A stretch of 64,000 bases of DNA from Kiloniella laminariae (GTDB taxonomy: Bacteria > Pseudomonadota > Alphaproteobacteria > Kiloniellales > Kiloniellaceae): positions 434,001 to 498,000 of the forward strand of contig NZ_JAPWGY010000003.1 in NCBI RefSeq assembly GCF_027214005.1. Reading direction: 5' to 3'. Under the pieces are notes generated by a model. That model saw only the letters and a program-made list of their open reading frames with translations, did not search any database and had not been told where the DNA came from. Made by a program: the position numbers and the translations under genes. Shown here in pieces: positions 1 to 64,000 of the stretch. Numbering within the stretch: position 1 is the first letter of the stretch; the number at the start of each line of letters is the position of its first letter.

Positions 1-978
1 TGATGAAATCCACGGAATAGCCTGTCCCTCGAAAGCTTCCTTGATTGCTTTAAGCTCGGTGGTGTCGCCGACGGGTGTCGAGGTTCCATGAGCATTAATA
101 TAATTAACTTTGGTATTTCCGGCTTCGGCCAGAGCGAGCTTCATGCAGCGCACCGCACCTTCGCCAGAAGGGGCGACCATATCAGCACCATCCGAGGTCG
201 CGCCATAACCGACAAGCTCACCATAAATTTTGGCGCCGCGGGCCTTGGCATGTTCGTATTCTTCAAGAACAACAACACCGGCACCGCCTGAAATGACAAA
301 ACCATCCCGGTTTGCATCATAGGCGCGGGAGGCCTTGGTCGGATTGTCATTATACTTGCTGGAAAGTGCCCCCATGGCGTCGAACAAGACGGTCAGGGTC
401 CAGTGAAGCTCTTCGCCGCCACCAGCAAACACAATGTCCTGTTTTCCCATCTGAATCAGCTCTGCGCCATTGCCGACACAGTGAGCCGAAGTCGAGCAGG
501 CAGAGGTGATGGAGTAACTGTGGCCTTTGATCTTGAAGGCAGTTCCCATGTTGGCTGAGTTGGTCGAGCCCATGCAACGAGGCACCATATAAGGACCAAC
601 ACGTTTGGGGCCCTTTTCACGGGTGATATCCGCCGCAGCTACCTGGTTTGAAGTTGAAGATCCGCCGGATCCCATCACCAGACCGGTACGGATATTCGAA
701 ACCAGATCGTCACCGAGGCCCGCGTCCGCGATCGCCTCTTTCATCGCCACATAGTTATAAGCTGACCCATCGCCCATGAACCGGCGAAGTTTCCGGTCAA
801 CCAGGGCATCGAGATCAATGTTGATCGAACCATGTATGTGACTGCGAAAACCAAGTTCGGCATAGGTTTCGCAATATTCAATGCCTGAGCGACCTTCCTT
901 GAGAGAAGAGATCACTTCTTCCTTGTTGTTGCCGATGCTGGAAACAATTCCAAGTCCGGTGACGACTACGCGACGCAT
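1..978 (-). CDS. fabB: Beta-ketoacyl-ACP synthase I (partial, 3' end outside window)
   Basis: Condensing enzyme of fatty acid synthesis that, with FabA, produces unsaturated acyl chains. The 326 visible codons start at an ATG ([14 protein letters not shown]). Residues about 157-166 read [10 protein letters not shown], which puts the nucleophilic Cys at 161. [11 protein letters not shown] carries the first active-site His at 297. The second His and the C-terminus lie beyond the left edge. The gene is 75 nt downstream of fabA on the same strand. The fabA-fabB pair divergent from irr is a usual alphaproteobacterial arrangement, in which fabI often follows. FabF is the nearest alternative; pairing with fabA favours FabB. 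Confidence 0.95.
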
Positions 979-1053
979 CTACCGTGTCCTTATTACTAGT
1001 GGGGCTGCCGTCACAGGGTAACAGCAGCTGGTATCAGGTGTATTCCAGAGGAA

Positions 1054-1578
1054 TCAGGATTCTGTCTGGAATAGACCTACTTTCATATCCTTGATCTCAA
1101 AAGCAACCTCATCATCAGCCATGATGGTTCCGTCGGAAACCCCCATAACCAGCTTGCGATTGATGACCCGCTTCATGTCGACCTTGTAGGTTACTTTTTT
1201 GATAGAAGGGGTGATCATGCTTTTGAGTTTAACTTCACCAACGCCCAGCGCGCGGCCCCGGCCCGGGGCGCCAATCCAGCCAAGAAAAAAGCCAGTCATC
1301 TGCCAAACGGCGTCCAGACCCAGACAGCCGGGCATAACTGGATCGCCCTGAAAGTGGCAGTCAAAGAACCAGAGATCTGGTTTAATGTCATACTCAGCGA
1401 TTATCTGACCTTTGCCATGTTCGCCCCCATCTTCGGTGATGGAGGTGATGCGATCAAACATCAACATGGGAGGCAAGGGCAGCTGGGCATTCCCTGGACC
1501 AAAAAGTTCGCCACGCCCGCAAGAGAGAATGTCTTCGTAGGAATAGCTGTTCTGGCGTTCGCTCAAAGGTTTATCCAC
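1054..1578 (-). CDS. fabA: 3-hydroxydecanoyl-ACP dehydratase/isomerase
   Basis: Dehydrates 3-hydroxydecanoyl-ACP and isomerises the trans-2 to the cis-3 double bond, the committed step to unsaturated fatty acids. The protein has 174 residues, close to E. coli FabA (172). The single hot-dog domain carries [21 protein letters not shown]; His75 and Asp89 are the expected catalytic pair. It is cotranscribed with fabB and divergent from irr across 447 bp. Confidence 0.97.
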
Positions 1579-2025
1579 CGTCTTTTAAGTTGTTTTCCGA
1601 ACTTCAGCTCTTAAAGGCCGAATCCGGCGTGACTATAACACAGGGACACCGGGCCATGGCAATGTTCTTAAGGCCGCAGCCAGGCGCAAGATCGTGAATT
1701 TTTTCACAAAGCTGATCTATTTTATCATCATGTGCCGTTATCTCACCAGTGATGTGTTGCCTCTTCTCGAAAAGATCAATCAAAAAGTGCAGAAAGGCAT
1801 TTCTGGGGGGGTGAGGAGGGCTTCGGGGATTGTGTTGTTATCTCTGTCAGTCCGGAGCAAGTGATCTCTTTGTATCCTGCTGGTAGCTGTTGATTGGCAG
1901 GTATTTTGCTTTGCGATGCAAATTTACAGGAGAGAGGCCCCGAATAACCGGTAAATCAGCCTGAAAATACCAGAAATCCGCTTTTTTCTCTTTAACCCTA
2001 CGTTTTCTGGCTTATATTGAGTCCT
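1579..2025. other. Divergent fabA/irr intergenic region
   Basis: This 447-bp region holds no convincing ORF. It must contain the fabA promoter (minus) and the irr promoter (plus). I see no confident -35/-10 pair and could not establish an Irr or Fur binding site by eye. Confidence 0.6.
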
Positions 2026-2472
2026 ATGGAAAAGATACGCCCCTATACAGAGTTGATTGATACGCTTAAAACTGCCGGGCTCAGGCCAACGCGGCAGCGC
2101 TTGGCGTTGGCCAAGCTGCTCTATTCCCAGGGAGACAGGCATATCTCTGCTGAGCAGCTCCATGTCGAAGCCATGGATGCAAAGGTCAGTGTTTCTCTGG
2201 CGACGGTCTACAATACGCTGCATCAGTTTCACGATGCAGGGCTTCTGCGTGAAGTTCTTGTCGAGGCAGGGCGTTCTTATTTCGACACAAATGTGAGTGA
2301 TCATCACCACCTCTTTTATGAAGATACGGGCGAGTTGATTGATATCTCCAAGGATGCGATCCAGTTCAAAAACCTGCCTAAACTTCCCGAAGGAAAAAGA
2401 ATTTCCCGGGTAGAGGTCGTCGTACATGTCGTTGATGTCGAAGATAAAAAAGATCTTCTTGCGGCAGAATAA
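2026..2472 (+). CDS. irr: Fur-family iron response regulator Irr
   Basis: Transcription factor of the Fur superfamily that in alphaproteobacteria senses iron through haem and controls haem synthesis and iron genes. The protein has 148 residues from the ATG (MEKIRPYTEL). A TTG nine bases upstream is possible but less likely. The N-terminal winged helix (about 15-75) includes LRPTRQRLALAKLL and VSLATVYNTL. The dimerisation domain has SDHHHLFYED with His93-95, the histidine cluster typical of Irr. The Bradyrhizobium-type N-terminal haem regulatory motif is absent. Position next to fabA supports Irr rather than Fur, Zur or PerR. Confidence 0.9.
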   Translation: MEKIRPYTELIDTLKTAGLRPTRQRLALAKLLYSQGDRHISAEQLHVEAMDAKVSVSLATVYNTLHQFHDAGLLREVLVEAGRSYFDTNVSDHHHLFYEDTGELIDISKDAIQFKNLPKLPEGKRISRVEVVVHVVDVEDKKDLLAAE

Positions 2473-2670
2473 CAACCGGAAAATCCGGGTTCAGTACCCG
2501 GCTTGTATCCAATGATATCCAATGAAATATAGCCAGGTTTTGCAGCGGTTTCTGTGAGGTCTACCTGCTCAAGGGTACTTGCAGGAAAGGTTCTCCGGGC
2601 GTAGGATTTTGACTGTAGGGTGCGAAAATCCTCGTTACGTCAAGGCTCGGAAAAAGAGCGAGAGATGAAA

Positions 2671-2712
2671 AGTCAGGCGCTGGCTTAATTTGCCGGAGCC
2701 TGACTTTGTTTA
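2671..2712 (+). terminator. Rho-independent terminator 200 bp downstream of irr
   Basis: Arms AGTCAGGC (2671-2678) and GCCTGACT (2698-2705) are extended by GCTGGC/GCCGGA with a TTAATTT loop, then TTGTTT. It lies too far from irr to be an obvious immediate terminator. The stretch 2506-2670 between them has no ORF but has small hairpins (CCGGGT/ACCCGG at 2485-2501, GCTC/GAGC at 2645-2659). It could be a long irr 3' UTR or a separate small RNA. Confidence 0.6.
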
Positions 2713-2764
2713 TGTTCAGGGGTATAGGACGCAGAAAATCTCTACGGGTAGCAAAGAGAAAGGT

Positions 2765-3307
2765 TCAGTCAAACACCTCTTCGCTATAAGCCCCATAGAA
2801 AGATGAGCGTTCGATCCAGCCGCTGATATCCCTGATTTCAACCTGACACCAGTCATCACTATTACAGGATTCGAGTTCTCCGATAACGCCGGCCTCGGCC
2901 TGGGCTATCGGGCGACTATTACTGTCGGGGTCGTCATAGAGAGTGCGCAAGGTACCCGTGATCATGACACTGCGCTGACCCTTGAGCATGCTCTGATGGA
3001 CCCAGCCCTGGGTTCCCTGCCAGTCCTTTATCTGCCGCCAGGTATCGAACTCGTCGATAATCTCAACCGGCAATCCCTTCCGATGATAGATCCAGCTGAT
3101 GGGATAGCGAATGCCGGGACCAGCGCGCACGTTCACCTGTCCCGAACGAAAGCTGACAAACCGTGGCAGGGGAAGGCCGCTGGGCCCGACAGTCCGGGGA
3201 GCCTCTTCCTTACTGCTCTCGGCAAAAGCGGGGGGCATTGTCGGAGGTATGAAAAAAAACAGGCCAAAAAGAAGAGAGGCGATGATAGCCAGGGCAGGGA
3301 ATTTCAT
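2765..3307 (-). CDS. Exported SH3-domain protein
   Basis: Predicted periplasmic protein of 180 residues from the ATG at 3307 (MKFPALAIIASLLFG). It has a signal peptide ending near PPAFA. An alternative start at 3352 adds 15 basic residues and would weaken the signal peptide; neither start has a strong ribosome binding site. Two bacterial SH3-like repeats follow: the first contains VNVRAGPGIRYPISWIYHRKG...GWVHQSML, the second RTLYDDPDSNSRPIAQAEAG...DISGWIERS. Such proteins are thought to bind peptidoglycan or proteins. In alphaproteobacteria this family often sits beside a D-2-hydroxyacid dehydrogenase gene, as here (divergent). The precise role is unknown. Confidence 0.8.
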   Translation of the reverse strand: MKFPALAIIASLLFGLFFFIPPTMPPAFAESSKEEAPRTVGPSGLPLPRFVSFRSGQVNVRAGPGIRYPISWIYHRKGLPVEIIDEFDTWRQIKDWQGTQGWVHQSMLKGQRSVMITGTLRTLYDDPDSNSRPIAQAEAGVIGELESCNSDDWCQVEIRDISGWIERSSFYGAYSEEVFD

Positions 3308-3640
3308 AGGAAGTCTTTTCTGGGAGCGTAGAATTCGCGGGCTTTTTTTCATTTCTTTATATTCAACGCACTTAACAAAACAAAGATCTAACAGCAGCGA
3401 GCCTACAGTCAGCAGCCTTCGCTGGCTACTATTTATCGAATCACCTGCTTCTGGCTCTTGGCAAAGCCAATCTTCACAGCCTAAACTGAAATGGAATCAG
3501 TCGGTCAGTCATTAAATGCCTGAAGGTGTAGCGTAGATCCAGAAGAGAAAACGCTGGATATACAGGTTGAATGCCAAAAGGTGAAATACTGTCCATAAAG
3601 GCTGTCTGGCCAGTATCAGCAACGGGGAACCCTTGAATTC
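3308..3640. other. Intergenic region between SH3 gene and hydroxyacid dehydrogenase
   Basis: The 333 bp between divergent starts hold no supported ORF. I see no clear promoter hexamers or operator. Confidence 0.5.
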
Positions 3641-4627
3641 ATGCCACAAAAAAAACCCCTTGTGATTGTCACACGCCGTCTTCCGGATGCAATCGAAACC
3701 CGGATGATGGAACTTTTTAACTGCCGATTGAATCTTGACGACAAGCCCTTTACCCAGAAAGAACTTATTGCAGCAGCCAAAGAGGCTGATGTTCTTGTTC
3801 CGACGGTAACAGACCGGGTTGATGCAGGGGTATTGGCCCAGGCGGGGCCGAATCTGCGTTTGATCGCGTCTTTTGGAACCGGAGTGGATCACATCGATCT
3901 GCCCACCTGTCGCCAGCGCGGTATTACGGTTACCAACACTCCAGGTGTCTTGACGGAAGATACCGCCGATATGACGATGGCCCTTATTCTGGCTGTGTCA
4001 CGCCGTCTTACCGAAGGCGTAAAGCTGATCAAGTCGGGAGAGTGGACAGGCTGGAGTCCGACAGGGATGTTGGGACACCGTATCTGGGGCAAGCGCCTCG
4101 GGATTATCGGCATGGGAAGGATTGGACAGGCTGTTGCCCGTCGGGCAAGAGGTTTTGGCCTTTCAATTCACTATCACAATCGCCGCAAGGTGCATCCTGA
4201 TATTGAGAACGAGCTGGAAGCGACCTACTGGGAAAGCCTGGACCAGATGCTCTCGCGTATGGATGTGATCTCGGTTAACTGTCCCCATACGCCTGCAACG
4301 TTCCATCTGCTGTCGAGCCGCAGGTTAAAGCTGCTGAGCGAACGGGCGATTATTGTCAATACCAGCCGTGGCGAAGTCATTGATGAGAACGCTTTGGCGC
4401 GTTTGATTGAGGGAGGAGAAATCGCCGGGGCTGGTCTGGATGTTTTTGAACAGGAGCCTGCGATCAATCCTAAACTGTTACGGCAGGATAATGTGGTGCT
4501 GTTGCCTCACATGGGGTCAGCGACGATAGAAGGTCGGCATGCCATGGGGGAGAAGGTCATTATCAATATCAAGACCTTTGCCGACGGGCATACGCCCCCT
4601 GACCGGGTTGTTGAGGCGATGTTCTAG
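3641..4627 (+). CDS. D-2-hydroxyacid dehydrogenase (glyoxylate/hydroxypyruvate reductase type)
   Basis: NAD(P)-dependent reductase of 2-ketoacids such as glyoxylate or hydroxypyruvate; the exact substrate cannot be read from sequence. The protein has 328 residues. The Rossmann motif GIIGMGRIGQAVARRA lies at about 155-168. The catalytic triad of the family is visible as Arg243 (NTSRGEVID), Glu272 (VFEQEP) and His290 (LLPHMGSAT). No membrane segment or ACT domain is present. It runs alone and ends in a strong palindromic terminator. Confidence 0.88.
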   Translation: MPQKKPLVIVTRRLPDAIETRMMELFNCRLNLDDKPFTQKELIAAAKEADVLVPTVTDRVDAGVLAQAGPNLRLIASFGTGVDHIDLPTCRQRGITVTNTPGVLTEDTADMTMALILAVSRRLTEGVKLIKSGEWTGWSPTGMLGHRIWGKRLGIIGMGRIGQAVARRARGFGLSIHYHNRRKVHPDIENELEATYWESLDQMLSRMDVISVNCPHTPATFHLLSSRRLKLLSERAIIVNTSRGEVIDENALARLIEGGEIAGAGLDVFEQEPAINPKLLRQDNVVLLPHMGSATIEGRHAMGEKVIINIKTFADGHTPPDRVVEAMF

Positions 4628-4670
4628 TTGTATGGCTGGTATTCCCTCTTGAAAAAGAAGTGCTGTAAAC

Positions 4671-4700
4671 AAAAAAAGGCCGGATTTCCGGCCTTTTTTT
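4671..4700. terminator. Perfect bidirectional terminator after the dehydrogenase gene
   Basis: A 14-bp perfect stem (AAAAAAAGGCCGGA with its complement) has a two-base loop and an A-run and T-run on either side. It lies 43 bp past the stop codon. Confidence 0.9.
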
Positions 4701-5060
4701 ACGAGGTTTCTTCGGGCTCTTTTGAACACAATATCCTGTAGTTCAATATTCCGGCTTTCTGGTGGCATGACAAATTTGGCCTTTTCTGCCGGAAATACGG
4801 TGACTCTGCTGTATAGCTGGTTTTGGGTGATTCATATTGTCGATTCTCGGCGATTTTTATAAGATAAAAATAGAAAATGACGTCGGCACAAGATGTAGTA
4901 TTGACGTAGTGTCAAAATTAGGGCATTCCAATCTCGTGATTATACCAATAACTGCTTTTGCGCTACAGAGGCCGCAATTGAAACGGGATTGGTCCAGGAT
5001 AATCGATCATTGATTGATCAAAGTTATTTCGTTCGATCTCCAATCTGACGAACGCTGAAC
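4701..5060. other. Gene-free stretch between two terminators; candidate sRNA locus
   Basis: 360 bp without a supported ORF, bounded by terminators on both sides. The second terminator has its better T-run in the plus direction although no plus gene precedes it. It contains TTGAC-GTAGT-GTCAA (4901-4915), an inverted repeat with 5-bp arms. A plus-strand small RNA is possible but unproven. Confidence 0.35.
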
Positions 5061-5103
5061 AAAAAGCGGTACTGATATCATCAGCACCGCTTTTTGTTTT
5101 TTT
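5061..5103. terminator. Strong hairpin terminator 3' of the GST gene
   Basis: AAAAAGCGGT and ACCGCTTTTT arms (5061-5070, 5086-5095) with inner CTGA/TCAG, followed on plus by TTTTTGTTTTTTT. It sits 38 bp past the stop of the minus-strand GST gene, but the T-run is longer on the plus strand. Confidence 0.85.
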
Positions 5104-5132
5104 AACCCGCCTCATTGAAATCTGATCAGAAT

Positions 5133-5780
5133 CTATTGGGTGAGCTTGAGTTTAACCCAATTTTCAACAGCTTCTGTGTAGGTTTCAAGAACCCTGCTGA
5201 CAGCAACGTTTTTTTTGAGCGCTTCACACCAGATTTGGATAGGTTCGGGGAACGCGCAAGACTGCTCCAGGACATGGAACATTTTTGTGGCAAGCAGGAA
5301 AGTCGGGGCAAAACCGCAGTCAGCAAAGGTTATTTCCGAGCCGGCAATGTAGGGCTTGAAACTGCCGAGCCGAGTGAGCATTTCCGTGTGTTTTATAAAT
5401 TCTGCGTGTTTCTCGGAAACAATCCCGGCGTCGCGGATTGAGGGTGCCATGTGCTTGAAGAGAACCCGCAGAGATGGTTCCAGTTTGAGATCGTGAAACC
5501 GGGATAACATTCTGACATTGGCTCTGGCTGCGATATCTTTCGGCATCAGAGCGGGGAGAGGGTAACGCTCTTCCAGGTATTCGAGGATTGTTTCTGATTC
5601 ACTCAGGACCACATCACCATCAATGATGGCCGGCACGGTGCCTGTCGGGATGATCTGTTTATAACTCTCCGAGGCGTAGCCGTCAGGCGGAAGTTTCTGA
5701 TCAGCTTCCAGTTTTTTAACTGCAAGGGCGATTTGGACTTTCGCGCCAAAATTACTGATAGGCACAGTGTAGAGAATCAT
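5133..5780 (-). CDS. Glutathione S-transferase family protein
   Basis: Predicted cytosolic GST of 215 residues. The N-terminal thioredoxin-like domain starts MILYTVPISNFGAKVQIAL. It contains the cis-Pro segment GTVPAI (about 47-52) and the glutathione-binding LSESETILEYLEERY with Glu61-Ser62. An all-helical C-terminal domain follows (about 85-200). The catalytic residue may be Ser9 or Asn10; class cannot be assigned by eye. It is a single gene downstream of a binding-protein gene that has its own terminator. Confidence 0.85.
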   Translation of the reverse strand: MILYTVPISNFGAKVQIALAVKKLEADQKLPPDGYASESYKQIIPTGTVPAIIDGDVVLSESETILEYLEERYPLPALMPKDIAARANVRMLSRFHDLKLEPSLRVLFKHMAPSIRDAGIVSEKHAEFIKHTEMLTRLGSFKPYIAGSEITFADCGFAPTFLLATKMFHVLEQSCAFPEPIQIWCEALKKNVAVSRVLETYTEAVENWVKLKLTQ

Positions 5781-5839
5781 ATGCAGGATCTCATGTTGAT
5801 GGATAAAGACCGTTGTACCTGTTAAAGTGAAGATGGAAA

Positions 5840-5864
5840 ACGGGCTGAAATAAATCCAGCCCGT
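5840..5864 (-). terminator. Terminator after the solute-binding protein gene
   Basis: ACGGGCTG (5840-5847) and CAGCCCGT (5857-5864) form a stem. On the minus strand it continues into TTTTCC, 33 bp past the stop at 5898. Confidence 0.75.
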
Positions 5865-5897
5865 CTTATCAGAAAAATCCGGTAATGATCCCGAGAA

Positions 5898-6686
5898 TCA
5901 GTCTGCGAGTTTCCACTTGCGGGCAAGATCGTTGAAAAATCCGCTGGATTTCTTCAATTCTATCCAGTGATTCAGATAGTTGATCCAGACCTGATCCTCT
6001 TGTGCCACCAGCATGGCAAGCGGCGTTGGCGAGCGAGGTTCAGCAACAGGGACGATTGCCATCTCGGCATATTTCTGGATCAGGGTTGCAGCCTCTACAT
6101 TCGAGGTGATGTGAACCAGTGCACGCCCGGAAATAACTTCCTGAAAATCGCGGGCGGGGGCTTCAACAGATTTCAGGGTTGCCTGGGGAAAATATTCTTT
6201 TGCCTGTTGTTCCTGGACGGTTCCCAGTGTTGTTGCGACAGTAATGTCTGGTTGGTTGATGTCTTCCCAGCTGTTAAAGCGGGCGAGATTTTTTTTCAGT
6301 GTGAGGGGGACTGTGCCAACCTGATAGTAACTGTCGGTGTAACCAGCAACGGCCATGCGTTTGGGGTTGAGAGATGCACTGGTCGTAATGTCATATTTAT
6401 CAGCAACAACGCCGTTGATCAGTGTTTTCCAGTCTGTAGGAACAAAAGTCACGTCAACGCCCATGTCTTTGGCCAGTTCCGTAACGACGTCGATATCAAA
6501 ACCTTCGTAACTGTCATTGCTTGTATTTTTGATGGACATGGGGTTCCAGTCCCCTGTCGTGCCGACCCGGAGTTCACCAGAGCTGAGAATCTTATGCAGG
6601 CGGGACTGGTCAGCCGCCTGGGCCAGGGAAAAAGTTCCGGCAACCAGAAAGGTGATAAAGGGGAGGATGACGTGAAGTTTCATCAT
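5898..6686 (-). CDS. Periplasmic solute-binding protein, family 3 (PheC-like)
   Basis: 262 residues with a clear signal peptide (MKLHVILPFITFLVAGTFSLAQA). The bacterial family 3 solute-binding fold begins RLHKILSSGELRVGTTGDWNPMS and continues YEGFDIDVVTELAKDMGV. The TTGDWNPM and TTLGTVQEQQ segments resemble the subgroup that includes periplasmic cyclohexadienyl dehydratase PheC as well as amino-acid binding proteins. No permease or ATPase of a polar amino acid transporter is adjacent, so a stand-alone periplasmic enzyme is as likely as an orphan transport protein. The ligand is unknown. Confidence 0.8.
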   Translation of the reverse strand: MMKLHVILPFITFLVAGTFSLAQAADQSRLHKILSSGELRVGTTGDWNPMSIKNTSNDSYEGFDIDVVTELAKDMGVDVTFVPTDWKTLINGVVADKYDITTSASLNPKRMAVAGYTDSYYQVGTVPLTLKKNLARFNSWEDINQPDITVATTLGTVQEQQAKEYFPQATLKSVEAPARDFQEVISGRALVHITSNVEAATLIQKYAEMAIVPVAEPRSPTPLAMLVAQEDQVWINYLNHWIELKKSSGFFNDLARKWKLAD

Positions 6687-6856
6687 GGGTGTTCCGGGGT
6701 TACAGCTATTGAAGGGAGGGGTGAAGCAGAACGAGTGTAGAACATTTCGAGGCAGGGAGCCAGTTCGTCTCCAAAAAACAGCTGTTATTCTGGATCAAAG
6801 ATTTGTGAAAGAAACAATCGTCGGGGCGCTGAAAGGCTCTTTTATTACCGATAGTG

Positions 6857-7522
6857 TTACAGCTGAATCACCCGATCGGCAATTTTCTCTGCATCGCTTG
6901 GCAGGTGGGTGACCATGAGGGTGAGAAGGCTGTTTTCCTTGTGCAGGGATCTGACCAGCGACAGCATTTCCTCTCGCAAGGCGGGGTCGAGAGCGCTGAA
7001 AGGTTCATCAAGCAAGAGGATCGGACGATGGCGAACCAGACAGCGGGCGAGAGCAACCCGCTGACGTTGGCCTCCGGAGAGCTCCGCAGGGAATCTTTTG
7101 TTCAGACCTTCCAGGCTGATACTTGCCAGAGCGGTTTGAATCTCCTTGTGATCTTTTGGACTTAAACGCAGGCCTGGATGTAATCCGAGGCCGATGTTCT
7201 GCTCAACAGTCAGATGGGCAAAGAGATTGTGCTCCTGAAACAGCGTGGTGACCGGGCGTCGGGCCGGGGGGAGCGAGAGGAGATCTTCGCCATTAAAACT
7301 CAGCTTACCTGCAAGTGGTGTCTCAAAGCCTGAAATCAGATTGAGCAGGGTCGATTTTCCCACACCGGAAGGGCCAGTAATTGCAACAAGCTCCCCGGGA
7401 TTTATCGCAAGATTGAACGTGAGGGGGCTATTGCTGTTGTTATAGCTGAATCGGATCTGGTCAAGGATGAGGCCTGATCGGGAAACGGATTGAGAGGGAA
7501 GGGCTTTGTGTTCAGATCCCAT
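6857..7522 (-). CDS. thiQ: Thiamine ABC transporter ATP-binding protein
   Basis: ATPase subunit that powers uptake of thiamine and thiamine phosphates. 221 residues, normal for ThiQ. Walker A is GPSGVGKSTLLNL, the signature ELSGGQRQRVALARCLV, Walker B ILLLDEPFSALD, and the switch His is in VTHLPSDAE. It overlaps the thiP stop by 11 nt, which suggests translational coupling, and is the last gene of the riboswitch-controlled thiBPQ operon. Confidence 0.95.
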   Translation of the reverse strand: MGSEHKALPSQSVSRSGLILDQIRFSYNNSNSPLTFNLAINPGELVAITGPSGVGKSTLLNLISGFETPLAGKLSFNGEDLLSLPPARRPVTTLFQEHNLFAHLTVEQNIGLGLHPGLRLSPKDHKEIQTALASISLEGLNKRFPAELSGGQRQRVALARCLVRHRPILLLDEPFSALDPALREEMLSLVRSLHKENSLLTLMVTHLPSDAEKIADRVIQL

Positions 7523-9209
7523 GTGCTACGCTTTCTGGTTTCCGATGACGCGGTTTGACAAATGGCAGGGTCATTCCTCTGGCGACAAGTCGATCAATCA
7601 CGATAAAAAGGGTAAGGCTTTGAAGACAAAGCAAGAAAGCTACTGCTGCGGCGTCTTCAAAACGATAGCTCCCCATTTTCTGATACATGTAAAGGGGCAA
7701 GGTGGTGAAATCCTGTGTGCCAAACAGGGCGATGACGCTGAGGTCCCCGGTTGAGAGGGCGACCGCAAGGCCCAACGCCAACCCGACCGATTGCCGGGTC
7801 TGGGGCCAATCGATCAGACGCAAACGATTCAGGCCGCGGATATCCAGACTGCTGCACAGGAGATCACTCTTCTGAGCCGCTGCCTCAAAAGCCGGAGAAA
7901 CAAGGCGTAACACAAAAGGCAGGGCCATAAGGGCGTTAACCGCGATAACCAGAAGCGGGGCGAGCAATGACAGACCACTGCTGTTTTTCAGGGTAATGAA
8001 CAATCCGGTTGCCAGGACAAAAGGAGGCAGCAGCAAGATCAGCGAACCGGAAAAGTCGATCACACCTGACAAGGTGCCAGCATAGGGAGTTTGGCCCAAT
8101 CGGGAGGGTAGATGTAGACTTCGCAAAGCCAGTGCGAGGCCGATGGCAAGAAGTAATGACAGCAGTCCGGCCAACAGGGAAACCATCAGGCTGGTCAGTG
8201 CCGCATCCCATAATCTGCTTTCGCTGAGGGTAATAAAAAACCGCGGGTTTATGGCTTTCCAGATCGTTGCCAAGAGAGGGGGGAGAACCAGCAGTGCCAT
8301 CAGGAAAAGCGCCAGCGTGTCGGTGATTTTTGCTCCGGGTTTATCTGCGTCAAACCGTTTGGTCTGACGGTCTTCCGTTTGGCTGAGGGGCATGCGCCGT
8401 ATAAATTTTCGCCCCAGCAGCAAGATCGCGAAACAGAGTATAAGCTGAGTCATTGCCAGGGTGGCAGCCTTAGGAATATCAAAATCAAATCGCAAGGCCT
8501 GATAGATGGCAACTTCCAGTGTGTTGGTTGAGGGGCCACCTCCCAAAATTAACACGATGATGAAGGAGGTAAAACAGAGCAGGAAAACCAGACCGCAGGA
8601 GGCAGGCAGTATTTTACGCAAACCGGGCCATTCAATCAGGCGGAATATATCCCGATCCGACATGCCGAGCTGAGCAGTACTGCGCCAGTATTCCCGGGGC
8701 AAAGTCTCGAGAGTCTCTAGGAAAATCCTTGTCAGGAGGGGGGCGTTGAAAAATACGTGGGCAATGAGAATACCCGTCAGGCCATAGAGATAACTGCTGG
8801 TCTCGTAATTGAAAAAACCAAGAATTTGATTAACCCACCCCTGGCGACCATGGACGGCTATAATGCCAAAAACCCCGACGATGGTCGGAACAATCAGGGA
8901 AAGACTGGCCAACTGAAGGAACAGACGCCGTCCGGGAAGCTTCGGGCGTCGAGAGAGTGCGCGGGCAACCGGTATAGCCAAGAGTGTCGCCAGAGCTGTA
9001 CTGACAAACGCCTGAAAAAAAGTGAAGGCTGTCAGGCGCCAGAGATAGCTGTTGTCCAAAAACCGAAGGGGATTCAGATCCGTGATCTGGCTGAGCAGTC
9101 CGGAAAAAGCCAGCCCCAGTACTGTGCCGATAAATACCAGACTGAACAGGCCGGGCCATAAAAGCTCGAAAGAACGTTTCTGTCTGGAAGGCGTGAAGTA
9201 CCGGGGCAT
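7512..9209 (-). CDS. thiP: Thiamine ABC transporter permease
   Basis: Inner-membrane permease of 565 residues built from two fused permease halves with about 12 transmembrane segments. Each half has an EAA-type loop for the ATPase: EYWRSTAQLGMSDRDIFRLIEWPGLRK in the first half (around 195-220) and SSLDIRGLNRLRLIDWPQTRQ in the second (around 455-475). It starts 15 nt after thiB and overlaps thiQ. Iron permeases of the FbpB type share the fold, but the riboswitch fixes thiamine. Confidence 0.94.
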   Translation of the reverse strand: MPRYFTPSRQKRSFELLWPGLFSLVFIGTVLGLAFSGLLSQITDLNPLRFLDNSYLWRLTAFTFFQAFVSTALATLLAIPVARALSRRPKLPGRRLFLQLASLSLIVPTIVGVFGIIAVHGRQGWVNQILGFFNYETSSYLYGLTGILIAHVFFNAPLLTRIFLETLETLPREYWRSTAQLGMSDRDIFRLIEWPGLRKILPASCGLVFLLCFTSFIIVLILGGGPSTNTLEVAIYQALRFDFDIPKAATLAMTQLILCFAILLLGRKFIRRMPLSQTEDRQTKRFDADKPGAKITDTLALFLMALLVLPPLLATIWKAINPRFFITLSESRLWDAALTSLMVSLLAGLLSLLLAIGLALALRSLHLPSRLGQTPYAGTLSGVIDFSGSLILLLPPFVLATGLFITLKNSSGLSLLAPLLVIAVNALMALPFVLRLVSPAFEAAAQKSDLLCSSLDIRGLNRLRLIDWPQTRQSVGLALGLAVALSTGDLSVIALFGTQDFTTLPLYMYQKMGSYRFEDAAAVAFLLCLQSLTLFIVIDRLVARGMTLPFVKPRHRKPESVAHGI

Positions 9210-9224
9210 GGCTGAGATCCGTAA

Positions 9225-10241
9225 TTAACGCTCGACAGCCGAGAGCCAGCTGTCAATCCAGATCTGACGATGGGTCTGTACGTCCTCTGGGCTGTACAGC
9301 AGGGATTTCGACGGCTTTGCGAGTTCGTTAAAGGTGCCTGGAAGTTTCTCGCCCAGGTCAATAACAGGATACATCCAGTTGCCTGTGGGGATCTGGCTCT
9401 GGAAAGATTCGCTGCTGATGAAAGAGAGGAACTCCTGGGCAAGCTCAGGCTCGGAAGCGTTTTTCAGTTGTCCGGCGACTTCGACCTGCATGTAGTGCCC
9501 CTCCTCAAAAATAGCAGCTTTATACTGGTGTTTTTCCTCGGCGATGATGTGGTAGGCCGGAGAGGTAGTGTAGCTGAGAACCATGTCGGCTTCCCCATCG
9601 AGAAACAGTCCATAAGCTTCCCCCCACCCTTTGGTGATGGTGACAATTTTGGGAGACAGTTTTTTCCAGGCATCAGCAGCCTTATCTCCATAGACCTTCT
9701 GGATCCAGAGCATCAGGCCAAGACCCGGTGTTGCGCTGCGGGGATCCTGGATGATGATTTTCAGGTCTGGATTGTCATTAATCAACTGATCGAGGCTGCC
9801 AGGAACTGTTGCCAGTTTCTCGCTATCATAAACAAAGGCAAAATAGCCGTAGTCGAAAGGGATAAAATGGCTGTCAGTCCAGGTGATCGGCAGGGAAAAT
9901 TTCGCCTGATCCAGATTGCTGGGGGCGAACAGTCCGGTTGCTGTTGCTTCTGCCGTCAGGTTTGTGTCCAGTCCAAGGACGACATCAGCCGGGCTTTCGG
10001 CCCCTTCTAGTTTCAATCGGCTCAAGAGTCCAACGGAAGAATCAACCGCAACAAATTTGAGATCACAATTACAGACGCTTTCAAATGCCTCTTCAACCTT
10101 GGGGCCAGCACCCCATTCGGCGGCAAAAGAATCGTAGGTATAGACGGTCAGGACTTTTTTTTCATCGGCGCTGGCATTCAGGCTCAGGCCAAGAGTAAGT
10201 GCAGCAGCTGTAATAGCTGTCATTGTTGTGCGCAGGATCAT
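9225..10241 (-). CDS. thiB: Thiamine-binding periplasmic protein
   Basis: Captures thiamine, TMP or TPP in the periplasm and delivers it to ThiPQ. 338 residues from ATG 10241 (MILRTTMTAITAAALTLG). This start is chosen because GGAG lies 8 nt upstream. Longer frames would begin at 10253 or at 10340, the latter at the edge of the riboswitch. The signal peptide ends at NASA-DEKK. Family landmarks are LTVYTYDSFAAEWGAGP near the N-terminus, VVLGLDTNL, FDYGYFAFVYD and GNWMYPV. Confidence 0.94.
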   Translation of the reverse strand: MILRTTMTAITAAALTLGLSLNASADEKKVLTVYTYDSFAAEWGAGPKVEEAFESVCNCDLKFVAVDSSVGLLSRLKLEGAESPADVVLGLDTNLTAEATATGLFAPSNLDQAKFSLPITWTDSHFIPFDYGYFAFVYDSEKLATVPGSLDQLINDNPDLKIIIQDPRSATPGLGLMLWIQKVYGDKAADAWKKLSPKIVTITKGWGEAYGLFLDGEADMVLSYTTSPAYHIIAEEKHQYKAAIFEEGHYMQVEVAGQLKNASEPELAQEFLSFISSESFQSQIPTGNWMYPVIDLGEKLPGTFNELAKPSKSLLYSPEDVQTHRQIWIDSWLSAVER

Positions 10242-10302
10242 GCGACGCTCCATAGTTTTGTGGGGCGGGCAAGGACCTGAAAAATCTGGAAGCATATATG
10301 AG

Positions 10303-10325
10303 GAATCTGCCCTTGTGGGAGATTC
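10303..10325 (-). promoter_or_regulatory. Hairpin between TPP aptamer and thiB, possible expression platform
   Basis: GAATCT (10303-10308) and AGATTC (10320-10325) flank a CCC/GGG inner stem. There is no T-run, so this is not a classic terminator. Its complement GGGCA can also pair with TGCCC nearer thiB, which would allow alternative folds. Confidence 0.35.
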
Positions 10326-10335
10326 GTATCCAGTC

Positions 10336-10432
10336 TTCAATTCCCTCCGCCGGTATTAACCGGTTCAGGTTCGACGGGTTTATTTCCGCAGTAATGGAAA
10401 TCTCTCAGCCCGATTTGGGCACCCCGTTGAGA
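10336..10432 (-). promoter_or_regulatory. TPP riboswitch (THI element) upstream of thiBPQ
   Basis: Read on the minus strand, all conserved blocks are present in order: GGGGTGCC, GGCTGAGAG, then ACCCGTCGAACCTGA, and GGTTAATACCGGCGGAGGG. The closing P1 pairs TCTCAA with TTGAAGA. It sits about 95 nt before the thiB start. A TATAAT hexamer on the same strand (10514-10509) could be the -10 box, but no good -35 is seen. Binding of thiamine pyrophosphate is expected to reduce thiBPQ expression. Confidence 0.96.
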
Positions 10433-10655
10433 CCGTCGAGAGCTTAAACCTTTCGCTAACCCCCAGCAAGAGGGGAAAGCCGTTCGCCAAGGCAAGACAG
10501 CGAACAAGATTATATCTCTACGGCCTGGTGGCGAAGAGCTGGAGTTCGACTGGTATGAGGGGTTTGTTGATAAAGACGATGAGTGATCACAAGCAGGTGG
10601 TGGATTGCTCTCACCAGATATTTTTCGATATCTTGTATGGTATATTCTCTTATAA

Positions 10656-10700
10656 AACCACTGGGCCGGAAGCTGTAATATCAGCTCCGGCCCAGTGGTT
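10656..10700 (-). terminator. nhaA terminator
   Basis: AACCACTGGGCCGG (10656-10669) pairs perfectly with 10687-10700, with inner AGCTG/CAGCT. On the minus strand the stem runs into TTTTAT. It lies 22 bp past the nhaA stop. Confidence 0.92.
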
Positions 10701-10722
10701 ATTCCCGATCTCAACTCGCGTG

Positions 10723-11904
10723 TCAGACTGCGGGAGATTTTTGATTTCTGAGAGTGAACTTGAGGAAGAAGTATCCGCTCAGAGCTGCCACCAGTGACCC
10801 GCTGAGAACGCCGATCCGTACCTGTCCGCCCATTGCTGGACCTTCAAAAGCCAGCCCGCCAATAAAGAGACTCATGGTAAAGCCGATTCCGGTCAGCAGC
10901 GACAGGGCGTAGATATGACGCCAGTTCAGATCTTCAGGCAGGCGACAGAACCTGGCTTTGACCGCCAGCCAGGTGAAACCGAAGACTCCGATCTGTTTGC
11001 CGAGGAACAGACCTGCGGCAATCCCCAAAGTAAGGGGGGTGACCGCAGACTCGAAAGTGATCCCGGCAAGGGAAACCCCGGCATTGGCAAAGGCAAATAT
11101 GGGCAGGATCATATAGGCAACCCAGGGGTGAAGGCTGTGTTCCAGATCACAAAGCGGGCTTGGGCTGCCTTTGTTTTTACCTTTGAGGGGAATGGCAAAA
11201 CCGATGGCGACGCCAGCCAAGGTGGCATGAACACCGGATTTCAGCACACAGACCCAAAGAACAATGCCGACAAGAATGTAGGGTGTCTTGGCTGTCACAC
11301 CAACCCGGTTCAGAACGAAAAGGCCGATCAGGGCGACTGCTGCCAAGCCAAGGGAGACAACGGAGAGTTCTGCCGTGTAGAAGAGGGCGATAATAACGAT
11401 GGCCCCGAGATCGTCGATAATGGCGATGGCCGTCAGGAGAATCTTGAGCGACAGGGGGACCCGGTTGCCGAGCAGAGCCATAATGCCGAGGGCAAAAGCA
11501 ATATCTGTTGCAGAAGGTATCGCCCAGCCGTTGATATTATCGGCTTCCCCCCAGTTGAAACCGACAAAGATCAGCGCCGGAATTGCCATACCGCCAATTG
11601 CAGCCACGGTGGGCAGAGCGATCTGGTCTTTTGAGGAGAGCTGTCCTTCGAGGATCTCGCGCTTTAACTCAAGGCCGATCAACAGGAAGAAGACAGCCAT
11701 GAAACCATCATTGATCCAGAGCAGAACAGGCTTTGACAGGGCCAGATCACCCAGGGCAATGGTGAAGGGAGTGGCGAGGGAGTCCGCATAGAGCGATGCC
11801 AGCGGAGAGTTGGAGAAAAGCAGCGCCAGAAGTGCTGCAAGAATAAGAATTATTCCCCCGGCGGATTCCAGCTGGAGAAAGTTTTTGATCATTCTGGCTG
11901 GCAT
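10723..11904 (-). CDS. nhaA: Na+/H+ antiporter NhaA
   Basis: Inner-membrane antiporter that expels Na+ or Li+ in exchange for protons, for salt and alkaline pH tolerance. 393 residues, about 12 membrane segments. Asp134 (SATDIAFALG) and Asp164-Asp165 (AIAIIDDLGAIV) match the ion-binding aspartates of E. coli NhaA. GGAG lies 8 nt before the ATG. It is divergent from an OxyR-like gene across 135 bp and ends in a strong terminator. Confidence 0.96.
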   Translation of the reverse strand: MPARMIKNFLQLESAGGIILILAALLALLFSNSPLASLYADSLATPFTIALGDLALSKPVLLWINDGFMAVFFLLIGLELKREILEGQLSSKDQIALPTVAAIGGMAIPALIFVGFNWGEADNINGWAIPSATDIAFALGIMALLGNRVPLSLKILLTAIAIIDDLGAIVIIALFYTAELSVVSLGLAAVALIGLFVLNRVGVTAKTPYILVGIVLWVCVLKSGVHATLAGVAIGFAIPLKGKNKGSPSPLCDLEHSLHPWVAYMILPIFAFANAGVSLAGITFESAVTPLTLGIAAGLFLGKQIGVFGFTWLAVKARFCRLPEDLNWRHIYALSLLTGIGFTMSLFIGGLAFEGPAMGGQVRIGVLSGSLVAALSGYFFLKFTLRNQKSPAV

Positions 11905-12011
11905 GCAGCGATCTCCTGGATGTCGTTGAAGCGGGTGTCGTTAACCCTTGTGATCTGAACTATATGGGGCCTGTTGCCTGATTACTATAATCGTTTTATT
12001 GTTAATTTGTA

Positions 12012-12026
12012 ATAGTTTTAAACTAT
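12012..12026. promoter_or_regulatory. OxyR-type half-site (ATAG-N7-CTAT)
   Basis: ATAGTTTTAAACTAT fits the E. coli OxyR half-site pattern ATAGnTnnnAnCTAT at every fixed position. It is 13 bp before the oxyR-like start codon and in the nhaA/oxyR divergent region, as expected for autoregulation. I did not find a second half-site at the canonical spacing. Confidence 0.55.
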
Positions 12027-12039
12027 CAATGATGAACTC

Positions 12040-12966
12040 ATGGCAAAACCGACCATCCGGCAACTCGAATATTTCCTGGCGATCGCCGAAGATCTGCACT
12101 TCCGCAAGGCGGCGGAACGGCTTCATGTCAGCCAACCGACCCTGAGCGACCAGATCCGCGAACTGGAATATCGTTTGGGGGTTGTTTTGCTGGAACGCAG
12201 CCGTCAGTCCGTGGCCCTGACACCGGTAGGGGAGGATCTGGTCGAGCGCGCCCGCTATCTGTTGCGTGATCTGGATGATTTCTGTGATGCTGCCAAATCT
12301 GCCAGCGGGATGCTTGGGGGTAAAATCCGGTTGGGTATTGCGCCCACCATCGGTCCTTATCTGATGCCCAAGGTCATCCCCCAGCTGCACAAACGCTATC
12401 CGGATCTCAAGCTCTATATCCGCGAGGATCGCTCGAGGGTACTGGAGCAGTCGTTGCGCGACGGTGTACATGATCTGGTGATGACGGCTTTGCCGGTTCG
12501 GGATGATAATCTGGAAAATTTCCTGCTGTTCAAGGAGCCGCTTTTGCTCGGGATGCCCAGAGATCACCCTCTGGCACACCGAACAGAGATCGAACCACAG
12601 GATCTGGCGGGTGAATCTGTTTTGTCGCTGGGGGCGGGGCACCGCCTGTTTGAGCAGGTGCAGCGGCTTTGTGAGGAACTGGGGGCGTCTGTCCAGACGG
12701 ACTATGAGGGTACCAGTCTGGATGCCTTGCGCCAGATGGTCGGGATGGGCATGGGGGTTTCTTTTTTCCCAAGCCTTTACGTCCTGTCGGAGATCACGAA
12801 CGATGATCAGGTGGTTGTCCGCCCGCTGAAATCAGTGGTTGCGCAACGCCAGATCGGGTTGGTCTGGCGCCACAAATCCCCCCGTTCCAAAGATTGTCGG
12901 GCATTCGGGGAGGATATCCTCTCTGCTATTCGACAGGGGCCGTTTCAGGATTTTCTGACTTCCTGA
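12040..12966 (+). CDS. OxyR-like LysR regulator lacking the peroxidatic cysteine
   Basis: LysR-type activator of 308 residues. The N-terminal winged HTH (1-60: TIRQLEYFLAIAEDLHFRKAA...VSQPTLSDQIRELE) is followed by a type 2 periplasmic-binding fold. The closest recognisable family is OxyR. The segment GHRLFEQVQRLCEELG aligns with E. coli GHCLRDQAMGFCFEAG, so Cys208 is kept (Cys211 here) while peroxidatic Cys199 is Arg202. It therefore probably does not sense peroxide by the C199-C208 disulfide. An OxyR-like half-site precedes it and an AhpD-like peroxidase gene follows at 411 bp. Confidence 0.85.
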   Translation: MAKPTIRQLEYFLAIAEDLHFRKAAERLHVSQPTLSDQIRELEYRLGVVLLERSRQSVALTPVGEDLVERARYLLRDLDDFCDAAKSASGMLGGKIRLGIAPTIGPYLMPKVIPQLHKRYPDLKLYIREDRSRVLEQSLRDGVHDLVMTALPVRDDNLENFLLFKEPLLLGMPRDHPLAHRTEIEPQDLAGESVLSLGAGHRLFEQVQRLCEELGASVQTDYEGTSLDALRQMVGMGMGVSFFPSLYVLSEITNDDQVVVRPLKSVVAQRQIGLVWRHKSPRSKDCRAFGEDILSAIRQGPFQDFLTS

Positions 12967-13377
12967 ACCGCGATAGAGTGTTTCCTTTTTGGCTTTCAAT
13001 ACCTTACTCCAGAGCGCAATATATCAAGGAACAATCCAGTTGCTTCTCCAGCTATAAAGCCTTCTTTGTCTAGTGCTGAAGCCGGGGATAACTCCCGGGT
13101 CTCGATCATAATTGCCTGCAGGTGAATTTTTCAAAAAAATATAGGGAATGAAGCGTTGGGAAGGCTTGATTTCGAGATTGTAACCAGACAGTAACCACAA
13201 GGCTTGGCCGCGATCTTCAAGATGTCTATACAAGTTACTTTTTTCTTCCTATCATGCAGGAAGCTGGCAAGGACAAGACCCTCAAAAAAACGGTCAAACC
13301 GGGGTCGGACTTGAAGTGACAAGAATAAAAGGCCGGCTAGAAGCCGGGGAATATCAACAGGAAGGCACAAGAAAACA
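12967..13377. other. Intergenic region between the LysR gene and the peroxidase gene
   Basis: 411 bp without a supported ORF. It has a short GC hairpin (CCGGG/TCCCGG near 13082-13098) and an AGGAAGG ribosome binding site 13-19 bases before the peroxidase start. No clear promoter was found. Confidence 0.45.
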
Positions 13378-13983
13378 ATGACCTGGATTAATACGGTTGC
13401 CTATGAAGATGCAACAGGACGCCTCAAGACGCTTTATGATCGCGTAAAGGGGCCGGATAACAATGTCGACAACATCATGATGGCCCACAGCCTGCGCCCG
13501 CACAGCATGGAAGGGCACATGACCATCTACAAGTATGTGCTGCACCACAGCGGGAACAAGGTGCCGAAGTGGCTGCTGGAGGCCTGTGGGGTCTATACCA
13601 GCCACCTCAATGGCTGTGATTATTGTTTTGAACATCATTTTTCCGGGATGAAGCGCTTGCTGGGCGACGATGATCGCAGCGCGAAAATCCGGGCGGCTTT
13701 TCTGCGTGATGATCCGGCACAGGCTTTTGTTGGGGATGAGCTGCAGATCATGCACTATACTCGCAAACTGACGCTAACCCCGGCCAAGATGGTTGAGGCA
13801 GACGTGGCGATCTTGCGCGAAAGCGGACTTGATGATGGCAAGATCCTGGAGATAAACCAGGTGGTCAGCTATTTCAACTATGCCAACCGGACCGTTCTGG
13901 GGCTCGGCGTCAATACCAGCGGAGATATTCTGGGATTGTCGCCAAACCAGTCGGATGATCCGGACAACTGGAACCACAGCTAA
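13378..13983 (+). CDS. AhpD-like / carboxymuconolactone decarboxylase family peroxidase
   Basis: All-helical protein of 201 residues from the family that includes AhpD and peroxidase-related enzymes. The redox motif is Cys80-Asp-Tyr-Cys83 followed by His86-His87 (NGCDYCFEHH), the CxxC...H arrangement that gives AhpD-like proteins thiol peroxidase activity. The C-terminal part VVSYFNYANRTVLGLGV is typical of the uncharacterised peroxidase-related subgroup. It is monocistronic, with a strong terminator 27 bp after the stop. Proximity to an OxyR-like gene suggests an oxidative-stress role; its substrate and reductant are unknown. Confidence 0.82.
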   Translation: MTWINTVAYEDATGRLKTLYDRVKGPDNNVDNIMMAHSLRPHSMEGHMTIYKYVLHHSGNKVPKWLLEACGVYTSHLNGCDYCFEHHFSGMKRLLGDDDRSAKIRAAFLRDDPAQAFVGDELQIMHYTRKLTLTPAKMVEADVAILRESGLDDGKILEINQVVSYFNYANRTVLGLGVNTSGDILGLSPNQSDDPDNWNHS

Positions 13984-14010
13984 GGGTAGTCCACCCTTGT
14001 TGTAAAACGG

Positions 14011-14048
14011 CATAAAAGCCGGGTCCGCAATCGGGCCCGGCTTTTATG
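14011..14048 (+). terminator. Terminator of the AhpD-like gene
   Basis: A 17-bp stem (14011-14027 with 14032-14048, one G-U pair) with a CAAT loop. The arms end in CATAAAAG and CTTTTATG. Confidence 0.88.
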
Positions 14049-14195
14049 CTGCTTGTGCCCGGGTTCTCTGTTGCGTTCCAGATCCTTTTGATGTGGAATT
14101 TGACGGGGCTTTTATCGCGGGGCAATCGATGTCATAAGCGGGAAGAGATTACACCTATCAGCCCGGTAATCCGGGCCACTGCCGGAATCAAACTT

Positions 14196-15374
14196 ATGAC
14201 AGATCACCTTGTTGTTCTTGACCAGCTGCCGACTGCGACCGAATTTTATCGGTCCTACTGGAACCGTCGCCCTTTTGTTGTGCGGGGTGCCATAGCCGCC
14301 GATGTGATGGGCGAGCTGATTTCCGGGGAAGAGCTGGCCGGTCTTGCCATGGAAGAAGCCCCACAGTCGCGCATGGTCCGCACCGCGGGGGCAAAACAGA
14401 ACTGGTCCTGTGATTTTGGCCCCTTTGCCGAGAAAGACTTCACCAAAGCTGGAGAAAAAAACTGGAGCCTGCTGGTCCAGCATGTGGAGCAGTTCCATCC
14501 GGAAACGTCCGTGCTTTTACGCGCGTTCAGTTTTGCCCCGCGCTGGCTGATGGATGACATTATGGTCAGCTTCTCGGCGCCCGGTGGTTCGGTTGGCGGG
14601 CACATTGACAGCTACCACGTCTTTCTGGTGCAGGGGGAAGGCAAGCGGCGCTGGAAAATTGGCCGTGAAGCCATCGAACAAGAACACTATATCGAAGATA
14701 TCCCGCTGAAAGTCCTGAGCGAAGAGTTTATTGGGGACGACGTTGAGGTGACCTCCGGGGATGTGATCTATGTGCCGCCGCGTTTTGCCCATGAAGGCAC
14801 AACGCTGGAAAGCGCACTGACCTATTCTGTCGGGTTCCTCGGGCCAAAACTCTCGGAACTCTTTTCCGGCTACGCACAGTACCTTGCCGAGTTCGAGGAT
14901 CTGGACCAGCGCTATGTCGGTGCCGGGCTGGACGAGGGTAGTGCTGGCTTTATGCTGGATCGTTCCGCTGTTGACAGCCTGCGCCAAAGCTTTGCCGCGC
15001 CATTGGCTTCTGAAGATTTCACCCAGTGGCTGGTCGAGTTTTTCACCGCTTCGTCGCATGAGGATTTCGGGGACTATAGCGAGCGCGAGGAAATGCTCTA
15101 TGACGATGAATTCGAAGGGGAGCTGAAAGACGGAGCCAGTCTGATCAAGCCGGAATATGTCAAGTTTGCCATCACAGCGGCAGCCGAAGGCGGTTTCGCT
15201 CTGGGGTTTGACAGCCAGAGCTTCTCGCTGGATGAAAAGCTGTTCCCGCTGGTGCAGATGTTTATGAAAGAAGAGCTGGTCAATTCGAAGAGCTATCCAG
15301 ACCTTTTTGAACATCCGGCCTATCTGGAATTCCTGCTGGAGCTGTATAACCATCAGGCGCTGGAATTCGCCTGA
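14196..15374 (+). CDS. JmjC-type ribosomal oxygenase, RoxA/YcfD family
   Basis: Fe(II)/2-oxoglutarate oxygenase. E. coli RoxA hydroxylates an arginine of ribosomal protein uL16, and the same role is inferred here. 392 residues from ATG 14196 (MTDHLVVLDQLP); a longer frame from 14046 would start inside the upstream terminator. The JmjC iron ligands are His136 and Asp138 (GGHIDSYHVFLVQGEGKRRWKIG) and His199 (PPRFAHEG). The helical dimerisation and C-terminal winged-helix parts follow, giving the usual length of the family. It stands alone. Confidence 0.88.
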   Translation: MTDHLVVLDQLPTATEFYRSYWNRRPFVVRGAIAADVMGELISGEELAGLAMEEAPQSRMVRTAGAKQNWSCDFGPFAEKDFTKAGEKNWSLLVQHVEQFHPETSVLLRAFSFAPRWLMDDIMVSFSAPGGSVGGHIDSYHVFLVQGEGKRRWKIGREAIEQEHYIEDIPLKVLSEEFIGDDVEVTSGDVIYVPPRFAHEGTTLESALTYSVGFLGPKLSELFSGYAQYLAEFEDLDQRYVGAGLDEGSAGFMLDRSAVDSLRQSFAAPLASEDFTQWLVEFFTASSHEDFGDYSEREEMLYDDEFEGELKDGASLIKPEYVKFAITAAAEGGFALGFDSQSFSLDEKLFPLVQMFMKEELVNSKSYPDLFEHPAYLEFLLELYNHQALEFA

Positions 15375-15431
15375 TGGGGGCACTTGGCTTCCAATGAAGC
15401 CGCTGGGCTCTTATGCCGTCAGCTTTCTCGT

Positions 15432-15460
15432 CCGGGCAGAAAATATTTGCCCGGCTTTAG
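15432..15460. terminator. Probable terminator between roxA-like and ABC membrane genes
   Basis: CCGGGCA (15432-15438) and TGCCCGG (15448-15454) form a stem followed by CTTTAG. The T-run is weak. It lies between two convergent genes. Confidence 0.55.
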
Positions 15461-15463
15461 GGT

Positions 15464-16315
15464 TTAATCCTGCTTGTTTATACGTTGGATGATTTCGGAA
15501 ATCCGTGACCAGTTTTGTAGAGCCATTGGTATAACCAGAGCTGCTTCGACGAATTCCCATGAATAGTTGATGATTGAGAATATCGTTCCAACAGTTGTTT
15601 CCATACCCGTTGCAGCAACCCAGAGATTAAAAGCAATAAAGCCGAAAAATACGGCAAATATCAGGCCATAGAGACAGGCTTCTGTGTCAGACAGACTGAT
15701 TTCGATCCTCCGTAACTTGTCGAGGTGCTCCAGGACGGCATGTTTCGACTTTTGTTCCAGTATATTGACCTGTTGTTCGGACTGCTGATTGTGGTCAGCA
15801 TTCAATCGATAAAACCTGCGATGACAAAAGGCATAGAGGGTTATGACCAGGGCAGTTGCTATAAGAGCGGCATTACAAAGAACCGGGTTAAACACATACA
15901 GGACGATAAGTGAGACGGCGATCTGGACGAAAGAATTCATTATCGTGGGTATTTCCTGTTCCAGAAAATCAACCAGTTCCCGCGCCATCCCCAACCGTGC
16001 ATTCAGGGTTGAAACCGGTACCTTGTCTGAGCGGAAAATCTGGGTTTTCCCAACTTCCACACGAATTGCCCCGTAAACACGGGTGTCATAAATTCGGCGG
16101 AGTACGGCAATGATCATAAGGAGTGCAAGGACAATACCCAGGTGCTGATATGCATCCATGCTGTCTTTTAAAAGCCCGTCGATGGCAAATCCGATAAACA
16201 GGGGGACGATCGCGACGAGCCCGGTTTCGCAAAGCGTCAGCAACCATGTCAAAAGGACGGGACGGAAAAATGCAGTGAGTAACGAGGCAATTGTCAGTGT
16301 TCTGTTTTCCAGCAT
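15464..16315 (-). CDS. Stand-alone ABC transporter six-TM domain protein
   Basis: 283 residues with six predicted transmembrane segments in the arrangement of an ABC exporter membrane domain (ABC_membrane_3 type; starts MLENRTLTIASLLTAFFRPVLLTWLL). The protein ends at residue 283 (ISEIIQRINKQD) with no nucleotide-binding domain, and no ATPase gene is adjacent. It could act with an ATPase encoded elsewhere or have a non-transport function; both are inference. Its promoter region holds a perfect 14-bp palindrome, and an EthD gene is divergent at 236 bp. Confidence 0.78.
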   Translation of the reverse strand: MLENRTLTIASLLTAFFRPVLLTWLLTLCETGLVAIVPLFIGFAIDGLLKDSMDAYQHLGIVLALLMIIAVLRRIYDTRVYGAIRVEVGKTQIFRSDKVPVSTLNARLGMARELVDFLEQEIPTIMNSFVQIAVSLIVLYVFNPVLCNAALIATALVITLYAFCHRRFYRLNADHNQQSEQQVNILEQKSKHAVLEHLDKLRRIEISLSDTEACLYGLIFAVFFGFIAFNLWVAATGMETTVGTIFSIINYSWEFVEAALVIPMALQNWSRISEIIQRINKQD

Positions 16316-16367
16316 CTGATTTGTTCCTGTCCGGCAACCATTTTAATAAACTGTATTTTATTAAATA

Positions 16368-16381
16368 AACGAACGTTCGTT
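16368..16381. promoter_or_regulatory. TetR-like operator palindrome
   Basis: AACGAACGTTCGTT is a perfect 14-bp palindrome of the kind bound by TetR/AcrR repressors, 52 bp upstream of the ABC membrane gene start. No TetR gene is immediately adjacent. The nearest one (20122-20742) has a different-looking operator of its own. Confidence 0.55.
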
Positions 16382-16551
16382 CATATGTAATCGAATAATA
16401 TGGAACTGGAACGTTATGTTTCAAGTATTGTTTGTTGGCCTGTGTCTGGGCTTGCTGCCCTTATCTGATTTCTTTTGGGTTGATATAACCGCAGAAAAGA
16501 GTTTTTTTGATTCCGGACAGGGGCCAAACCCCGATCGGGAAGGATACAGAG

Positions 16552-16860
16552 ATGTTCAAGGCAATGATCCTGCTCAAGCGCAGGGAAGACGCGACACACG
16601 AAGAGTTTGCCCAATGGTGGTTACAGGGACACCGCCCCCTGGCAGAACAGCTTCCCGGTTTAAAACGTGCCGTGTTCAATCTGGCACAGAAAGATCCGGC
16701 AAGTGATTATGATGGTGTGTCAGAGCTGTGGTTTGAAAGTAAAGCAGATTTCGATGCGGCCTATGCATCGGATATCGGCAAGGCCGTTGCCCGGGATTCG
16801 CTTGATAATGTGGCATCGCGCACCCGTCTGTTTGTTGACGAGCATATCATAAAATCCTGA
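16552..16860 (+). CDS. EthD-family protein
   Basis: 102 residues from ATG 16552 (MFKAMILLKRREDATHEEF), preceded by GGGAAGGAT. It is a single ferredoxin-like alpha/beta dimeric barrel of the EthD type: FAQWWLQGHRPLAEQLPGLKRAVFN followed by YDGVSELWFES. Family members take part in ring or ether breakdown in some bacteria, but most have no known function. No degradation genes are nearby, so no substrate is assigned. Confidence 0.8.
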   Translation: MFKAMILLKRREDATHEEFAQWWLQGHRPLAEQLPGLKRAVFNLAQKDPASDYDGVSELWFESKADFDAAYASDIGKAVARDSLDNVASRTRLFVDEHIIKS

Positions 16861-16955
16861 TGGCGCGCCTTGGCAGTTTGATCATCCTTATATACAGTCG
16901 CTCAAATCCAGAGGCGCTGAAAGGCCGAGCTTAAACAGCGACCAGTCTGCATCCG

Positions 16956-17396
16956 TTACGAAGCATTGTTCTGGCGTAAGGTTCCGATAATTTTTTGTAT
17001 TGTAGAGAGGAACCGGGCGCGCTCTTCTTCTGACAAGTTCACCAATGCAGCGGCATTCTGCTGCCGTGCGGCTTCGTAGGCCTGATCGCGGACCAGCCGG
17101 GCTTTTTCTGTCAGCCAGATCTGTTGTGCGCGGGCATCTGACGGGTGCCGGGTTCTTTTAATCAGCAGGTCACGCTCCATGCGCGTGAGTGTATTGGCAA
17201 GGGTGGCCTGCTCGATGTCGAGTTTTGCCAGCAGCTCCTTTTGTGTAATACCATCCTCTTCCCAAAGTTCGAGTAACACAGGAAACTGGCCTGTAACGAT
17301 CCCGAGGGGCGCGATTTTTTCCTGCAACCCTTTTGCGAAGAGGCGAGCCATATGATTGACCAGGAAGCCTGCCGATTTTTCTTTGTCGAATGTCAT
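16956..17396 (-). CDS. MarR-family transcriptional regulator
   Basis: 146 residues from ATG 17396 (MTFDKEKSAGFLVNHMARLF). An upstream ATG at 17417 would place the start codon inside a palindromic operator, so the shorter form is preferred. The winged HTH spans about 45-110 (GITQKELLAKLDIEQATLANTLTRMERDLLIKR, wing HPSDARAQQIWLT). Helices at both ends form the dimer interface. It is divergent from a small membrane protein gene, and the 94 bp between them hold two palindromes. Autoregulation and control of the neighbour are likely. Confidence 0.88.
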   Translation of the reverse strand: MTFDKEKSAGFLVNHMARLFAKGLQEKIAPLGIVTGQFPVLLELWEEDGITQKELLAKLDIEQATLANTLTRMERDLLIKRTRHPSDARAQQIWLTEKARLVRDQAYEAARQQNAAALVNLSEEERARFLSTIQKIIGTLRQNNAS

Positions 17397-17411
17397 GCTG
17401 CATTTATGGAC

Positions 17412-17431
17412 TTGCATAGCTTGCTATGCAA
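17412..17431. promoter_or_regulatory. Operator palindrome 1 of the MarR divergon
   Basis: TTGCATAGC-TT-GCTATGCAA, perfect 9-bp arms, lies 16 bp upstream of the marR start. Confidence 0.7.
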
Positions 17432-17437
17432 TATTAT

Positions 17438-17449
17438 ATAGCATGCTAT
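17438..17449. promoter_or_regulatory. Operator palindrome 2 of the MarR divergon
   Basis: ATAGCATGCTAT is a perfect 12-bp palindrome sharing the ATAGC/GCTAT core of the first site. The two centres are about 22 bp apart (two helical turns), consistent with cooperative dimers. Confidence 0.65.
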
Positions 17450-17490
17450 TCAATATTGGTTTGATAGAAATCTGCGTTCAGGAGTCAAAG

Positions 17491-17952
17491 ATGAAAAGAA
17501 ATATTCATGCCTTTGCGGGGGCCGTTGCTTTTTTAACAATTCTGGGTTTTTGGGGAATGACGGTTGTAAGTGAGTTGTTTGGCAGCGATCAAACAATTGC
17601 CACGGTTAAGGGCGGCATTCTGCAGGGGATGTTTGTTTTGATTCCGGCAATGGTGATTGTCGGTGGCTCAGGCATGTCGATGGGGCGCAAACGGCGTGAT
17701 GCCCCTGCGGTGGCCAAGGAAAAGCGTATGCCTTTGATTGCCGCAAACGGGCTTTTGATTTTATTACCTGCGGCTTTTTATCTGGCGTCCAAATCAGCGG
17801 CAGGAGAATTTGATGCGGGGTTTTATACCGTGCAGGGTCTGGAGCTGATTTTCGGGGCGCTCAATATCGGCATGATGAGCTTGAATATTCGCGATGGTCT
17901 GGTGATGACGGGACGTCTGAAACGCCGGAAACAAGCTGAAAAACCACTGTAA
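17491..17952 (+). CDS. Small four-TM membrane protein, unknown function
   Basis: 153 residues from ATG 17491 (MKRNIHAFAGAVAFLTILG), with GGAG 7 nt upstream. Four predicted membrane helices: about 8-28, 41-60, 82-100 and 112-133. A basic loop (GRKRRDAPAVAKEKR) lies between helices 2 and 3 and the C-terminus is basic (KRRKQAEKPL), so both ends probably face the cytoplasm. I do not recognise a named family. The divergent MarR regulator suggests an inducible role, perhaps in response to a small organic molecule. Confidence 0.7.
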   Translation: MKRNIHAFAGAVAFLTILGFWGMTVVSELFGSDQTIATVKGGILQGMFVLIPAMVIVGGSGMSMGRKRRDAPAVAKEKRMPLIAANGLLILLPAAFYLASKSAAGEFDAGFYTVQGLELIFGALNIGMMSLNIRDGLVMTGRLKRRKQAEKPL

Positions 17953-17970
17953 GATTCATAACCGGAGTGT

Positions 17971-18639
17971 TTAGTCAGAAGGAGGTGTCCAACGGAAGGC
18001 CTGGACACGACCAACGTTTTTCAGCTTCAGGCCCGGTAGACCATCCTCATCGGATAGATTTTCACAGCTTTTCTGAATTTCGGTGGGGAGCAGGTTTTCA
18101 AAGCGGTTGGTCATGAAAACCGTGCCGGGGTCGGCACGGGCTTCCAGACGGGCGGCGAGATTGACGATTTCGCTCAGCAGGCTGAACCCGGGATAGGCGG
18201 TGGGCAGGGACAGCAGGGTCACCGGACCATAGGACAAACCGATGCGCGCGCCCTGGGTTTCGATCACCCGGTCGATACTGTCCTGCCAGACACTGGCGGT
18301 GTTCTGGGCCAGAGTATGAATACGGGCGGCAACCTGCAGGATTTTGGGTGCATTGACCTTGTGATGCACACCCCAGACCGCGAGCAGACCATCGCCCTGT
18401 ACCCGATCAACCAGTGCACCGCTTTCAATCAGGATATCGCGCGCGCCATCACAAAAGGCACTGAGCATCTTGTGTGCCAGGGCGATGTCGCTGGTTTCGC
18501 GGACAAAAGCGCTGTAAGAGCAAAAATCCATCGCCATGACGCAGCAGTCGTCAATCGGCTGATCGAGCTTTTCATCAAATGTTTCCCAACCGTTTAACGA
18601 GCCAAAATGAAACTCGTACAGTTCCTTGTCGACAGCCAT
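17971..18639 (-). CDS. Class III adenylate/guanylate cyclase domain protein
   Basis: 222 residues from ATG 18639 (MAVDKELYEFHFG); the frame extends 15 nt upstream only to a TTG. A single class III cyclase catalytic domain fills the protein. The metal-binding aspartates are Asp38 (VMAMDFCSYSAF) and Asp83 (VQGDGLLAVWG), and the dimer-interface stretch SLLSEIVNLAARLEARA follows. No sensory or membrane domain is fused. Substrate choice (ATP or GTP) cannot be settled by eye. Confidence 0.82.
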   Translation of the reverse strand: MAVDKELYEFHFGSLNGWETFDEKLDQPIDDCCVMAMDFCSYSAFVRETSDIALAHKMLSAFCDGARDILIESGALVDRVQGDGLLAVWGVHHKVNAPKILQVAARIHTLAQNTASVWQDSIDRVIETQGARIGLSYGPVTLLSLPTAYPGFSLLSEIVNLAARLEARADPGTVFMTNRFENLLPTEIQKSCENLSDEDGLPGLKLKNVGRVQAFRWTPPSD

Positions 18640-18747
18640 TACTCTTCCACCCAATCAACGCGAATCATCGCTTTTCTTTGCACGCGGCAATAGAGAGGAA
18701 GAGATCGGGCTTCACAAGGAAAATTGCTGTGATAAAGCAAATTTGAT

Positions 18748-19116
18748 CTATTCGTTTACGATCATGTCAAAGCCGCCATAGATGACGCGTTTTCCATCAA
18801 AGGGCATGGAATTGCTATCCATGTTCATTTCCGGGTCACTCATGACCTTTGCCATGCCAGCATTGCGGGTTTTGCTGTCTGGCCAGATAATCCAGGAAAA
18901 GATAACGGTTTCATCTTCCTGGCACTGTACCGCCATGGGGAAAGAGGTGATCTTGCCTTCGGGAACATCATCACCCCAGCATTCAACAAGCTGTAATGCC
19001 CCGTATTTTTTAAAAATCCGGGCCGCGGTTTTGGCAAAATCAATATACTTCTGTTTGTTGGCGGTCGGAACCGCGGCAACGAAACCATCTACATAAGATC
19101 CACTGGTTTGAGACAT
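18748..19116 (-). CDS. DUF1428 family protein (YbaA-like)
   Basis: 122 residues. The family hallmarks YVDGFVAAVP, WGDDVPEGKITSFPMAV, VIFSWIIWPDSKTRNAGMAKVM and MPFDGKRVIYGGF are all present. It is probably a ferredoxin-like alpha/beta barrel; function unknown. AAAGGAT precedes the ATG. It lies 71 bp after an SRPBCC gene on the same strand, so may be last in a tetR-VOC-SRPBCC-DUF1428 operon. Confidence 0.85.
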   Translation of the reverse strand: MSQTSGSYVDGFVAAVPTANKQKYIDFAKTAARIFKKYGALQLVECWGDDVPEGKITSFPMAVQCQEDETVIFSWIIWPDSKTRNAGMAKVMSDPEMNMDSNSMPFDGKRVIYGGFDMIVNE

Positions 19117-19187
19117 TGTTTTATCCTTTCAGAGTGAAGGGGAATTTTCTAATCTGGCAGTGAAAACAAAACTGTAATATCTGGTTT

Positions 19188-19673
19188 TTAGATTTCTTTA
19201 TTCGCGATCAGGGACTGCGCGAGTTCATTCAATTGATCGGCAGCGGCATTCCAGCCTTGTTCAAATCCCATTTCCAGGTGCTTTTGTCTGGCATCTTCCG
19301 AACTGTGGCGGGCGCTCCAGACCATGCGCGTGCCTGTTGATCCTTCGTCTGAAAGCTCGACAACGCCAGTCATGAATGACTCGGCTCGGGGCATGAAGCC
19401 TTCGCTATAGGAGTCACTGAAGATGAGGCGTTCTTGCGGGATGACCTCAAGGAAGCTGCCGATGGTATCGATCCGTTCGCCATTCGGGCCAGCCATGACC
19501 AGATTCATCCGGCCACCGGGCCTTGCATCCAGATCGGCTTCCGGTACTGTCCAGGGTTTGGGGCAGAACCATTGTTTGATCAGCTTTGTCTCTGTCCAGC
19601 ACCGCCAGACAGTCTCTCGCGGTCCGTTAATGACCCGGGTGATGCTAAGGGTATAATCTGGGGAAGTGCTCAT
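19188..19673 (-). CDS. SRPBCC (AHSA1-type) domain protein
   Basis: 161 residues forming one START/Bet v 1-like cavity fold of the AHSA1 type: ITRVINGPRETVWRCWTETKLIKQWFCP near the N-terminus, RPGGRMNLVM in the middle, and EMGFEQGWNAAADQLNEL at the end. Such proteins often bind small hydrophobic ligands; no ligand is known here. It starts 21 bp after the interrupted VOC gene, with AAAGGAA before the ATG, and is cotranscribed with it. Confidence 0.87.
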   Translation of the reverse strand: MSTSPDYTLSITRVINGPRETVWRCWTETKLIKQWFCPKPWTVPEADLDARPGGRMNLVMAGPNGERIDTIGSFLEVIPQERLIFSDSYSEGFMPRAESFMTGVVELSDEGSTGTRMVWSARHSSEDARQKHLEMGFEQGWNAAADQLNELAQSLIANKEI

Positions 19674-19694
19674 GGGCTTGTTCCTTTGGGCCGA

Positions 19695-20105
19695 CTAGGC
19701 GTTGGCGGGCATCTGTGTCGTGTCAAACCAGAAAGGCTCCCAGATATGGCCGTCGGGATCGGCAAAGGCCCGCCCGTACATAAAGCCGAGATCCTGTGTA
19801 TCGCGCACCACGCTGCCACCCTGGTCCAGGGCGGTGTCCACCATCTGGTCGACCTCTGCCCGGCTATTGAGCGACAAGGCAACGAGGGCTTAGCTGGATG
19901 TGTGTGCGTCTGCAATCTTGCGGGGGGTGAAGCCCTGGAACTTTTCATGGGTGAGCAACATGGCGTAATTGTGCTCGCTGATAGCCATGCAAAGCGCGGT
20001 ATCATCTGAAAAACCCGGGTTAAAGGAAAACCCCAGTTTCTCAAAAAATATTTTGGAGTGTTCGAGATTGGCAACGGGAAGATTGATAAAGAGTTTTCTG
20101 CTCAT
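19695..20105 (-). pseudogene. VOC (glyoxalase-like) gene interrupted by an in-frame TAA
   Basis: The frame from ATG 20105 encodes SRKLFINLPVANLEHSKIF...KIADAHTSS, stops at TAA 19892-19890, and then continues without frameshift as ALVALSLNSRAEVDQMVDTALDQGG...FMYGRAFADPDGHIWEPFW to a stop at 19695. Both halves match the beginning and end of one vicinal-oxygen-chelate protein of about 136 residues. The interrupted position is usually Glu in relatives as I remember them, so one G-to-T change (GAA to TAA) would explain it. Recoding is possible but unsupported. It is second in the tetR operon, 16 bp after tetR. Confidence 0.8.
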
Positions 20106-20121
20106 GATCGGCTCTCAAGTT

Positions 20122-20742
20122 TCAGGAACGGTTGAATAACAGACAGATATAACGTTTCAGGTGGTCGATACTTTCCCCGGCGATTTCAGCGCCGCCATTG
20201 GCCTTGGCCAGAATAAAGGCGCCTTGCAGAACCGCCTGGCTGTGCAGGGCCAGGCTTTTGGCACTCCAGTCCGGCTTCATCCCGGCGCGGGCGAGAGCCT
20301 CGGCAATATCGGCCTCGATTTTGGCGGCGTGGCCGCTGATGGAGGCTTCACAGGCCGCACGGATTGCCGGGGCTGTGTCGTAGGTCTCCTGGACCATGGT
20401 GCCAACCAGACAGGTGAATTCCCTGACCTCGCCCTGAAGGATAGCCCGGCGAAAATCGAGATAGCCGAGCACCCGTTCCAGCGGGTCCTGATGGTCGTGG
20501 TAGGGGGCAGTGGCAAAAAATATCCCTGTCATTTCAGACCAGTGGTTTGCCGCGGCAACCCCGAGCTCTTCCTTGCTTTTGAAGTGATGGAAAAACGCGC
20601 CCTTGGTTACCCCGGCCTCGCGGCAAAGGTCATCGACACTGGTCGCGCAGTAACCTTTGGCCCGGATCAAACTGAAAGCAGCATCCAGTAACTTTGCACG
20701 GGCATCCGGTTTATTCGGTTTTGATCGGGTTGTGTTGCTCAT
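20122..20742 (-). CDS. TetR/AcrR-family repressor
   Basis: 206 residues. The N-terminal HTH (about 12-60) has KLLDAAFSLIRAKGYCATSVDDLCREAGVTKGAFFHHFKSKEELG. The C-terminal half is an all-helical ligand-binding and dimerisation domain. It is the first gene of the tetR-VOC-SRPBCC-DUF1428 run. An imperfect palindrome sits 12 bp upstream of its start, which suggests autoregulation. The inducer is unknown. Confidence 0.9.
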   Translation of the reverse strand: MSNTTRSKPNKPDARAKLLDAAFSLIRAKGYCATSVDDLCREAGVTKGAFFHHFKSKEELGVAAANHWSEMTGIFFATAPYHDHQDPLERVLGYLDFRRAILQGEVREFTCLVGTMVQETYDTAPAIRAACEASISGHAAKIEADIAEALARAGMKPDWSAKSLALHSQAVLQGAFILAKANGGAEIAGESIDHLKRYICLLFNRS

Positions 20743-20753
20743 AACAAATTAAG

Positions 20754-20769
20754 TACCGACCAGTTGGTA
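20754..20769. promoter_or_regulatory. Probable TetR autoregulatory operator
   Basis: TACCGACCAGTTGGTA matches its own reverse complement at 12 of 16 positions. It resembles TetR operators of the ACCGACC-type and lies between tetR and the divergent HNH gene. Confidence 0.5.
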
Positions 20770-20885
20770 TGTTGTCAAGGATGAATAATTATCCTTGAGT
20801 AGTGATGGGTTGATGATTCGGGAAGAATGTTTGAATTATTCGTGCTATGGGTGTGTTGTGTGATGGATTAAGGCTGAGGTTATTG

Positions 20886-21800
20886 ATGGCAAAGGGTGTG
20901 TTCGTTCATCGTGCTGATTCGATCTATGATGATTTTCCAGAAGAGCAGTACCAATTTCCGAAGCGTTATTTGAAGCGTGCTCAGAAGTTTGAAAAAGATT
21001 GGATTGTTTACTATGAACCTCGTGGGGGTGGTGGACGCTTAGGGTATACGGCGATTGCAAAAATAGACCGGATCGAGCCAGACCAGCAGAAGGAAGATAT
21101 GTTCGTTGCCCATATTGCACCGGGTACATTTCTTTCTTTTGAAAAATTTGTCCCTTTTCGAACGGAAGATGGTTTTCGAGAATCTGACCTGAAGAAGCCT
21201 GATGGAGCTTTAAATGGCGGGTTGATTCAATGGGCCATCCGCCCAATTTCAGATCGGGATTTCAACGATATCGTCCTAGAGGGTTTTCCAGAGGAAACAG
21301 CCTTTCTACCGCGTGCAAATGAATACCAACAAGAATCAAATCTCCCACCCGGGCTCTCAGATGAAGCTTCAGAGTTTACCTTTGACGATGAGCGTTCCCG
21401 GGTTGAGCAAACGATCTCACGTATTCCAAGGGATCGGGTGTTCCGGCGGCATGTTTTAGACGCTTATGATCGCCGTTGTGCAATCACTGGGTTGCAGTTG
21501 ATTAATGGGGGCGGCAGGGCAGAAGTCGAGGCTGCACATATAAAACCCGTTGCCGCGAATGGCCCAGATACGGTTAGAAATGGAATTGCTTTATCCGGCA
21601 CAGTTCACTGGATGTTTGACCGTGGCTTGATCTCTTTGAGCGATGATTTGGATATATTAGTTTCCCGCCAAGTGAATGATCCAACACAAATTCACCGACT
21701 GATTAATACGAGCGGTAAAGCGAACGTCCCTGAAAATCCAGCGCTGCGTCCTCACCCTAAATACTTGGGCTGGCACAGAGAAAAATGTTTTAAAGCCTGA
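20886..21800 (+). CDS. HNH endonuclease domain protein
   Basis: 304 residues from ATG 20886 ([17 protein letters not shown]); GAGG lies upstream. The N-terminal domain (about 1-130) has the conserved-looking run [14 protein letters not shown]...[24 protein letters not shown] linker follows. The C-terminal HNH nuclease (about 190-255) has [30 protein letters not shown] and [15 protein letters not shown], with His218, Asn232 and His241 as catalytic or metal residues. This is the architecture of solitary restriction-type HNH nucleases. Base composition looks more AT-rich than in neighbours, and the gene abuts a tRNA, which hints at acquisition. No methylase is present. Confidence 0.82.
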
Positions 21801-21824
21801 TTGTGATAATGATTTGGGGTAGTT

Positions 21825-22291
<467 letters not shown>

Positions 22292-22903
22292 ATGTCACGT
22301 CAGAAACCCGGTTGGATGGGTCCCGCGATTGAATATGGTCCTATCGCTGTTTTTTTCGCGATTTACTATGGCTTTGACCGGTTTATGGACGCTTACCCGA
22401 TCGAAGCTCTGGTTGGGACCAAAGCTTTTATCGCCGCGACGGCCGGCTTGATGGTGACGACGGCAATCGGTATCGGCTTTTCGCTGTATTACGATAAAAA
22501 AATCCCCAAGGTACCGCTGTTCACCGCCATCATTGTGATGATTTTTGGAGGCCTGACGGTCTATTTTGACGATGAAAGTTTCTACAAGATGAAACCGACC
22601 ATCGTGCAGGCGATCTTTGCCATTGTGCTGTTGGGTGGGCTGTTTATTTTCAAACGTCCGTTGATCAAGCCCCTGATGCAGAAATCCTGGAACATGACCG
22701 ATGAAGGCTGGCACATCCTGACCTTCCGTTTTGGTCTATATTTTATTGCCATGGCGGTACTGAACGAGATTGTCTGGCGCACCCAGTCGGAAAGTTTCTG
22801 GGTGAATTTCAAGATTTTCGGCTCGATGGTCCTGATGGTGGCCTTTATCTTCAGCCAGTACCCGGTGATCCGGCGCTATCACCTGCCCGATCCCGACGAA
22901 TAG
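22292..22903 (+). CDS. yciB: Inner membrane-spanning protein YciB / septation protein A (IspZ)
   Basis: 203 residues with about five transmembrane helices. In enterobacteria YciB is an inner-membrane protein linked to cell-envelope synthesis and division. The family signature is clear: GPAIEYGPIAVFFAIYYGF at the N-terminus, KKIPKVPLFTAIIVMIFGGLTVYFDD, KPTIVQAIFAIVLLGG and WNMTDEGWHILTFRFGLYFIAMAVLNEIVWR. GAGGGAG precedes the ATG. In many alphaproteobacteria it follows ftsY; here it stands alone. Confidence 0.93.
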   Translation: MSRQKPGWMGPAIEYGPIAVFFAIYYGFDRFMDAYPIEALVGTKAFIAATAGLMVTTAIGIGFSLYYDKKIPKVPLFTAIIVMIFGGLTVYFDDESFYKMKPTIVQAIFAIVLLGGLFIFKRPLIKPLMQKSWNMTDEGWHILTFRFGLYFIAMAVLNEIVWRTQSESFWVNFKIFGSMVLMVAFIFSQYPVIRRYHLPDPDE

Positions 22904-22944
22904 GGGCTGCGGGCGAATAAAGGCGATTGCCTGTTATGCGGATT

Positions 22945-22990
22945 AAACCCAAAGGGCCTGTCTTTATAGACAGGCCCTTTGGGTTTTTTG
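22945..22990 (+). terminator. yciB terminator
   Basis: A 19-bp perfect stem (22945-22963 with 22968-22986, TTAT loop) is followed by a T-run. It lies between convergent yciB and msrA and may stop both. Confidence 0.92.
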
Positions 22991-23027
22991 ACTTCAAGCG
23001 ATGGTTTAATTCAACGGCTGCCTGTGG

Positions 23028-23534
23028 TTATTCCGCCACAGCGCGTTTCGGTAACGTCCACTGTGGCCGCGGGAAGTGGCAGGTGTAGCCGTTGGGGACG
23101 CGTTCCAGATAATCCTGGTGTTCCGTTTCAGCTTCCCAGAAGTCACTGACAGGCTCGACCTCGGTCACGACCTTGCCGGGCCAGAGACCGCTGGCGTTGA
23201 CATCCGCGATGGTATCAAGTGCGACCTGCTGCTGTTGATCACTGGTGTAGTAGATTGCCGAGCGGTAGGAAGGGCCACGGTCATTACCCTGACGATTCGG
23301 GGTGGTCGGATCATGAATCTGAAAGAAGAATTCCAGCAACTGCCGGAAAGACGTCTTTGCCGGATCAAACAGGATCTCGATGCCTTCGGCATGGGTGCCG
23401 TGATTGCGATAGGTGGCGTTTTTTACATCACCCCCGGTATAACCAACCCGGGTTTGTTTCACCCCGGGGAGCTTCCGGATCAGATCCTGCATGCCCCAGA
23501 AGCATCCTCCGGCAAGTACAGCGCGTTCTGTCAT
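23028..23534 (-). CDS. msrA: Peptide-methionine (S)-S-oxide reductase
   Basis: Repairs methionine-S-sulfoxide in proteins and free methionine. 168 residues from ATG 23534, whose ribosome binding site GGAG lies in the end of msrB one base upstream of which msrB stops. The catalytic motif is GGCFWG with Cys11. Also present are [21 protein letters not shown] and [22 protein letters not shown], typical of the family. The usual C-terminal resolving cysteines are not evident. Its tight coupling with msrB gives repair of both sulfoxide epimers. Confidence 0.95.
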
Positions 23535-23535
23535 G

Positions 23536-24000
23536 TTATCTATCCTCCAGCTGATCGAGATAATCTCCGTAACCTTCTGCTTCCATCTGGTCTTTTGCAA
23601 TGAACCTCAGCGAAGCCGAGTTGATACAGTAGCGCAGCCCGCCACGGTCCTGTGGGCCATCAGTGAAGACATGGCCGAGATGGCTGTCGCCGTGTTTTGA
23701 GCGAACTTCGGTTCTTTCCATGCCGTGGGTACTGTCGCGCAGTTCGGCCACATTGGCTTTGACGATCGGTTTGGTAAAGCTGGGCCAGCCGCAGAAGCTG
23801 TCGAACTTGTCTGAAGAGGCAAAGAGGGGTTCGCCGGAGACAATATCGACGTAAATTCCGGCTTCGTTATTTTTATAGTATTCGCCAGTATAGGGGCGCT
23901 CGGTTCCGCTTTCCTGTGTGACCCGGTACTGTTCCGGGGTGAGCTTCGCGATTGCTTCCTTGGTTTTGGTATAGGTTTTCTGGGTCACGAGATTCTCCAT
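23536..24000 (-). CDS. msrB: Peptide-methionine (R)-S-oxide reductase, zinc-less type
   Basis: Reduces methionine-R-sulfoxide. 154 residues from ATG 24000 ([14 protein letters not shown]); a GTG four codons in, with a better-spaced GGAG, is an alternative. Catalytic Cys125 is in [13 protein letters not shown] and the probable resolving Cys70 in SFCGWPSF. The two CxxC zinc pairs of E. coli MsrB are absent: [13 protein letters not shown] and [15 protein letters not shown] stand at those positions, as in zinc-free MsrB forms. It overlaps nothing but is translationally coupled to msrA. Confidence 0.94.
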
Positions 24001-24104
24001 CTCCTTAGCGCTATCTGAAAACAGGATATGGGGCAGGATTGGCAAAGACCAAGAGCCAGCGGTGTCAAATCTCTGTGAACAAAGAGGGGGCTTGTTGTCA
24101 GTCC

Positions 24105-25238
24105 CTATTCTGCTTTCGGAATTTCGCCTGTCTGAAGCTGTTCGGTATTATTAATCAAAGCCTGCCGGGCATTGGCATCAGCGGCAGACGGTAGCGGTGC
24201 TGTGGGATTGATTATCCAGTGGGCAATGTCATTGAGCACGGTTTCGGCCTGCAGGTCACGTAAAAGCATGTGCCAGCCTTCTTCATAGAGGGCGGCACGC
24301 TGTTCCTTCCCGATACCGTTGGGCAGGCTTTGCCAGACATCGCGGGTGGGTTTCCAGGGCACCACCTCGTCTTTTTCGCCATAGAGCAACAAAGCTGGCA
24401 GGGTGAGGTTGCCCGGAGCTTCATAAGCAGCATCCATCAGGTCTGTCAGGCCATAGACCGCGTCGATGCGGGTTGACTTGATCACGAGGGGGTCTTTGCC
24501 CAGACCGATCAGCATCGGGATATTATCCGAGGCCTGGATCTTCAGGCCGCTGCCGGTAAAGCTGGCCCAGGGGGTGGTATGGGCAACCAGCCAGAGAGAG
24601 GCACGCTGGTACCAGGGCATGGTCTGTCGGGCCCAGACAGCAGGTGCCGAAAGGACTATGCCATCGACATCAAGCGGAGGGTTTTCCTGTAAGGCGGCCA
24701 TGATCACAGCGCCGCCCATGCTCTCTCCAACCAGAAACAGCGGAGTGTCGGGGTGTTTGTCGTGCAGTCGGGCGATGGCGTTGCGCAGATCCGCGATCAT
24801 GCGGTCATGTCCACCCCAGAGCCCGCGATGTGGCGCTGCCCCAAAACCGCGCTGGTCGTAAGCATAGGTCGCGATGCCTGCTTTTGCCCAATATGTCCCC
24901 GGCCCGTCGAAGGCGTTGGAGTAATCATTAAAACCGTGGAGCGCGAGGATGATGGCCTTCGGTTTTGGGGGCAGGGTCGAGGCAGGAGATATCAGCGGGA
25001 CACGGTTTGTTTCGGTAGAGGAATGATCAGTTGTTTCTCCCCGGGATTTAACATCACCGGGAAGCCAGCTGCGCAGCGGCAATGGCAGCCCGTCTTCCGT
25101 GATCAGGCTGTCGGGGGTAAGGGCGGCGGCATTGCTCAGAGATCCCGGTGGGGCAAGCCGTGGAGCGCAGGCACCAAGCCCTCCGAGAATCAGCAGGAGA
25201 ATGACAAACCGGAGTGCGACTGATCGAGAAAACAGCAT
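24105..25238 (-). CDS. Alpha/beta hydrolase lipoprotein (monoacylglycerol lipase-like)
   Basis: 377 residues from ATG 25238 ([16 protein letters not shown]), with AAAGG upstream; other possible starts are 25259 and 25298. The lipobox LGGLGAC has lipidated Cys24, so it is membrane-anchored outside the cytoplasm. The Serine hydrolase_4 fold has [14 protein letters not shown], nucleophile motif VGESMGGAV, Asp in GEKDEVVPW and His in [10 protein letters not shown]. This type cleaves monoacylglycerols or lysophospholipids; the substrate here is not proven. An ABC ATPase gene lies 120 bp upstream on the same strand. Confidence 0.85.
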
Positions 25239-25357
25239 TGATAACAGACCTTTACCCATAATCTGTTTCAGTATTGCTTGTCGTTGCAGGCAAAGCAAGT
25301 ACGAGACCGACGGGAGTGCGGCGAGAGGTAAGGTCTGGTCTTGGCTTTGCTCGTGAT

Positions 25358-26371
25358 CTAGCTTTCGTTCGCGTGCGCCCCGCGGGTCAACTGGAGGAAG
25401 ATATCTTCGAGATCGCCCTGGTCTGTTGTGACGTCCTCGATGACCAGACTGGCAGTGGTCGCCGCGTTAAGGATGTCCGAGATCTGCCCGTCCTGGGCTT
25501 TGTAGGTAAAGGTCAGTTGCCGGGGATTAACCAGATCAACATGAAAGGCTTTCAGGTTTTCCGGAATCTCCTTGAGATCTTCGCCAAGTGAAAGCGAGAG
25601 GGTCTTGCTTTCGATCCGGGCAAGGAGGGCTTTCGTGGTATCGCAGGCAATGACCTGGCCATGATTGATGATCGCGATCTGGTCACAGAGTTCTTCGGCT
25701 TCTTCCAGATAGTGGGTGGTCAGCAGGATGGTGGTGCCGCGTTTGTTCAGCTCGCGCACATAGGCCCAGAGCTGTTGACGCAGTTCAATATCAACCCCGG
25801 CGGTGGGCTCATCCAGCACCAGCACAGGAGGACTGTGGACCATGGCCTTGCCGACCATAAGTCGACGCTTCATGCCACCAGAAAGGCTGCGGGTATAGGT
25901 CTTGGCTTTGTCCGAGAGGCCCATAACCTTGAGAATCTCTTCGCTGCGGCGCTCGCTTTTCGGCACACCGTAGAGACCCGCTTGCAGTTCCAGCAATTCC
26001 AGGGGGGTAAAGAAGGGATCGAAGTTGAGTTCCTGTGGCACCACACCAATAGCCATGCGTGCCGGGCGCATTTCTTTTTCGATGTCGTGGCCCCAGATCC
26101 GGGCGCTGCCGCTGGTCTTGTTTACCAGCCCGGCCAGAATATTGATCATGGTCGACTTGCCTGCGCCGTTGGGACCGAGCAGACCAAAGATGCTTCCCCG
26201 GGGAATCTTGAGATTGATATCGCTCAGCGCCCGCTTTTCACCGGCATTTCCTGCGGCTTTGTATACCTTGTTCAGACCTTCCAGTTCTACAGCATAGGTT
26301 GGCATTCCTGCGGTATCCTTTTGTGTCGCTTCGGGTGTAATCTGATGGGTAAGGGTGTGATCGTCGGGCAT
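25358..26371 (-). CDS. ABC-2 type transporter ATP-binding protein without adjacent permease
   Basis: 337 residues, or 315 if translation starts at ATG 26305 (MPTYAVELEGLNKVYK); the ribosome binding sites do not decide. Walker A is GPNGAGKSTM, the Q-loop VVPQELNF, signature SLSGGMKRRLMVGKAM, Walker B VLVLDEPTAGVD and switch TTHYLEEAE. The C-terminal extension (about 240-337) is typical of drug or polysaccharide export ATPases of the CcmA/YadG/NodI class. The expected ABC-2 permease gene is not next to it on either side. Confidence 0.88.
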   Translation of the reverse strand: MPDDHTLTHQITPEATQKDTAGMPTYAVELEGLNKVYKAAGNAGEKRALSDINLKIPRGSIFGLLGPNGAGKSTMINILAGLVNKTSGSARIWGHDIEKEMRPARMAIGVVPQELNFDPFFTPLELLELQAGLYGVPKSERRSEEILKVMGLSDKAKTYTRSLSGGMKRRLMVGKAMVHSPPVLVLDEPTAGVDIELRQQLWAYVRELNKRGTTILLTTHYLEEAEELCDQIAIINHGQVIACDTTKALLARIESKTLSLSLGEDLKEIPENLKAFHVDLVNPRQLTFTYKAQDGQISDILNAATTASLVIEDVTTDQGDLEDIFLQLTRGAHANES

Positions 26372-26565
26372 TACGTCGTCGCTTACTTTACTATAGGGAG
26401 TTTCGGTTGAAAAAGGGGCTGGAAACTTTTCGGGTCGGGCGGTAAAAGAAATTCAGGTTTATTACATAGTGACTATTCGTCTGTTAATAAAGACTGTCAC
26501 ATCAATAAAGCTGTAAACCAGCGCTTCTCGGGGAGCGTCGGCAGCAGCAAAGTCAGGAAAAAATC

Positions 26566-26745
26566 ATGGCCGTGAATGATAGCATCGTTGTTGAAACCAA
26601 AGTTGTCGCCTGTGATGGCGGGAAGGGTGGCGAGGGTCATCCGCTTGTCTACCTCAACATGGAAGGCAAGAACGAGATTACCTGTCCCTATTGCAGCAAG
26701 CACTTTGTGCTGAAAGAAGGTGCAAGCGGGGATGCCGGTCACTAG
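26566..26745 (+). CDS. Small zinc-finger protein, zf-CHCC family (NDUFS6-like)
   Basis: 59 residues from ATG 26566, preceded by AGGAAA. The pattern is VVACDGG (Cys16), GEGHPLVYL (His25), then ITCPYCSKHFVL (Cys40 and Cys43), the Cys-His-Cys-Cys zinc site of the zf-CHCC domain. This domain is shared with the 13-kDa accessory subunit NDUFS6 of mitochondrial and alphaproteobacterial complex I, so a role in complex I assembly is the best guess. No nuo gene is in the window. Divergent from the ABC ATPase gene; followed by a terminator. Confidence 0.85.
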   Translation: MAVNDSIVVETKVVACDGGKGGEGHPLVYLNMEGKNEITCPYCSKHFVLKEGASGDAGH

Positions 26746-26824
26746 GAGAGTTCTGCAGGGGGTTTTAGGGTGTTGGCACAAAGGCTTGTGACGTGTTTGT
26801 GTGAAGCGCCTGAGCTGTAATCAG

Positions 26825-26858
26825 AAGCCCTGCGCCGTTTGCTGCAGGGCTTTTTGTT
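26825..26858 (+). terminator. Terminator downstream of the zf-CHCC gene
   Basis: AAGCCCTGC (26825-26833) and GCAGGGCTT (26844-26852) form a stem followed by TTTGTTT, 80 bp past the stop. Confidence 0.85.
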
Positions 26859-26930
26859 TATGTAGCCAGCGTTAAAGGGCTAAAGACGAACGATCTGACA
26901 TATAGGATCGGTGTAAGAAATTATGGGGTC

Positions 26931-27794
26931 ATGGGCTTAACAGCTTGTGTGAGCGAAAGAATGCGTTGTTTCAAAGAGACAGTTATCGGTGCTGTTTTGT
27001 CTTTTACACTCCTGATCCTGTGGGGAGACAGGCCAGAGGCGGCAGAGCCAAAAGAGTCTCTGAGTGAACAGGAGTTTATTGCGGGCAACGTGCTCCTGAC
27101 ACTTTACCATGAAGCCGGGCATGCCCTGATTTCGATCTTTGATCTGCCGATTCCTGGGTCTGAGGAGGATGCCGCAGATGCTTTTTCTGTACTGGCCCTG
27201 ACAGAAGAGCTGAAGCAGGGGGAGATGAGCGAAGTTCGCGAAACCAAGCTCGATAACTATCTTTTTGCCACGGCGCTTTACTGGCTGGTTATGAGTGAGG
27301 ATGAAGAAGCTGATCCCGCTGATCAGCCGGGAGAGCATTCTCTGGATTCCCAGCGGTTACTCCAGCATCTTTGTCTGGTTTATGGCTCGGACCCCGAGGT
27401 CTACATCGACCTGCCCAGGGATTTTGCTGTGGAAGACCGGATAACTTCCAGCTGTCAGCAGACCTATGAACAGACCATTGGAGGCTGGGAGAATCTGCTT
27501 GAACCCTATCTGCTGGGTGATCTTCTTGCGGTTGACAAGCTCACGGTGATCGAAGAGGCGCCCGATCCTCAGTATCAGGGCTATCGGGCATGGCTGCATG
27601 TGCACGGCATCCTGGATGAGTTTGAAGGTTTTATCGAAAATTCTTTCAACCTGCCCACCAAGATAACCCTGAGGCTGAAATCCTGTGGTGAAGCGAATGC
27701 TTTCTGGGATCCACAAACGCTGGAAATTATTCTCTGCGACGAGCAGGTTGCCGAATATAGCCATGTCTATGAAGAGCTTCAGTTGGCGAAGTGA
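26931..27794 (+). CDS. DUF4344 putative metallopeptidase
   Basis: 287 residues with an N-terminal signal sequence (helix about 17-31, cut near PEAAEP). NVLLTLYHEAGHALISIFDLPIPGSEEDAADAFSVL contains HEAGH (His60, Glu61, His64), the zincin-type metal motif that defines the family, with conserved Glu/Asp residues right after. Cysteines in the second half may form disulfides. It is predicted to be exported; no substrate is known. ATG 26931 is used; ATG 26961 would shorten the signal region. Confidence 0.8.
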   Translation: MGLTACVSERMRCFKETVIGAVLSFTLLILWGDRPEAAEPKESLSEQEFIAGNVLLTLYHEAGHALISIFDLPIPGSEEDAADAFSVLALTEELKQGEMSEVRETKLDNYLFATALYWLVMSEDEEADPADQPGEHSLDSQRLLQHLCLVYGSDPEVYIDLPRDFAVEDRITSSCQQTYEQTIGGWENLLEPYLLGDLLAVDKLTVIEEAPDPQYQGYRAWLHVHGILDEFEGFIENSFNLPTKITLRLKSCGEANAFWDPQTLEIILCDEQVAEYSHVYEELQLAK

Positions 27795-27959
27795 AAAGCC
27801 TGCAAGTGACCTAATGGCGTGAAATCACTGTGATCATTGCTGCTCTGCCTGAGTATAAAAAAGAAGAAACCCCTCCTTGGCAGAATAATTTGACGGCAAA
27901 GGGAGTGTTTTCTCTCTTCTTTCTCGACTTCATCAGATGGCTTGGGCATTCTGTGCCGC

Positions 27960-30740
27960 ATGACTGATAGCGCACCTTACAAACACCTCTACCTCGTTGA
28001 TGGCTCCGGGTATATTTTCCGGGCTTTCTTTGGCATTCCCCGGATGAATCGTCCTGATGGTACCCCCGTCAACGCGGTTTTCGGCTTCACCAACATGCTG
28101 CTCAAGCTGCGTGATGACATGGAAGCTGATGCCATTGCTGTGATTTTTGATGCCGGGCGCGATTCGTTCCGGACGGAAATCTATGACCAGTACAAGGCCC
28201 AGCGCCCGGACGCGCCGGAAGATCTGGTTCCCCAGTTCGCCCTGATCCGCGAAGCCACCGAAGCCCTGAACCTGCCATCAATAGAAATGCGCGGCTATGA
28301 GGCGGATGACCTGATCGCGACCTATGCCATGCAGGCCAAAGCCGCTGGCATGGAGGTGACGATTGTTTCATCAGACAAGGATCTGATGCAGCTGGTCCAG
28401 CCGGGGATATCCATGCTTGATCCGATGAAGAACAAAACCATCGGACCTGATGAAGTGTTTGAAAAGTTCGGGGTTGGACCTGATCGGGTGGTCGATGTCC
28501 AGGCGCTGGCCGGAGATTCGGTTGATAACGTCCCAGGGGTGCCGGGAATCGGGATCAAGACAGCTGCGCAACTGATCCAGGAATATGGTGATCTGGAAAC
28601 TCTTCTGTCTCGCGCTGGAGAAATCAAACAGAACAAACGCCGTGAGAAGTTGCTGGAAAATGCCGAGCTGGCCCGGATCAGCCGTCGCCTGGTCGAGTTG
28701 AAACAGGACGTTCCGGTGGAAGTATCGCTCAATGAATTTGCGACCCGTGAGTTTATTCCGGATCAGCTGCGTCCGTTTCTGGAGATCAATGGTTTCAAAT
28801 CGCTGATGGCCAGACTGGCATCGCGTCTGGGGGAAGCCCCGATGGAGGTGGTCAATGAGGCCGCAGCCACGGATGCCGCACCGGGATATGAACTGGTGCA
28901 GGACGAAGCTGCTCTGATCCGCTGGATTGCGGAAGCAAAAGAAAAAGGATCGGTTGCGGTTGATACCGAGACAACGTCCCTGAATGCGATGCAGGCCAAT
29001 CTGGTCGGGATCAGTCTTTCAACTGGCGGAAACCGCGCCTGTTATATCCCGCTTGATCACACTGCGGTTTCTGAAGATGGTGACGGAGGGCTGGATCTGA
29101 TGGGGGGATCAGCCGATCGCCCTAAACAGATTGCAAAGGCGCGGGCACTGGAGCTGTTGAAGCCCCTGCTTGAAGATCCGTCGGTGCTCAAGATTGGCCA
29201 GAATATCAAATACGATATGGTCATTCTCTCTCGCAACGGGATCGAGGTTGCCCCGATCGATGACACCATGCTGCTTTCCTATGTTCTGGAGGGCGGGCTG
29301 CATGGACACGGCATGGATGAGCTGGCTGAACTGCACCTTGGGCATTCCACCATCAAGTTCAAAGAAGTTGTCGGGACCGGTAAATCCCAGGTTACTTTTG
29401 ACAAGGTCCCGCTGGACAAGGCGCTGGACTATGCCGCGGAAGATGCCCTGATTACCTATCGGCTGCATGCCGCGCTGAAAACCCGGCTTGTACCGGAAAA
29501 GATGGTGAGCGTTTATGAGACCATCGAGCGGCCACTGGTCGAGGTGCTCTCGCGGATGGAGCAGCGGGGCATTAAAGCGGATCGTCCATTCCTGCACCGT
29601 CTGTCCAATGATTTTGCCCAGCGCCTTGCCGCGCTGGAAAGTGAAATCCATGAAATGGCCGGAGAGCGTTTTACCATCGGATCGCCGAAACAGCTGGGTG
29701 AGTTGCTGTTTGAAAAGATGGGAATTCCTGGAGGAAAGAAGGGCAAAAGCGGATCCTATGCCACGGGAGCTGATATTCTTGAAGGCCTTGCTGCCGAAGG
29801 CCATGCCTTGCCTGCGCGGGTGCTGGACTGGCGTCAGTTGGCCAAACTCAAGAGTACCTATACCGATGCTTTGCAGGAGCAGATCAATCCGGTGACCGGG
29901 CGGGTCCATACCTCCTATGCCCAGGCTGTGGCCTCGACCGGGCGTCTGTCTTCGTCTGATCCAAACTTGCAAAACATTCCGGTGCGTACTGAAGAAGGGC
30001 GCAAGATCAGGGATGCCTTTATTGCAGAAGAGGGTCACAAGTTGCTGTCTGTGGACTATTCACAGGTCGAACTGCGTCTGGTGGCCGAAATCGCTCGGGA
30101 AGACGCTTTGCGTCAGGCCTTTGCCGATGGGCAGGACATTCACGCAATTACAGCGCACCAGGTATTCAACGTGCCGATTGAAGGCATGGACCCCATGGTG
30201 CGACGGCAGGCCAAGGCGATCAACTTTGGCATTATCTATGGGCAGTCGGCTTTTGGCCTTGCTGCCAGCCTTGGCATTTCGCGCAAGGATGCCAAGGACT
30301 ATATCGATGCCTATTTTGCCCGTTTCCCCGGGATCCAGCGCTATATGGATGAAACCAAAGCCTTTGCCCACAAACATGGTTATGTGAAAACCCTGTTTGG
30401 CCGTCATATCCATGTGCCGTCGATCAATGAAAAGAACCCGATGCGCAAGAATTTTGGCGAGCGGGCGGCGATCAACGCCCCGATTCAGGGAACGGCAGCG
30501 GATATTATCAAGCGGGCAATGATCCGGATGGAAGCGGCGCTGGGGCAGACGGACCTGAAAGCCAAAATGCTGTTGCAGGTTCATGATGAACTGATCTTTG
30601 AAGTGCCGGAGGCCGAAGTGGAAGAAACCTCGGCAGTTGTGCGCAGGGTAATGGAAACAGCCTGTGACCCTGTGCTGCAACTCTCGATCCCGCTGACGGC
30701 AGATGCAGGTGTGGGCCGGAGCTGGGGCGAAGCGCACTAA
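27960..30740 (+). CDS. polA: DNA polymerase I
   Basis: 926 residues from ATG 27960 (MTDSAPYKHLYLVDGSGYIFRA), with no clear Shine-Dalgarno sequence. Three domains: 5'-3' flap exonuclease (1-290: YEADDLIATYA, SSDKDLMQL, GDSVDNVPGVPGIGIKTA); 3'-5' proofreading exonuclease (about 320-515) with intact SVAVDTETTSLNAM, LKIGQNIKYDMVIL and YAAEDALITYRLH; and family A polymerase (about 540-926) with LSVDYSQVELRL, RRQAKAINFGIIYG and LLQVHDELIFE. All exonuclease acidic residues are present, so proofreading should be active. It processes Okazaki fragments and fills repair gaps. Confidence 0.98.
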   Translation: MTDSAPYKHLYLVDGSGYIFRAFFGIPRMNRPDGTPVNAVFGFTNMLLKLRDDMEADAIAVIFDAGRDSFRTEIYDQYKAQRPDAPEDLVPQFALIREATEALNLPSIEMRGYEADDLIATYAMQAKAAGMEVTIVSSDKDLMQLVQPGISMLDPMKNKTIGPDEVFEKFGVGPDRVVDVQALAGDSVDNVPGVPGIGIKTAAQLIQEYGDLETLLSRAGEIKQNKRREKLLENAELARISRRLVELKQDVPVEVSLNEFATREFIPDQLRPFLEINGFKSLMARLASRLGEAPMEVVNEAAATDAAPGYELVQDEAALIRWIAEAKEKGSVAVDTETTSLNAMQANLVGISLSTGGNRACYIPLDHTAVSEDGDGGLDLMGGSADRPKQIAKARALELLKPLLEDPSVLKIGQNIKYDMVILSRNGIEVAPIDDTMLLSYVLEGGLHGHGMDELAELHLGHSTIKFKEVVGTGKSQVTFDKVPLDKALDYAAEDALITYRLHAALKTRLVPEKMVSVYETIERPLVEVLSRMEQRGIKADRPFLHRLSNDFAQRLAALESEIHEMAGERFTIGSPKQLGELLFEKMGIPGGKKGKSGSYATGADILEGLAAEGHALPARVLDWRQLAKLKSTYTDALQEQINPVTGRVHTSYAQAVASTGRLSSSDPNLQNIPVRTEEGRKIRDAFIAEEGHKLLSVDYSQVELRLVAEIAREDALRQAFADGQDIHAITAHQVFNVPIEGMDPMVRRQAKAINFGIIYGQSAFGLAASLGISRKDAKDYIDAYFARFPGIQRYMDETKAFAHKHGYVKTLFGRHIHVPSINEKNPMRKNFGERAAINAPIQGTAADIIKRAMIRMEAALGQTDLKAKMLLQVHDELIFEVPEAEVEETSAVVRRVMETACDPVLQLSIPLTADAGVGRSWGEAH

Positions 30741-30765
30741 AACCCCACAATGACCCGTTTAAAGC

Positions 30766-30799
30766 ATTCAGGCCCACCTCAACAGAAGCGGGCCTGAAT
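30766..30799. terminator. Hairpin between convergent polA and HAD genes
   Basis: ATTCAGGCCC (30766-30775) pairs with GGGCCTGAAT (30790-30799). T-runs are weak on both sides, but position between convergent genes fits a shared terminator. Confidence 0.65.
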
Positions 30800-30821
30800 A
30801 TTTCAGGGCGCTTTGTAAAAG

Positions 30822-31592
30822 TTATTCGTCAAAAAGAAGCTGCTCCAGCTCCTGATAGTTTTCTACAATCCAGGTAGGCTTGTGTTGCGCCGCTTCACCT
30901 TCAGCCCGTGTGGCAACACCCGTGAGAATCAGGATGGATTTCATACCTGATTTATGGCCGGCAAGAATATCGGTGAAGAGATTGTCGCCAATGATGGCGC
31001 AATCGCTGGCGGCTTTACCCAAACGGGCAAGCGCGGCATCCATGATCGGGCGCTCCGGCTTGCCAAATACCTCCGGTTCTTTTCCCGTTGCCGCCTGAAC
31101 CGCAGCAACCAGTGGGCCTGCTTCAGGCAGGATACCGTCTTCGACAGTAATCAGGCGATCGGTATTGGTGGCGATAAACCGCGCTCCGCCATCAATCAGG
31201 CGGAGGGCCTTGCTGAGTTTCTCATAATTCATACCCCTGTCATAGCTGACGATAACAGCCTGGGCATTCTCTTCGGTGATCCTAATGCCAGCCTCTTCAA
31301 GAACAGAGGTCAGGCCTTCCTCGCCAAGGCAGTAGGCACGGGTGCCCTTTTCCAGTTGCATGGCAACAGCCTGTGCCGAGGTCAGGACATCATCCGCTGT
31401 ACAGGGAATGCCCATTTCCACGAGCTGACGGGCCACCTGTTCCGGTCGGCGATTGCCCCGGTTGGTGACAAAGAGAAAGGGAATATTCCGTGCTTTCAGA
31501 CTTTGGATGAAGTCACTGGCGCCCGGGATGGCGTCACTCCCGCGATAAACGGTTCCATCGAGGTCAAAAAGCAGCGCGGAAATCTGTTGCAT
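30822..31592 (-). CDS. HAD-IIA family sugar/aryl phosphatase (NagD-like)
   Basis: 256 residues. HAD motif I is LLFDLDGTVYRG with Asp10 and Asp12, motif II FLFVTNRGNRR, motif III Lys in EVFGKPERPIMD, and motif IV AIIGDNLFTDILAGHKSGM. A C2a cap lies between motifs II and III. This matches the HAD-IIA group of NagD-like and 4-nitrophenylphosphatase-like enzymes; the alphaproteobacterial subgroup has no defined substrate. It starts 20 bp after a phosphodiesterase gene on the same strand, so the two are probably cotranscribed. Confidence 0.87.
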   Translation of the reverse strand: MQQISALLFDLDGTVYRGSDAIPGASDFIQSLKARNIPFLFVTNRGNRRPEQVARQLVEMGIPCTADDVLTSAQAVAMQLEKGTRAYCLGEEGLTSVLEEAGIRITEENAQAVIVSYDRGMNYEKLSKALRLIDGGARFIATNTDRLITVEDGILPEAGPLVAAVQAATGKEPEVFGKPERPIMDAALARLGKAASDCAIIGDNLFTDILAGHKSGMKSILILTGVATRAEGEAAQHKPTWIVENYQELEQLLFDE

Positions 31593-31612
31593 GGTCTTCC
31601 TTGTGAACGAGA

Positions 31613-32449
31613 TTATTGTTTGCTGATAAAACCAGCATCATGTGTGGGATAGGCAAAGGCGCCACTGTTATATTCCAGATTGACCGTATGGGAAATGAAG
31701 TTATCCCTGTCGTTCCAGAGATGAAGTTCATACTTTGGCGCTTCGAGAATAAACCCCTGGGCCCCGTCCGGGCCGAGGCCGAGCGCCTGGGTAAAGGCGC
31801 AGGCCGGAGCAATGGATGTGAGAACCCCGGCAAAGACGGTCTGGATCGAGCGGTGGACATGCCCGCAGATGATCCGTACCACCTGTTTGTGCCGTGATAA
31901 AACATCGGCGAAGGCTTCGGTTCCGGCAAGATTATAGTAGTCCATTTCGTCGATACCGGTCAGGAAAGGGGGGTGATGCATGAAAATCAGGGTTGGTTTG
32001 TCAGGCTGTTCGCTGAGGGCCTCTTCCAGCCAGGCCAGTTTTTCTGCCGAGAGATCACCCTTGTCATTATCAGGACGGTGAGTGTCGAGGCCGATCAACC
32101 GGACGGGGAAATCCTCGTCAATGGCGTACTGGATGAAATCTTGTCCGGGTCGTGCTGACATGCCGGGATGGTCGGGAAAAGCTGCGCGCAGCATTGTTCT
32201 GTCGTCGTGATTGCCGGGAATCAGATAATAGGGGATACCGATCCCTGCGATCATCTTGCGGAATTTTTCATAAGCCACGGGCTGCTTGTTATCAGCGATA
32301 TCACCCGTGAAAAGCAGCACATCCGGTTGTGGCTTGAGCTGTTTTATAGCGGCAAGGACCTGTGCGAACTGCTGTTCGGTGTTGGCTTTCCCCTGGGCAA
32401 AAACTCCGTTCGGGGTGAGATGTATATCTGTGATCTGGGCGATAAGCAT
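31613..32449 (-). CDS. Metallophosphoesterase, CpdA/GpdQ type
   Basis: 278 residues from ATG 32449 (MLIAQITDIHLTP), with GAAGG 7 nt upstream. The five calcineurin-like blocks are complete: TDIHL, FTGDIADN, IPGNHDDRT, FMHHPPF and ICGHVHRS. This class III phosphodiesterase family includes cAMP phosphodiesterase CpdA and glycerophosphodiesterase GpdQ. The sequence does not choose between them. A cyclase gene 14 kb away makes cAMP a possible substrate, but that is inference. Confidence 0.85.
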   Translation of the reverse strand: MLIAQITDIHLTPNGVFAQGKANTEQQFAQVLAAIKQLKPQPDVLLFTGDIADNKQPVAYEKFRKMIAGIGIPYYLIPGNHDDRTMLRAAFPDHPGMSARPGQDFIQYAIDEDFPVRLIGLDTHRPDNDKGDLSAEKLAWLEEALSEQPDKPTLIFMHHPPFLTGIDEMDYYNLAGTEAFADVLSRHKQVVRIICGHVHRSIQTVFAGVLTSIAPACAFTQALGLGPDGAQGFILEAPKYELHLWNDRDNFISHTVNLEYNSGAFAYPTHDAGFISKQ

Positions 32450-32631
32450 GGTCAGCCTTCGAATTTGTTTCACCGCGCATGGCAGGTGCCGTTGGTACTC
32501 TAAGCGACTCTAGCAGTTTCATGTGACAGACAGCTATCTTCCTGCGGCATGGGATGAGGAAAATCGTCGTTCCGGGACAAATATATTTTATTATCTTTTT
32601 GGTTATGTCTGTGTTGCGGAACCCCGGAAAG

Positions 32632-32659
32632 AAAAAAGCCCGGCTGAAACCGGGCTTTT
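32632..32659 (-). terminator. Terminator of the DoxX gene
   Basis: AAAAGCCCGG (32634-32643) pairs with CCGGGCTTTT (32650-32659). On the minus strand the stem leads into TTTTTTC. Confidence 0.88.
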
Positions 32660-32692
32660 GCAAAGGAGACTGTGATTAATTTTGGAGATCGA

Positions 32693-33133
32693 TCACATCA
32701 TTTCTTTACTGAATTTAGGGTCTGACAGTAGAGACTTCAATAGGGGGAAATACTCATCCCGGCGCAGGAAGATGATGATCAGACCAGAGAACCAGACGCC
32801 AACAGCCTGGGTGAAAAGCTTTCCACCATCGTTATAAGGGTCGATACCCAGCGGTGTGAAAACGTGGAAGAAAATCGCGCCTGTCATCAGAGCAAGAGAC
32901 AGCAGTCCTCCTAATGACTGCAGACGGGGGATAAATAGTAAAATACAGGCGAGCAGTTCTGCACCACCGGTCAAATAACGCCCGTGAGGTTCAAACCAGG
33001 CAAGCCCGCTCCAGTCTTCCAGAACCTGAAACAGGTGACTGCCCGAAGCGAACTTGAAAGGCAGGTAACGCAAAAAAACATAGGCAATGAAAACTGCCAA
33101 CAGATAAGGCAGGATCTTTTTGATGGTAGACAT
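32693..33133 (-). CDS. DoxX-family membrane protein
   Basis: 146 residues from ATG 33133 (MSTIKKILPYLLAVFIAYV), with GGGGA 7 nt upstream; a longer frame to 33286 adds a non-conserved extension. Four predicted membrane helices. FKFASGSHLFQVLEDWSG, YLTGGAELLACILLFIP and GAIFFHVFTPLGI are typical of DoxX/SURF4-like proteins. The family lacks a settled function; some members support thiol or quinone redox balance. It is downstream of a HugZ-like gene. Confidence 0.85.
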   Translation of the reverse strand: MSTIKKILPYLLAVFIAYVFLRYLPFKFASGSHLFQVLEDWSGLAWFEPHGRYLTGGAELLACILLFIPRLQSLGGLLSLALMTGAIFFHVFTPLGIDPYNDGGKLFTQAVGVWFSGLIIIFLRRDEYFPLLKSLLSDPKFSKEMM

Positions 33134-33344
33134 GATATTCCCCGTGCTGTGTGTTCCTGAGAAGGATATGTCTTCTATTCTGATCAAGAGCCAGTAACGT
33201 TTTTGACAGCAGAAAGTTACCGGATCGGTATGGGCAAGCCGGGTCATGCCCTGCTCTGCCGTCCAATATAAGCAATTTCGGGGCAAAAAAAGTTAATATC
33301 AATAACCTTATGTAACTCCGGGGAACGGGATAAGGATGATCGTT

Positions 33345-34133
33345 TCAGGACCTTGCTGCTTTGGCCTGAATGACCAGAGCCTGTCTTGCCTCATTCGCAT
33401 TCCGGACTGGAGCAGGAAACTGGCACCGTGCATGGCTCCGGCCATCGTGCAGGTCCCAGCCTTCAGGATCAATACCGGTCATTTTCCACTTGGCAGTATG
33501 TAAACCGAGCGTTTGTGTTGCAATGGCGAGAAGTGCATCGGTGTGATCTGTGTTCATATGCTCGACGATTGAAGTCTCTGCTTTTGACAGTTCACCTGCT
33601 TCCCCACAATCAAGTTTTAGAATGTCCGGTGTTACCCAGACAGCTTTGGCAAAACCACCGATCAGGTGTGCGGCTTCAATTTCATAGTGGTAGAGGCTGA
33701 AGTCATTGAAACCAGCATAAAGTGCTGATCCTGGATGGCGGGATAAAAACCGCTGCAGCATGCGCGGATCGTTTACTTTTCTCAGGGTCCCAACCAGTGT
33801 CACCCGCCCACCCGCCAGCGGATCCCGATAGCCGGCGGTTCCGTCAAACAGCATACCGGCCCTGGGGTTCGCAATTAAATTCTGGCTGTGATCAGCCAGA
33901 TCTGAGAGCAACATATAGGGCGTGGCATCATGGTCAAGCGCGACCAGGGAAAGGGAGGCGTAGGGAAAATTTCCGGCGACCCTCTCGACCCGTCCTCCAG
34001 GACTGTCTGCCGCTTTCAGGCCGGGTTGCAATTCGGTTGCGAGATAGGCCTTGCTTGCCCAGCGCATGAGATGCCGGGCTTTTTCCGCTTCGTTCATCTC
34101 TGGAATATGTCGCAGTTTTTTGTCGTTATTCAT
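33345..34133 (-). CDS. HugZ-like haem-binding pyridoxamine-phosphate-oxidase-fold protein
   Basis: 262 residues. The split-barrel domain (about 15-165) contains LATELQPG, FPYASLSLVALDHDATPYMLLSDLADHSQNL and RVTLVGTLRKV. A C-terminal DUF2470 domain (about 185-255) starts ETSIVEHMNTDHTDALLAIATQTLG. This two-domain form matches HugZ/HutZ proteins involved in haem use or degradation. With irr elsewhere in the window an iron link is possible but not shown. Confidence 0.84.
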   Translation of the reverse strand: MNNDKKLRHIPEMNEAEKARHLMRWASKAYLATELQPGLKAADSPGGRVERVAGNFPYASLSLVALDHDATPYMLLSDLADHSQNLIANPRAGMLFDGTAGYRDPLAGGRVTLVGTLRKVNDPRMLQRFLSRHPGSALYAGFNDFSLYHYEIEAAHLIGGFAKAVWVTPDILKLDCGEAGELSKAETSIVEHMNTDHTDALLAIATQTLGLHTAKWKMTGIDPEGWDLHDGRSHARCQFPAPVRNANEARQALVIQAKAARS

Positions 34134-34426
34134 CAGCTGTTCTTTAATTTTATATCAGGAAACCAGGATGTTTTCCTCAGAGGCTTCTCTTAATTTCCAG
34201 TGTTGTAAAGAGGCCAGCTGTCGCAGGTGGCTGGAATTTTACGCGAAAAGGTAGAAAACAGGAATAACTACGTAGATATACCTATTGGTTTTGTAACAAA
34301 AATAACGAAAATTCAACAACCTATTATTGATGTTTTATTATTTATTGCGTACCGTATTTATGGTTAATTTTTGTTAACTATACTCTGTGGTATGCAAAAG
34401 CGAATATATAAAAAAACGGGGGGGTA
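34134..34426. other. AT-rich leader region upstream of the cold-shock gene
   Basis: About 290 bp without an ORF. The last 170 bp are very AT-rich, with TTTTGT-A-ACAAAA (34289-34301) and, directly before the csp start, a seven-G run acting as ribosome binding site. Cold-shock genes often have long structured leaders; no specific cold box was identified. Confidence 0.4.
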
Positions 34427-34654
34427 ATGCAAAAGGGTGTAGTGCGCTGGTTTAACAGCCAGAAGGGGTACGGGTTTATTACCCCAGACACAGGAGGAGA
34501 GGACGCTTTTGTTCACTTTTCCGCGATTCAAAAATCCGGCTTACCGGGACTGGTTGAAGGACAACTGGTCGAATATGAGCTGGTGGAAAGCAGGAAAGGC
34601 CGTTATAGCGCCGATAATCTGAAGCTGGCGGAGGGAAGACTGCTGGAGCGGTGA
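34427..34654 (+). CDS. Cold-shock protein, CspA family
   Basis: Single-stranded nucleic acid binding protein of 75 residues, one cold-shock domain. RNP1 is KGYGFITP and RNP2 DAFVHFSAI, both with the RNA-stacking aromatics. The start MQKGVVRWFNSQKGYGF is typical. It acts as an RNA chaperone or antiterminator. A poly-G Shine-Dalgarno sequence precedes the ATG. It is monocistronic and convergent with the ferredoxin reductase gene across a shared terminator. Confidence 0.95.
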   Translation: MQKGVVRWFNSQKGYGFITPDTGGEDAFVHFSAIQKSGLPGLVEGQLVEYELVESRKGRYSADNLKLAEGRLLER

Positions 34655-34764
34655 ATGATCGAATGCAAACGAATAGCCTGTCTGCGGGATGATCTCGGGA
34701 GAGTGTCATGTTTTGGCGGTGTTTCTTCCGTCATCAACTCCTGAATTTATGAACAGGGTGAAGA

Positions 34765-34797
34765 TAAAAACGGCTGTGTTATAACGCAGCGATTTTT
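34765..34797. terminator. Bidirectional terminator between csp and fpr-type gene
   Basis: Hairpin GCTGTG-TTATAA-CGCAGC (34773-34790) is flanked by AAAAA on the left and ATTTTT on the right, so it has U-runs in both directions. It is nested in a larger inverted repeat, AACAGGGTGA (34752-34761) with TCACCCTGTT (34802-34811). Confidence 0.82.
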
Positions 34798-34893
34798 GAC
34801 ATCACCCTGTTGCCATCTGATTTTTTATCCAGGGATTTGCTGCAACCGTCCTCCTGATAAGAAGGCAGAGCCTCGCAGAGGTGCAGCAATAGG

Positions 34894-35916
34894 TCAGGAT
34901 TCTCCAGGCACACCCTTGGAGGTGGAGTATTGGAAATGGAGTTCCTGTTCCGGGAAGACCAGACTATGGATGGCATGTGCCGCCATGGCAGCTTCGGAAA
35001 AACCACAGAGAATAAGCTTGAGCTTGTTCTTGTAGGTTGCGATATCACCAATGGCGAAGATCCCCTGTTGCCGGGTTTCGCAGGTGGTTGGATCAACCAG
35101 AATATGCCCACGCTCCAGCGTAAACCCCCAATCGGCAATCGGTCCAAGGTCAGTTGCCAGGCCATAAAAGGGGAGAAGGACATCGGTTTCCAGCGTCCGC
35201 TCGTTGCCTTCCAGATCCTTGACAATAACGGCATCGAGTTGACCGTTTTCCCCCGTGAGGCCATGGAGTTGATAGGGAACAATCATCTCGATCTCGCCGC
35301 TGTCTGCAAGCGCCCGCATGCGGGCAACTGATTCGGGGGCGGCCCGGAACTTGTCCCGACGGTGAACAACATAAACTTTTTTGGCAACCTGCGGCAGGGA
35401 CATGGCCCAGTCGACAGCACTGTCTCCGCCTCCGGCGATGACAACCGATTTATCCCTGAAATCCTCACGGCGTTTGACCAGATAGAAAACCGATTTGCCT
35501 TCATAGCTCTCAAGATTGGCCAAAGGGGGGCGGTTGGGACCAAAAGCCCCGGCACCAGCAGCCAGGATAACGGCTTTGCTTGTGATGCTGTGGCCTTTGC
35601 TGGTGGTGACTTTCCAGCCCAGGTCAGCCGTGCGCTCCAGCGCTGTGACCTGCTGGTCAAGATGATAAACCGGGTCAAAGGGGGCGGCCTGCTGTTCGAG
35701 CTGTTCAATCAGTTCTGCCGCAGCGACGGAAGGAAAGCCGGGGATGTCGTAGATCGGCTTTTCCGGATAGAGCGCGGTGCATTGTCCTCCGGTCGCCTCC
35801 AGGGCATCGACAACATGGGTTCTCATGCCCAGCATACCACATTGGAAGACCGCAAAAAGACCGGTTGGTCCTGCACCGATGATGGTTACATCAGTCTGAT
35901 GGTTCTTTTCACTCAC
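34894..35916 (-). CDS. Ferredoxin--NADP+ reductase, thioredoxin-reductase-like type
   Basis: 340 residues. The FAD motif is VTIIGAGPTGLFAVFQCGM at the N-terminus. The NADP-binding domain (about 150-260) has SVVIAGGGDSAVDWAMSLP and VVHRRDKFRAAPESV. The C-terminal FAD motif is GIFAIGDIATY. The redox CxxC of thioredoxin reductase is missing, as expected for the ferredoxin/flavodoxin reductase type first described in Bacillus (YumC) and green sulfur bacteria. It moves electrons between NADPH and ferredoxin. Confidence 0.92.
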   Translation of the reverse strand: MSEKNHQTDVTIIGAGPTGLFAVFQCGMLGMRTHVVDALEATGGQCTALYPEKPIYDIPGFPSVAAAELIEQLEQQAAPFDPVYHLDQQVTALERTADLGWKVTTSKGHSITSKAVILAAGAGAFGPNRPPLANLESYEGKSVFYLVKRREDFRDKSVVIAGGGDSAVDWAMSLPQVAKKVYVVHRRDKFRAAPESVARMRALADSGEIEMIVPYQLHGLTGENGQLDAVIVKDLEGNERTLETDVLLPFYGLATDLGPIADWGFTLERGHILVDPTTCETRQQGIFAIGDIATYKNKLKLILCGFSEAAMAAHAIHSLVFPEQELHFQYSTSKGVPGES

Positions 35917-36383
35917 GCAGTCTTTCCTTTTATTTTCCTTGTCCCTTGGGCAGAAGGCCAGCCGCTTTCAGATGAACTGGGTCTGGAATAGGGTCGAAAT
36001 CCGGATCAATTTCGATTCTGCCCCAAGAGTCTATGCAGGAGCATTGTAATTAAGGACCTGGGTGTTTCAATAGCCGAAAAGCGGCAGAATTGTGCTTTTT
36101 GTCTTCAATGCCAGGCTTTTATCGGAAATAGTTTGTATTCTTTCCACCCGAAGAAGGGAGAACTGCGGGTGTTTTCTGGGGAGCAGTCTGTGTCAGAGGC
36201 GGTGGGTGCAGGGGATGGTTTGCCCCAAATCTGGCCCTGTCATGGACAATTCCCGGACAAAATACTGCCACAGTCACTCTCCACATTGCTTAATACGACA
36301 AGATACTTACTATTTGATTCGCTTGAGCGATATGACCGGGCGCCCCTGAGGGGATGCAGCCCCGCAACAAAATGAGGAATGGC
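35917..36383. other. Divergent region between ferredoxin reductase and chvI
   Basis: 467 bp with no supported ORF. It contains TCGAAAT (35994-36000) and ATTTCGA (36009-36015), a 7-bp inverted repeat with an 8-bp spacer about 80 bp upstream of the reductase gene, a possible operator. pckA, which often sits beside chvI in related bacteria, is not here. Confidence 0.45.
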
Positions 36384-37082
36384 ATGGAAGGCAATATTGT
36401 TCTCGTGGATGACGACCGCAATATTTTGACATCGGTCTCTATCGCACTTGAGGCGGAAGGTTTTAAGGTACGGACCTATACCGATGGCTCGGAAGCTTTG
36501 CGCGGCATGTCTTCCAGCCCTGCCGATCTGGCTGTGCTGGATATCAAGATGCCCCGTATGGATGGCATGGAGCTTTTGCGTCGCATCCGTGAAGGCAATC
36601 CGATCCCGGTGATTTTTCTCACCTCAAAGGATGACGAGATTGACGAGGTACTGGGATTGCGAATGGGCGCGGATGATTACATTACCAAACCCTTTTCCCA
36701 GCGCCTGCTGGTAGAGCGTATCCGGGCCTTGCTGCGGCGGGAAAAAGCCAAGCAGGATGCGAGCGAAGGAAAAGAAGGCGACAAACCGATCCAACGCGGA
36801 CATATGATGCTTGATGCATCCCGGCATCTCTGTACCTGGAAAGGCAAACATATCAACCTTACCGTGACCGAGTTTCTGATTTTGAAAGCCCTGGCGCAAC
36901 GCCCGGGACACGTCAAAAACCGGGATCAGCTGATGGATGCGGCCTATGGTGATGCGGTGTATGTCGATGATCGCACGATAGATAGTCACATCAAGCGGTT
37001 GCGTAAAAAATTCAAGGAAAGCGATGACGATTTTGGACAGATCGAAACCCTGTATGGTGTCGGTTATCGCTACCGTGACTGA
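36384..37082 (+). CDS. chvI: ChvI-type OmpR-family response regulator
   Basis: 232 residues from ATG 36384 ([18 protein letters not shown]), with GAGGA 7 nt upstream. The receiver domain (1-120) has acidic pocket VDDD, phospho-acceptor Asp53 ([11 protein letters not shown]), LTSKDDE and KPF. The C-terminal winged helix (about 135-232) has [31 protein letters not shown] and [14 protein letters not shown]...GVGYRY. It is the partner of ChvG, and the pair governs envelope, acid and host-interaction responses in many alphaproteobacteria. Confidence 0.93.
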
Positions 37083-37153
37083 GCATTTTTTGTCACATCT
37101 CCAGACTTGCAAAGCCAACTGTTTGTGGCTCCATTCTGCAGTGGGAGAAACGG

Positions 37154-37654
37154 GTGAAATCTGACAGGATATTTCTGGAGAAGTTGCTCTTTATCCTGGC
37201 CATGTCTCTGGTGGTTTTTGGTTTGATACGGCTGTTTTCTCCAGTTGGAGAGCCTTTGCAAAATCAGGGAGTGTCAGTCGTGGGGGCTTCGTCATTGGCA
37301 GTGGCTCGGGGGCCCGAGTTGCCTGCCTATGATATTATCCTTTTTAATGATGCAGGGCAGGAGGGAGGCCTTCTTGACCGCTCACTGTCCGGTCTTCAGC
37401 AAGAAGCTCTCCGTTTAGGATTACATCAGAACGGTATTGAAACTGCCTGTGATCTGCAGGGAAAACGCCCTGACAAGGTACTCTGGGGGCAACTTGCAGG
37501 GCTGGAGCATCCCGATAGCCTGTCAGTCTATGTTGCGGAAAAACTGATTTATCTGGGAAATTATCTCGAGGCCTGGAAAATCCAGGCACAGGGCGGAACT
37601 GTGAACTGCTATGTCCTGGATGAGGCAACAACCCGGTTGTTGGCGGAACTGTAA
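37154..37654 (+). CDS. Uncharacterised membrane-anchored protein between chvI and chvG
   Basis: 166 residues from GTG 37154, with GGGAG upstream. One N-terminal membrane helix (about 9-29: EKLLFILAMSLVVFGLIRLF) is followed by a 135-residue soluble part, probably periplasmic. It contains YDIILFNDAGQEGGLLDRSL, two cysteines (Cys98 in ETACDLQGKRP and one in GTVNCYVLDEATT) and AEKLIYLGNYLEAW. I do not recognise a family. Placement between a response regulator and its sensor kinase suggests an accessory regulator of ChvG, which is inference. It is not part of the usual chvI-chvG layout as I know it. Confidence 0.75.
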   Translation: MKSDRIFLEKLLFILAMSLVVFGLIRLFSPVGEPLQNQGVSVVGASSLAVARGPELPAYDIILFNDAGQEGGLLDRSLSGLQQEALRLGLHQNGIETACDLQGKRPDKVLWGQLAGLEHPDSLSVYVAEKLIYLGNYLEAWKIQAQGGTVNCYVLDEATTRLLAEL

Positions 37655-37696
37655 AAAGTATAAATTTAAAAGGTGAACGTGTGATGGTCGGGGGCA

Positions 37697-39355
37697 GTGG
37701 TGGCAGATCAAAGCCATAAACAGCAGGTAGAGATTGCCCAGGCGGTAAAGAAACACCGCAAGGGGCGCAAGCGTGGCTGGCGATCTTCCCTGACACGGAA
37801 GATCCTGCTGATTAACTCACTTGTTCTGTTAATCCCGGTCGTCGGTTTGATGCACCTGGAACAATATCGTCTCAGCCTGATTGCCTCGGAACTGGATGCG
37901 CTCTCGATTCAGGGACGGGCCTTTTCGCTTAGTCTGGGGTCGACGGCGGTTGTCGCCAGCAAGGTCGGAGACGAAAAGCTGGTCCCCGAGCTGACTAGGA
38001 GTCTGATGCGGGGCATGCTGAACGATATTGGGGTGCGCGCCAGAATTTTTGCAACAAGCGGTGAGATGCTGGCGGACAGCCTTTATCTGGCGGGCGTTGG
38101 TGGCCCGGTGGAGATTGGCGAATTACCCCCCCCGGGCGGCATGAGTCTGGATGATAAGATCATCGAATATTATGAAAAAATCATCACCTGGTTACCTGGC
38201 CGAGATGACTGGCCGCTCTATCGTGAATCCCAAAGACAGAGCGCTGAGGATTACAAGGAAGTCCTGATAGCCATGAAAGGGGAGCCCGCAGGAATGGTCA
38301 GGGCAGATACCTCTGGGCGATTGGTCTTGTCCATGGCGGTGCCGATCCAGCGCTATCGACAGGTACTGGGAACGCTGATGCTGTCGAAAGATGCGCAGGT
38401 TGTGACTGAGGCTGTGCAGGCCAGAAGGCGGGATATTCTGGCTGTCTGCGGAATTGCACTGGGAGTTACTGTCATGTTGTCACTCTATCTGGCCGGAACG
38501 ATCGGGCGTCCGTTACGTCGGCTGGCAGATGCGGCTGACTTTGTCCGGTATGGCAAGGGGCGGCAATACGAGATTCCGGATTTTACCCGTCGCCGGGATG
38601 AAATCGGAGATCTTTCCGGCGCTCTTCGTGCGATGACGGAGGCGCTCTGGGCCCGCATGGATGCCATCGAGGGATTTGCTGCGGATGTTGCTCATGAAAT
38701 CAAAAACCCCCTGACGTCTCTCAGGTCTGCTGTCGAGACGGTGGCGCGGGTTTCAGACCCGGAGCAACAAAAGCGCCTTATGGCAATTATTCTGGATGAT
38801 GTGCAGAGACTGGATCGTCTGATCAGCGATATTTCGGATGCTTCGCGCCTGGATGCCGAACTGTCACGGGCGAATATGGAAGATGTCGATGTGCGTAAGC
38901 TGCTGGAAACCCTGGTGGAAATACAGCGGGTTGGTCTGGATGGCAAAGAGGGGCCAACCTTTGAGTTGCGGCTGGATGAGGACGCGGATCTTTGTGTCCC
39001 GGGACTTGAAGGGCGCTTGGGGCAGGTTTTACGCAATCTGATGAGTAATGCTCAAACCTTTAGCCCAACAGACGGGAAAATCACCCTGATTGCCAGAAGA
39101 GAAGAGAACGAGGTGATGATCACGGTAGAAGATGAGGGTCCGGGGATTATTCCCGGGAAACTGGAAGCCATTTTCGACCGTTTTTATACCGAACGCCCCG
39201 AAGGGGAGAAGTTTGGTACCCATTCTGGTCTTGGCCTGAGTATCTCGAAGCAGATTATTGAAGCCCACAATGGTACAATAACAGCGGAAAACCGGGAGGG
39301 TGCAGGTGGCAAGATCCGTGGAGCCCGTTTTATCATTACCCTGCCAGTGGGATAG
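37697..39355 (+). CDS. chvG: ChvG-type sensor histidine kinase
   Basis: 552 residues from GTG 37697 (a second GTG follows at once). A basic N-tail precedes TM1 (about 34-50: ILLINSLVLLIPVVGLM). The periplasmic sensor domain runs to about 245 and TM2 is at about 248-270 (LAVCGIALGVTVMLSLYLAGTI). HAMP is followed by the DHp helix with FAADVAHEIKNPLTSL, phospho-acceptor His333. The HATPase has N-box NLMSNAQTFSP, DEGPGI and HSGLGLSISKQII. It ends 3 bp before hprK, so it is cotranscribed with the phosphotransfer genes. Confidence 0.93.
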   Translation: MVADQSHKQQVEIAQAVKKHRKGRKRGWRSSLTRKILLINSLVLLIPVVGLMHLEQYRLSLIASELDALSIQGRAFSLSLGSTAVVASKVGDEKLVPELTRSLMRGMLNDIGVRARIFATSGEMLADSLYLAGVGGPVEIGELPPPGGMSLDDKIIEYYEKIITWLPGRDDWPLYRESQRQSAEDYKEVLIAMKGEPAGMVRADTSGRLVLSMAVPIQRYRQVLGTLMLSKDAQVVTEAVQARRRDILAVCGIALGVTVMLSLYLAGTIGRPLRRLADAADFVRYGKGRQYEIPDFTRRRDEIGDLSGALRAMTEALWARMDAIEGFAADVAHEIKNPLTSLRSAVETVARVSDPEQQKRLMAIILDDVQRLDRLISDISDASRLDAELSRANMEDVDVRKLLETLVEIQRVGLDGKEGPTFELRLDEDADLCVPGLEGRLGQVLRNLMSNAQTFSPTDGKITLIARREENEVMITVEDEGPGIIPGKLEAIFDRFYTERPEGEKFGTHSGLGLSISKQIIEAHNGTITAENREGAGGKIRGARFIITLPVG

Positions 39356-39358
39356 GAT

Positions 39359-39823
39359 ATGGCCCCTCAGCAGTTGATTCACGCAACCTGTCTGGCGTTT
39401 GAAGCGGTGGGTGATGTTGCCGGACAAAAGATCGGAGTCTTGTTGTGTGGCCCTTCGGGCAGCGGCAAATCAGATCTGGCGCTTCGGGCATTGCATGAAG
39501 GTTGTGCCATGCTGGTTTCAGATGACCAGACATCGCTGCTTGTCAGGGATGAGCAGCTACTCGCCAGTCCTCCGCTGACTATTGCCGGGCGCCTTGAAGT
39601 CCGGGGTCTCGGGCTGGTTTCTTTTCCTTTTTGCAAGGAAATCCCTGTTAAGCTTGTCGTGGATCTGGTCCCTCAGGGCGGAGTTGAGCGTCTGCCCGAA
39701 CCGGCGTGGATCGATATTCTGGGTATTTCTCTGCCGAAGATGTCGCTCTATAGCTTTGAAGCTTCGGCCCTTGCCAAGCTGGTACTTGCCATGACCCGAC
39801 CCGACAGTGATATAGATAGGTAA
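39359..39823 (+). CDS. hprK: HPr kinase/phosphorylase, short alphaproteobacterial form
   Basis: 154 residues, corresponding only to the C-terminal catalytic domain of the Gram-positive enzyme (about 310 residues). This truncation is normal in alphaproteobacteria. Walker A is CGPSGSGKSDLALRAL with Lys37. The HPrK signature follows as RGLGLVSFP, then LVVDLVP. It phosphorylates HPr on the regulatory serine and links carbon or phosphorylation state to neighbouring regulators. ATG 39359 follows the chvG stop by 3 bp. Confidence 0.93.
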   Translation: MAPQQLIHATCLAFEAVGDVAGQKIGVLLCGPSGSGKSDLALRALHEGCAMLVSDDQTSLLVRDEQLLASPPLTIAGRLEVRGLGLVSFPFCKEIPVKLVVDLVPQGGVERLPEPAWIDILGISLPKMSLYSFEASALAKLVLAMTRPDSDIDR

Positions 39824-39866
39824 CTATTTGTTCTTTTAGATGATTATCAAAACAGGATTCTCTGTC

Positions 39867-40766
39867 ATGCCGGATAACAAGAGTGCGCAGACAAAAGATC
39901 CCCTTCGTGTTGTTCTGGTAACGGGGCTTTCAGGAGCGGGCCGTTCAACAGCAATGAAGGTTCTGGAAGATCACGGATTTGAAGCGATTGATAACCTGCC
40001 TCTGGATTTGCTGGATGTTGTGATCGGGGATAAACGCCGTCAGCGCCCGCTTGCTGTCGGCATTGATATCCGTTCCCGCAACTTTTCTGCCAGCCCGCTT
40101 TTGCAACATATCGAAAAACTGCACAGTGATACGGAACTGGATGTTTCTCTGGTTTTCCTTGATTGTTCGGTCGATGTGCTGGAACGCCGTTTCAAGGAAA
40201 CCCGCCGACGTCATCCTCTTTCGGCGGACCGCCCCCTGAAAGATGGTATTCTGGCTGAACGCCGGCTGGTTGCACCGCTTCAGGCCCGGGCCAACTATGT
40301 GATTGACAGTTCGGACACCACCACAGCTGATTTCCGCCAAAATCTAACGGCCCTTCTGGGGCTGGAAGAAAGCGGAATCATGACCATCCAGGTGATGTCT
40401 TTTTCCTATCGTTTCGGGGTGCCCCGTGAAGCTGATCTGATGTTTGATGTCAGATTCCTGCGTAATCCTCACTATGACCCTGATTTGCGCCGGTTGACCG
40501 GGCGCGATAAGGCTGTTGCGGATTATGTTCGGGAAGATCCTGACTACACGGAATTTGCCGACAGCCTCAAGAAACTGCTCCTGCCGCTGTTGCCGCGGTA
40601 TCAACAGGAAGGCAAAAACTATCTGACCATTGCCATTGGCTGTACCGGTGGCCGACATCGGTCCGTTGCGTTGACGGAGTGGCTGGGTCGACATCTGGGT
40701 AAGATATGGTCACAGGTTATTATTACCCATCGCGACATTGATCGTGAGCCTGACCGTTATCGCTGA
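39867..40766 (+). CDS. rapZ: RNase adapter protein RapZ
   Basis: 299 residues from ATG 39867 (MPDNKSAQTKDPLRVVLVTG), with AGGA 9 nt upstream; ATG 39840 is an alternative without a site. P-loop GLSGAGRST, ALxxLED-like LEDHGFEAIDNLP, DCSVDVLERRFKETRRRHPL, and C-terminal CTGGRHRSV ligand pocket. In enterobacteria RapZ targets small RNA GlmZ to RNase E and so controls glucosamine-6-phosphate synthesis. Position between hprK and PTS genes is conserved. Confidence 0.95.
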   Translation: MPDNKSAQTKDPLRVVLVTGLSGAGRSTAMKVLEDHGFEAIDNLPLDLLDVVIGDKRRQRPLAVGIDIRSRNFSASPLLQHIEKLHSDTELDVSLVFLDCSVDVLERRFKETRRRHPLSADRPLKDGILAERRLVAPLQARANYVIDSSDTTTADFRQNLTALLGLEESGIMTIQVMSFSYRFGVPREADLMFDVRFLRNPHYDPDLRRLTGRDKAVADYVREDPDYTEFADSLKKLLLPLLPRYQQEGKNYLTIAIGCTGGRHRSVALTEWLGRHLGKIWSQVIITHRDIDREPDRYR

Positions 40767-40921
40767 GGCCTGACAAACAGAGAAAGCGCCGCAGCTTGGG
40801 GAGTTTTCCTTGAGCCGGGATGCGGTCTTATTGAGTTGACCCTAGGCTTTATCTTGTACGATGACCGGGAAAGCTGCTAGTTTTCCGAAATAAAGGGAAA
40901 GCGCCTGAGGAAAGGGAAGGC

Positions 40922-41326
40922 ATGATAGGGATGGTTTTGGTTACTCATGGTAACCTGGCGATCGAATTCGTGGCGGCATTACAACATGTCGTGGGCGAAC
41001 AGAGCCATATTGCGACGGTCTGTATCGGACCAGATGATGATATGGAGCAACGCCGCAAGGATATCCTCAGTTCGGTCAAGCAAGTGGATGATGGTCAGGG
41101 TGTTGTGATCCTGACGGACATGTTCGGGGGCACACCATCTAATCTGGCGATCTCGGTGATGGATCAGGCCAATGTTGAGGTGGTTGCCGGTGTGAACCTG
41201 CCACTGCTGATCAAGCTGGCCGGATTGCGTGAGTGTAAAAAAATGAAGGCCGCAGTTCTGGAAGCTCAGGAAGCGGGACGGAAATATATTCACGTCGCTT
41301 CAGAGCTTCTGGGAGACAAGGCCTAG
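40922..41326 (+). CDS. PTS system mannose-type EIIA protein
   Basis: 134 residues. MIGMVLVTHGNLAIEF has the phosphorylated His9. ILTDMFGGTPSNLAI and NLPLLIKL match the ManX EIIA domain. No EIIB, EIIC or EIID is nearby, so it probably works as the phosphate acceptor of a regulatory relay (EI-HPr-EIIA), as in other alphaproteobacteria. 155 bp separates it from rapZ; a TTGACC at 40836 could belong to a local promoter. Confidence 0.93.
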   Translation: MIGMVLVTHGNLAIEFVAALQHVVGEQSHIATVCIGPDDDMEQRRKDILSSVKQVDDGQGVVILTDMFGGTPSNLAISVMDQANVEVVAGVNLPLLIKLAGLRECKKMKAAVLEAQEAGRKYIHVASELLGDKA

Positions 41327-41375
41327 GCCTCGGTTACCGGAAGGTAAAGCTGGATATTGCGGCGGGGGGACAAGA

Positions 41376-41642
41376 GTGCTGACGCGGAAAGTTACCATTC
41401 TCAATAAACGAGGGCTGCATGCCCGGGCTTCGGCCAAATTTGTCAAACTGGCAGAAAGCTTTGAGGCGGATGTTACGGTTCGTAAAGATGATACGGCTGT
41501 TTCCGGTTGCTCTATTATGGGGTTGATGATGCTGGCGGCTGCGCCGGGGTGTGAAATCGAATTGACGGCAGCGGGGCCTTCAGCCGAGAGCGCCATGGCA
41601 GCTTTGATCGAACTGGTGGCCAACAAGTTTGATGAGGATTAA
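41376..41642 (+). CDS. Phosphocarrier protein HPr
   Basis: 88 residues from GTG 41376, preceded by a GGGGGGA ribosome binding site. Active His15 is in NKRGLHARASAKFV and regulatory Ser46 in SGCSIMGLMMLAAAPG, so it can be phosphorylated by EI on His and by HprK on Ser. It relays phosphate between EI and the mannose-type EIIA. Confidence 0.95.
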   Translation: MLTRKVTILNKRGLHARASAKFVKLAESFEADVTVRKDDTAVSGCSIMGLMMLAAAPGCEIELTAAGPSAESAMAALIELVANKFDED

Positions 41643-41718
41643 ATCCGACAGGATAACTGTCCGGCAATATCAGTTTGGGCGAAGCGTTTTTATAGAGGCA
41701 AGAAGTTAGGGAAGCGAC

Positions 41719-43485
41719 GTGAAAGAGAATCAGGGCGAAAGGATTTTTGAAGGTCTCGCTGTTTCTCCAGGCGTGGTCATTGGGCCTGCCTACGTCAGTG
41801 AAGCCAGCGATATCCAGATCCAGGAATACAGGATTCCGACGGCAAAAATTCCGTCTGAACTGATCCGTTTTGCCGAGGCGGTAGAACGGGCGCTTGATCA
41901 GGTTTCCAAGCTGCAGGGCCAGGCCCTGGATTTCCATGGTACGGCAGCAGAAGAGCTCGGCTACCTGCTTGATGCCCATGTCCAGATGCTCAAAAGCAGC
42001 AGTTTGATCGGGGGAATCAAGGCCCGGATTCAGACAGGGCAGAAAAACGCTGAAGCTGCTGTGATGGCTGAGGTAGGGCAGATCGCCCGAAAATTCACCT
42101 CGATCAAGGATCCCTATCTGCGGACAAAAGCCCATGAAGTCCGGGAAGTGGGACACCGTATTGTCCGGAATCTGAGCAAGATAGAAACCGACTCTTATTC
42201 CGGTCTCAACGAAAATTCGGTGATTCTGGCTGAAGAAATTACCCCTGCCGATACTGCCATGATGGATCCAGCATGGATCGGGGGCTTTGCAACGGTGCTT
42301 GGTGGACCAGAAGGTCATACCGCGATTATGGCACGGTCTCTTGGTCTTCCTGCAGTCCTCGGGGTACCTGGACTTTTGGCCGGGATTGAAAGCGGCCAGA
42401 CAATTATTGTTGATGGCACCAACGGTCTTGTTTTTGTTAATCCGACCGAGGCGCGGATCAAGGATTACAAACGCCGACAAAAGGATATCGAACGCGAAGT
42501 CCGCTCTCTTGCCCGCCTGCGCGATGTTCCTGCGGTTACGAAGGATGATCACCGGGTTGCTCTGCAGGCAAACGTGGAACTGCCAAGAGAGACCGGGCAG
42601 GCCGTAGCCAATGGTGCTGAAGGTGTCGGGCTGTTGCGTACTGAATTTCTGTTCATGAACCGGGACGAGCTGCCGACAGAGCAGGAACAGTATGAGGCAC
42701 TTGCTGAAATCATTGATGGTATGTCGGGGCGTCCGGTGACGGTCCGCACCCTTGATGCAGGGGGGGAAAAGCTAGTTTCCGCTTTGGGAACTGCCCCAAG
42801 TGAATCGCTGAACCCGGCTCTGGGATTAAGGGCGATCCGGTTATCGTTAAAACACCGGGATCTGCTCGAGACGCAGTTGAGGGCTATCTTGCGCGCCAGT
42901 GCACATGGGCCCTTACGGATTTTGTTGCCGATGGTGACGCACCCGGGGGAGGTGCGTGAGGTTCGCCGCTGTATGATGGAAGTGGCCGAGGAGCTCAAAC
43001 AGCGCGATATCAGGATTGCAGATCCTCTCCCCCCTCTCGGAATTATGATCGAAGTGCCAGGGGCTGCACTGCTTGCTGACGGACTGGCTAAAGTTGCCGA
43101 TTTTTTTGCCATCGGCACCAATGATCTGACCATGTATACACTGGCGATTGACCGGGCAGAGGAACAGGTGGCGTACCTTTATAATCCCCTGCATCCCGCG
43201 GTTCTGAAGCTGATTTCCCTGACCGTGGAGGCGGCACGACGGGCGCATATTCCTGTATCGGTTTGTGGTGAGGTTGCTGGGGACGTTAATTTTGTGCCGC
43301 TGCTACTTGGGTTGGGGGTCCGCGATCTTTCCATGAGTTCCAATGCCTTGCCCCGTGTGAAGAACCGTATTTTACAACTGGATATGGCCGAAGCTGTTCG
43401 CCGCGCAGAAACCATCATGACCCAGCATGATCCGGGCCGTATCGCGATGCTTCTCCAGGATTACAACGAACGTTTCACCAGCTGA
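41719..43485 (+). CDS. Phosphoenolpyruvate--protein phosphotransferase (EI)
   Basis: 588 residues from GTG 41719. It uses PEP to phosphorylate itself on His200 (GGPEGHTAIMARSLGLPAVLG) and then HPr. The N-terminal HPr-binding domain starts with FEGLAVSPGVVIGPAY. The C-terminal PEP barrel has GVGLLRTEFLFM, LDAGGEKLV, FFAIGTNDLTMY and PVSVCGEVAGD with the catalytic Cys. There is no N-terminal GAF domain, so it is a ptsI-like rather than ptsP-like form. It closes the chvI-to-EI run. Confidence 0.95.
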   Translation: MKENQGERIFEGLAVSPGVVIGPAYVSEASDIQIQEYRIPTAKIPSELIRFAEAVERALDQVSKLQGQALDFHGTAAEELGYLLDAHVQMLKSSSLIGGIKARIQTGQKNAEAAVMAEVGQIARKFTSIKDPYLRTKAHEVREVGHRIVRNLSKIETDSYSGLNENSVILAEEITPADTAMMDPAWIGGFATVLGGPEGHTAIMARSLGLPAVLGVPGLLAGIESGQTIIVDGTNGLVFVNPTEARIKDYKRRQKDIEREVRSLARLRDVPAVTKDDHRVALQANVELPRETGQAVANGAEGVGLLRTEFLFMNRDELPTEQEQYEALAEIIDGMSGRPVTVRTLDAGGEKLVSALGTAPSESLNPALGLRAIRLSLKHRDLLETQLRAILRASAHGPLRILLPMVTHPGEVREVRRCMMEVAEELKQRDIRIADPLPPLGIMIEVPGAALLADGLAKVADFFAIGTNDLTMYTLAIDRAEEQVAYLYNPLHPAVLKLISLTVEAARRAHIPVSVCGEVAGDVNFVPLLLGLGVRDLSMSSNALPRVKNRILQLDMAEAVRRAETIMTQHDPGRIAMLLQDYNERFTS

Positions 43486-43502
43486 TTGCCTAACCCTGTT
43501 GC

Positions 43503-44183
43503 CTAGATATCATCAGGTGTGAGGGGAATTCTCATGAAGACACCAAATTCTTCGGTGAAGTTGCAGCTGACCCGGGCATGAACGGCACCTTGTTTGTCGT
43601 AGAAGCGTGACCTTGGCGAAAGCGGTGTGATGGCTTCATGCCAGATTCCCGGATGAATACAAATTCCAGCACTGCCGTCACAATAAAAGGCGACCCAGTC
43701 TTCGGGTTGCATGTCATCTCCGGTTTTGGCCAGGGCTGTGACAAAGGGGCGGTTGTCCAGCGGATAAAACAGCTGGGCACCGTCGGGATGGTAATTGGCG
43801 TGCCAGATCAGGAGCTGGTCGCGTTTTGAGTCCGGATTGTTTCTCCTGGCCTTTGCCGGCAGCTCGGACCAGCCAAGAATATAACGGTCCTTGACGGCCA
43901 TGTTTTCTCCGAGCAGGAAATCTCCTTCCCACCAGAACTCGAAAATACCTTCGAGATGCCCGGCTTCATCCCCGGTTCCCTCGTCTATGGAACGCCATCC
44001 CTGGGCCGGCCAACGAACAATTTCGACTGGGTGGGTCATGTAATCGGTGACAAGTGTACCAAATCCCTCGAGGCTTTCCGGGGTTGCTCTGACCAGGGGG
44101 ATGTCGAACAGCGGTAACTCGCCCGGTACAGGCGGCGCCATGTAATCGAAGCCCTTTTTTCGATCTGGATATTTTGTCGCCAT
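43503..44183 (-). CDS. Ureidoglycolate lyase-like cupin protein
   Basis: 226 residues from ATG 44183 (MATKYPDRKKGFDYMAP), with AAAGG upstream; the frame extends 24 codons further without support. LVRATPESLEGFGTLV near the N-terminus and the later LFYPLDNRPFVTALAK, GICIHPGIWHEAITPL resemble the ureidoglycolate lyase family (AllA), with a cupin-like His pair. No allantoin pathway gene is near, so its substrate may differ. Divergent LysR gene at 142 bp is the likely regulator. Confidence 0.68.
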   Translation of the reverse strand: MATKYPDRKKGFDYMAPPVPGELPLFDIPLVRATPESLEGFGTLVTDYMTHPVEIVRWPAQGWRSIDEGTGDEAGHLEGIFEFWWEGDFLLGENMAVKDRYILGWSELPAKARRNNPDSKRDQLLIWHANYHPDGAQLFYPLDNRPFVTALAKTGDDMQPEDWVAFYCDGSAGICIHPGIWHEAITPLSPRSRFYDKQGAVHARVSCNFTEEFGVFMRIPLTPDDI

Positions 44184-44325
44184 GTGATGGTACCTTTGTT
44201 TCCTGATGAAGCGTTTGGCCGTGATATTGCAGCTTGCAAAGGCAGGGGCGGACAATCAAATTAAATAATCTGTATTATAAATTTAAATTTTTTTAATCTC
44301 TGTGGTTTTTGGGGGTAAAATCGGC

Positions 44326-45198
44326 ATGCGACACAGTCAGCTTCGGGCGTTTGATGCTGTGGCAAGGGAGGGCAGCTTTTCCCGCGCGGCCCAGCTTTTA
44401 AAACTGACCCCACCTGCGGTAACGATTCAGGTGCGCAGCCTTGAAGAAACCTATGGCTTGACCCTGTTTCACCGCAGTGGTGGACAGGCTTTGCTGACAG
44501 AAGACGGGCAGCAGCTGTTTAACAAGACCCGGCAGTTTTTTCTGGAGGAAGAGAAAATCCAGGAGCATCTTTCTGCCTCCTCTGCTCTGGAGAGGGGGCA
44601 TTTAAAGATTGCAGCGGACGGCCCCCATGTTGCCTTGCCCCTGATCGCTGCCTTCCGGGAACGTTATCCAGGGGTGACACTTTCTGTCAGCCTTGGGAAT
44701 GCCGAGTCCGTCCGGCAGGACATTCTCGCCCAAAGAGGTGATGTCGGCATCACGGCGAACTGTGCTGGAGACGACCGTCTGATTCTTGATAACCTGTCCC
44801 TTCAGTCGATGGTTGCTCTGGTTCCTGCCGAACATTCCCTCGCAAAAAGCAAGCGGATCGGGCTTGCTGAACTGATGGCCGAACAATTGATTTTGCGGGA
44901 ACGTGGGTCCAATACGCGCAGAGTTCTGGATCTTGCTGTGAAACAACAGGGGCTTGCCTATGAAGAGATGCTTGAACTGGGCAGCCGGGAGGCCGTCCGC
45001 GAGGCTGTGGCGGTGGGGCTGGGGATCGGATTTCTTTTTGAACATGAGGTCTGGGGAGACAATCGAACCCATGCATTGCTCATTGATGAGTTACGTGACA
45101 GCAACAGGGATATGGTTATCTGTTTGAAAAGCCAGATCAAGCGGCGTTCGGTGGAAGCTTTTGTCTCGCTGGCCCGAGAAACAGCGGGAGCCAGTTAA
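44326..45198 (+). CDS. LysR-family transcriptional regulator
   Basis: 290 residues from ATG 44326, with GGGGG upstream. The HTH (1-60: [41 protein letters not shown]) is followed by a substrate-binding domain (about 90-290) with [16 protein letters not shown] and [20 protein letters not shown]. It is divergent from the ureidoglycolate-lyase-like gene, the classical placement for a LysR regulator and its target. The coinducer is unknown. Confidence 0.9.
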
Positions 45199-45285
45199 CC
45201 AGCGCAAGAGCCGCCCGAATAGGTGGCGGTGGCAAAACGGGTTGCCATTTACCCCCAAGGCTGTTATCTATTTTGCCAAATTACA

Positions 45286-45305
45286 ACATAAAGAATTCTT
45301 TATGT
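45286..45305. promoter_or_regulatory. Perfect 20-bp palindrome upstream of ahcY
   Basis: ACATAAAGAATTCTTTATGT is its own reverse complement over all 20 bases and ends 30 bp before the ahcY start. Such ATAAAGA/TCTTTAT sites recall operators of ArsR-type regulators of S-adenosylmethionine metabolism (SahR/SamR) as I remember them; I could not check this. A TGGCAA/TTGCCA hairpin (45230-45247) lies just upstream. Confidence 0.65.
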
Positions 45306-45335
45306 AGAGATATTTTCTTTGATGAGAGTGATAGA

Positions 45336-46631
45336 ATGACTGAATTTACGGATTACAAAGTTGCCGATATGTCCCTGGCTGACTGGGGTCGTAAGGAAAT
45401 CGCCATTGCCGAAACCGAAATGCCGGGCCTGATGGCTCTGCGTGAAGAGTTCGGGGCGAGCAAGCCTTTGGCTGGTGCGCGCATCGCCGGTTGTCTGCAC
45501 ATGACCATTCAGACAGCTGTTCTGATCGAAACATTGACTGCGCTTGGTGCTGAAGTCCGCTGGTCTTCCTGTAATATCTTCTCGACTCAGGATCAGGCTG
45601 CTGCTGCGATCGCAGCTACCGGGGTTCCTGTCTTTGCTTGGAAAAAAGAAACCGAAGAAGAATTCATCTGGTGTATCGAGCAGACAATTGAAGGTCCAAA
45701 CGGCTGGCGCCCCAACATGATTCTGGATGATGGCGGTGACTTGACTGTTATGATGCACGATCAGTATCCTGAGCTTCTGAAAGATGTCCGGGGCCTCTCC
45801 GAAGAAACAACAACGGGTGTGCACCGTCTTTACGAGATGGTGAAAAAAGGCACACTTGCTGTTCCTGCCATTAACGTGAACGATTCAGTTACCAAGTCAA
45901 AATTCGACAACCTCTATGGCTGCCGTGAGTCACTGGTTGACGGGATCAAACGTGCAACTGACGTGATGATTGCCGGAAAGATCGCTGTCGTTTGCGGTTT
46001 CGGTGATGTGGGTAAAGGTTCTGCTGCATCACTTCGTACACAGGGTGCCCGGGTTCTGGTAACAGAAATCGATCCGATCTGTGCCCTGCAGGCTGCGATG
46101 GAAGGCTATGAAGTCACCACGCTGGAAGATGCTGCTGCGCTGGGTGATATCTTTGTCACGACAACTGGTAACAAAGACATCATTACCATTGATCATATGC
46201 GGGCGATGAAAGACCGGGCGATTGTCTGCAACATCGGTCATTTTGATTCCGAAATCCAAATCGCTGCCCTTCGCAACCTGACATGGCACAACGTCAAGGA
46301 TCAGGTGGACGAGGTTGAATTCCCGGATGGTAAACGTCTGATCGTTCTGGCTGAAGGACGTCTGGTTAACCTGGGCTGTGCAACAGGTCACCCGAGCTTC
46401 GTGATGTCTGCGTCTTTCACCAACCAGGTGCTGGCGCAGATCGAGTTGTGGAACAACGCTGCAGATTACGAGCGCAAGGTTTATGTCCTGCCGAAACACC
46501 TTGATGAAAAAGTTGCTGCACTGCATCTCGCCAAACTTGGTGTGAAGCTGACCAAGCTGAGTCAGGAGCAGGCAGAATACATCGGGGTTCCTGTTGAAGG
46601 ACCTTTCAAGCCGGATCATTACCGCTATTAA
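45336..46631 (+). CDS. ahcY: S-adenosylhomocysteine hydrolase (adenosylhomocysteinase)
   Basis: Splits S-adenosylhomocysteine into adenosine and homocysteine, removing the inhibitor of methyltransferases. 431 residues from ATG 45336 ([21 protein letters not shown]). [16 protein letters not shown] binds substrate, [20 protein letters not shown] includes the catalytic Lys/Asp region, and [15 protein letters not shown] is the NAD Rossmann motif; the C-terminus is KPDHYRY. No SAH riboswitch was recognised; a 20-bp palindrome is the likely control site. A strong terminator follows. Confidence 0.97.
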
Positions 46632-46655
46632 GCTGGCAGATAATCGAACCGATCA

Positions 46656-46690
46656 GGGGGCGCAGATTATTCTGCGCCCCCTTGTTGTTT
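46656..46690 (+). terminator. ahcY terminator
   Basis: GGGGGCGCAGA-TTAT-TCTGCGCCCCC, an 11-bp perfect stem (46656-46681) followed by TTGTTGTTT. Confidence 0.93.
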
Positions 46691-46832
46691 CAACGCCTTG
46701 TTCCATCTGAATAAAATCTTTACACTTGGTTAAGCTGTATCGGCTGTAGGCCGGACGGGTCTTCAAGGGAATGTTCTGCTGGCTGGGGGTGCCTGATGGT
46801 ATATTCCTTCCGGATTTACTGAGGGGAACGCG

Positions 46833-49286
46833 GTGTCGTCATTTTCGGCTTATCTGCCGGGTCTGTTTTTTGCCTTTATGATCTTGATCGGGGCGACAGT
46901 TCTCGTCTTTGCCTATCGTTATCGCTGGATGATGGCGCAACAGAAGTTTCAGGAACTTCAGTCTCGGGCTGGTCTTGACCGCGCGGCACTTCTGGCTGCG
47001 CCATTGGGCTGCCTGACCTTTTCGCACAAGGACCAAAAACCCAGGGCGAGCGCGGGTTTGATCCGGGAGTTCGGTCTTGATCACGGCGAGATAGATTTTA
47101 ACGCTGTCTCCATTCTGTTTCAGCGCGGTGGCACCAAGCCGAATGCCCTCATTGAAGCTGTTGAATCTCTGCGAGGAGCGGGGAAACCCTTTACCCTGAC
47201 CTTGCCAGCCAAAGGCAGAACCTATCGTATTTCCGGTCAGCGGATCGAACCCTTTACCGGTCAGCCTGTCGCGGATGTGGTGTGGTTTTCGGACATCAGT
47301 GATCTGGAAAGACAGATTCAAACTGCTCGCGACAACTCACGGCATTCGGGCGATTTGCTTGACAATCTGCCTCTGCCGGTGTGGATGCGGGATGGCAACC
47401 TGTCCCTGACCTATTGCAACAAGTATTATGCAGCAATCGTTGAGGTTGACGCGGCGGAAGCGGTTAAAAAAAACCTGGAATTGCTTGATCGTTCCAAGGC
47501 AGGACAAGCACTTGACCTAGCCCGGCGAGCATTGGCGACAAAAGAGCTGGTTTCGCAAAGGCAACATGCGATCATTGGCGGGGAACGACGTCTGCTGGAG
47601 ATTTGCGAGAAAGCATTAGATGATAATTCGCTGATCGGTTTTGCCCTGGATAAAACCGGACTTGAAGAGGCTGAAGGCGAATTGAGTCGCCACATCAATG
47701 CCCATGCCCAGGTGTTGGAAAATCTCGGCATTGCTATTTCTATCTACGGGCCGGACCAGCGGTTGAAGTTTTTCAACTCCGCTTATGCCACGCTTTTCAA
47801 ACTCAATGATGAGTTCTTGCGGTCGGAACCGATGCTCAGCGAGGTTCTTGATAGTCTGCGGGAAAACCGCCGTCTTCCTGAATATGCCAACTTCCCCGAA
47901 TTCAAGCAGCAACGCCTGCGGGAATATCGGACCATGATCGAACCGGTAGAGGAGCTGATGCATCTGACAGATGGAACAACGCTTCGTTCCGTCGCGACGG
48001 CTCACCCCTTTGGCGGTGTGTTGGAAACAGTTGAGGATGTGACCGACCGGCTTGCTCTGGAACGTTCCTATAACACCCTGACAGCTGTACAGCGCGAAAC
48101 CCTGAACAAGCTTTATGAAGCTGTTGCGGTCTACGGTGCAGACGGACGATTGAAACTGTTTAATCCGACCTTTGCCCAGATCTGGAAGCAGCCGGAAGAG
48201 TTCCTCAAAACCGAACCGCATGTCCGCGATGTTGTGGCACGTGGACGAGAACTGTTTGATGTTAATGACGAGGAATGGGAAGCCCAGCAGGAGTTTATGG
48301 TTGCCCGGGTCTGTGAGCCGGAGGCGAGGAGCGGACGCAAGGTCCGGGCCGATGGTGTCGTGCTGGACTGGGCCCAGGTTCTGTTGCCTGATGGAGCTTC
48401 CTTGCTGACCTTTTTGGATGTGACGGATTCCTTTACCGTCGAGCGCGCATTGTTGGAAAAGAATGAGGCACTGGAAACCGCTGATCGTCTCAAGACCGAA
48501 TTTATCGCCAATGTATCCTATGAACTGCGTACACCCTTGAATGCGATTGTTGGTTTTGCCGAGATACTGGAAAACCAGTTCTTTGGTGAACTGAATGAAC
48601 GGCAGAAGGAATACAGTCAGGCTATCGTGGAATCGTCGCATCGCCTGATGGCACTGATCAACGATATTCTTGATCTGGCGACAATCGAAGCCGGATATCT
48701 TTATCTTGATCTGGCCGAGGTCAAGGTCGACCAGATGTTGCAACATCTGCACACAATCGGACATGAACGTGCCCGCCACCGCAATGTCGAGATAGATATT
48801 GATTGCAGCGATGACATCGGTTCGGTTCTTGTTGACGAACGCCGCTTGACCCAGGCGCTCTTTAATCTGCTCATCAATGCCGTGAAATTCTCGCCCGAAG
48901 GCGCAACAGTCACCATTACGGCCCGAAAGGATACGGAATTGCGTCTGTCGGTTTCAGACAGCGGCGTGGGGATTGGCCGGGCAGATCATAAAAGGGTTTT
49001 CGACCGCTTTGAACGAGGTGAGGGGCATGCCAAACAGGCCGGGGCCGGCCTTGGACTGTCTTTGGTGAAAAGTCTGGTTGAACTGCATGGAGGATGGGTT
49101 GAGCTGGAGTCCGAGATTAACGAAGGGACCACGGTCATCTGTCATATCCCGTTGCTTGATGACAAGGATGTAAAGAAAAAAAGTATCAAGCCACCAGAGC
49201 AGGAAATCACCTCGGGAAATATCCGTAGTATCACCAGTGCGCTGGATAAATTTGCTGCAGATGAACCGCCTGTAAATGAGCAATAA
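46833..49286 (+). CDS. divL: DivL-type PAS pseudo-histidine kinase
   Basis: 817 residues from GTG 46833. One N-terminal membrane helix (about 8-29), several PAS modules (about 45-540; e.g. LDNLPLPVWMRDGNLSLTYCNKYY and LYEAVAVYGADGRLKLFNPTF), a DHp helix (about 552-620) and an HATPase (about 665-785: NLLINAVKFSPEG, DSGVGIGRADH, AGAGLGLSLVKSL). The H-box reads IANVSYELRTPLNAIVGF: Tyr563 replaces the phospho-acceptor His, the hallmark of Caulobacter DivL (Tyr550). There DivL binds DivK~P and controls the CckA-CtrA cell-cycle pathway; the same role is inferred. Its place before tsaE is conserved. It overlaps tsaE by 11 nt. Confidence 0.9.
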   Translation: MSSFSAYLPGLFFAFMILIGATVLVFAYRYRWMMAQQKFQELQSRAGLDRAALLAAPLGCLTFSHKDQKPRASAGLIREFGLDHGEIDFNAVSILFQRGGTKPNALIEAVESLRGAGKPFTLTLPAKGRTYRISGQRIEPFTGQPVADVVWFSDISDLERQIQTARDNSRHSGDLLDNLPLPVWMRDGNLSLTYCNKYYAAIVEVDAAEAVKKNLELLDRSKAGQALDLARRALATKELVSQRQHAIIGGERRLLEICEKALDDNSLIGFALDKTGLEEAEGELSRHINAHAQVLENLGIAISIYGPDQRLKFFNSAYATLFKLNDEFLRSEPMLSEVLDSLRENRRLPEYANFPEFKQQRLREYRTMIEPVEELMHLTDGTTLRSVATAHPFGGVLETVEDVTDRLALERSYNTLTAVQRETLNKLYEAVAVYGADGRLKLFNPTFAQIWKQPEEFLKTEPHVRDVVARGRELFDVNDEEWEAQQEFMVARVCEPEARSGRKVRADGVVLDWAQVLLPDGASLLTFLDVTDSFTVERALLEKNEALETADRLKTEFIANVSYELRTPLNAIVGFAEILENQFFGELNERQKEYSQAIVESSHRLMALINDILDLATIEAGYLYLDLAEVKVDQMLQHLHTIGHERARHRNVEIDIDCSDDIGSVLVDERRLTQALFNLLINAVKFSPEGATVTITARKDTELRLSVSDSGVGIGRADHKRVFDRFERGEGHAKQAGAGLGLSLVKSLVELHGGWVELESEINEGTTVICHIPLLDDKDVKKKSIKPPEQEITSGNIRSITSALDKFAADEPPVNEQ

Positions 49287-49833
49287 CAGCGGTCAAAATT
49301 TTCCGGAATTATTATGGGGATGTAAGGTGGCAGGAGATCAGGAAATCGGACAGGTACTCTGTCAGGATGAACAGGCAACCCAGGCTTTTGCAGCGCGACT
49401 GGCCCCCTTGCTCAGGGGGGGAGATGTTTTGGCGCTTGATGGTGATCTCGGAGCGGGAAAGACGGCATTTTCACGGGCTCTGATCAATGCTTTTCCAGCC
49501 AGCGCAGGCCAGGATGAAGTCGAAGAAGTTCCCAGTCCAACCTTCACGCTGGTTCAGGTATATGACCGGGAGGAGGCACAGATCTGGCATCTTGACCTCT
49601 ATCGACTGGAGGAACCGGAAGAAGCTTTCGAACTGGGCATTGAAGAAGCTTTTGCCGAGGCAATCTGCCTGATTGAATGGCCTGAAAAACTTGGACGATT
49701 CATGCCGCGAAACCGTTTGATGGTAAAGCTGAGTTACGGGCAAGGGGAAACCAGCCGAAAAATATCCCTCCATGGTGAGGCAGGCTGGTTATCGCGTCTG
49801 TCCCCGCTTTTTGCAGAAGATGGTGCGCAGTAA
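49276..49833 (+). CDS. tsaE: tRNA threonylcarbamoyladenosine biosynthesis ATPase TsaE
   Basis: ATPase that works with TsaB-TsaD to make the t6A modification of ANN-decoding tRNAs. 185 residues from ATG 49276; a GTG at 49327 with GGGG upstream is also possible. P-loop ALDGDLGAGKTAFSRAL, then PSPTFTLVQVY, WHLDLYRLEEPEEAFELGIEEAF and LIEWPEKL are the family blocks. It ends directly against the murU start with no gap. Confidence 0.93.
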   Translation: MSNNSGQNFPELLWGCKVAGDQEIGQVLCQDEQATQAFAARLAPLLRGGDVLALDGDLGAGKTAFSRALINAFPASAGQDEVEEVPSPTFTLVQVYDREEAQIWHLDLYRLEEPEEAFELGIEEAFAEAICLIEWPEKLGRFMPRNRLMVKLSYGQGETSRKISLHGEAGWLSRLSPLFAEDGAQ

Positions 49834-50595
49834 ATGACGCAGATGCAGGTTCCCCAGGACAAAGACCGGAGGATCAAGACGGCAATGGTATTGGCCGCCG
49901 GATTAGGCGTGCGTATGCGCCCGATTACGGACAGATTGCCCAAACCTCTGGTTCCGGTTCTGGGCACACCGATGCTGGAGACAATTATTGCCCGGTTAAA
50001 GGCTGCAGAGGTCGCATCGATTGTGGTCAATGCCTTTTATCTCAAAGAACAGATCCGGGATTTTATCGGGGCGAAAAATGACCCCGGCCTGTCTCTTTCG
50101 GAAGAGGATGTCCTGCTTGAAACCGGTGGGGGGGTTGCCCTGGCTTTACCAAGACTGGGACAAAAGCCATTTATCGTCGTTAACGGCGATGTTTGCTGGC
50201 TTGAGGGAGCTGAGCCTGCTTTTGAACGGCTGATGGCAGCCTGGAATCCTGAAATTATGGATGCCCTGCTGCTGTTGCATCCGACCTGTCGAGCTGTTGG
50301 GTACGAAGGAAGTGGTGACTTCTCTATGGAGCCCTCTGGTCGGCTGGTCCGCCGACAAGAGTTACAGCAGGCTCCTTTTGTTTTTGCGGGTATCCAGATT
50401 TTACATCCAAAGCTGTTTGACAAGGTTCCTGCTGGAGCCTTTTCCTTGAATCTGATTTATGACAGGGCGCTGGAAAATGATCGTCTGTACGGGTTGCGCC
50501 ATGAAGGTGAATGGTTCCATGTCGGAACCCCCGAAGGCCTGGTCGAGGTAGAAGAGAGACTGAAAGACAGAAGCAACCCCTCTGACTTCTTCTAG
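49834..50595 (+). CDS. murU: Nucleotidyltransferase, MurU type
   Basis: 253 residues of the NTP_transferase family. AMVLAAGLGVRMRPITDRLPKPLVPV is the nucleotide-binding signature; VNGDVCWL holds the metal-binding Asp; LNLIYDRALE and GEWFHVGTPEGL follow. In related bacteria this enzyme makes UDP-N-acetylmuramate from N-acetylmuramate-1-phosphate for cell-wall recycling. The sugar kinase gene amgK that commonly lies between tsaE and murU is absent here. ATG 49834 abuts the tsaE stop. Confidence 0.85.
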   Translation: MTQMQVPQDKDRRIKTAMVLAAGLGVRMRPITDRLPKPLVPVLGTPMLETIIARLKAAEVASIVVNAFYLKEQIRDFIGAKNDPGLSLSEEDVLLETGGGVALALPRLGQKPFIVVNGDVCWLEGAEPAFERLMAAWNPEIMDALLLLHPTCRAVGYEGSGDFSMEPSGRLVRRQELQQAPFVFAGIQILHPKLFDKVPAGAFSLNLIYDRALENDRLYGLRHEGEWFHVGTPEGLVEVEERLKDRSNPSDFF

Positions 50596-50604
50596 GAAGT
50601 AAAC

Positions 50605-53600
50605 ATGATGGCCGGGCAAATCTTTACCATTCCTTCGAATGTATCCTTTGTCGATGCTTTGGCCGAAGGTGTCCTTGAACGCTGGGGTCATGACCCTCTT
50701 GAACTGTCCCGGGTGATGATCCTGCTGCCGACACGCAGGGCCTGCCGCAGCCTTCAGCTGGCTTTCTTGAGAGCATCGCAGGGGCGGGCCCTGATCCTGC
50801 CCCGGCTACTGCCTCTGGGGGATCTTGATCCGGATGAATTGTTGATCTCGGCGACAGATGTTGGGGTCGGGGGTGAATTGGCAGCCGATCTGCCGCCGGA
50901 ACTGCCTAAATTGAAACGGCAGCTGTTGCTGAGCCAGCTGGTGTTGAAGTGGTCGGAAAGCCAGGCTAACCAGCAAGATAACAGCCGGATGCCGGAAGAC
51001 CAGGCCGTGCGTCTGGCGGGGGAGCTGGGACGCTTTCTGGATCAGGTTGAAACGGAAGGGCTGAATTTCAGTCATCTGGCAACGCTGGTGCCTGCGGAGT
51101 ATGCTGAGCACTGGAAGGTTACTCTGGAGTTTCTGGAGATTTTGACCCGGGTCTGGCCTGCAGTTGAAGCTGCAACCGGAGGAATCGGTTCTGCGGAGCG
51201 GCGACGGCGTTTGCTTGAGGCACAGGTTGCCCATTGGCAGTCCTCCCCACCAGACCACCCGGTTATTGTTGCTGGCTCGACCGGCTCTATTCCGGCGGCG
51301 GCTGATTTGATTGCGGTTGTCGCGGGCCTGCCCCAGGGACAGGTTATCCTGCCGGGTATTGATCTGCAGGCCGATGACAAGGTGTGGAGCGAGGTCTTGC
51401 GAGACAGTTCTCATCCACAGCATGGCCTGTCGGTTCTTCTCTCCAGGCTTGCTGTTGAGCGTAGCTCAATTGGCTGTTGGTCAGATGAGAGCACGGGACG
51501 GGCAGATGATGCCCGTGTTGCCTTTATCCAGACAGCCATGCGGCCTGCCCAGTCGACAACGGAATGGCAGGGTTATATCGAGCGTACGGACGAGAAGACT
51601 TTTGAGGTGGCTCTGGCAGGTGTGACGCGTCTGGATTGTCCCGGGTCTGGCGAAGAAGCTCTGGCCATTGCCCTGATCCTGCGATCGGTTCTGGAAGACC
51701 CATCAAAAACGGCAGCGCTTGTGACACCCGATCGAAATCTGGCCCGCCGGGTTGCGGCCGAAATGGGGCGCTGGGGAATTCGGATTGATGATTCTGCGGG
51801 CGCACCTTTGCCTGAAGCCCCTCCGGCAGTCTTCCTGCGCCTTACAGCTGAGATGATGGTTTCCAGACTTGCCCCGATTGAACTTCTGGCAGCCTTAAAA
51901 CATCCCCTTTGCAGCGGGGGGATGGAGCCCGGCGTGTTTAACCGTATTCTCCGTCGGCTGGAAATGGCGGTATTGCGTGGTGTCCGCCCAACGCCTGGTT
52001 TTTCCGGCTTGTTAAAGGCGCTCAAGGCAGACGAGGATCGGTATCCTGATGAAGAACTCAGGTTGTTTGTGGAGAAGCTGGCCGGGATTGCGAAAGATTT
52101 TTCCCAAAAACTTTCGGAAAACCCGGGGACTGAGGGAGGATCGTTCCGTGCATTGATCGATGCTCATGTTGCCTTTGCTGAACAGCTTTCTGCTACGGAT
52201 AATCAGAGCGGTGCGGAACGTCTTTGGGCAGGGGATGAAGGGACAGCGACGGCTGAATTTATTGCCGAATTGCGTGAAGCGGCGGGGGATGCCCCGGAAG
52301 TCTCTGCCCATCGCTATCCGGAAATGATCGCGGCACTGATGGTTGGTCGTGCGGTGCGGGCACCTTTCGGGGCGCATCCGCGTCTGAGTATTCTCGGGGC
52401 GATCGAAGCCCGCTTGCAGCATGCCGATGTGGTCATTCTTGGTGGATTGAACGAAGGCAGCTGGCCTGCCGAAACCAAATCCGGCCCCTGGATGAGCCGC
52501 CCCATGCGCCGGGATTTTGGTTTGCCGCAACCCGAACAGCAAATTGGTCTTTCGGCGCAGGATTTTGTCCAGGCCTTTTGTGCGCCACGGGTGTTTCTTA
52601 CCCGTTCGGAAAAGGTAGAAGGAGCCCCGACGGTTCCCTCGCGGTGGCTTTTGCGTATGGAAGCGCTCTTGGAAGGTCGGGGCCTGAAAGGTCTTCTGGA
52701 GCGCGAAGCCGCCCAATGGCGTCATTGGGCGGAGACACTGGATTTGCCGGAAGAGCGGATTGCAATTGGTCCACCTGCGCCGCGTCCTCCGGTAAGTGCC
52801 CGTCCTCGAGAGCTTTCAGTCACCAGGATCGAAACATGGATGCGGGACCCCTACGCACTTTATGCCCAGAAGATTTTGAAACTGCGCAAACTGGACCCGA
52901 TTGATGCGGATCCATCGGGGGCGGACAAGGGCAGTCTGATTCACAAGGCACTGGAACTGTTTCTCAAACAATATCCTGATGCCTGGCCCGATGATGCCGA
53001 AGCACGACTTTTACACATTGGCGAACAGGTTTTTTCTTCTGTGCGTGATCGACCGGGAATCTGGGCGTTCTGGTGGCCCCGGTTCCAGCGCATTGCCAAA
53101 TGGTTTGTCGAGCAGGAGAGTGCCCGCCGGAAAGAGGTTTCCCGGTCTCATGTGGAGGTAACGGGACGCTTGACCTTACAGGCGCCAGCCGGAGATTTTG
53201 TCCTGACTGCCAAGGCAGACAGGATTGATGAACTGGCCAGGGGCGGACTGGCTATTCTCGATTACAAAACCGGAACGGTTCCCAGCAGCAAGAATGTCTT
53301 TCAGGGGCTGTCGCCGCAATTGCCGCTGGAGGCAGCGATTGCGGCAGAAGGAGGATTCGGACACTTTTCGGATGCCGTAACGGAACTGCTCTATTGGCGT
53401 TTGACCGGTGGGGAGCCTGCAGGAGAAGAAAAGAAAGCACTGGGACAACGCAGCAGTGGCGAGAGCATTGCTGAAGCGGCAACAGTGGCACTGGAGGGGT
53501 TGCTGGATCTGATTACCGAATTTGATCACGAAGAAACGCCTTATGCAGCGAGGCCGCGACCGAAGCAGGCGCTGATCTATAATGATTATGAGCATCTCGC

Positions 53601-53643
53601 CCGGGTCAAGGAATGGGCCAGTAGCAGCGAGGGCGAAGCATGA
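50605..53643 (+). CDS. addB: Double-strand break repair protein AddB
   Basis: Second subunit of the AddAB helicase-nuclease that resects double-strand breaks for RecA. 1012 residues, alphaproteobacterial form. The N-terminal inactivated-helicase part includes ILLPTRRACRSLQLAFL and VIVAGSTGSIPAAADLI; RLSILGAIEARLQHADVVILGGLNEGSWP follows. The C-terminal PD-(D/E)XK nuclease (about 740-1000) has SVTRIETWMRDPYALYAQ, KGSLIHKALELFL and LAILDYKTGTVPSS. The stop overlaps the addA ATG (ATGA). Confidence 0.95.
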   Translation: MMAGQIFTIPSNVSFVDALAEGVLERWGHDPLELSRVMILLPTRRACRSLQLAFLRASQGRALILPRLLPLGDLDPDELLISATDVGVGGELAADLPPELPKLKRQLLLSQLVLKWSESQANQQDNSRMPEDQAVRLAGELGRFLDQVETEGLNFSHLATLVPAEYAEHWKVTLEFLEILTRVWPAVEAATGGIGSAERRRRLLEAQVAHWQSSPPDHPVIVAGSTGSIPAAADLIAVVAGLPQGQVILPGIDLQADDKVWSEVLRDSSHPQHGLSVLLSRLAVERSSIGCWSDESTGRADDARVAFIQTAMRPAQSTTEWQGYIERTDEKTFEVALAGVTRLDCPGSGEEALAIALILRSVLEDPSKTAALVTPDRNLARRVAAEMGRWGIRIDDSAGAPLPEAPPAVFLRLTAEMMVSRLAPIELLAALKHPLCSGGMEPGVFNRILRRLEMAVLRGVRPTPGFSGLLKALKADEDRYPDEELRLFVEKLAGIAKDFSQKLSENPGTEGGSFRALIDAHVAFAEQLSATDNQSGAERLWAGDEGTATAEFIAELREAAGDAPEVSAHRYPEMIAALMVGRAVRAPFGAHPRLSILGAIEARLQHADVVILGGLNEGSWPAETKSGPWMSRPMRRDFGLPQPEQQIGLSAQDFVQAFCAPRVFLTRSEKVEGAPTVPSRWLLRMEALLEGRGLKGLLEREAAQWRHWAETLDLPEERIAIGPPAPRPPVSARPRELSVTRIETWMRDPYALYAQKILKLRKLDPIDADPSGADKGSLIHKALELFLKQYPDAWPDDAEARLLHIGEQVFSSVRDRPGIWAFWWPRFQRIAKWFVEQESARRKEVSRSHVEVTGRLTLQAPAGDFVLTAKADRIDELARGGLAILDYKTGTVPSSKNVFQGLSPQLPLEAAIAAEGGFGHFSDAVTELLYWRLTGGEPAGEEKKALGQRSSGESIAEAATVALEGLLDLITEFDHEETPYAARPRPKQALIYNDYEHLARVKEWASSSEGEA

Positions 53644-56600
53644 GTATCGAGCAGAAAACTTCCCCTGCAGGAATAGAGGAAATCCTTGATAAAGCGACAG
53701 GAGAACAGAGGCAGGCCGCAGACCCGACGGCGTCAGTTTGGGTGGGAGCCTCTGCCGGGGCGGGTAAAACCAAGGTTCTGACGGATCGAATTCTTAACCT
53801 GTTGTTGAGTGGCTCTGAACCGGGAAAAATTCTGGCCCTGACCTTTACCAAAGCGGCTGCGGCAGAAATGGCCAACCGCCTGTCAGGGAAGCTGGCGCAG
53901 TGGTCAACCATTGCAGACGAGGCCTTGTTGCGGGAGCTGTCGAGCTTGTTGGGGCGCCTGCCGAGTGAAGCCGAAGCGATTACAGCACGTCGGCTTTTTG
54001 CCCGGGTGCTTGATACACCAGGTGGCATGAAAATTCAGACCATTCATGCCTTTTGTCAGTCCCTTCTGGGACGGTTTCCACTTGAGGCCGGGGTTGCCCC
54101 CAATTTTCAAATTCTTGATGATCGCTCTGCTGCAGAACTGTTGACCAGAGCGCGGGAAGATGTTCTCTCGGGGCGGGGGGGAGTGAGCGAGGAAGAGGTC
54201 ACGCAAGCTCTTTCCTGCCTGACAGCCTATACCCAGGAACAGTCCTTTGGTCCGTTGGTCCAGGAGATTATCCGTGAGCGCGGGCGCATTTCCATATTGC
54301 TGCAGAAATACGGGAATCTGTCCGGATTGAAGCAGGCAGTTCACAAAGTCCTTGATGCCCCCGAAGATGTCGGGGTTGAAGAGCTTTTACTGGATGCCTG
54401 CAGTGATCGTCTGGTTAATGTGATTGTGCTTGGACAGGCGGCGGATGCCCTTTTGCAGGGGGCAAAATCTGATCAGGAACGGGGCCGGGTTCTCAAAAGC
54501 TGGCTTGAGGCAGACCCACAGGTGCGTCGTCAGCGTTATACTGATTATACGGGTGTCTTTTTTACCCAGGCGGGAGAGCCGCGCAGCCGTCTGGCGACCA
54601 AAGGCGCGCTTGCTGTATTGCCAGATCTTCCAGACATCCTTATGGGCGAGATCGAGCGTCTGATCCGGGTCAATATCAAATGCAATGCGATCGCGGTTGC
54701 CGAAGCGACAATAGCATTGCTGTTGATGGGGGTATCGATCCTCAAACGTTACGAACGCTATAAGGAAGCTCGGGCTTTTCTGGATTATGATGATCTGATT
54801 CTCAAGGCTCGGGACCTGTTGCGGGGAGAACGTGCCGTTGCCTGGGTGCTTTTCAAACTGGATGGTGGTCTGGATCATGTACTGATTGATGAAGCCCAGG
54901 ACACCAATCCGGAACAGTGGGATGTGGTCGGGGCGCTTTGCGAGGAATTTTTCACCGGGGAGGGGGCGCGAGACGTCGTTCGGACAATCTTTGCCGTTGG
55001 TGACGTCAAACAGTCGATCTACAGCTTCCAGCGGGCTGATCCGGCAAAGTTTGAGGAAATGCGCCGCTATTTCCAGCAAAAGGCGGTTGCAGCCGAGCAG
55101 AAGCTGGCGCGGATCAGTCTTGATGTTTCCTTCCGCTCAACCCCTGCCGTTCTCGGGGTTGTCGATCAGGTCTTTGCCTCGGCAGTCGCGGCGGATGGTG
55201 TCTCGTTTGAATCCGTGCCTTTAAATCATCAGCCAGTCCGGCTGGGACAGGCAGGGCGGGTTGAACTCTGGCCCCTGATTGCCAGTGAAGCAGCCGGGGA
55301 AGAAACACCCTGGACCCTGCCGTTGGCTCAGGAAGCCGAAATGGAATCCCGCGCTCGTCTGGCGATGGTGTTGGCTCGCCGGATTCACTACTGGACCCGG
55401 TCCGAGGCCGGAGCGACTGATCCGCTCTGCCAGTTACCAGCCAAGGGACGGCGTATACGGCCTGGTGATGTTCTGATTCTGGTTCGGCGACGCAATGCTT
55501 TTGTCGAAGAACTGGTCCGTGAGTTGAAAGTTCTTTCGGTTCCGGTGTCCGGGGTCGATAGAATGGTATTGACCGACCAGATGGCGGTGATGGATCTGAT
55601 TGCGTTGGGGCGTTTTCTCCTGCTGCCGGATGACGACCTGACCCTGGCGACTGTTTTGAAAGGGCCGATGCTGGGGTTGCGGGAAGAACAGCTTTTTGCC
55701 CTGGCACACAATCGTAAAGGTACCCTTTGGTCGGTGTTGCGTGATCGGGCGCGACAGGATGCTGATTGCGCCAGAGCGGCAGGTTTCCTCAATGGTCTTC
55801 TTGCCCGTGCTGATTATACACCACCCTTTGAGCTGATCTCGCACATTCTGGGGCCGCTTGGCGGGCGGAAGAAACTGCTGGCCCGGCTGGGACCGGATGC
55901 CCGCGATCCCATAGAGGAATTTCTGTCTCTTGCGCTGGTTTACGAACGGGAGGAAACACCTTCCCTGGAAGGTTTTTTACACTGGCTTGAAGCCGGCGAG
56001 CAGGAAATCAAGCGAGATCTTGAACAAGGCGGTGATGCGGTGCGGATCATGACCGTTCATGGTTCCAAGGGGCTGCAGGCACCGCTGGTGATCTTGCCGG
56101 ATACAACACAGATCCCGCAGGCGGATCGCGGGGTTCTCTGGCTCAGGGAACAGGACAACATTCCGGTCTGGTCGCCCCGGGCCGCCTTGCAGACCCCGGT
56201 TATCTCAACGGCGCGTGAAGCCTTGCGCAAAGAAGGGCTCCGTGAATATCGTCGATTGCTTTATGTTGCATTGACCCGGGCAGAAGATCGTCTGGTGATC
56301 TGTGGCTGGTGTGGACAGAGAGAGCCTTCGGAAGACAGTTGGTATGCCCTGGCAAAAGCCGCGCTTTCCGAGACAGCAGAAGAAGAAAATTTTGCTTTCC
56401 CCGAAGATCCGACAGGCCCTTGGGACGCGCGGGGCTGGCTGGTCGAGAATCCCCAGACGGCGGAAGTGAAAAGAACATCGGGGGAGCGCGCGGAAGAAAC
56501 TGCTCTGCAGGCACTGCCTCAGTGGGCCTTTTCTGTTCCTGAGCAGGAACCGGTTCCACCAAAGCCTTTGGCACCTTCGCGCCGCAAGGATGATGAACCT

Positions 56601-57140
56601 CCGGTACGATCTCCTCTGGGGGACGGAGATGACAGCCGCTTCAGGCGTGGATTGCTGATCCACCGATTGCTGCAAACCTTGCCGGAACTGGAACCAGATA
56701 AATGGGCGGAGTCGGCCCGACGCTTCCTTTCTTCGCCGCTTCATGAATTGTCAGAAGTCCAGATTACCCGGTTACAGGAAGAGACCCTTTCGGTTCTTGG
56801 GCACCCCGAATATCAGGCGTTGTTTGGCCCGGACAGCCGGGCCGAAGTCCCGGTGGTCGGCCTGGTTCGACGGGACGGAGATGTCGAGGTAATCTCGGGA
56901 CAGGTGGATCGTCTGGTTATAACCGAGAAAAAAGTAATAATTATTGACTATAAAACCAACCGACCACCACCCCTTTCAGTAGAGAAGGTTCATCGGGCCT
57001 ATTTGCGGCAGATGGCTGCTTACCGGATGATTTTGCAGCAGATTTACCCGGATCACGAGATCGAGGTGCATTTGCTCTGGACCGATGATGCCAGGTTGAT
57101 GCTGTTACCTGACAGCATTCTTGCACAACATGCACCTTGA
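53640..57140 (+). CDS. addA: Double-strand break repair helicase AddA
   Basis: UvrD-type helicase plus nuclease, 1166 residues. Walker A VGASAGAGKTKVLTDRIL, motif Ia LTFTKAAAAEMANRL, motif II IDEAQDTNPEQW (near 418), motif III VGDVKQSIYSFQRADP, and VRIMTVHGSKGLQAPLVI with LLYVALTRAEDRLV. The C-terminal nuclease has SGQVDRLVITEKK and IIDYKTNRPPP (near 1102). All catalytic motifs are intact. It overlaps addB by 4 nt and is followed by trxA after 130 bp. Confidence 0.97.
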   Translation: MSIEQKTSPAGIEEILDKATGEQRQAADPTASVWVGASAGAGKTKVLTDRILNLLLSGSEPGKILALTFTKAAAAEMANRLSGKLAQWSTIADEALLRELSSLLGRLPSEAEAITARRLFARVLDTPGGMKIQTIHAFCQSLLGRFPLEAGVAPNFQILDDRSAAELLTRAREDVLSGRGGVSEEEVTQALSCLTAYTQEQSFGPLVQEIIRERGRISILLQKYGNLSGLKQAVHKVLDAPEDVGVEELLLDACSDRLVNVIVLGQAADALLQGAKSDQERGRVLKSWLEADPQVRRQRYTDYTGVFFTQAGEPRSRLATKGALAVLPDLPDILMGEIERLIRVNIKCNAIAVAEATIALLLMGVSILKRYERYKEARAFLDYDDLILKARDLLRGERAVAWVLFKLDGGLDHVLIDEAQDTNPEQWDVVGALCEEFFTGEGARDVVRTIFAVGDVKQSIYSFQRADPAKFEEMRRYFQQKAVAAEQKLARISLDVSFRSTPAVLGVVDQVFASAVAADGVSFESVPLNHQPVRLGQAGRVELWPLIASEAAGEETPWTLPLAQEAEMESRARLAMVLARRIHYWTRSEAGATDPLCQLPAKGRRIRPGDVLILVRRRNAFVEELVRELKVLSVPVSGVDRMVLTDQMAVMDLIALGRFLLLPDDDLTLATVLKGPMLGLREEQLFALAHNRKGTLWSVLRDRARQDADCARAAGFLNGLLARADYTPPFELISHILGPLGGRKKLLARLGPDARDPIEEFLSLALVYEREETPSLEGFLHWLEAGEQEIKRDLEQGGDAVRIMTVHGSKGLQAPLVILPDTTQIPQADRGVLWLREQDNIPVWSPRAALQTPVISTAREALRKEGLREYRRLLYVALTRAEDRLVICGWCGQREPSEDSWYALAKAALSETAEEENFAFPEDPTGPWDARGWLVENPQTAEVKRTSGERAEETALQALPQWAFSVPEQEPVPPKPLAPSRRKDDEPPVRSPLGDGDDSRFRRGLLIHRLLQTLPELEPDKWAESARRFLSSPLHELSEVQITRLQEETLSVLGHPEYQALFGPDSRAEVPVVGLVRRDGDVEVISGQVDRLVITEKKVIIIDYKTNRPPPLSVEKVHRAYLRQMAAYRMILQQIYPDHEIEVHLLWTDDARLMLLPDSILAQHAP

Positions 57141-57270
57141 CGTTGGGGGACCTGCATCCCTACATTCATGCTGACGTTGTGAGCCGGGCTGAGAACATTC
57201 TCTGGACATTCTTTACGGGATGTTCTGTCACCAGTCGGCTACACACACCAACAATGGCAAGAGGTACAAG

Positions 57271-57594
57271 ATGGCAACGAGCGCAATCAGCGACGCTTCC
57301 TTTGAAACAGATGTTCTGAAGGCAAGCGTTCCGGTTCTGGTGGATTTTTGGGCAGAATGGTGCGGTCCTTGCAAAATGATCGCCCCGGCTCTGGAAGAAC
57401 TTTCGGCTGAACTGGGTGGCAAGGTCGCAATTGCCAAGCTGAATATTGATGAGAACCCGATGACACCACAGAAATACGGTGTTCGTGGTATCCCGACGCT
57501 TCTTCTTTTTAAAGATGGTGAAGTTGCTGCTACGAAGGTCGGCGCAATCGCCAAAGGCCAGCTTAAAGAGTGGATTGAAAACTCTCTTTCCTGA
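57271..57594 (+). CDS. trxA: Thioredoxin
   Basis: 107 residues from ATG 57271 ([18 protein letters not shown]), with AGAGG upstream. Redox site [13 protein letters not shown] with Cys31 and Cys34, cis-Pro in RGIPTLLLF. It reduces protein disulfides and could serve the MsrA/MsrB and AhpD-like enzymes of this window. The addA-trxA order is conserved in alphaproteobacteria. Confidence 0.97.
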
Positions 57595-57612
57595 GTGTTA
57601 TCAAAAGCTGAA

Positions 57613-57680
57613 GGCAAAACTCTATAGAGTTTTGCCAGGAAACGACAAAGCCCTGCAGATTTGCGGGGCTTTGTTATTTG
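57613..57680 (+). terminator. Two hairpins after trxA
   Basis: A 24-bp perfect palindrome (57613-57636, core CTCTATAGAG) without a T-run is followed by CAAAGCCC (57646-57653) and GGGCTTTG (57666-57673) leading into TTATTTG. The second is the likely terminator between convergent trxA and the tautomerase gene. Confidence 0.75.
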
Positions 57681-57756
57681 AGAAGCGCTTACCCGTCAGC
57701 CGAATTGTTTGTCAGCTGGTTGTTGTATCAGGCGTAACAGCGATGATATGCGAGTG

Positions 57757-57951
57757 TTAGTGGCGGGCTTTGTCTGTGCATAAAATTCCGCCAGCACCCC
57801 AGTTTTCCTTGTTTACATCATCTATGACGACATAAACGGCATCTCTGTTGCAACCTGTTATCCGGGCTGTTTCCTCGGTCAAGGTTTTAACCAGAGCACG
57901 CTTTTGCTCGAGGGAACGGCCCTGAAACATCTCTACACGGATGATGGGCAT
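57757..57951 (-). CDS. 4-oxalocrotonate tautomerase-family protein
   Basis: 64 residues. After removal of Met, Pro1 (PIIRVEMFQGRSLEQKRALV) would be the catalytic base. EETARITGCNRDAVYVVIDDVNKENWGAGG matches the family, with the active-site Arg region at RDAV. These small hexameric enzymes tautomerise 2-hydroxymuconate-like acids; with no degradation pathway around it, the substrate is unknown. Confidence 0.86.
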   Translation of the reverse strand: MPIIRVEMFQGRSLEQKRALVKTLTEETARITGCNRDAVYVVIDDVNKENWGAGGILCTDKARH

Positions 57952-58034
57952 AGCCTGTACCTTTTTTTACCTTCTGCAAGAGTAGCGGAAAACAGGTAAA
58001 AAAGCTATCGAAACCAGCGCTCCTCACCTGTGAT

Positions 58035-58074
58035 AAAACGAGAGCAGATGGGGGATTGGTTCTGCTCCCGTTTT
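58035..58074 (-). terminator. folC terminator
   Basis: AAAACG-A-GAGCAGA (58035-58048) pairs with TCTGCTC-C-CGTTTT (58061-58074) with one mismatch. On the minus strand it runs into TTTTAT, 30 bp past the folC stop. Confidence 0.85.
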
Positions 58075-58103
58075 GTTCTTCAGAGGTCGGTTTTCGGTCA
58101 GGC

Positions 58104-59390
58104 TCAACTGCTCTGGGAAAGTATGTGCCCTGCCAGATAAAGGGAGCCGCAAATCAGAATTCTGCCGGGCTTTTCCTGAGTGAGAATTTCCTCTACTGCC
58201 TGCTGGACTGTTTCGCAGGCGCTGGCCTCAAAGCCAGCTTCACGGGCGTGAGAAGCAGCATCCTCTGCACTGAGTGAGGCGGCTTCAAAGGGAATCTCGA
58301 TTGCTCTCAGACTATCCCCAAGCGGTGCAAGTGGGCGGAGGTAATCCGTCGCTGCTTTGGTATTAAGCATGCCATAGATGATATGGACCGGCTGGTCCTG
58401 CCATTCCTGCAAAAAACTGGCAAGGGCAAGGCCTGCTGATTCGTTGTGGCCACCATCCAGCCAGAGCTGCCAGTTATTATCGGGAAGCAAGTCGGGAAGT
58501 GCACCAGCATGAAGCTGTTGCATCCGTCCTGGCCATATAGCCTGGGTCAGGCCGGAAGCCATATGCTCTTTTTTCAGATCGAGCTGTGTTGAGAGAATTT
58601 CGGCACAGGCGATCGCCATTGCGGCGTTTTCGATCTGGTGTGGTCCCAACAGGTTTGGCTTGGGGTAGAGAGCTGTTCCCTTCCTCCCCTTGAAGAGGAA
58701 GCCCTCCTGCTCGACTGTGATGGACCAGTCTCTTCCCTCGATATAAAGCTCTGCACCGACATCCCGCGCTTTTTTCTCAATAACAGCAAGAGCCTCTTTG
58801 CACTGTTTGCCGACCACACAGGGAACACCCGCCTTGAGAATTCCCGCCTTTTCACCCGCGATGGCTTCGATTGTATTGCCAAGAAACTGGGTGTGATCAA
58901 TGGAGATCGGGGTGATCGCGGTCAGGGCCGGACGATCAATAACGTTGGTGGCATCAAGACGTCCCCCCAGACCTGTTTCAAGTAACAGGGCATCTGCAGG
59001 GACTGTGCTGAACGCAAGGAAAGCCGCGACGGTGGTCACTTCGAAGAAGGTGATGGAATCAGAACCATTGACGGTTTCACAGCGTTCGAGCAGTCGAACA
59101 AGCTCTTCTTCGCTGATCAGTTCTCCAGCCAGCCTGATACGTTCATGAAACTTGACCAGATGCGGAGAAGTGTAGACATGTGCTGTCTTGCCTCCTGCTT
59201 CCAGGATTGCCCTGAGATAGGCAAGGAGCGATCCCTTGCCATTGGTTCCGGCAACATGGATGACGGGAGGAAGCTTCTTTTCAGGATGGTCCAGAAGCTC
59301 CAAGAGCCGCTCGACGCGGCTCAGGGAAAGATCGATTATTTTAGGGTGCAGGAGGCTCAGGCGTTCCAGCACAACATCACTACGACGCAT
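58104..59390 (-). CDS. folC: Folylpolyglutamate synthase/dihydrofolate synthase
   Basis: Mur-ligase-family enzyme of folate synthesis that adds glutamate to dihydropteroate and folates. 428 residues. P-loop HVAGTNGKGSLLAYLRAIL, the second ATP motif SIDHTQFLGNTIEAIAGEKAGILK, and WPGRMQQL are family blocks. It starts 7 bp after accD and is the last gene of the operon, as is common in alphaproteobacteria. Confidence 0.96.
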   Translation of the reverse strand: MRRSDVVLERLSLLHPKIIDLSLSRVERLLELLDHPEKKLPPVIHVAGTNGKGSLLAYLRAILEAGGKTAHVYTSPHLVKFHERIRLAGELISEEELVRLLERCETVNGSDSITFFEVTTVAAFLAFSTVPADALLLETGLGGRLDATNVIDRPALTAITPISIDHTQFLGNTIEAIAGEKAGILKAGVPCVVGKQCKEALAVIEKKARDVGAELYIEGRDWSITVEQEGFLFKGRKGTALYPKPNLLGPHQIENAAMAIACAEILSTQLDLKKEHMASGLTQAIWPGRMQQLHAGALPDLLPDNNWQLWLDGGHNESAGLALASFLQEWQDQPVHIIYGMLNTKAATDYLRPLAPLGDSLRAIEIPFEAASLSAEDAASHAREAGFEASACETVQQAVEEILTQEKPGRILICGSLYLAGHILSQSS

Positions 59391-59397
59391 GATTATT

Positions 59398-60324
59398 TCA
59401 TTCGGCTTTCGAATTGCCCTTGGGCTTTGCGGCTTTGTCTTCTGTACTGTCCCGGAGGGGCAGAACTTTGGCTGCGGGGCCTTTCTGGGTCAGAAGATTG
59501 AAAATCCGGATCAGGGTCTCGCGCAGTTCATGGCGATGAACCACCATGTCGACCATGCCATGTTCCAGCAGGTATTCGGCGGTCTGGAAGCCTTCAGGCA
59601 GTTTTTCACGAATAGTTTCCTCGATCACCCGTTTACCCGCAAAGCCGATATTGGCACCGGGTTCAGCGATGGCAATATCTCCGAGCATGGCGAAAGAAGC
59701 AGAAACGCCCCCTGTGGTCGGATCCGTCAAGAGGACGACGTAGGGCAAGCCAGCTTCCTTGACCATATCAACCGCAACGATGGAGCGGGGCATCTGCATC
59801 AGGGAGAGAATCCCTTCCTGCATTCTTGCGCCACCAGAAGCGGGGATAACCAGAAGCGGTGCTTCCTGCAGTACAGCGAGCCTTGCTGCGGTCAGCAGAC
59901 CTTCACCAACGGCCGTTCCCATGGAACCACCCATGTAGGTGAAATTAAACACAGCCACAACCGCGGGCATCCCGCCCATGGAACCGTGGGCGACAAGAAT
60001 GGCTTCCTTGTCTTCGTTCTTGGCATTGGCGTCTTTGATCCGGTCTGTATAGCGCTTCAGATCCTTGAACTTCAAAGGATCGGTCATGGTCTTGGGCAAT
60101 TCAACAAGGGTGTACTCCCCTTCATCGAACAGCGTTTTCAGTCGGTCACGGGCCGAGATGCGAAGGTGATAACCGCTATAGGGGCAAACCCAGAGATTCT
60201 TTTCCAGTTCCTTCTTGAAGATCATCTGTCCCGTAGCAGGGGATTTGACCCAGAGATCGTCCGGTGTGTCATTCTGCACCAGAGCGCGAATTTTGGGGCG
60301 AACGTAGTTGGAAATCCAGTTCAT
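59398..60324 (-). CDS. accD: Acetyl-CoA carboxylase carboxyltransferase subunit beta
   Basis: Transfers the carboxyl group to acetyl-CoA to make malonyl-CoA, with AccA. 308 residues. Carboxyltransferase core blocks include [43 protein letters not shown] and [19 protein letters not shown]. The N-terminal four-cysteine zinc ribbon of E. coli AccD is degenerate: KSPATG and VCPYSG keep one of four cysteines. Such loss also occurs in other alphaproteobacteria. 38 bp after trpA. Confidence 0.95.
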
Positions 60325-60362
60325 GCTGATCTGCCTTGTTTTCTATCTCTTAGCTGTGGCTT

Positions 60363-61193
60363 TCAGCCACGGGCGCTGCGCACACCTTCGGAAAGGGTGC
60401 GCACATAATCCAGTACTGCCTGGGTGAGACCGGGTTTTGGCCGGTTGTTCTCGTCCAGGTATTCTTTCAGTTTATCAATGATCGCTGAACCAACCACGGC
60501 GGCATCAGCAACCTGTACAGTTCGCGCGGCCTGTTCCGCTGTCCGGATGCCAAAGCCGACAGCAACAGGAAGATCTGTCTGGGCTTTGATCGTTGCCACG
60601 GCATCCCTGACGACATCCTGAGCCGCGGCAGCTGTGCCAGTGATTCCGAGAATGGAGACGTAATATAGAAAACCGCTGGTGTTGTTAAGTACTTTCGGCA
60701 GGCGCTCGCCGACAGTTGTCGGAGTGGTCAGGCGAATGAAGTGCAACTCCTGCGCCAGTGCCGGGAGGCAGAATTCGTCATCATGCTCTGGAGGAAGATC
60801 GACAATAATAAAACCGTCGACACCTGCGGCTTTGGCGTCTGCGAGGAAGGTCTCGACACCATAGATATAAATCGGGTTGTAGTAGCCCATCAGGATAATC
60901 GGCGTATCCTGGTTTCCTTCGCGGAAACTGCGTACCAGATCCAGGGTTTTACGCAAGGACATCCCTTGTTTCAGGGCTCGCAGGCTGGAGGCCTGAATTG
61001 AAGGGCCATCGGCCATGGGATCGGAAAAAGGCATGCCGAGTTCAATGACATCGGCACCAGCGGCGGGCAAGCCCTTGACGATTTCCAGGCTGGTAGCCAG
61101 ATCGGGATCTCCGGCAGTGAGGAAGGTTACCAGCCCGCCACGCCCTTCGGCGCGCAGATCGGCAAAGCGTTTTTCTAGTCTGCTCAAGCTCAT
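60363..61193 (-). CDS. trpA: Tryptophan synthase alpha chain
   Basis: Cleaves indole-3-glycerol phosphate to indole, which is channelled to TrpB. 276 residues from ATG 61193 ([20 protein letters not shown]); the frame extends upstream into trpB without a start site. Catalytic Glu51 and Asp62 are in [37 protein letters not shown] and [12 protein letters not shown] are conserved barrel segments. It starts 14 bp after trpB. Confidence 0.97.
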
Positions 61194-61207
61194 CTCTTTA
61201 TCCCCCC

Positions 61208-62419
61208 TTAGATCTTCACGCCGAGGGCTTCGGCTACGGTGAAGATATCCTTGTCGCCACGACCACAGAGGTTCATGAGAATGATCTTGTCCTTGTTCAT
61301 CTTCGGTGCAATTTTGCACACGTGAGCCAGGGCGTGCGCCGGCTCAAGTGCTGGAATGATACCTTCGATTTTTGAAAGCATCTGGAAAGCGTCCAGTGCC
61401 TCGTTGTCTGTGGCTGAAGCATAGTTGACGCGTCCAACAGAGTGTAACCACGAATGCTCCGGGCCGATGCCAGGGTAATCCAGTCCAGCCGAAATCGAGT
61501 GGGCGTCGGTGATCTGGCCGTCTTCATTCTGAAGCAGGAAGGTCCGGTTGCCGTGCAATACACCGGGTTTTCCACCAGTAAGAGAAGCGGCGTGTTCGCC
61601 GCTGTCAACACCATGTCCTGCGGCTTCAACACCGGTGATCGCAACTTCCCTGTCGTCAAGGAAAGGATAAAACAGGCCAATGGCGTTGGATCCACCGCCA
61701 ATACAGGCGACCAGCTGGTCAGGTAATCTGCCTTCGGCTTCCAGAATCTGTTCGCGGGCTTCGCGTCCGATAATCGACTGGAAATCCCGGACCATCATGG
61801 GGTAGGGATGCGGGCCTGCTGCGGTGCCGATGATGTAGAAAGTTTCTTCTACATTGGCAACCCAGTCGCGCAGGGCATCGTTCATGGCATCCTTGAGGGT
61901 ACCGGTCCCGCTTTTGACCGAGATAACTTCGGCGCCAAGCAGCTTCATACGGAAGACATTCGGTGCCTGGCGGGCAATGTCTGTTGCGCCCATGTAGACA
62001 ACGCAGGGAAGATTGAACAGCGCACAGAAGGTTGCTGTGGCAACGCCGTGCTGCCCGGCTCCGGTTTCAGCGATGATGCGTTTTTTGCCCATACGTCGGG
62101 CGAGAAGGATCTGCCCTAGCACATTGTTGGCCTTATGCGATCCGGTGTGGTTCAGCTCGTCGCGCTTGAAATAAACTTTGGCGCCATCCAGTTCACGGGT
62201 CAGGCGCTCGGCAAAATACAGAGGGCTTGGGCGTCCGACGTAATTCTTGGCGTAATAGTCGTAATCGCGTTGAAACGAGGGGTCAGCCTGGGCTGCCTTG
62301 TAGGCTTTTTCTACTTCCAGCACCAGCGGCATCAGGGTTTCAGCCACATAACGGCCCCCGAAAATACCGAAATGACCCCGTTCATCCGGGCCGTTCTTAT
62401 AGGAATTGGGCGTTTCCAT
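61208..62419 (-). CDS. trpB: Tryptophan synthase beta chain
   Basis: PLP enzyme that condenses indole with serine to tryptophan. 403 residues. The PLP lysine is Lys96 in [14 protein letters not shown]; the phosphate loop is [25 protein letters not shown] and [19 protein letters not shown] are conserved. It precedes trpA, and is separated from trpF by a PAP2 gene, an unusual insertion. Confidence 0.98.
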
Positions 62420-62521
62420 AACTCTTTATACTACCTTGTACGTTCGGCTTGATCACTTGTTGGCGGGACTTTGCCCGAAAAGTGGTTTCCCTGCAAGAGA
62501 GCGGGCAGGGCAGGAGGTGAA

Positions 62522-63403
62522 TTAGATCCTGAATATCCTGAACAGGCAAGGGGCGCCGTAACTGCACCACAGACCAGTAAAACTTCCGACGAGGAAGGTG
62601 ACTGTGAGCAAAACGGCTGTGTTCTGATCGGGTGCAAGCAGCAGAAACAAGGCTGTAGGAGGGAGGCCGATCAGTGGTCTGCAAGCCAGACGAATGAATT
62701 TGGCGGGTTTTTCAGGATGTTTACCATCAAGCAGGGCCAAGCCTACGAGCCAACCAAACAGGAGGCCTGGCACGAGAACAACATTATCGGCTTTAACCGG
62801 GTCGATAGGATGACCTGCATTGAGGGTCCAGAGTTCAAGGACTTCCAGGCCTGCGGCACGTTGTGTGGCAAAGAGGCCAGCTGCGAGCAAGAGGGCGGAA
62901 AAACCGGAGGCGGCGGTCAAACGGTTTTTCAGATTCCGGGTTGTCCACCAACGCACGACAGGTTTTTCCAGAAAAATAATCAATAGCAAAAGAGTAATGC
63001 CGACTGCCCAACCGGACAACACCTGCTCGATACTGTGAACATGCCCGGCAATCCTGGTCCAGCCGATTACCAGCACGACAGCGGCGGCGAGAAGATAGGC
63101 CCAGAGCTTTCGGGAAGAACGGGCGAGCAAGCCATAAAACAGCGGTGGTGTCTGGGCATGTCCCGAGGGCAGGCCGTAGGAAGTGCTTTTTTCGATCGCA
63201 GTCAGATTTGGATCAAGCCAGTAAGGCCGGGGTTGGGCAAAAAGCATCTTGAAGATGTGCTGGAGACTGCTGGAAAGGCAGAGTGCAAACCACAGCCGGG
63301 TGCCCAGACGCGGACAGACAATCCAGTAGATACAGACCGTAGCGACAAGAAAAAGCCTGACCTCGCCGAGGTGAGAGAGTATCGAAACCAGGAAATCGGG
63401 CAT
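62522..63403 (-). CDS. PAP2-superfamily membrane phosphatase inside the trp operon
   Basis: 293 residues with about eight membrane segments. PAP2 motif 1 is KMLFAQPRP (Lys and Arg-Pro), motif 2 YGLPSGHAQT with catalytic His, motif 3 TRIAGHVHSIEQVLSG with Arg and the nucleophile His; the usual Asp three residues after that His is Gln here. The fold cleaves lipid phosphates such as phosphatidic acid, PGP or undecaprenyl pyrophosphate. The C-terminal four-helix extension (about 165-293) has no obvious function. Its ATG overlaps the trpF stop (TGATG). Confidence 0.82.
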   Translation of the reverse strand: MPDFLVSILSHLGEVRLFLVATVCIYWIVCPRLGTRLWFALCLSSSLQHIFKMLFAQPRPYWLDPNLTAIEKSTSYGLPSGHAQTPPLFYGLLARSSRKLWAYLLAAAVVLVIGWTRIAGHVHSIEQVLSGWAVGITLLLLIIFLEKPVVRWWTTRNLKNRLTAASGFSALLLAAGLFATQRAAGLEVLELWTLNAGHPIDPVKADNVVLVPGLLFGWLVGLALLDGKHPEKPAKFIRLACRPLIGLPPTALFLLLAPDQNTAVLLTVTFLVGSFTGLWCSYGAPCLFRIFRI

Positions 63404-64000
63404 CAGCAGCCTTTTGCTTGTTGGATAAACAATTTGATTTTCTCAGGGGATTTGACCCCCGGGCTGTCCTCAACCCCGGAAGAGACGTCGACAGCAGGCG
63501 CACCGGAAATGCGTACTGCATTGGCGACATTCTGGCTGGTTAGACCGCCTGCAAGCATCCAGGGTTTGGACCAGTTCCGTCCGGCAAGAAGACGCCAGTC
63601 AAAAGCATGGGCATTTCCCCCAGGCAGGGCATTCTTGAGATCTTTTGGCGGCTTGGCATCGAACAGAAGGTAATCCGCAAGCTCTTCAAAAGGGGGGATC
63701 GTGTTGAAGTCTTCACGGTCAGAAATTTTGATAACCTTCATGACCTGAAGCTTGAACCGGTTCTTGATTCCGGCGACACGTTCCGGCGTTTCACTGCCAT
63801 GAAGCTGAAGAATATCAAGCGGAACCTGTTTGAGAATTTCACGGATTTCTTCGTCACTGGCATCAACAAGCAAACCGACCCGTTTGATACCGGGACGTAC
63901 CTGCCGTGCCAGGGGGACGGCCTGGTCTATAGAAACATTGCGGGGACTTTTGGGAAAAAAGACAAAGCCGAGGTAGCTGGCCCCGGCGGCCTGTGCTGAT
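63403..64000 (-). CDS. trpF: Phosphoribosylanthranilate isomerase (partial, 5' end outside window)
   Basis: Third step of tryptophan synthesis, converting phosphoribosylanthranilate to CdRP. 198 residues are visible before the TGA stop; the N-terminus with the catalytic Cys lies beyond the right edge. GASYLGFVFFPKSPRNVSIDQA, DILQLHGSETPERV, LLFDAKPP with the catalytic Asp, FDWRLLAGRNWSKPWMLAGGL and VDVSSGVEDSPGVKSPEKI are the family blocks. First visible gene of the trpF-PAP2-trpB-trpA-accD-folC operon. Confidence 0.96.
   Translation of the reverse strand, partial: SAQAAGASYLGFVFFPKSPRNVSIDQAVPLARQVRPGIKRVGLLVDASDEEIREILKQVPLDILQLHGSETPERVAGIKNRFKLQVMKVIKISDREDFNTIPPFEELADYLLFDAKPPKDLKNALPGGNAHAFDWRLLAGRNWSKPWMLAGGLTSQNVANAVRISGAPAVDVSSGVEDSPGVKSPEKIKLFIQQAKGC

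Follow-up and report, generated by a model that had tools for sequence, protein, structure and literature searches.

A genus-restricted membrane protein encoded between chvI and chvG in Kiloniella: a candidate accessory of the ChvG-ChvI system

The DNA analysed here, referred to as the window, is a stretch of 64,000 nucleotides from Kiloniella laminariae. On its forward strand a response regulator gene and the gene of its sensor kinase are separated by a gene which we call X. The features are:

36354..37082, + strand: chvI, OmpR-type response regulator (Pfam PF00072, PF00486)
37154..37654, + strand: gene X, 166 codons, GTG start, in the slot between chvI and chvG
37310..37651, + strand: C-terminal domain (X residues 53-166), conserved, 47 invariant positions in 114 columns
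37700..39355, + strand: chvG, sensor histidine kinase, start codon taken from the genus comparison
39359..39823, + strand: hprK-like gene for a short HPr kinase, the next gene after chvG (PF07475 above cut-off)

Read from the window sequence, 71 bp lie between the stop of chvI and the start of X, and 45 bp between the end of X and the GTG of chvG at 37700. This bears out the earlier note, which had described a 166-residue protein encoded between a response regulator and its kinase on the same strand with short gaps. The open reading frame listed for chvG is 37697-39355; the start which is kept throughout Kiloniella is the GTG at 37700. chvI has three closely spaced in-frame ATG starts at 36354, 36372 and 36384 (window 36354-36386).

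The kinase is laid out as TM1, a Stimulus_sens_1 periplasmic domain, TM2, HAMP and the kinase core, and the corresponding Pfam domains are PF13755 (Sensor_TM1), PF13756 (Stimulus_sens_1), PF00672 (HAMP), PF00512 (HisKA) and PF02518 (HATPase_c). Its best NCBIfam model is NF058527, ChvG, with 467 bits, a score under the 740-bit cut-off of this Caulobacter-specific equivalog model. Downstream follow further genes of a PTS cluster: by NCBIfam the HprK-like protein (52 bits against TIGR00679) and an EIIA-like protein are below cut-off; RapZ, HPr and EI are above. A ChvG-ChvI system is recognised by an OmpR-type regulator, a kinase with Sensor_TM1, Stimulus_sens_1 and HAMP domains, and hprK-like and PTS genes, and exactly this set is present. 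The kinase domains, the ChvG model as best match and the hprK/PTS neighbours together identify the pair as chvI-chvG in its usual setting. A scan of the + strand from 35900 to 37900 found no consensus promoter-like or terminator-like site, which is weak evidence for a shared transcript because a + strand promoter upstream of chvI was equally missed. The Caulobacter ChvI motif TTGC-N3-GCAA, with up to one mismatch, occurs 42 times in the window compared to 41.9 expected occurrences; the tally is thus uninformative on ChvI sites.

X consists of a hydrophobic helix (about residues 11-29), a variable linker (about 30-52) and the conserved domain (53-166). The single N-terminal helix claimed in the earlier note is found in all nine X proteins of the genus as the single hydrophobic segment in a hydropathy scan with 19-residue windows: the best window begins at residue 7 or 11 with a mean hydropathy of 2.24-2.64, and windows beginning beyond residue 30 reach 0.97 at most. 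Two to three K/R residues precede the helix, and zero to three are located in the following 15 residues in the nine members, a charge pattern which weakly favours a topology with the N-terminus inside and the C-terminus outside. Each of the nine proteins has exactly two cysteines, Cys99 and Cys152, and both are invariant. This suggests a disulfide, and because of this putative disulfide we tentatively place the domain in the periplasm. Since the cluster also contains genes for HprK-like, RapZ, EIIA-like, HPr and EI proteins, one might alternatively assign to X a role in the cytoplasm or in connection with the PTS, on behalf of hprK and the PTS genes behind it instead of ChvG. We regard this as very improbable; the membrane helix and the paired cysteines point to the envelope.

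In a group of five Kiloniella genomes a hairpin (AAGAGC...GCTCTT) is located directly before the start of X:

L005 and L009, 1447-1497, + strand: hairpin before X
L006, 1987-2037, - strand: hairpin before X
L007 and L008, 1993-2043, - strand: hairpin before X

None of its 12 predicted pairs has changed on both sides, i.e., covariation support for the hairpin is absent.

The earlier note recognised no family for X, and the searches agree: the nine members have no convincing match in Pfam, NCBIfam, PHROGs or PDB sequences, and the X of the window has no Pfam match at E up to 1. Stray matches were judged to be due to chance. They comprise, in Pfam and each in one of nine members, DUF3185 (E 0.0096), EutC (0.2) and DUF1129 (0.21); in NCBIfam, again each in one member, EutC (0.053) and signal peptidase I (0.18); in PHROGs, phrog_3045 (0.031, one of nine) and phrog_14286 (0.061, two of nine); and among PDB sequences 9zdm (E 0.21) and two others above 1. 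A duplication of the ChvG sensor domain was likewise considered as a source of X and rejected (hhalign probability 0.2%, E 0.25-0.28 over 12-26 columns).

The structure prediction which the earlier note had suggested as a check was informative in part. The full-length model is poor (mean pLDDT 53), and a fold search with it was empty. For the domain alone the best of five models is of moderate confidence, with a mean pLDDT of 72.1 and a pTM of 0.68 (the other four reach mean pLDDTs of 49.0-59.5), and it predicts the order beta-alpha-beta-beta-beta-beta-alpha-beta-alpha. Its fold matches are weak. The best are two clostridial structures, 4r7r (VIA Z 7.6, rmsd 3.0, 99 aligned residues) and 4q0y (Z 7.1, rmsd 3.8, 99 aligned), followed in the VIA list by a row with Z 2.6; a Z under 8 may reflect merely a common arrangement, and families outside the VIA list escape this comparison. 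Foldseek against the PDB also gives 4r7r as best match, with E 0.42 and a probability of 0.33. Identity of X to both structures is 11-13%, and the best match in a viral structure library has E 0.94. We take 4r7r and 4q0y to belong to DUF4883 (PF16224), presumably clostridial lipoproteins. PF16224 is absent among the Pfam matches of the nine X members at E up to 5 and from the genome of the window at E up to 10 (in the controls 2 of 14 matched, none over cut-off); a literature search for DUF4883 found no paper.

Within the genus the picture is uniform. The frame of X is intact and the order chvI, X, chvG on a single strand is preserved in all nine Kiloniella genomes, with 68-93 bp between chvI and X; the operon-like placement pointed out in the earlier note is thus a property of the genus. 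The homologue in Kiloniella laminariae DSM 19542 is 82% identical. In Nei-Gojobori counts over four groupings of pairs, the wider of which approach saturation at synonymous sites, dN/dS is 0.044-0.114 for residues 53-166 and 0.112-0.563 for residues 1-52 (three groupings, the fourth being saturated); chvI has values of 0.008-0.030, and the part of chvG used has 0.020-0.044. By these counts X is under purifying selection which is strongest in the domain. Intact frames, conservation and dN/dS together lead to the conclusion that X is a real protein of which the C-terminal domain is the constrained part. That X is a chance open reading frame or a decaying insert devoid of function, as its confinement to one genus and the weakly constrained linker might suggest, is hardly credible in view of nine intact frames out of nine, 47 invariant columns among 114 and the low dN/dS of the domain.

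X evolves faster than ChvG. Mean pairwise identity in the nine genomes is 0.62 for X compared to 0.92 for ChvG residues 1-420; identity of chvI inside the genus is 93-100%. From pair to pair the identity of X follows that of ChvG (correlation 0.93), as expected under common descent. In the trees of both X and chvG the window is grouped with K. laminariae (support 100 each), and the five-genome group is recovered with supports of 100 and 99, respectively. Two further genomes have a weak placement in the X tree (77), and their position there is not the one they take in the chvG tree. The shared strong groups are consistent with one entry of X followed by common descent. The GC content of X (0.43-0.53) is close to that of chvI (0.45-0.53) in the nine genomes, so there is no sign of a recent foreign origin.

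Beyond the genus X was not found. A protein search matched 10 of 58 relatives at E <=0.01; nine matches are from Kiloniella (E <=2e-40), and the tenth, in G056, is a stray: it has E 0.006 in the single-sequence search and no match with the nine-member profile, and was dismissed as a homologue. The profile detected X in nine of 61 genomes of the order, all Kiloniella (0 of 52 others), and in two of 385 genomes of a class sample, both Kiloniella (0 of 383 others). In a phylum sample, which like the other two overlaps with the rest, three of 398 genomes matched, i.e., the genome of the window and two in which weak pieces cover just 41 and 51 columns of the profile. The E-values of these pieces, 0.002 and 0.003 on a one-genome basis, are at the level expected given so many genomes, and the pieces were rejected as distant homologues. 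A contig search suited to close relatives matched X in K. laminariae only, and X was not found in the plasmids, phages or viral contigs searched. In the genomes searched X is, as judged by these profiles, restricted to the genus.

A different approach is to inspect the slot itself. chvI is present in 56 of the 58 relatives, and 47 of these genomes are outside Kiloniella. Four of the 47 loci were left out for want of a usable chvG downstream; two of them are at contig ends, the others are G034 and G027. In G034 (L141) chvI has no chvG match on its strand within the 8 kb read. In G027 (L142) chvI is followed by a chvG fragment match only, and the chvI match contains an in-frame TAG. The gap was estimated as the distance from chvI to the point in chvG which would correspond to residue 1 of the window's ChvG. 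It is -38 to 353 bp in the 43 order loci outside Kiloniella, none of which has a gene in the slot, and 602-629 bp in the nine Kiloniella genomes. The class sample for this purpose comprised 142 genomes, 86 with chvI and 88 with chvG at the limits used, and yielded 82 pairs adjacent on one strand. Estimates above 340 bp were obtained only for G176 (592 bp) and for the genome of the window (620 bp). The slot is empty in 81 of these 82 pairs; the 82nd is the window's own.

Twenty loci with larger or partly matched gaps were read individually: seven from the order, which are all those with an estimate above 200 bp, and 13 further ones from the class sample including G176 (G025, one of the seven, is also in the class sample). 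In 20 of 20 the open chvG frame reaches upstream to a point no more than 253 bp from the chvI stop, and other + strand frames contained entirely in the gap are 93 aa long at most. In the remaining pairs no more than 278 bp separate chvI from the first chvG residue matched, too little for a 501-bp gene. In G176 (L090 1724-2358, reverse complement) the chvG frame reaches about 127 codons upstream of the matched part; its long gap is possibly a long cytoplasmic N-terminus of ChvG. Thus, of the conservation in relatives which the earlier note had looked to, the part concerning Kiloniella stands (nine of nine), and the part concerning more distant relatives does not. The occupied slot is a Kiloniella feature in all loci measured.

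What, then, might X do? We put forward that X is a Kiloniella-specific, membrane-tethered periplasmic accessory, i.e., a third component, of ChvG-ChvI, and assign to this reading a probability of slightly under one half (about 0.48). X, ChvI and ChvG would be made from one transcript. X would be anchored in the inner membrane through its one helix and expose a small, probably disulfide-bonded domain to the periplasm, where it may contact the sensor domain of ChvG and/or its first membrane helix. Such contacts would shift the ease with which ChvG is switched on; most likely X would keep ChvG inactive until a signal arrives from the envelope or from the redox state. Least certain in this proposal are whether the effect is positive or negative and which signal is involved. 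The reading is favoured because the slot between the two genes, the tether, the paired cysteines and the fast evolution beside a slow kinase all fit. That X tunes ChvG, as the earlier note had surmised from gene placement, is plausible. It speaks against the proposal that outside Kiloniella ChvG does without a slot gene in the loci measured, and that within Kiloniella the ChvG sensor is nearly constant although X changes fast.

The main rival follows from the same facts. X may be a passenger, an envelope protein which does not touch ChvG and is a protective output of the operon rather than an input; we consider this possible, if somewhat doubtful. A membrane-anchored domain with conserved cysteines suits any envelope role, and a nearly invariant ChvG sensor next to a variable X is what a passenger would lead one to expect. 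Furthermore, the Caulobacter chvIG-hprK operon is described as being itself induced by osmotic shock and by cell-wall antibiotics (PMC9731502), and a passenger gene inside such an operon would therefore be induced, too. A passenger, however, has no need of a position between both signalling genes instead of after them, and this position is kept in nine of nine genomes.

Does ChvG itself carry marks of X? In a post hoc, unplanned comparison of 45 ChvG sequences (9 Kiloniella and 36 others) residues fixed specifically in Kiloniella occupy 11 of 186 periplasmic and 3 of 219 cytoplasmic positions (Fisher p 0.014). Control clade g4, which is without X, has 10 of 186 and 5 of 219 (p 0.12), control clade g2 has 2 of 186 and 1 of 219 (p 0.60); with Kiloniella excluded from the comparison the counts are 9 vs 7 for g4 and 3 vs 1 for g2. 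Because g4 shows similar counts this signal is not special to Kiloniella. TM1 of ChvG has a likeness to outsiders of 0.64 in Kiloniella compared to 0.73-0.78 in seven other clades, making Kiloniella the most divergent of the eight clades compared, which have 2-9 members each. Inside the genus sensor identity is 0.90-0.97 over three periplasmic stretches. As a mark of X the divergence of the periplasmic part and TM1, both examined post hoc, is suggestive at most.

The changed TM1 can also be read in another way. X might be a connector under other controls which relays a second signal to ChvG via its helix and activates it, as SafA and UgtL do with PhoQ. We judge this unlikely. Connectors of the SafA/UgtL type are usually encoded away from their kinase, and the promoter scan, weak as it is, found no consensus promoter-like + strand site before X. 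On the other hand, ChvG TM1 is the most changed in Kiloniella among the eight clades, and the description of SafA (PMC8534201) would agree with a single-pass protein whose periplasmic part is C-terminal.

The proposed accessory would be an undescribed family in a known kind of arrangement; X is a real, new and genus-restricted membrane protein. ExoR is secreted and carries Sel1 repeats. In Rhizobiales it is reported to hold the ExoS/ChvG kinase off, and it is less conserved than ExoS, with 44.6% compared to 61.4% (PMC4550343). X resembles it as a proposed extracytoplasmic partner of the same kinase and, like ExoR, outpaces this kinase in evolution; X differs in lacking a Sel1 match, in being membrane-anchored and in being encoded inside the operon. 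MgrB, as described, represses PhoQ and responds to redox through two periplasmic cysteines (PMC8534201). It shares with X a membrane helix, two conserved cysteines and, should the predicted topology of X be right, a periplasmic part; by description, however, it has fewer than 50 residues (PMC8534201) and acts on another sensor, whereas X, at 166 residues, is predicted to contain a folded domain. In Sinorhizobium meliloti a lipoprotein and a protease are described to act on the ExoS-ChvI pathway, and SyrA is mentioned as a further influence on the same system from the envelope (PMC10659215), which is also the role proposed for X. X may work like ExoR or MgrB, a comparison which implies kinship to neither. 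In the titles and abstract openings of the literature on ChvG accessories and on Kiloniella two-component systems there is no paper on gene X.

The earlier note had also considered a periplasmic inhibitor pathway of ChvG as the target of X; of a pathway of the ExoR type the NCBIfam model gives no hint in the relatives searched. The NCBIfam ExoR model matched none of the 58 relatives at E 1e-20, with a weak control, as no control genome matched and in the class sample 1 of 142 did so, below cut-off; ExoR is likely absent from the relatives. The nine X proteins match neither the ExoR model NF045484 nor Sel1 at E up to 5. The genome of the window has 54 Sel1 matches in 12 open frames; among the seven frames scanned the best score is 111 bits, compared to the 450-bit ExoR cut-off. 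The NCBIfam ExoR model matches Sel1 proteins. Some Sel1 protein of this genome could serve in ExoR's stead. Four Sel1-repeat proteins whose N-termini resemble signal sequences are encoded in a row in G000 on contig C11 at about 724-730 kb (L132 857-7393). Three of the four are close in N-terminal sequence, and they match the NCBIfam MerG and ExoR models below cut-off.

One may go one step further and propose that X is a home-grown replacement of ExoR, a tethered, disulfide-gated domain from a hitherto undescribed family which would have originated in the Kiloniella ancestor, moved into the chvI-chvG operon and come to gate ChvG according to the redox or envelope state of the periplasm. This more specific version of the accessory reading is rather unlikely. 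On accessories of ChvG in general, PMC4550343 considers it likely that the systems outside Rhizobiales have no third partner or employ proteins different from ExoR. Caulobacter is without ExoR, yet its acid response via ChvGI seems conserved (PMC9731502).

ChvG-ChvI is a conserved alphaproteobacterial envelope-stress switch, and its activating signal is described as still unknown (PMC9731502). With X as its accessory, there would be a concrete case on which to test the idea of non-ExoR third partners outside Rhizobiales, in a genus whose type strain is cultured. If X is a passenger it still documents how a new family entered, a single time, an operon which, in the loci measured, is otherwise without a slot gene. 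Should the replacement of ExoR be true, it would show a conserved stress sensor recruiting a new third component.
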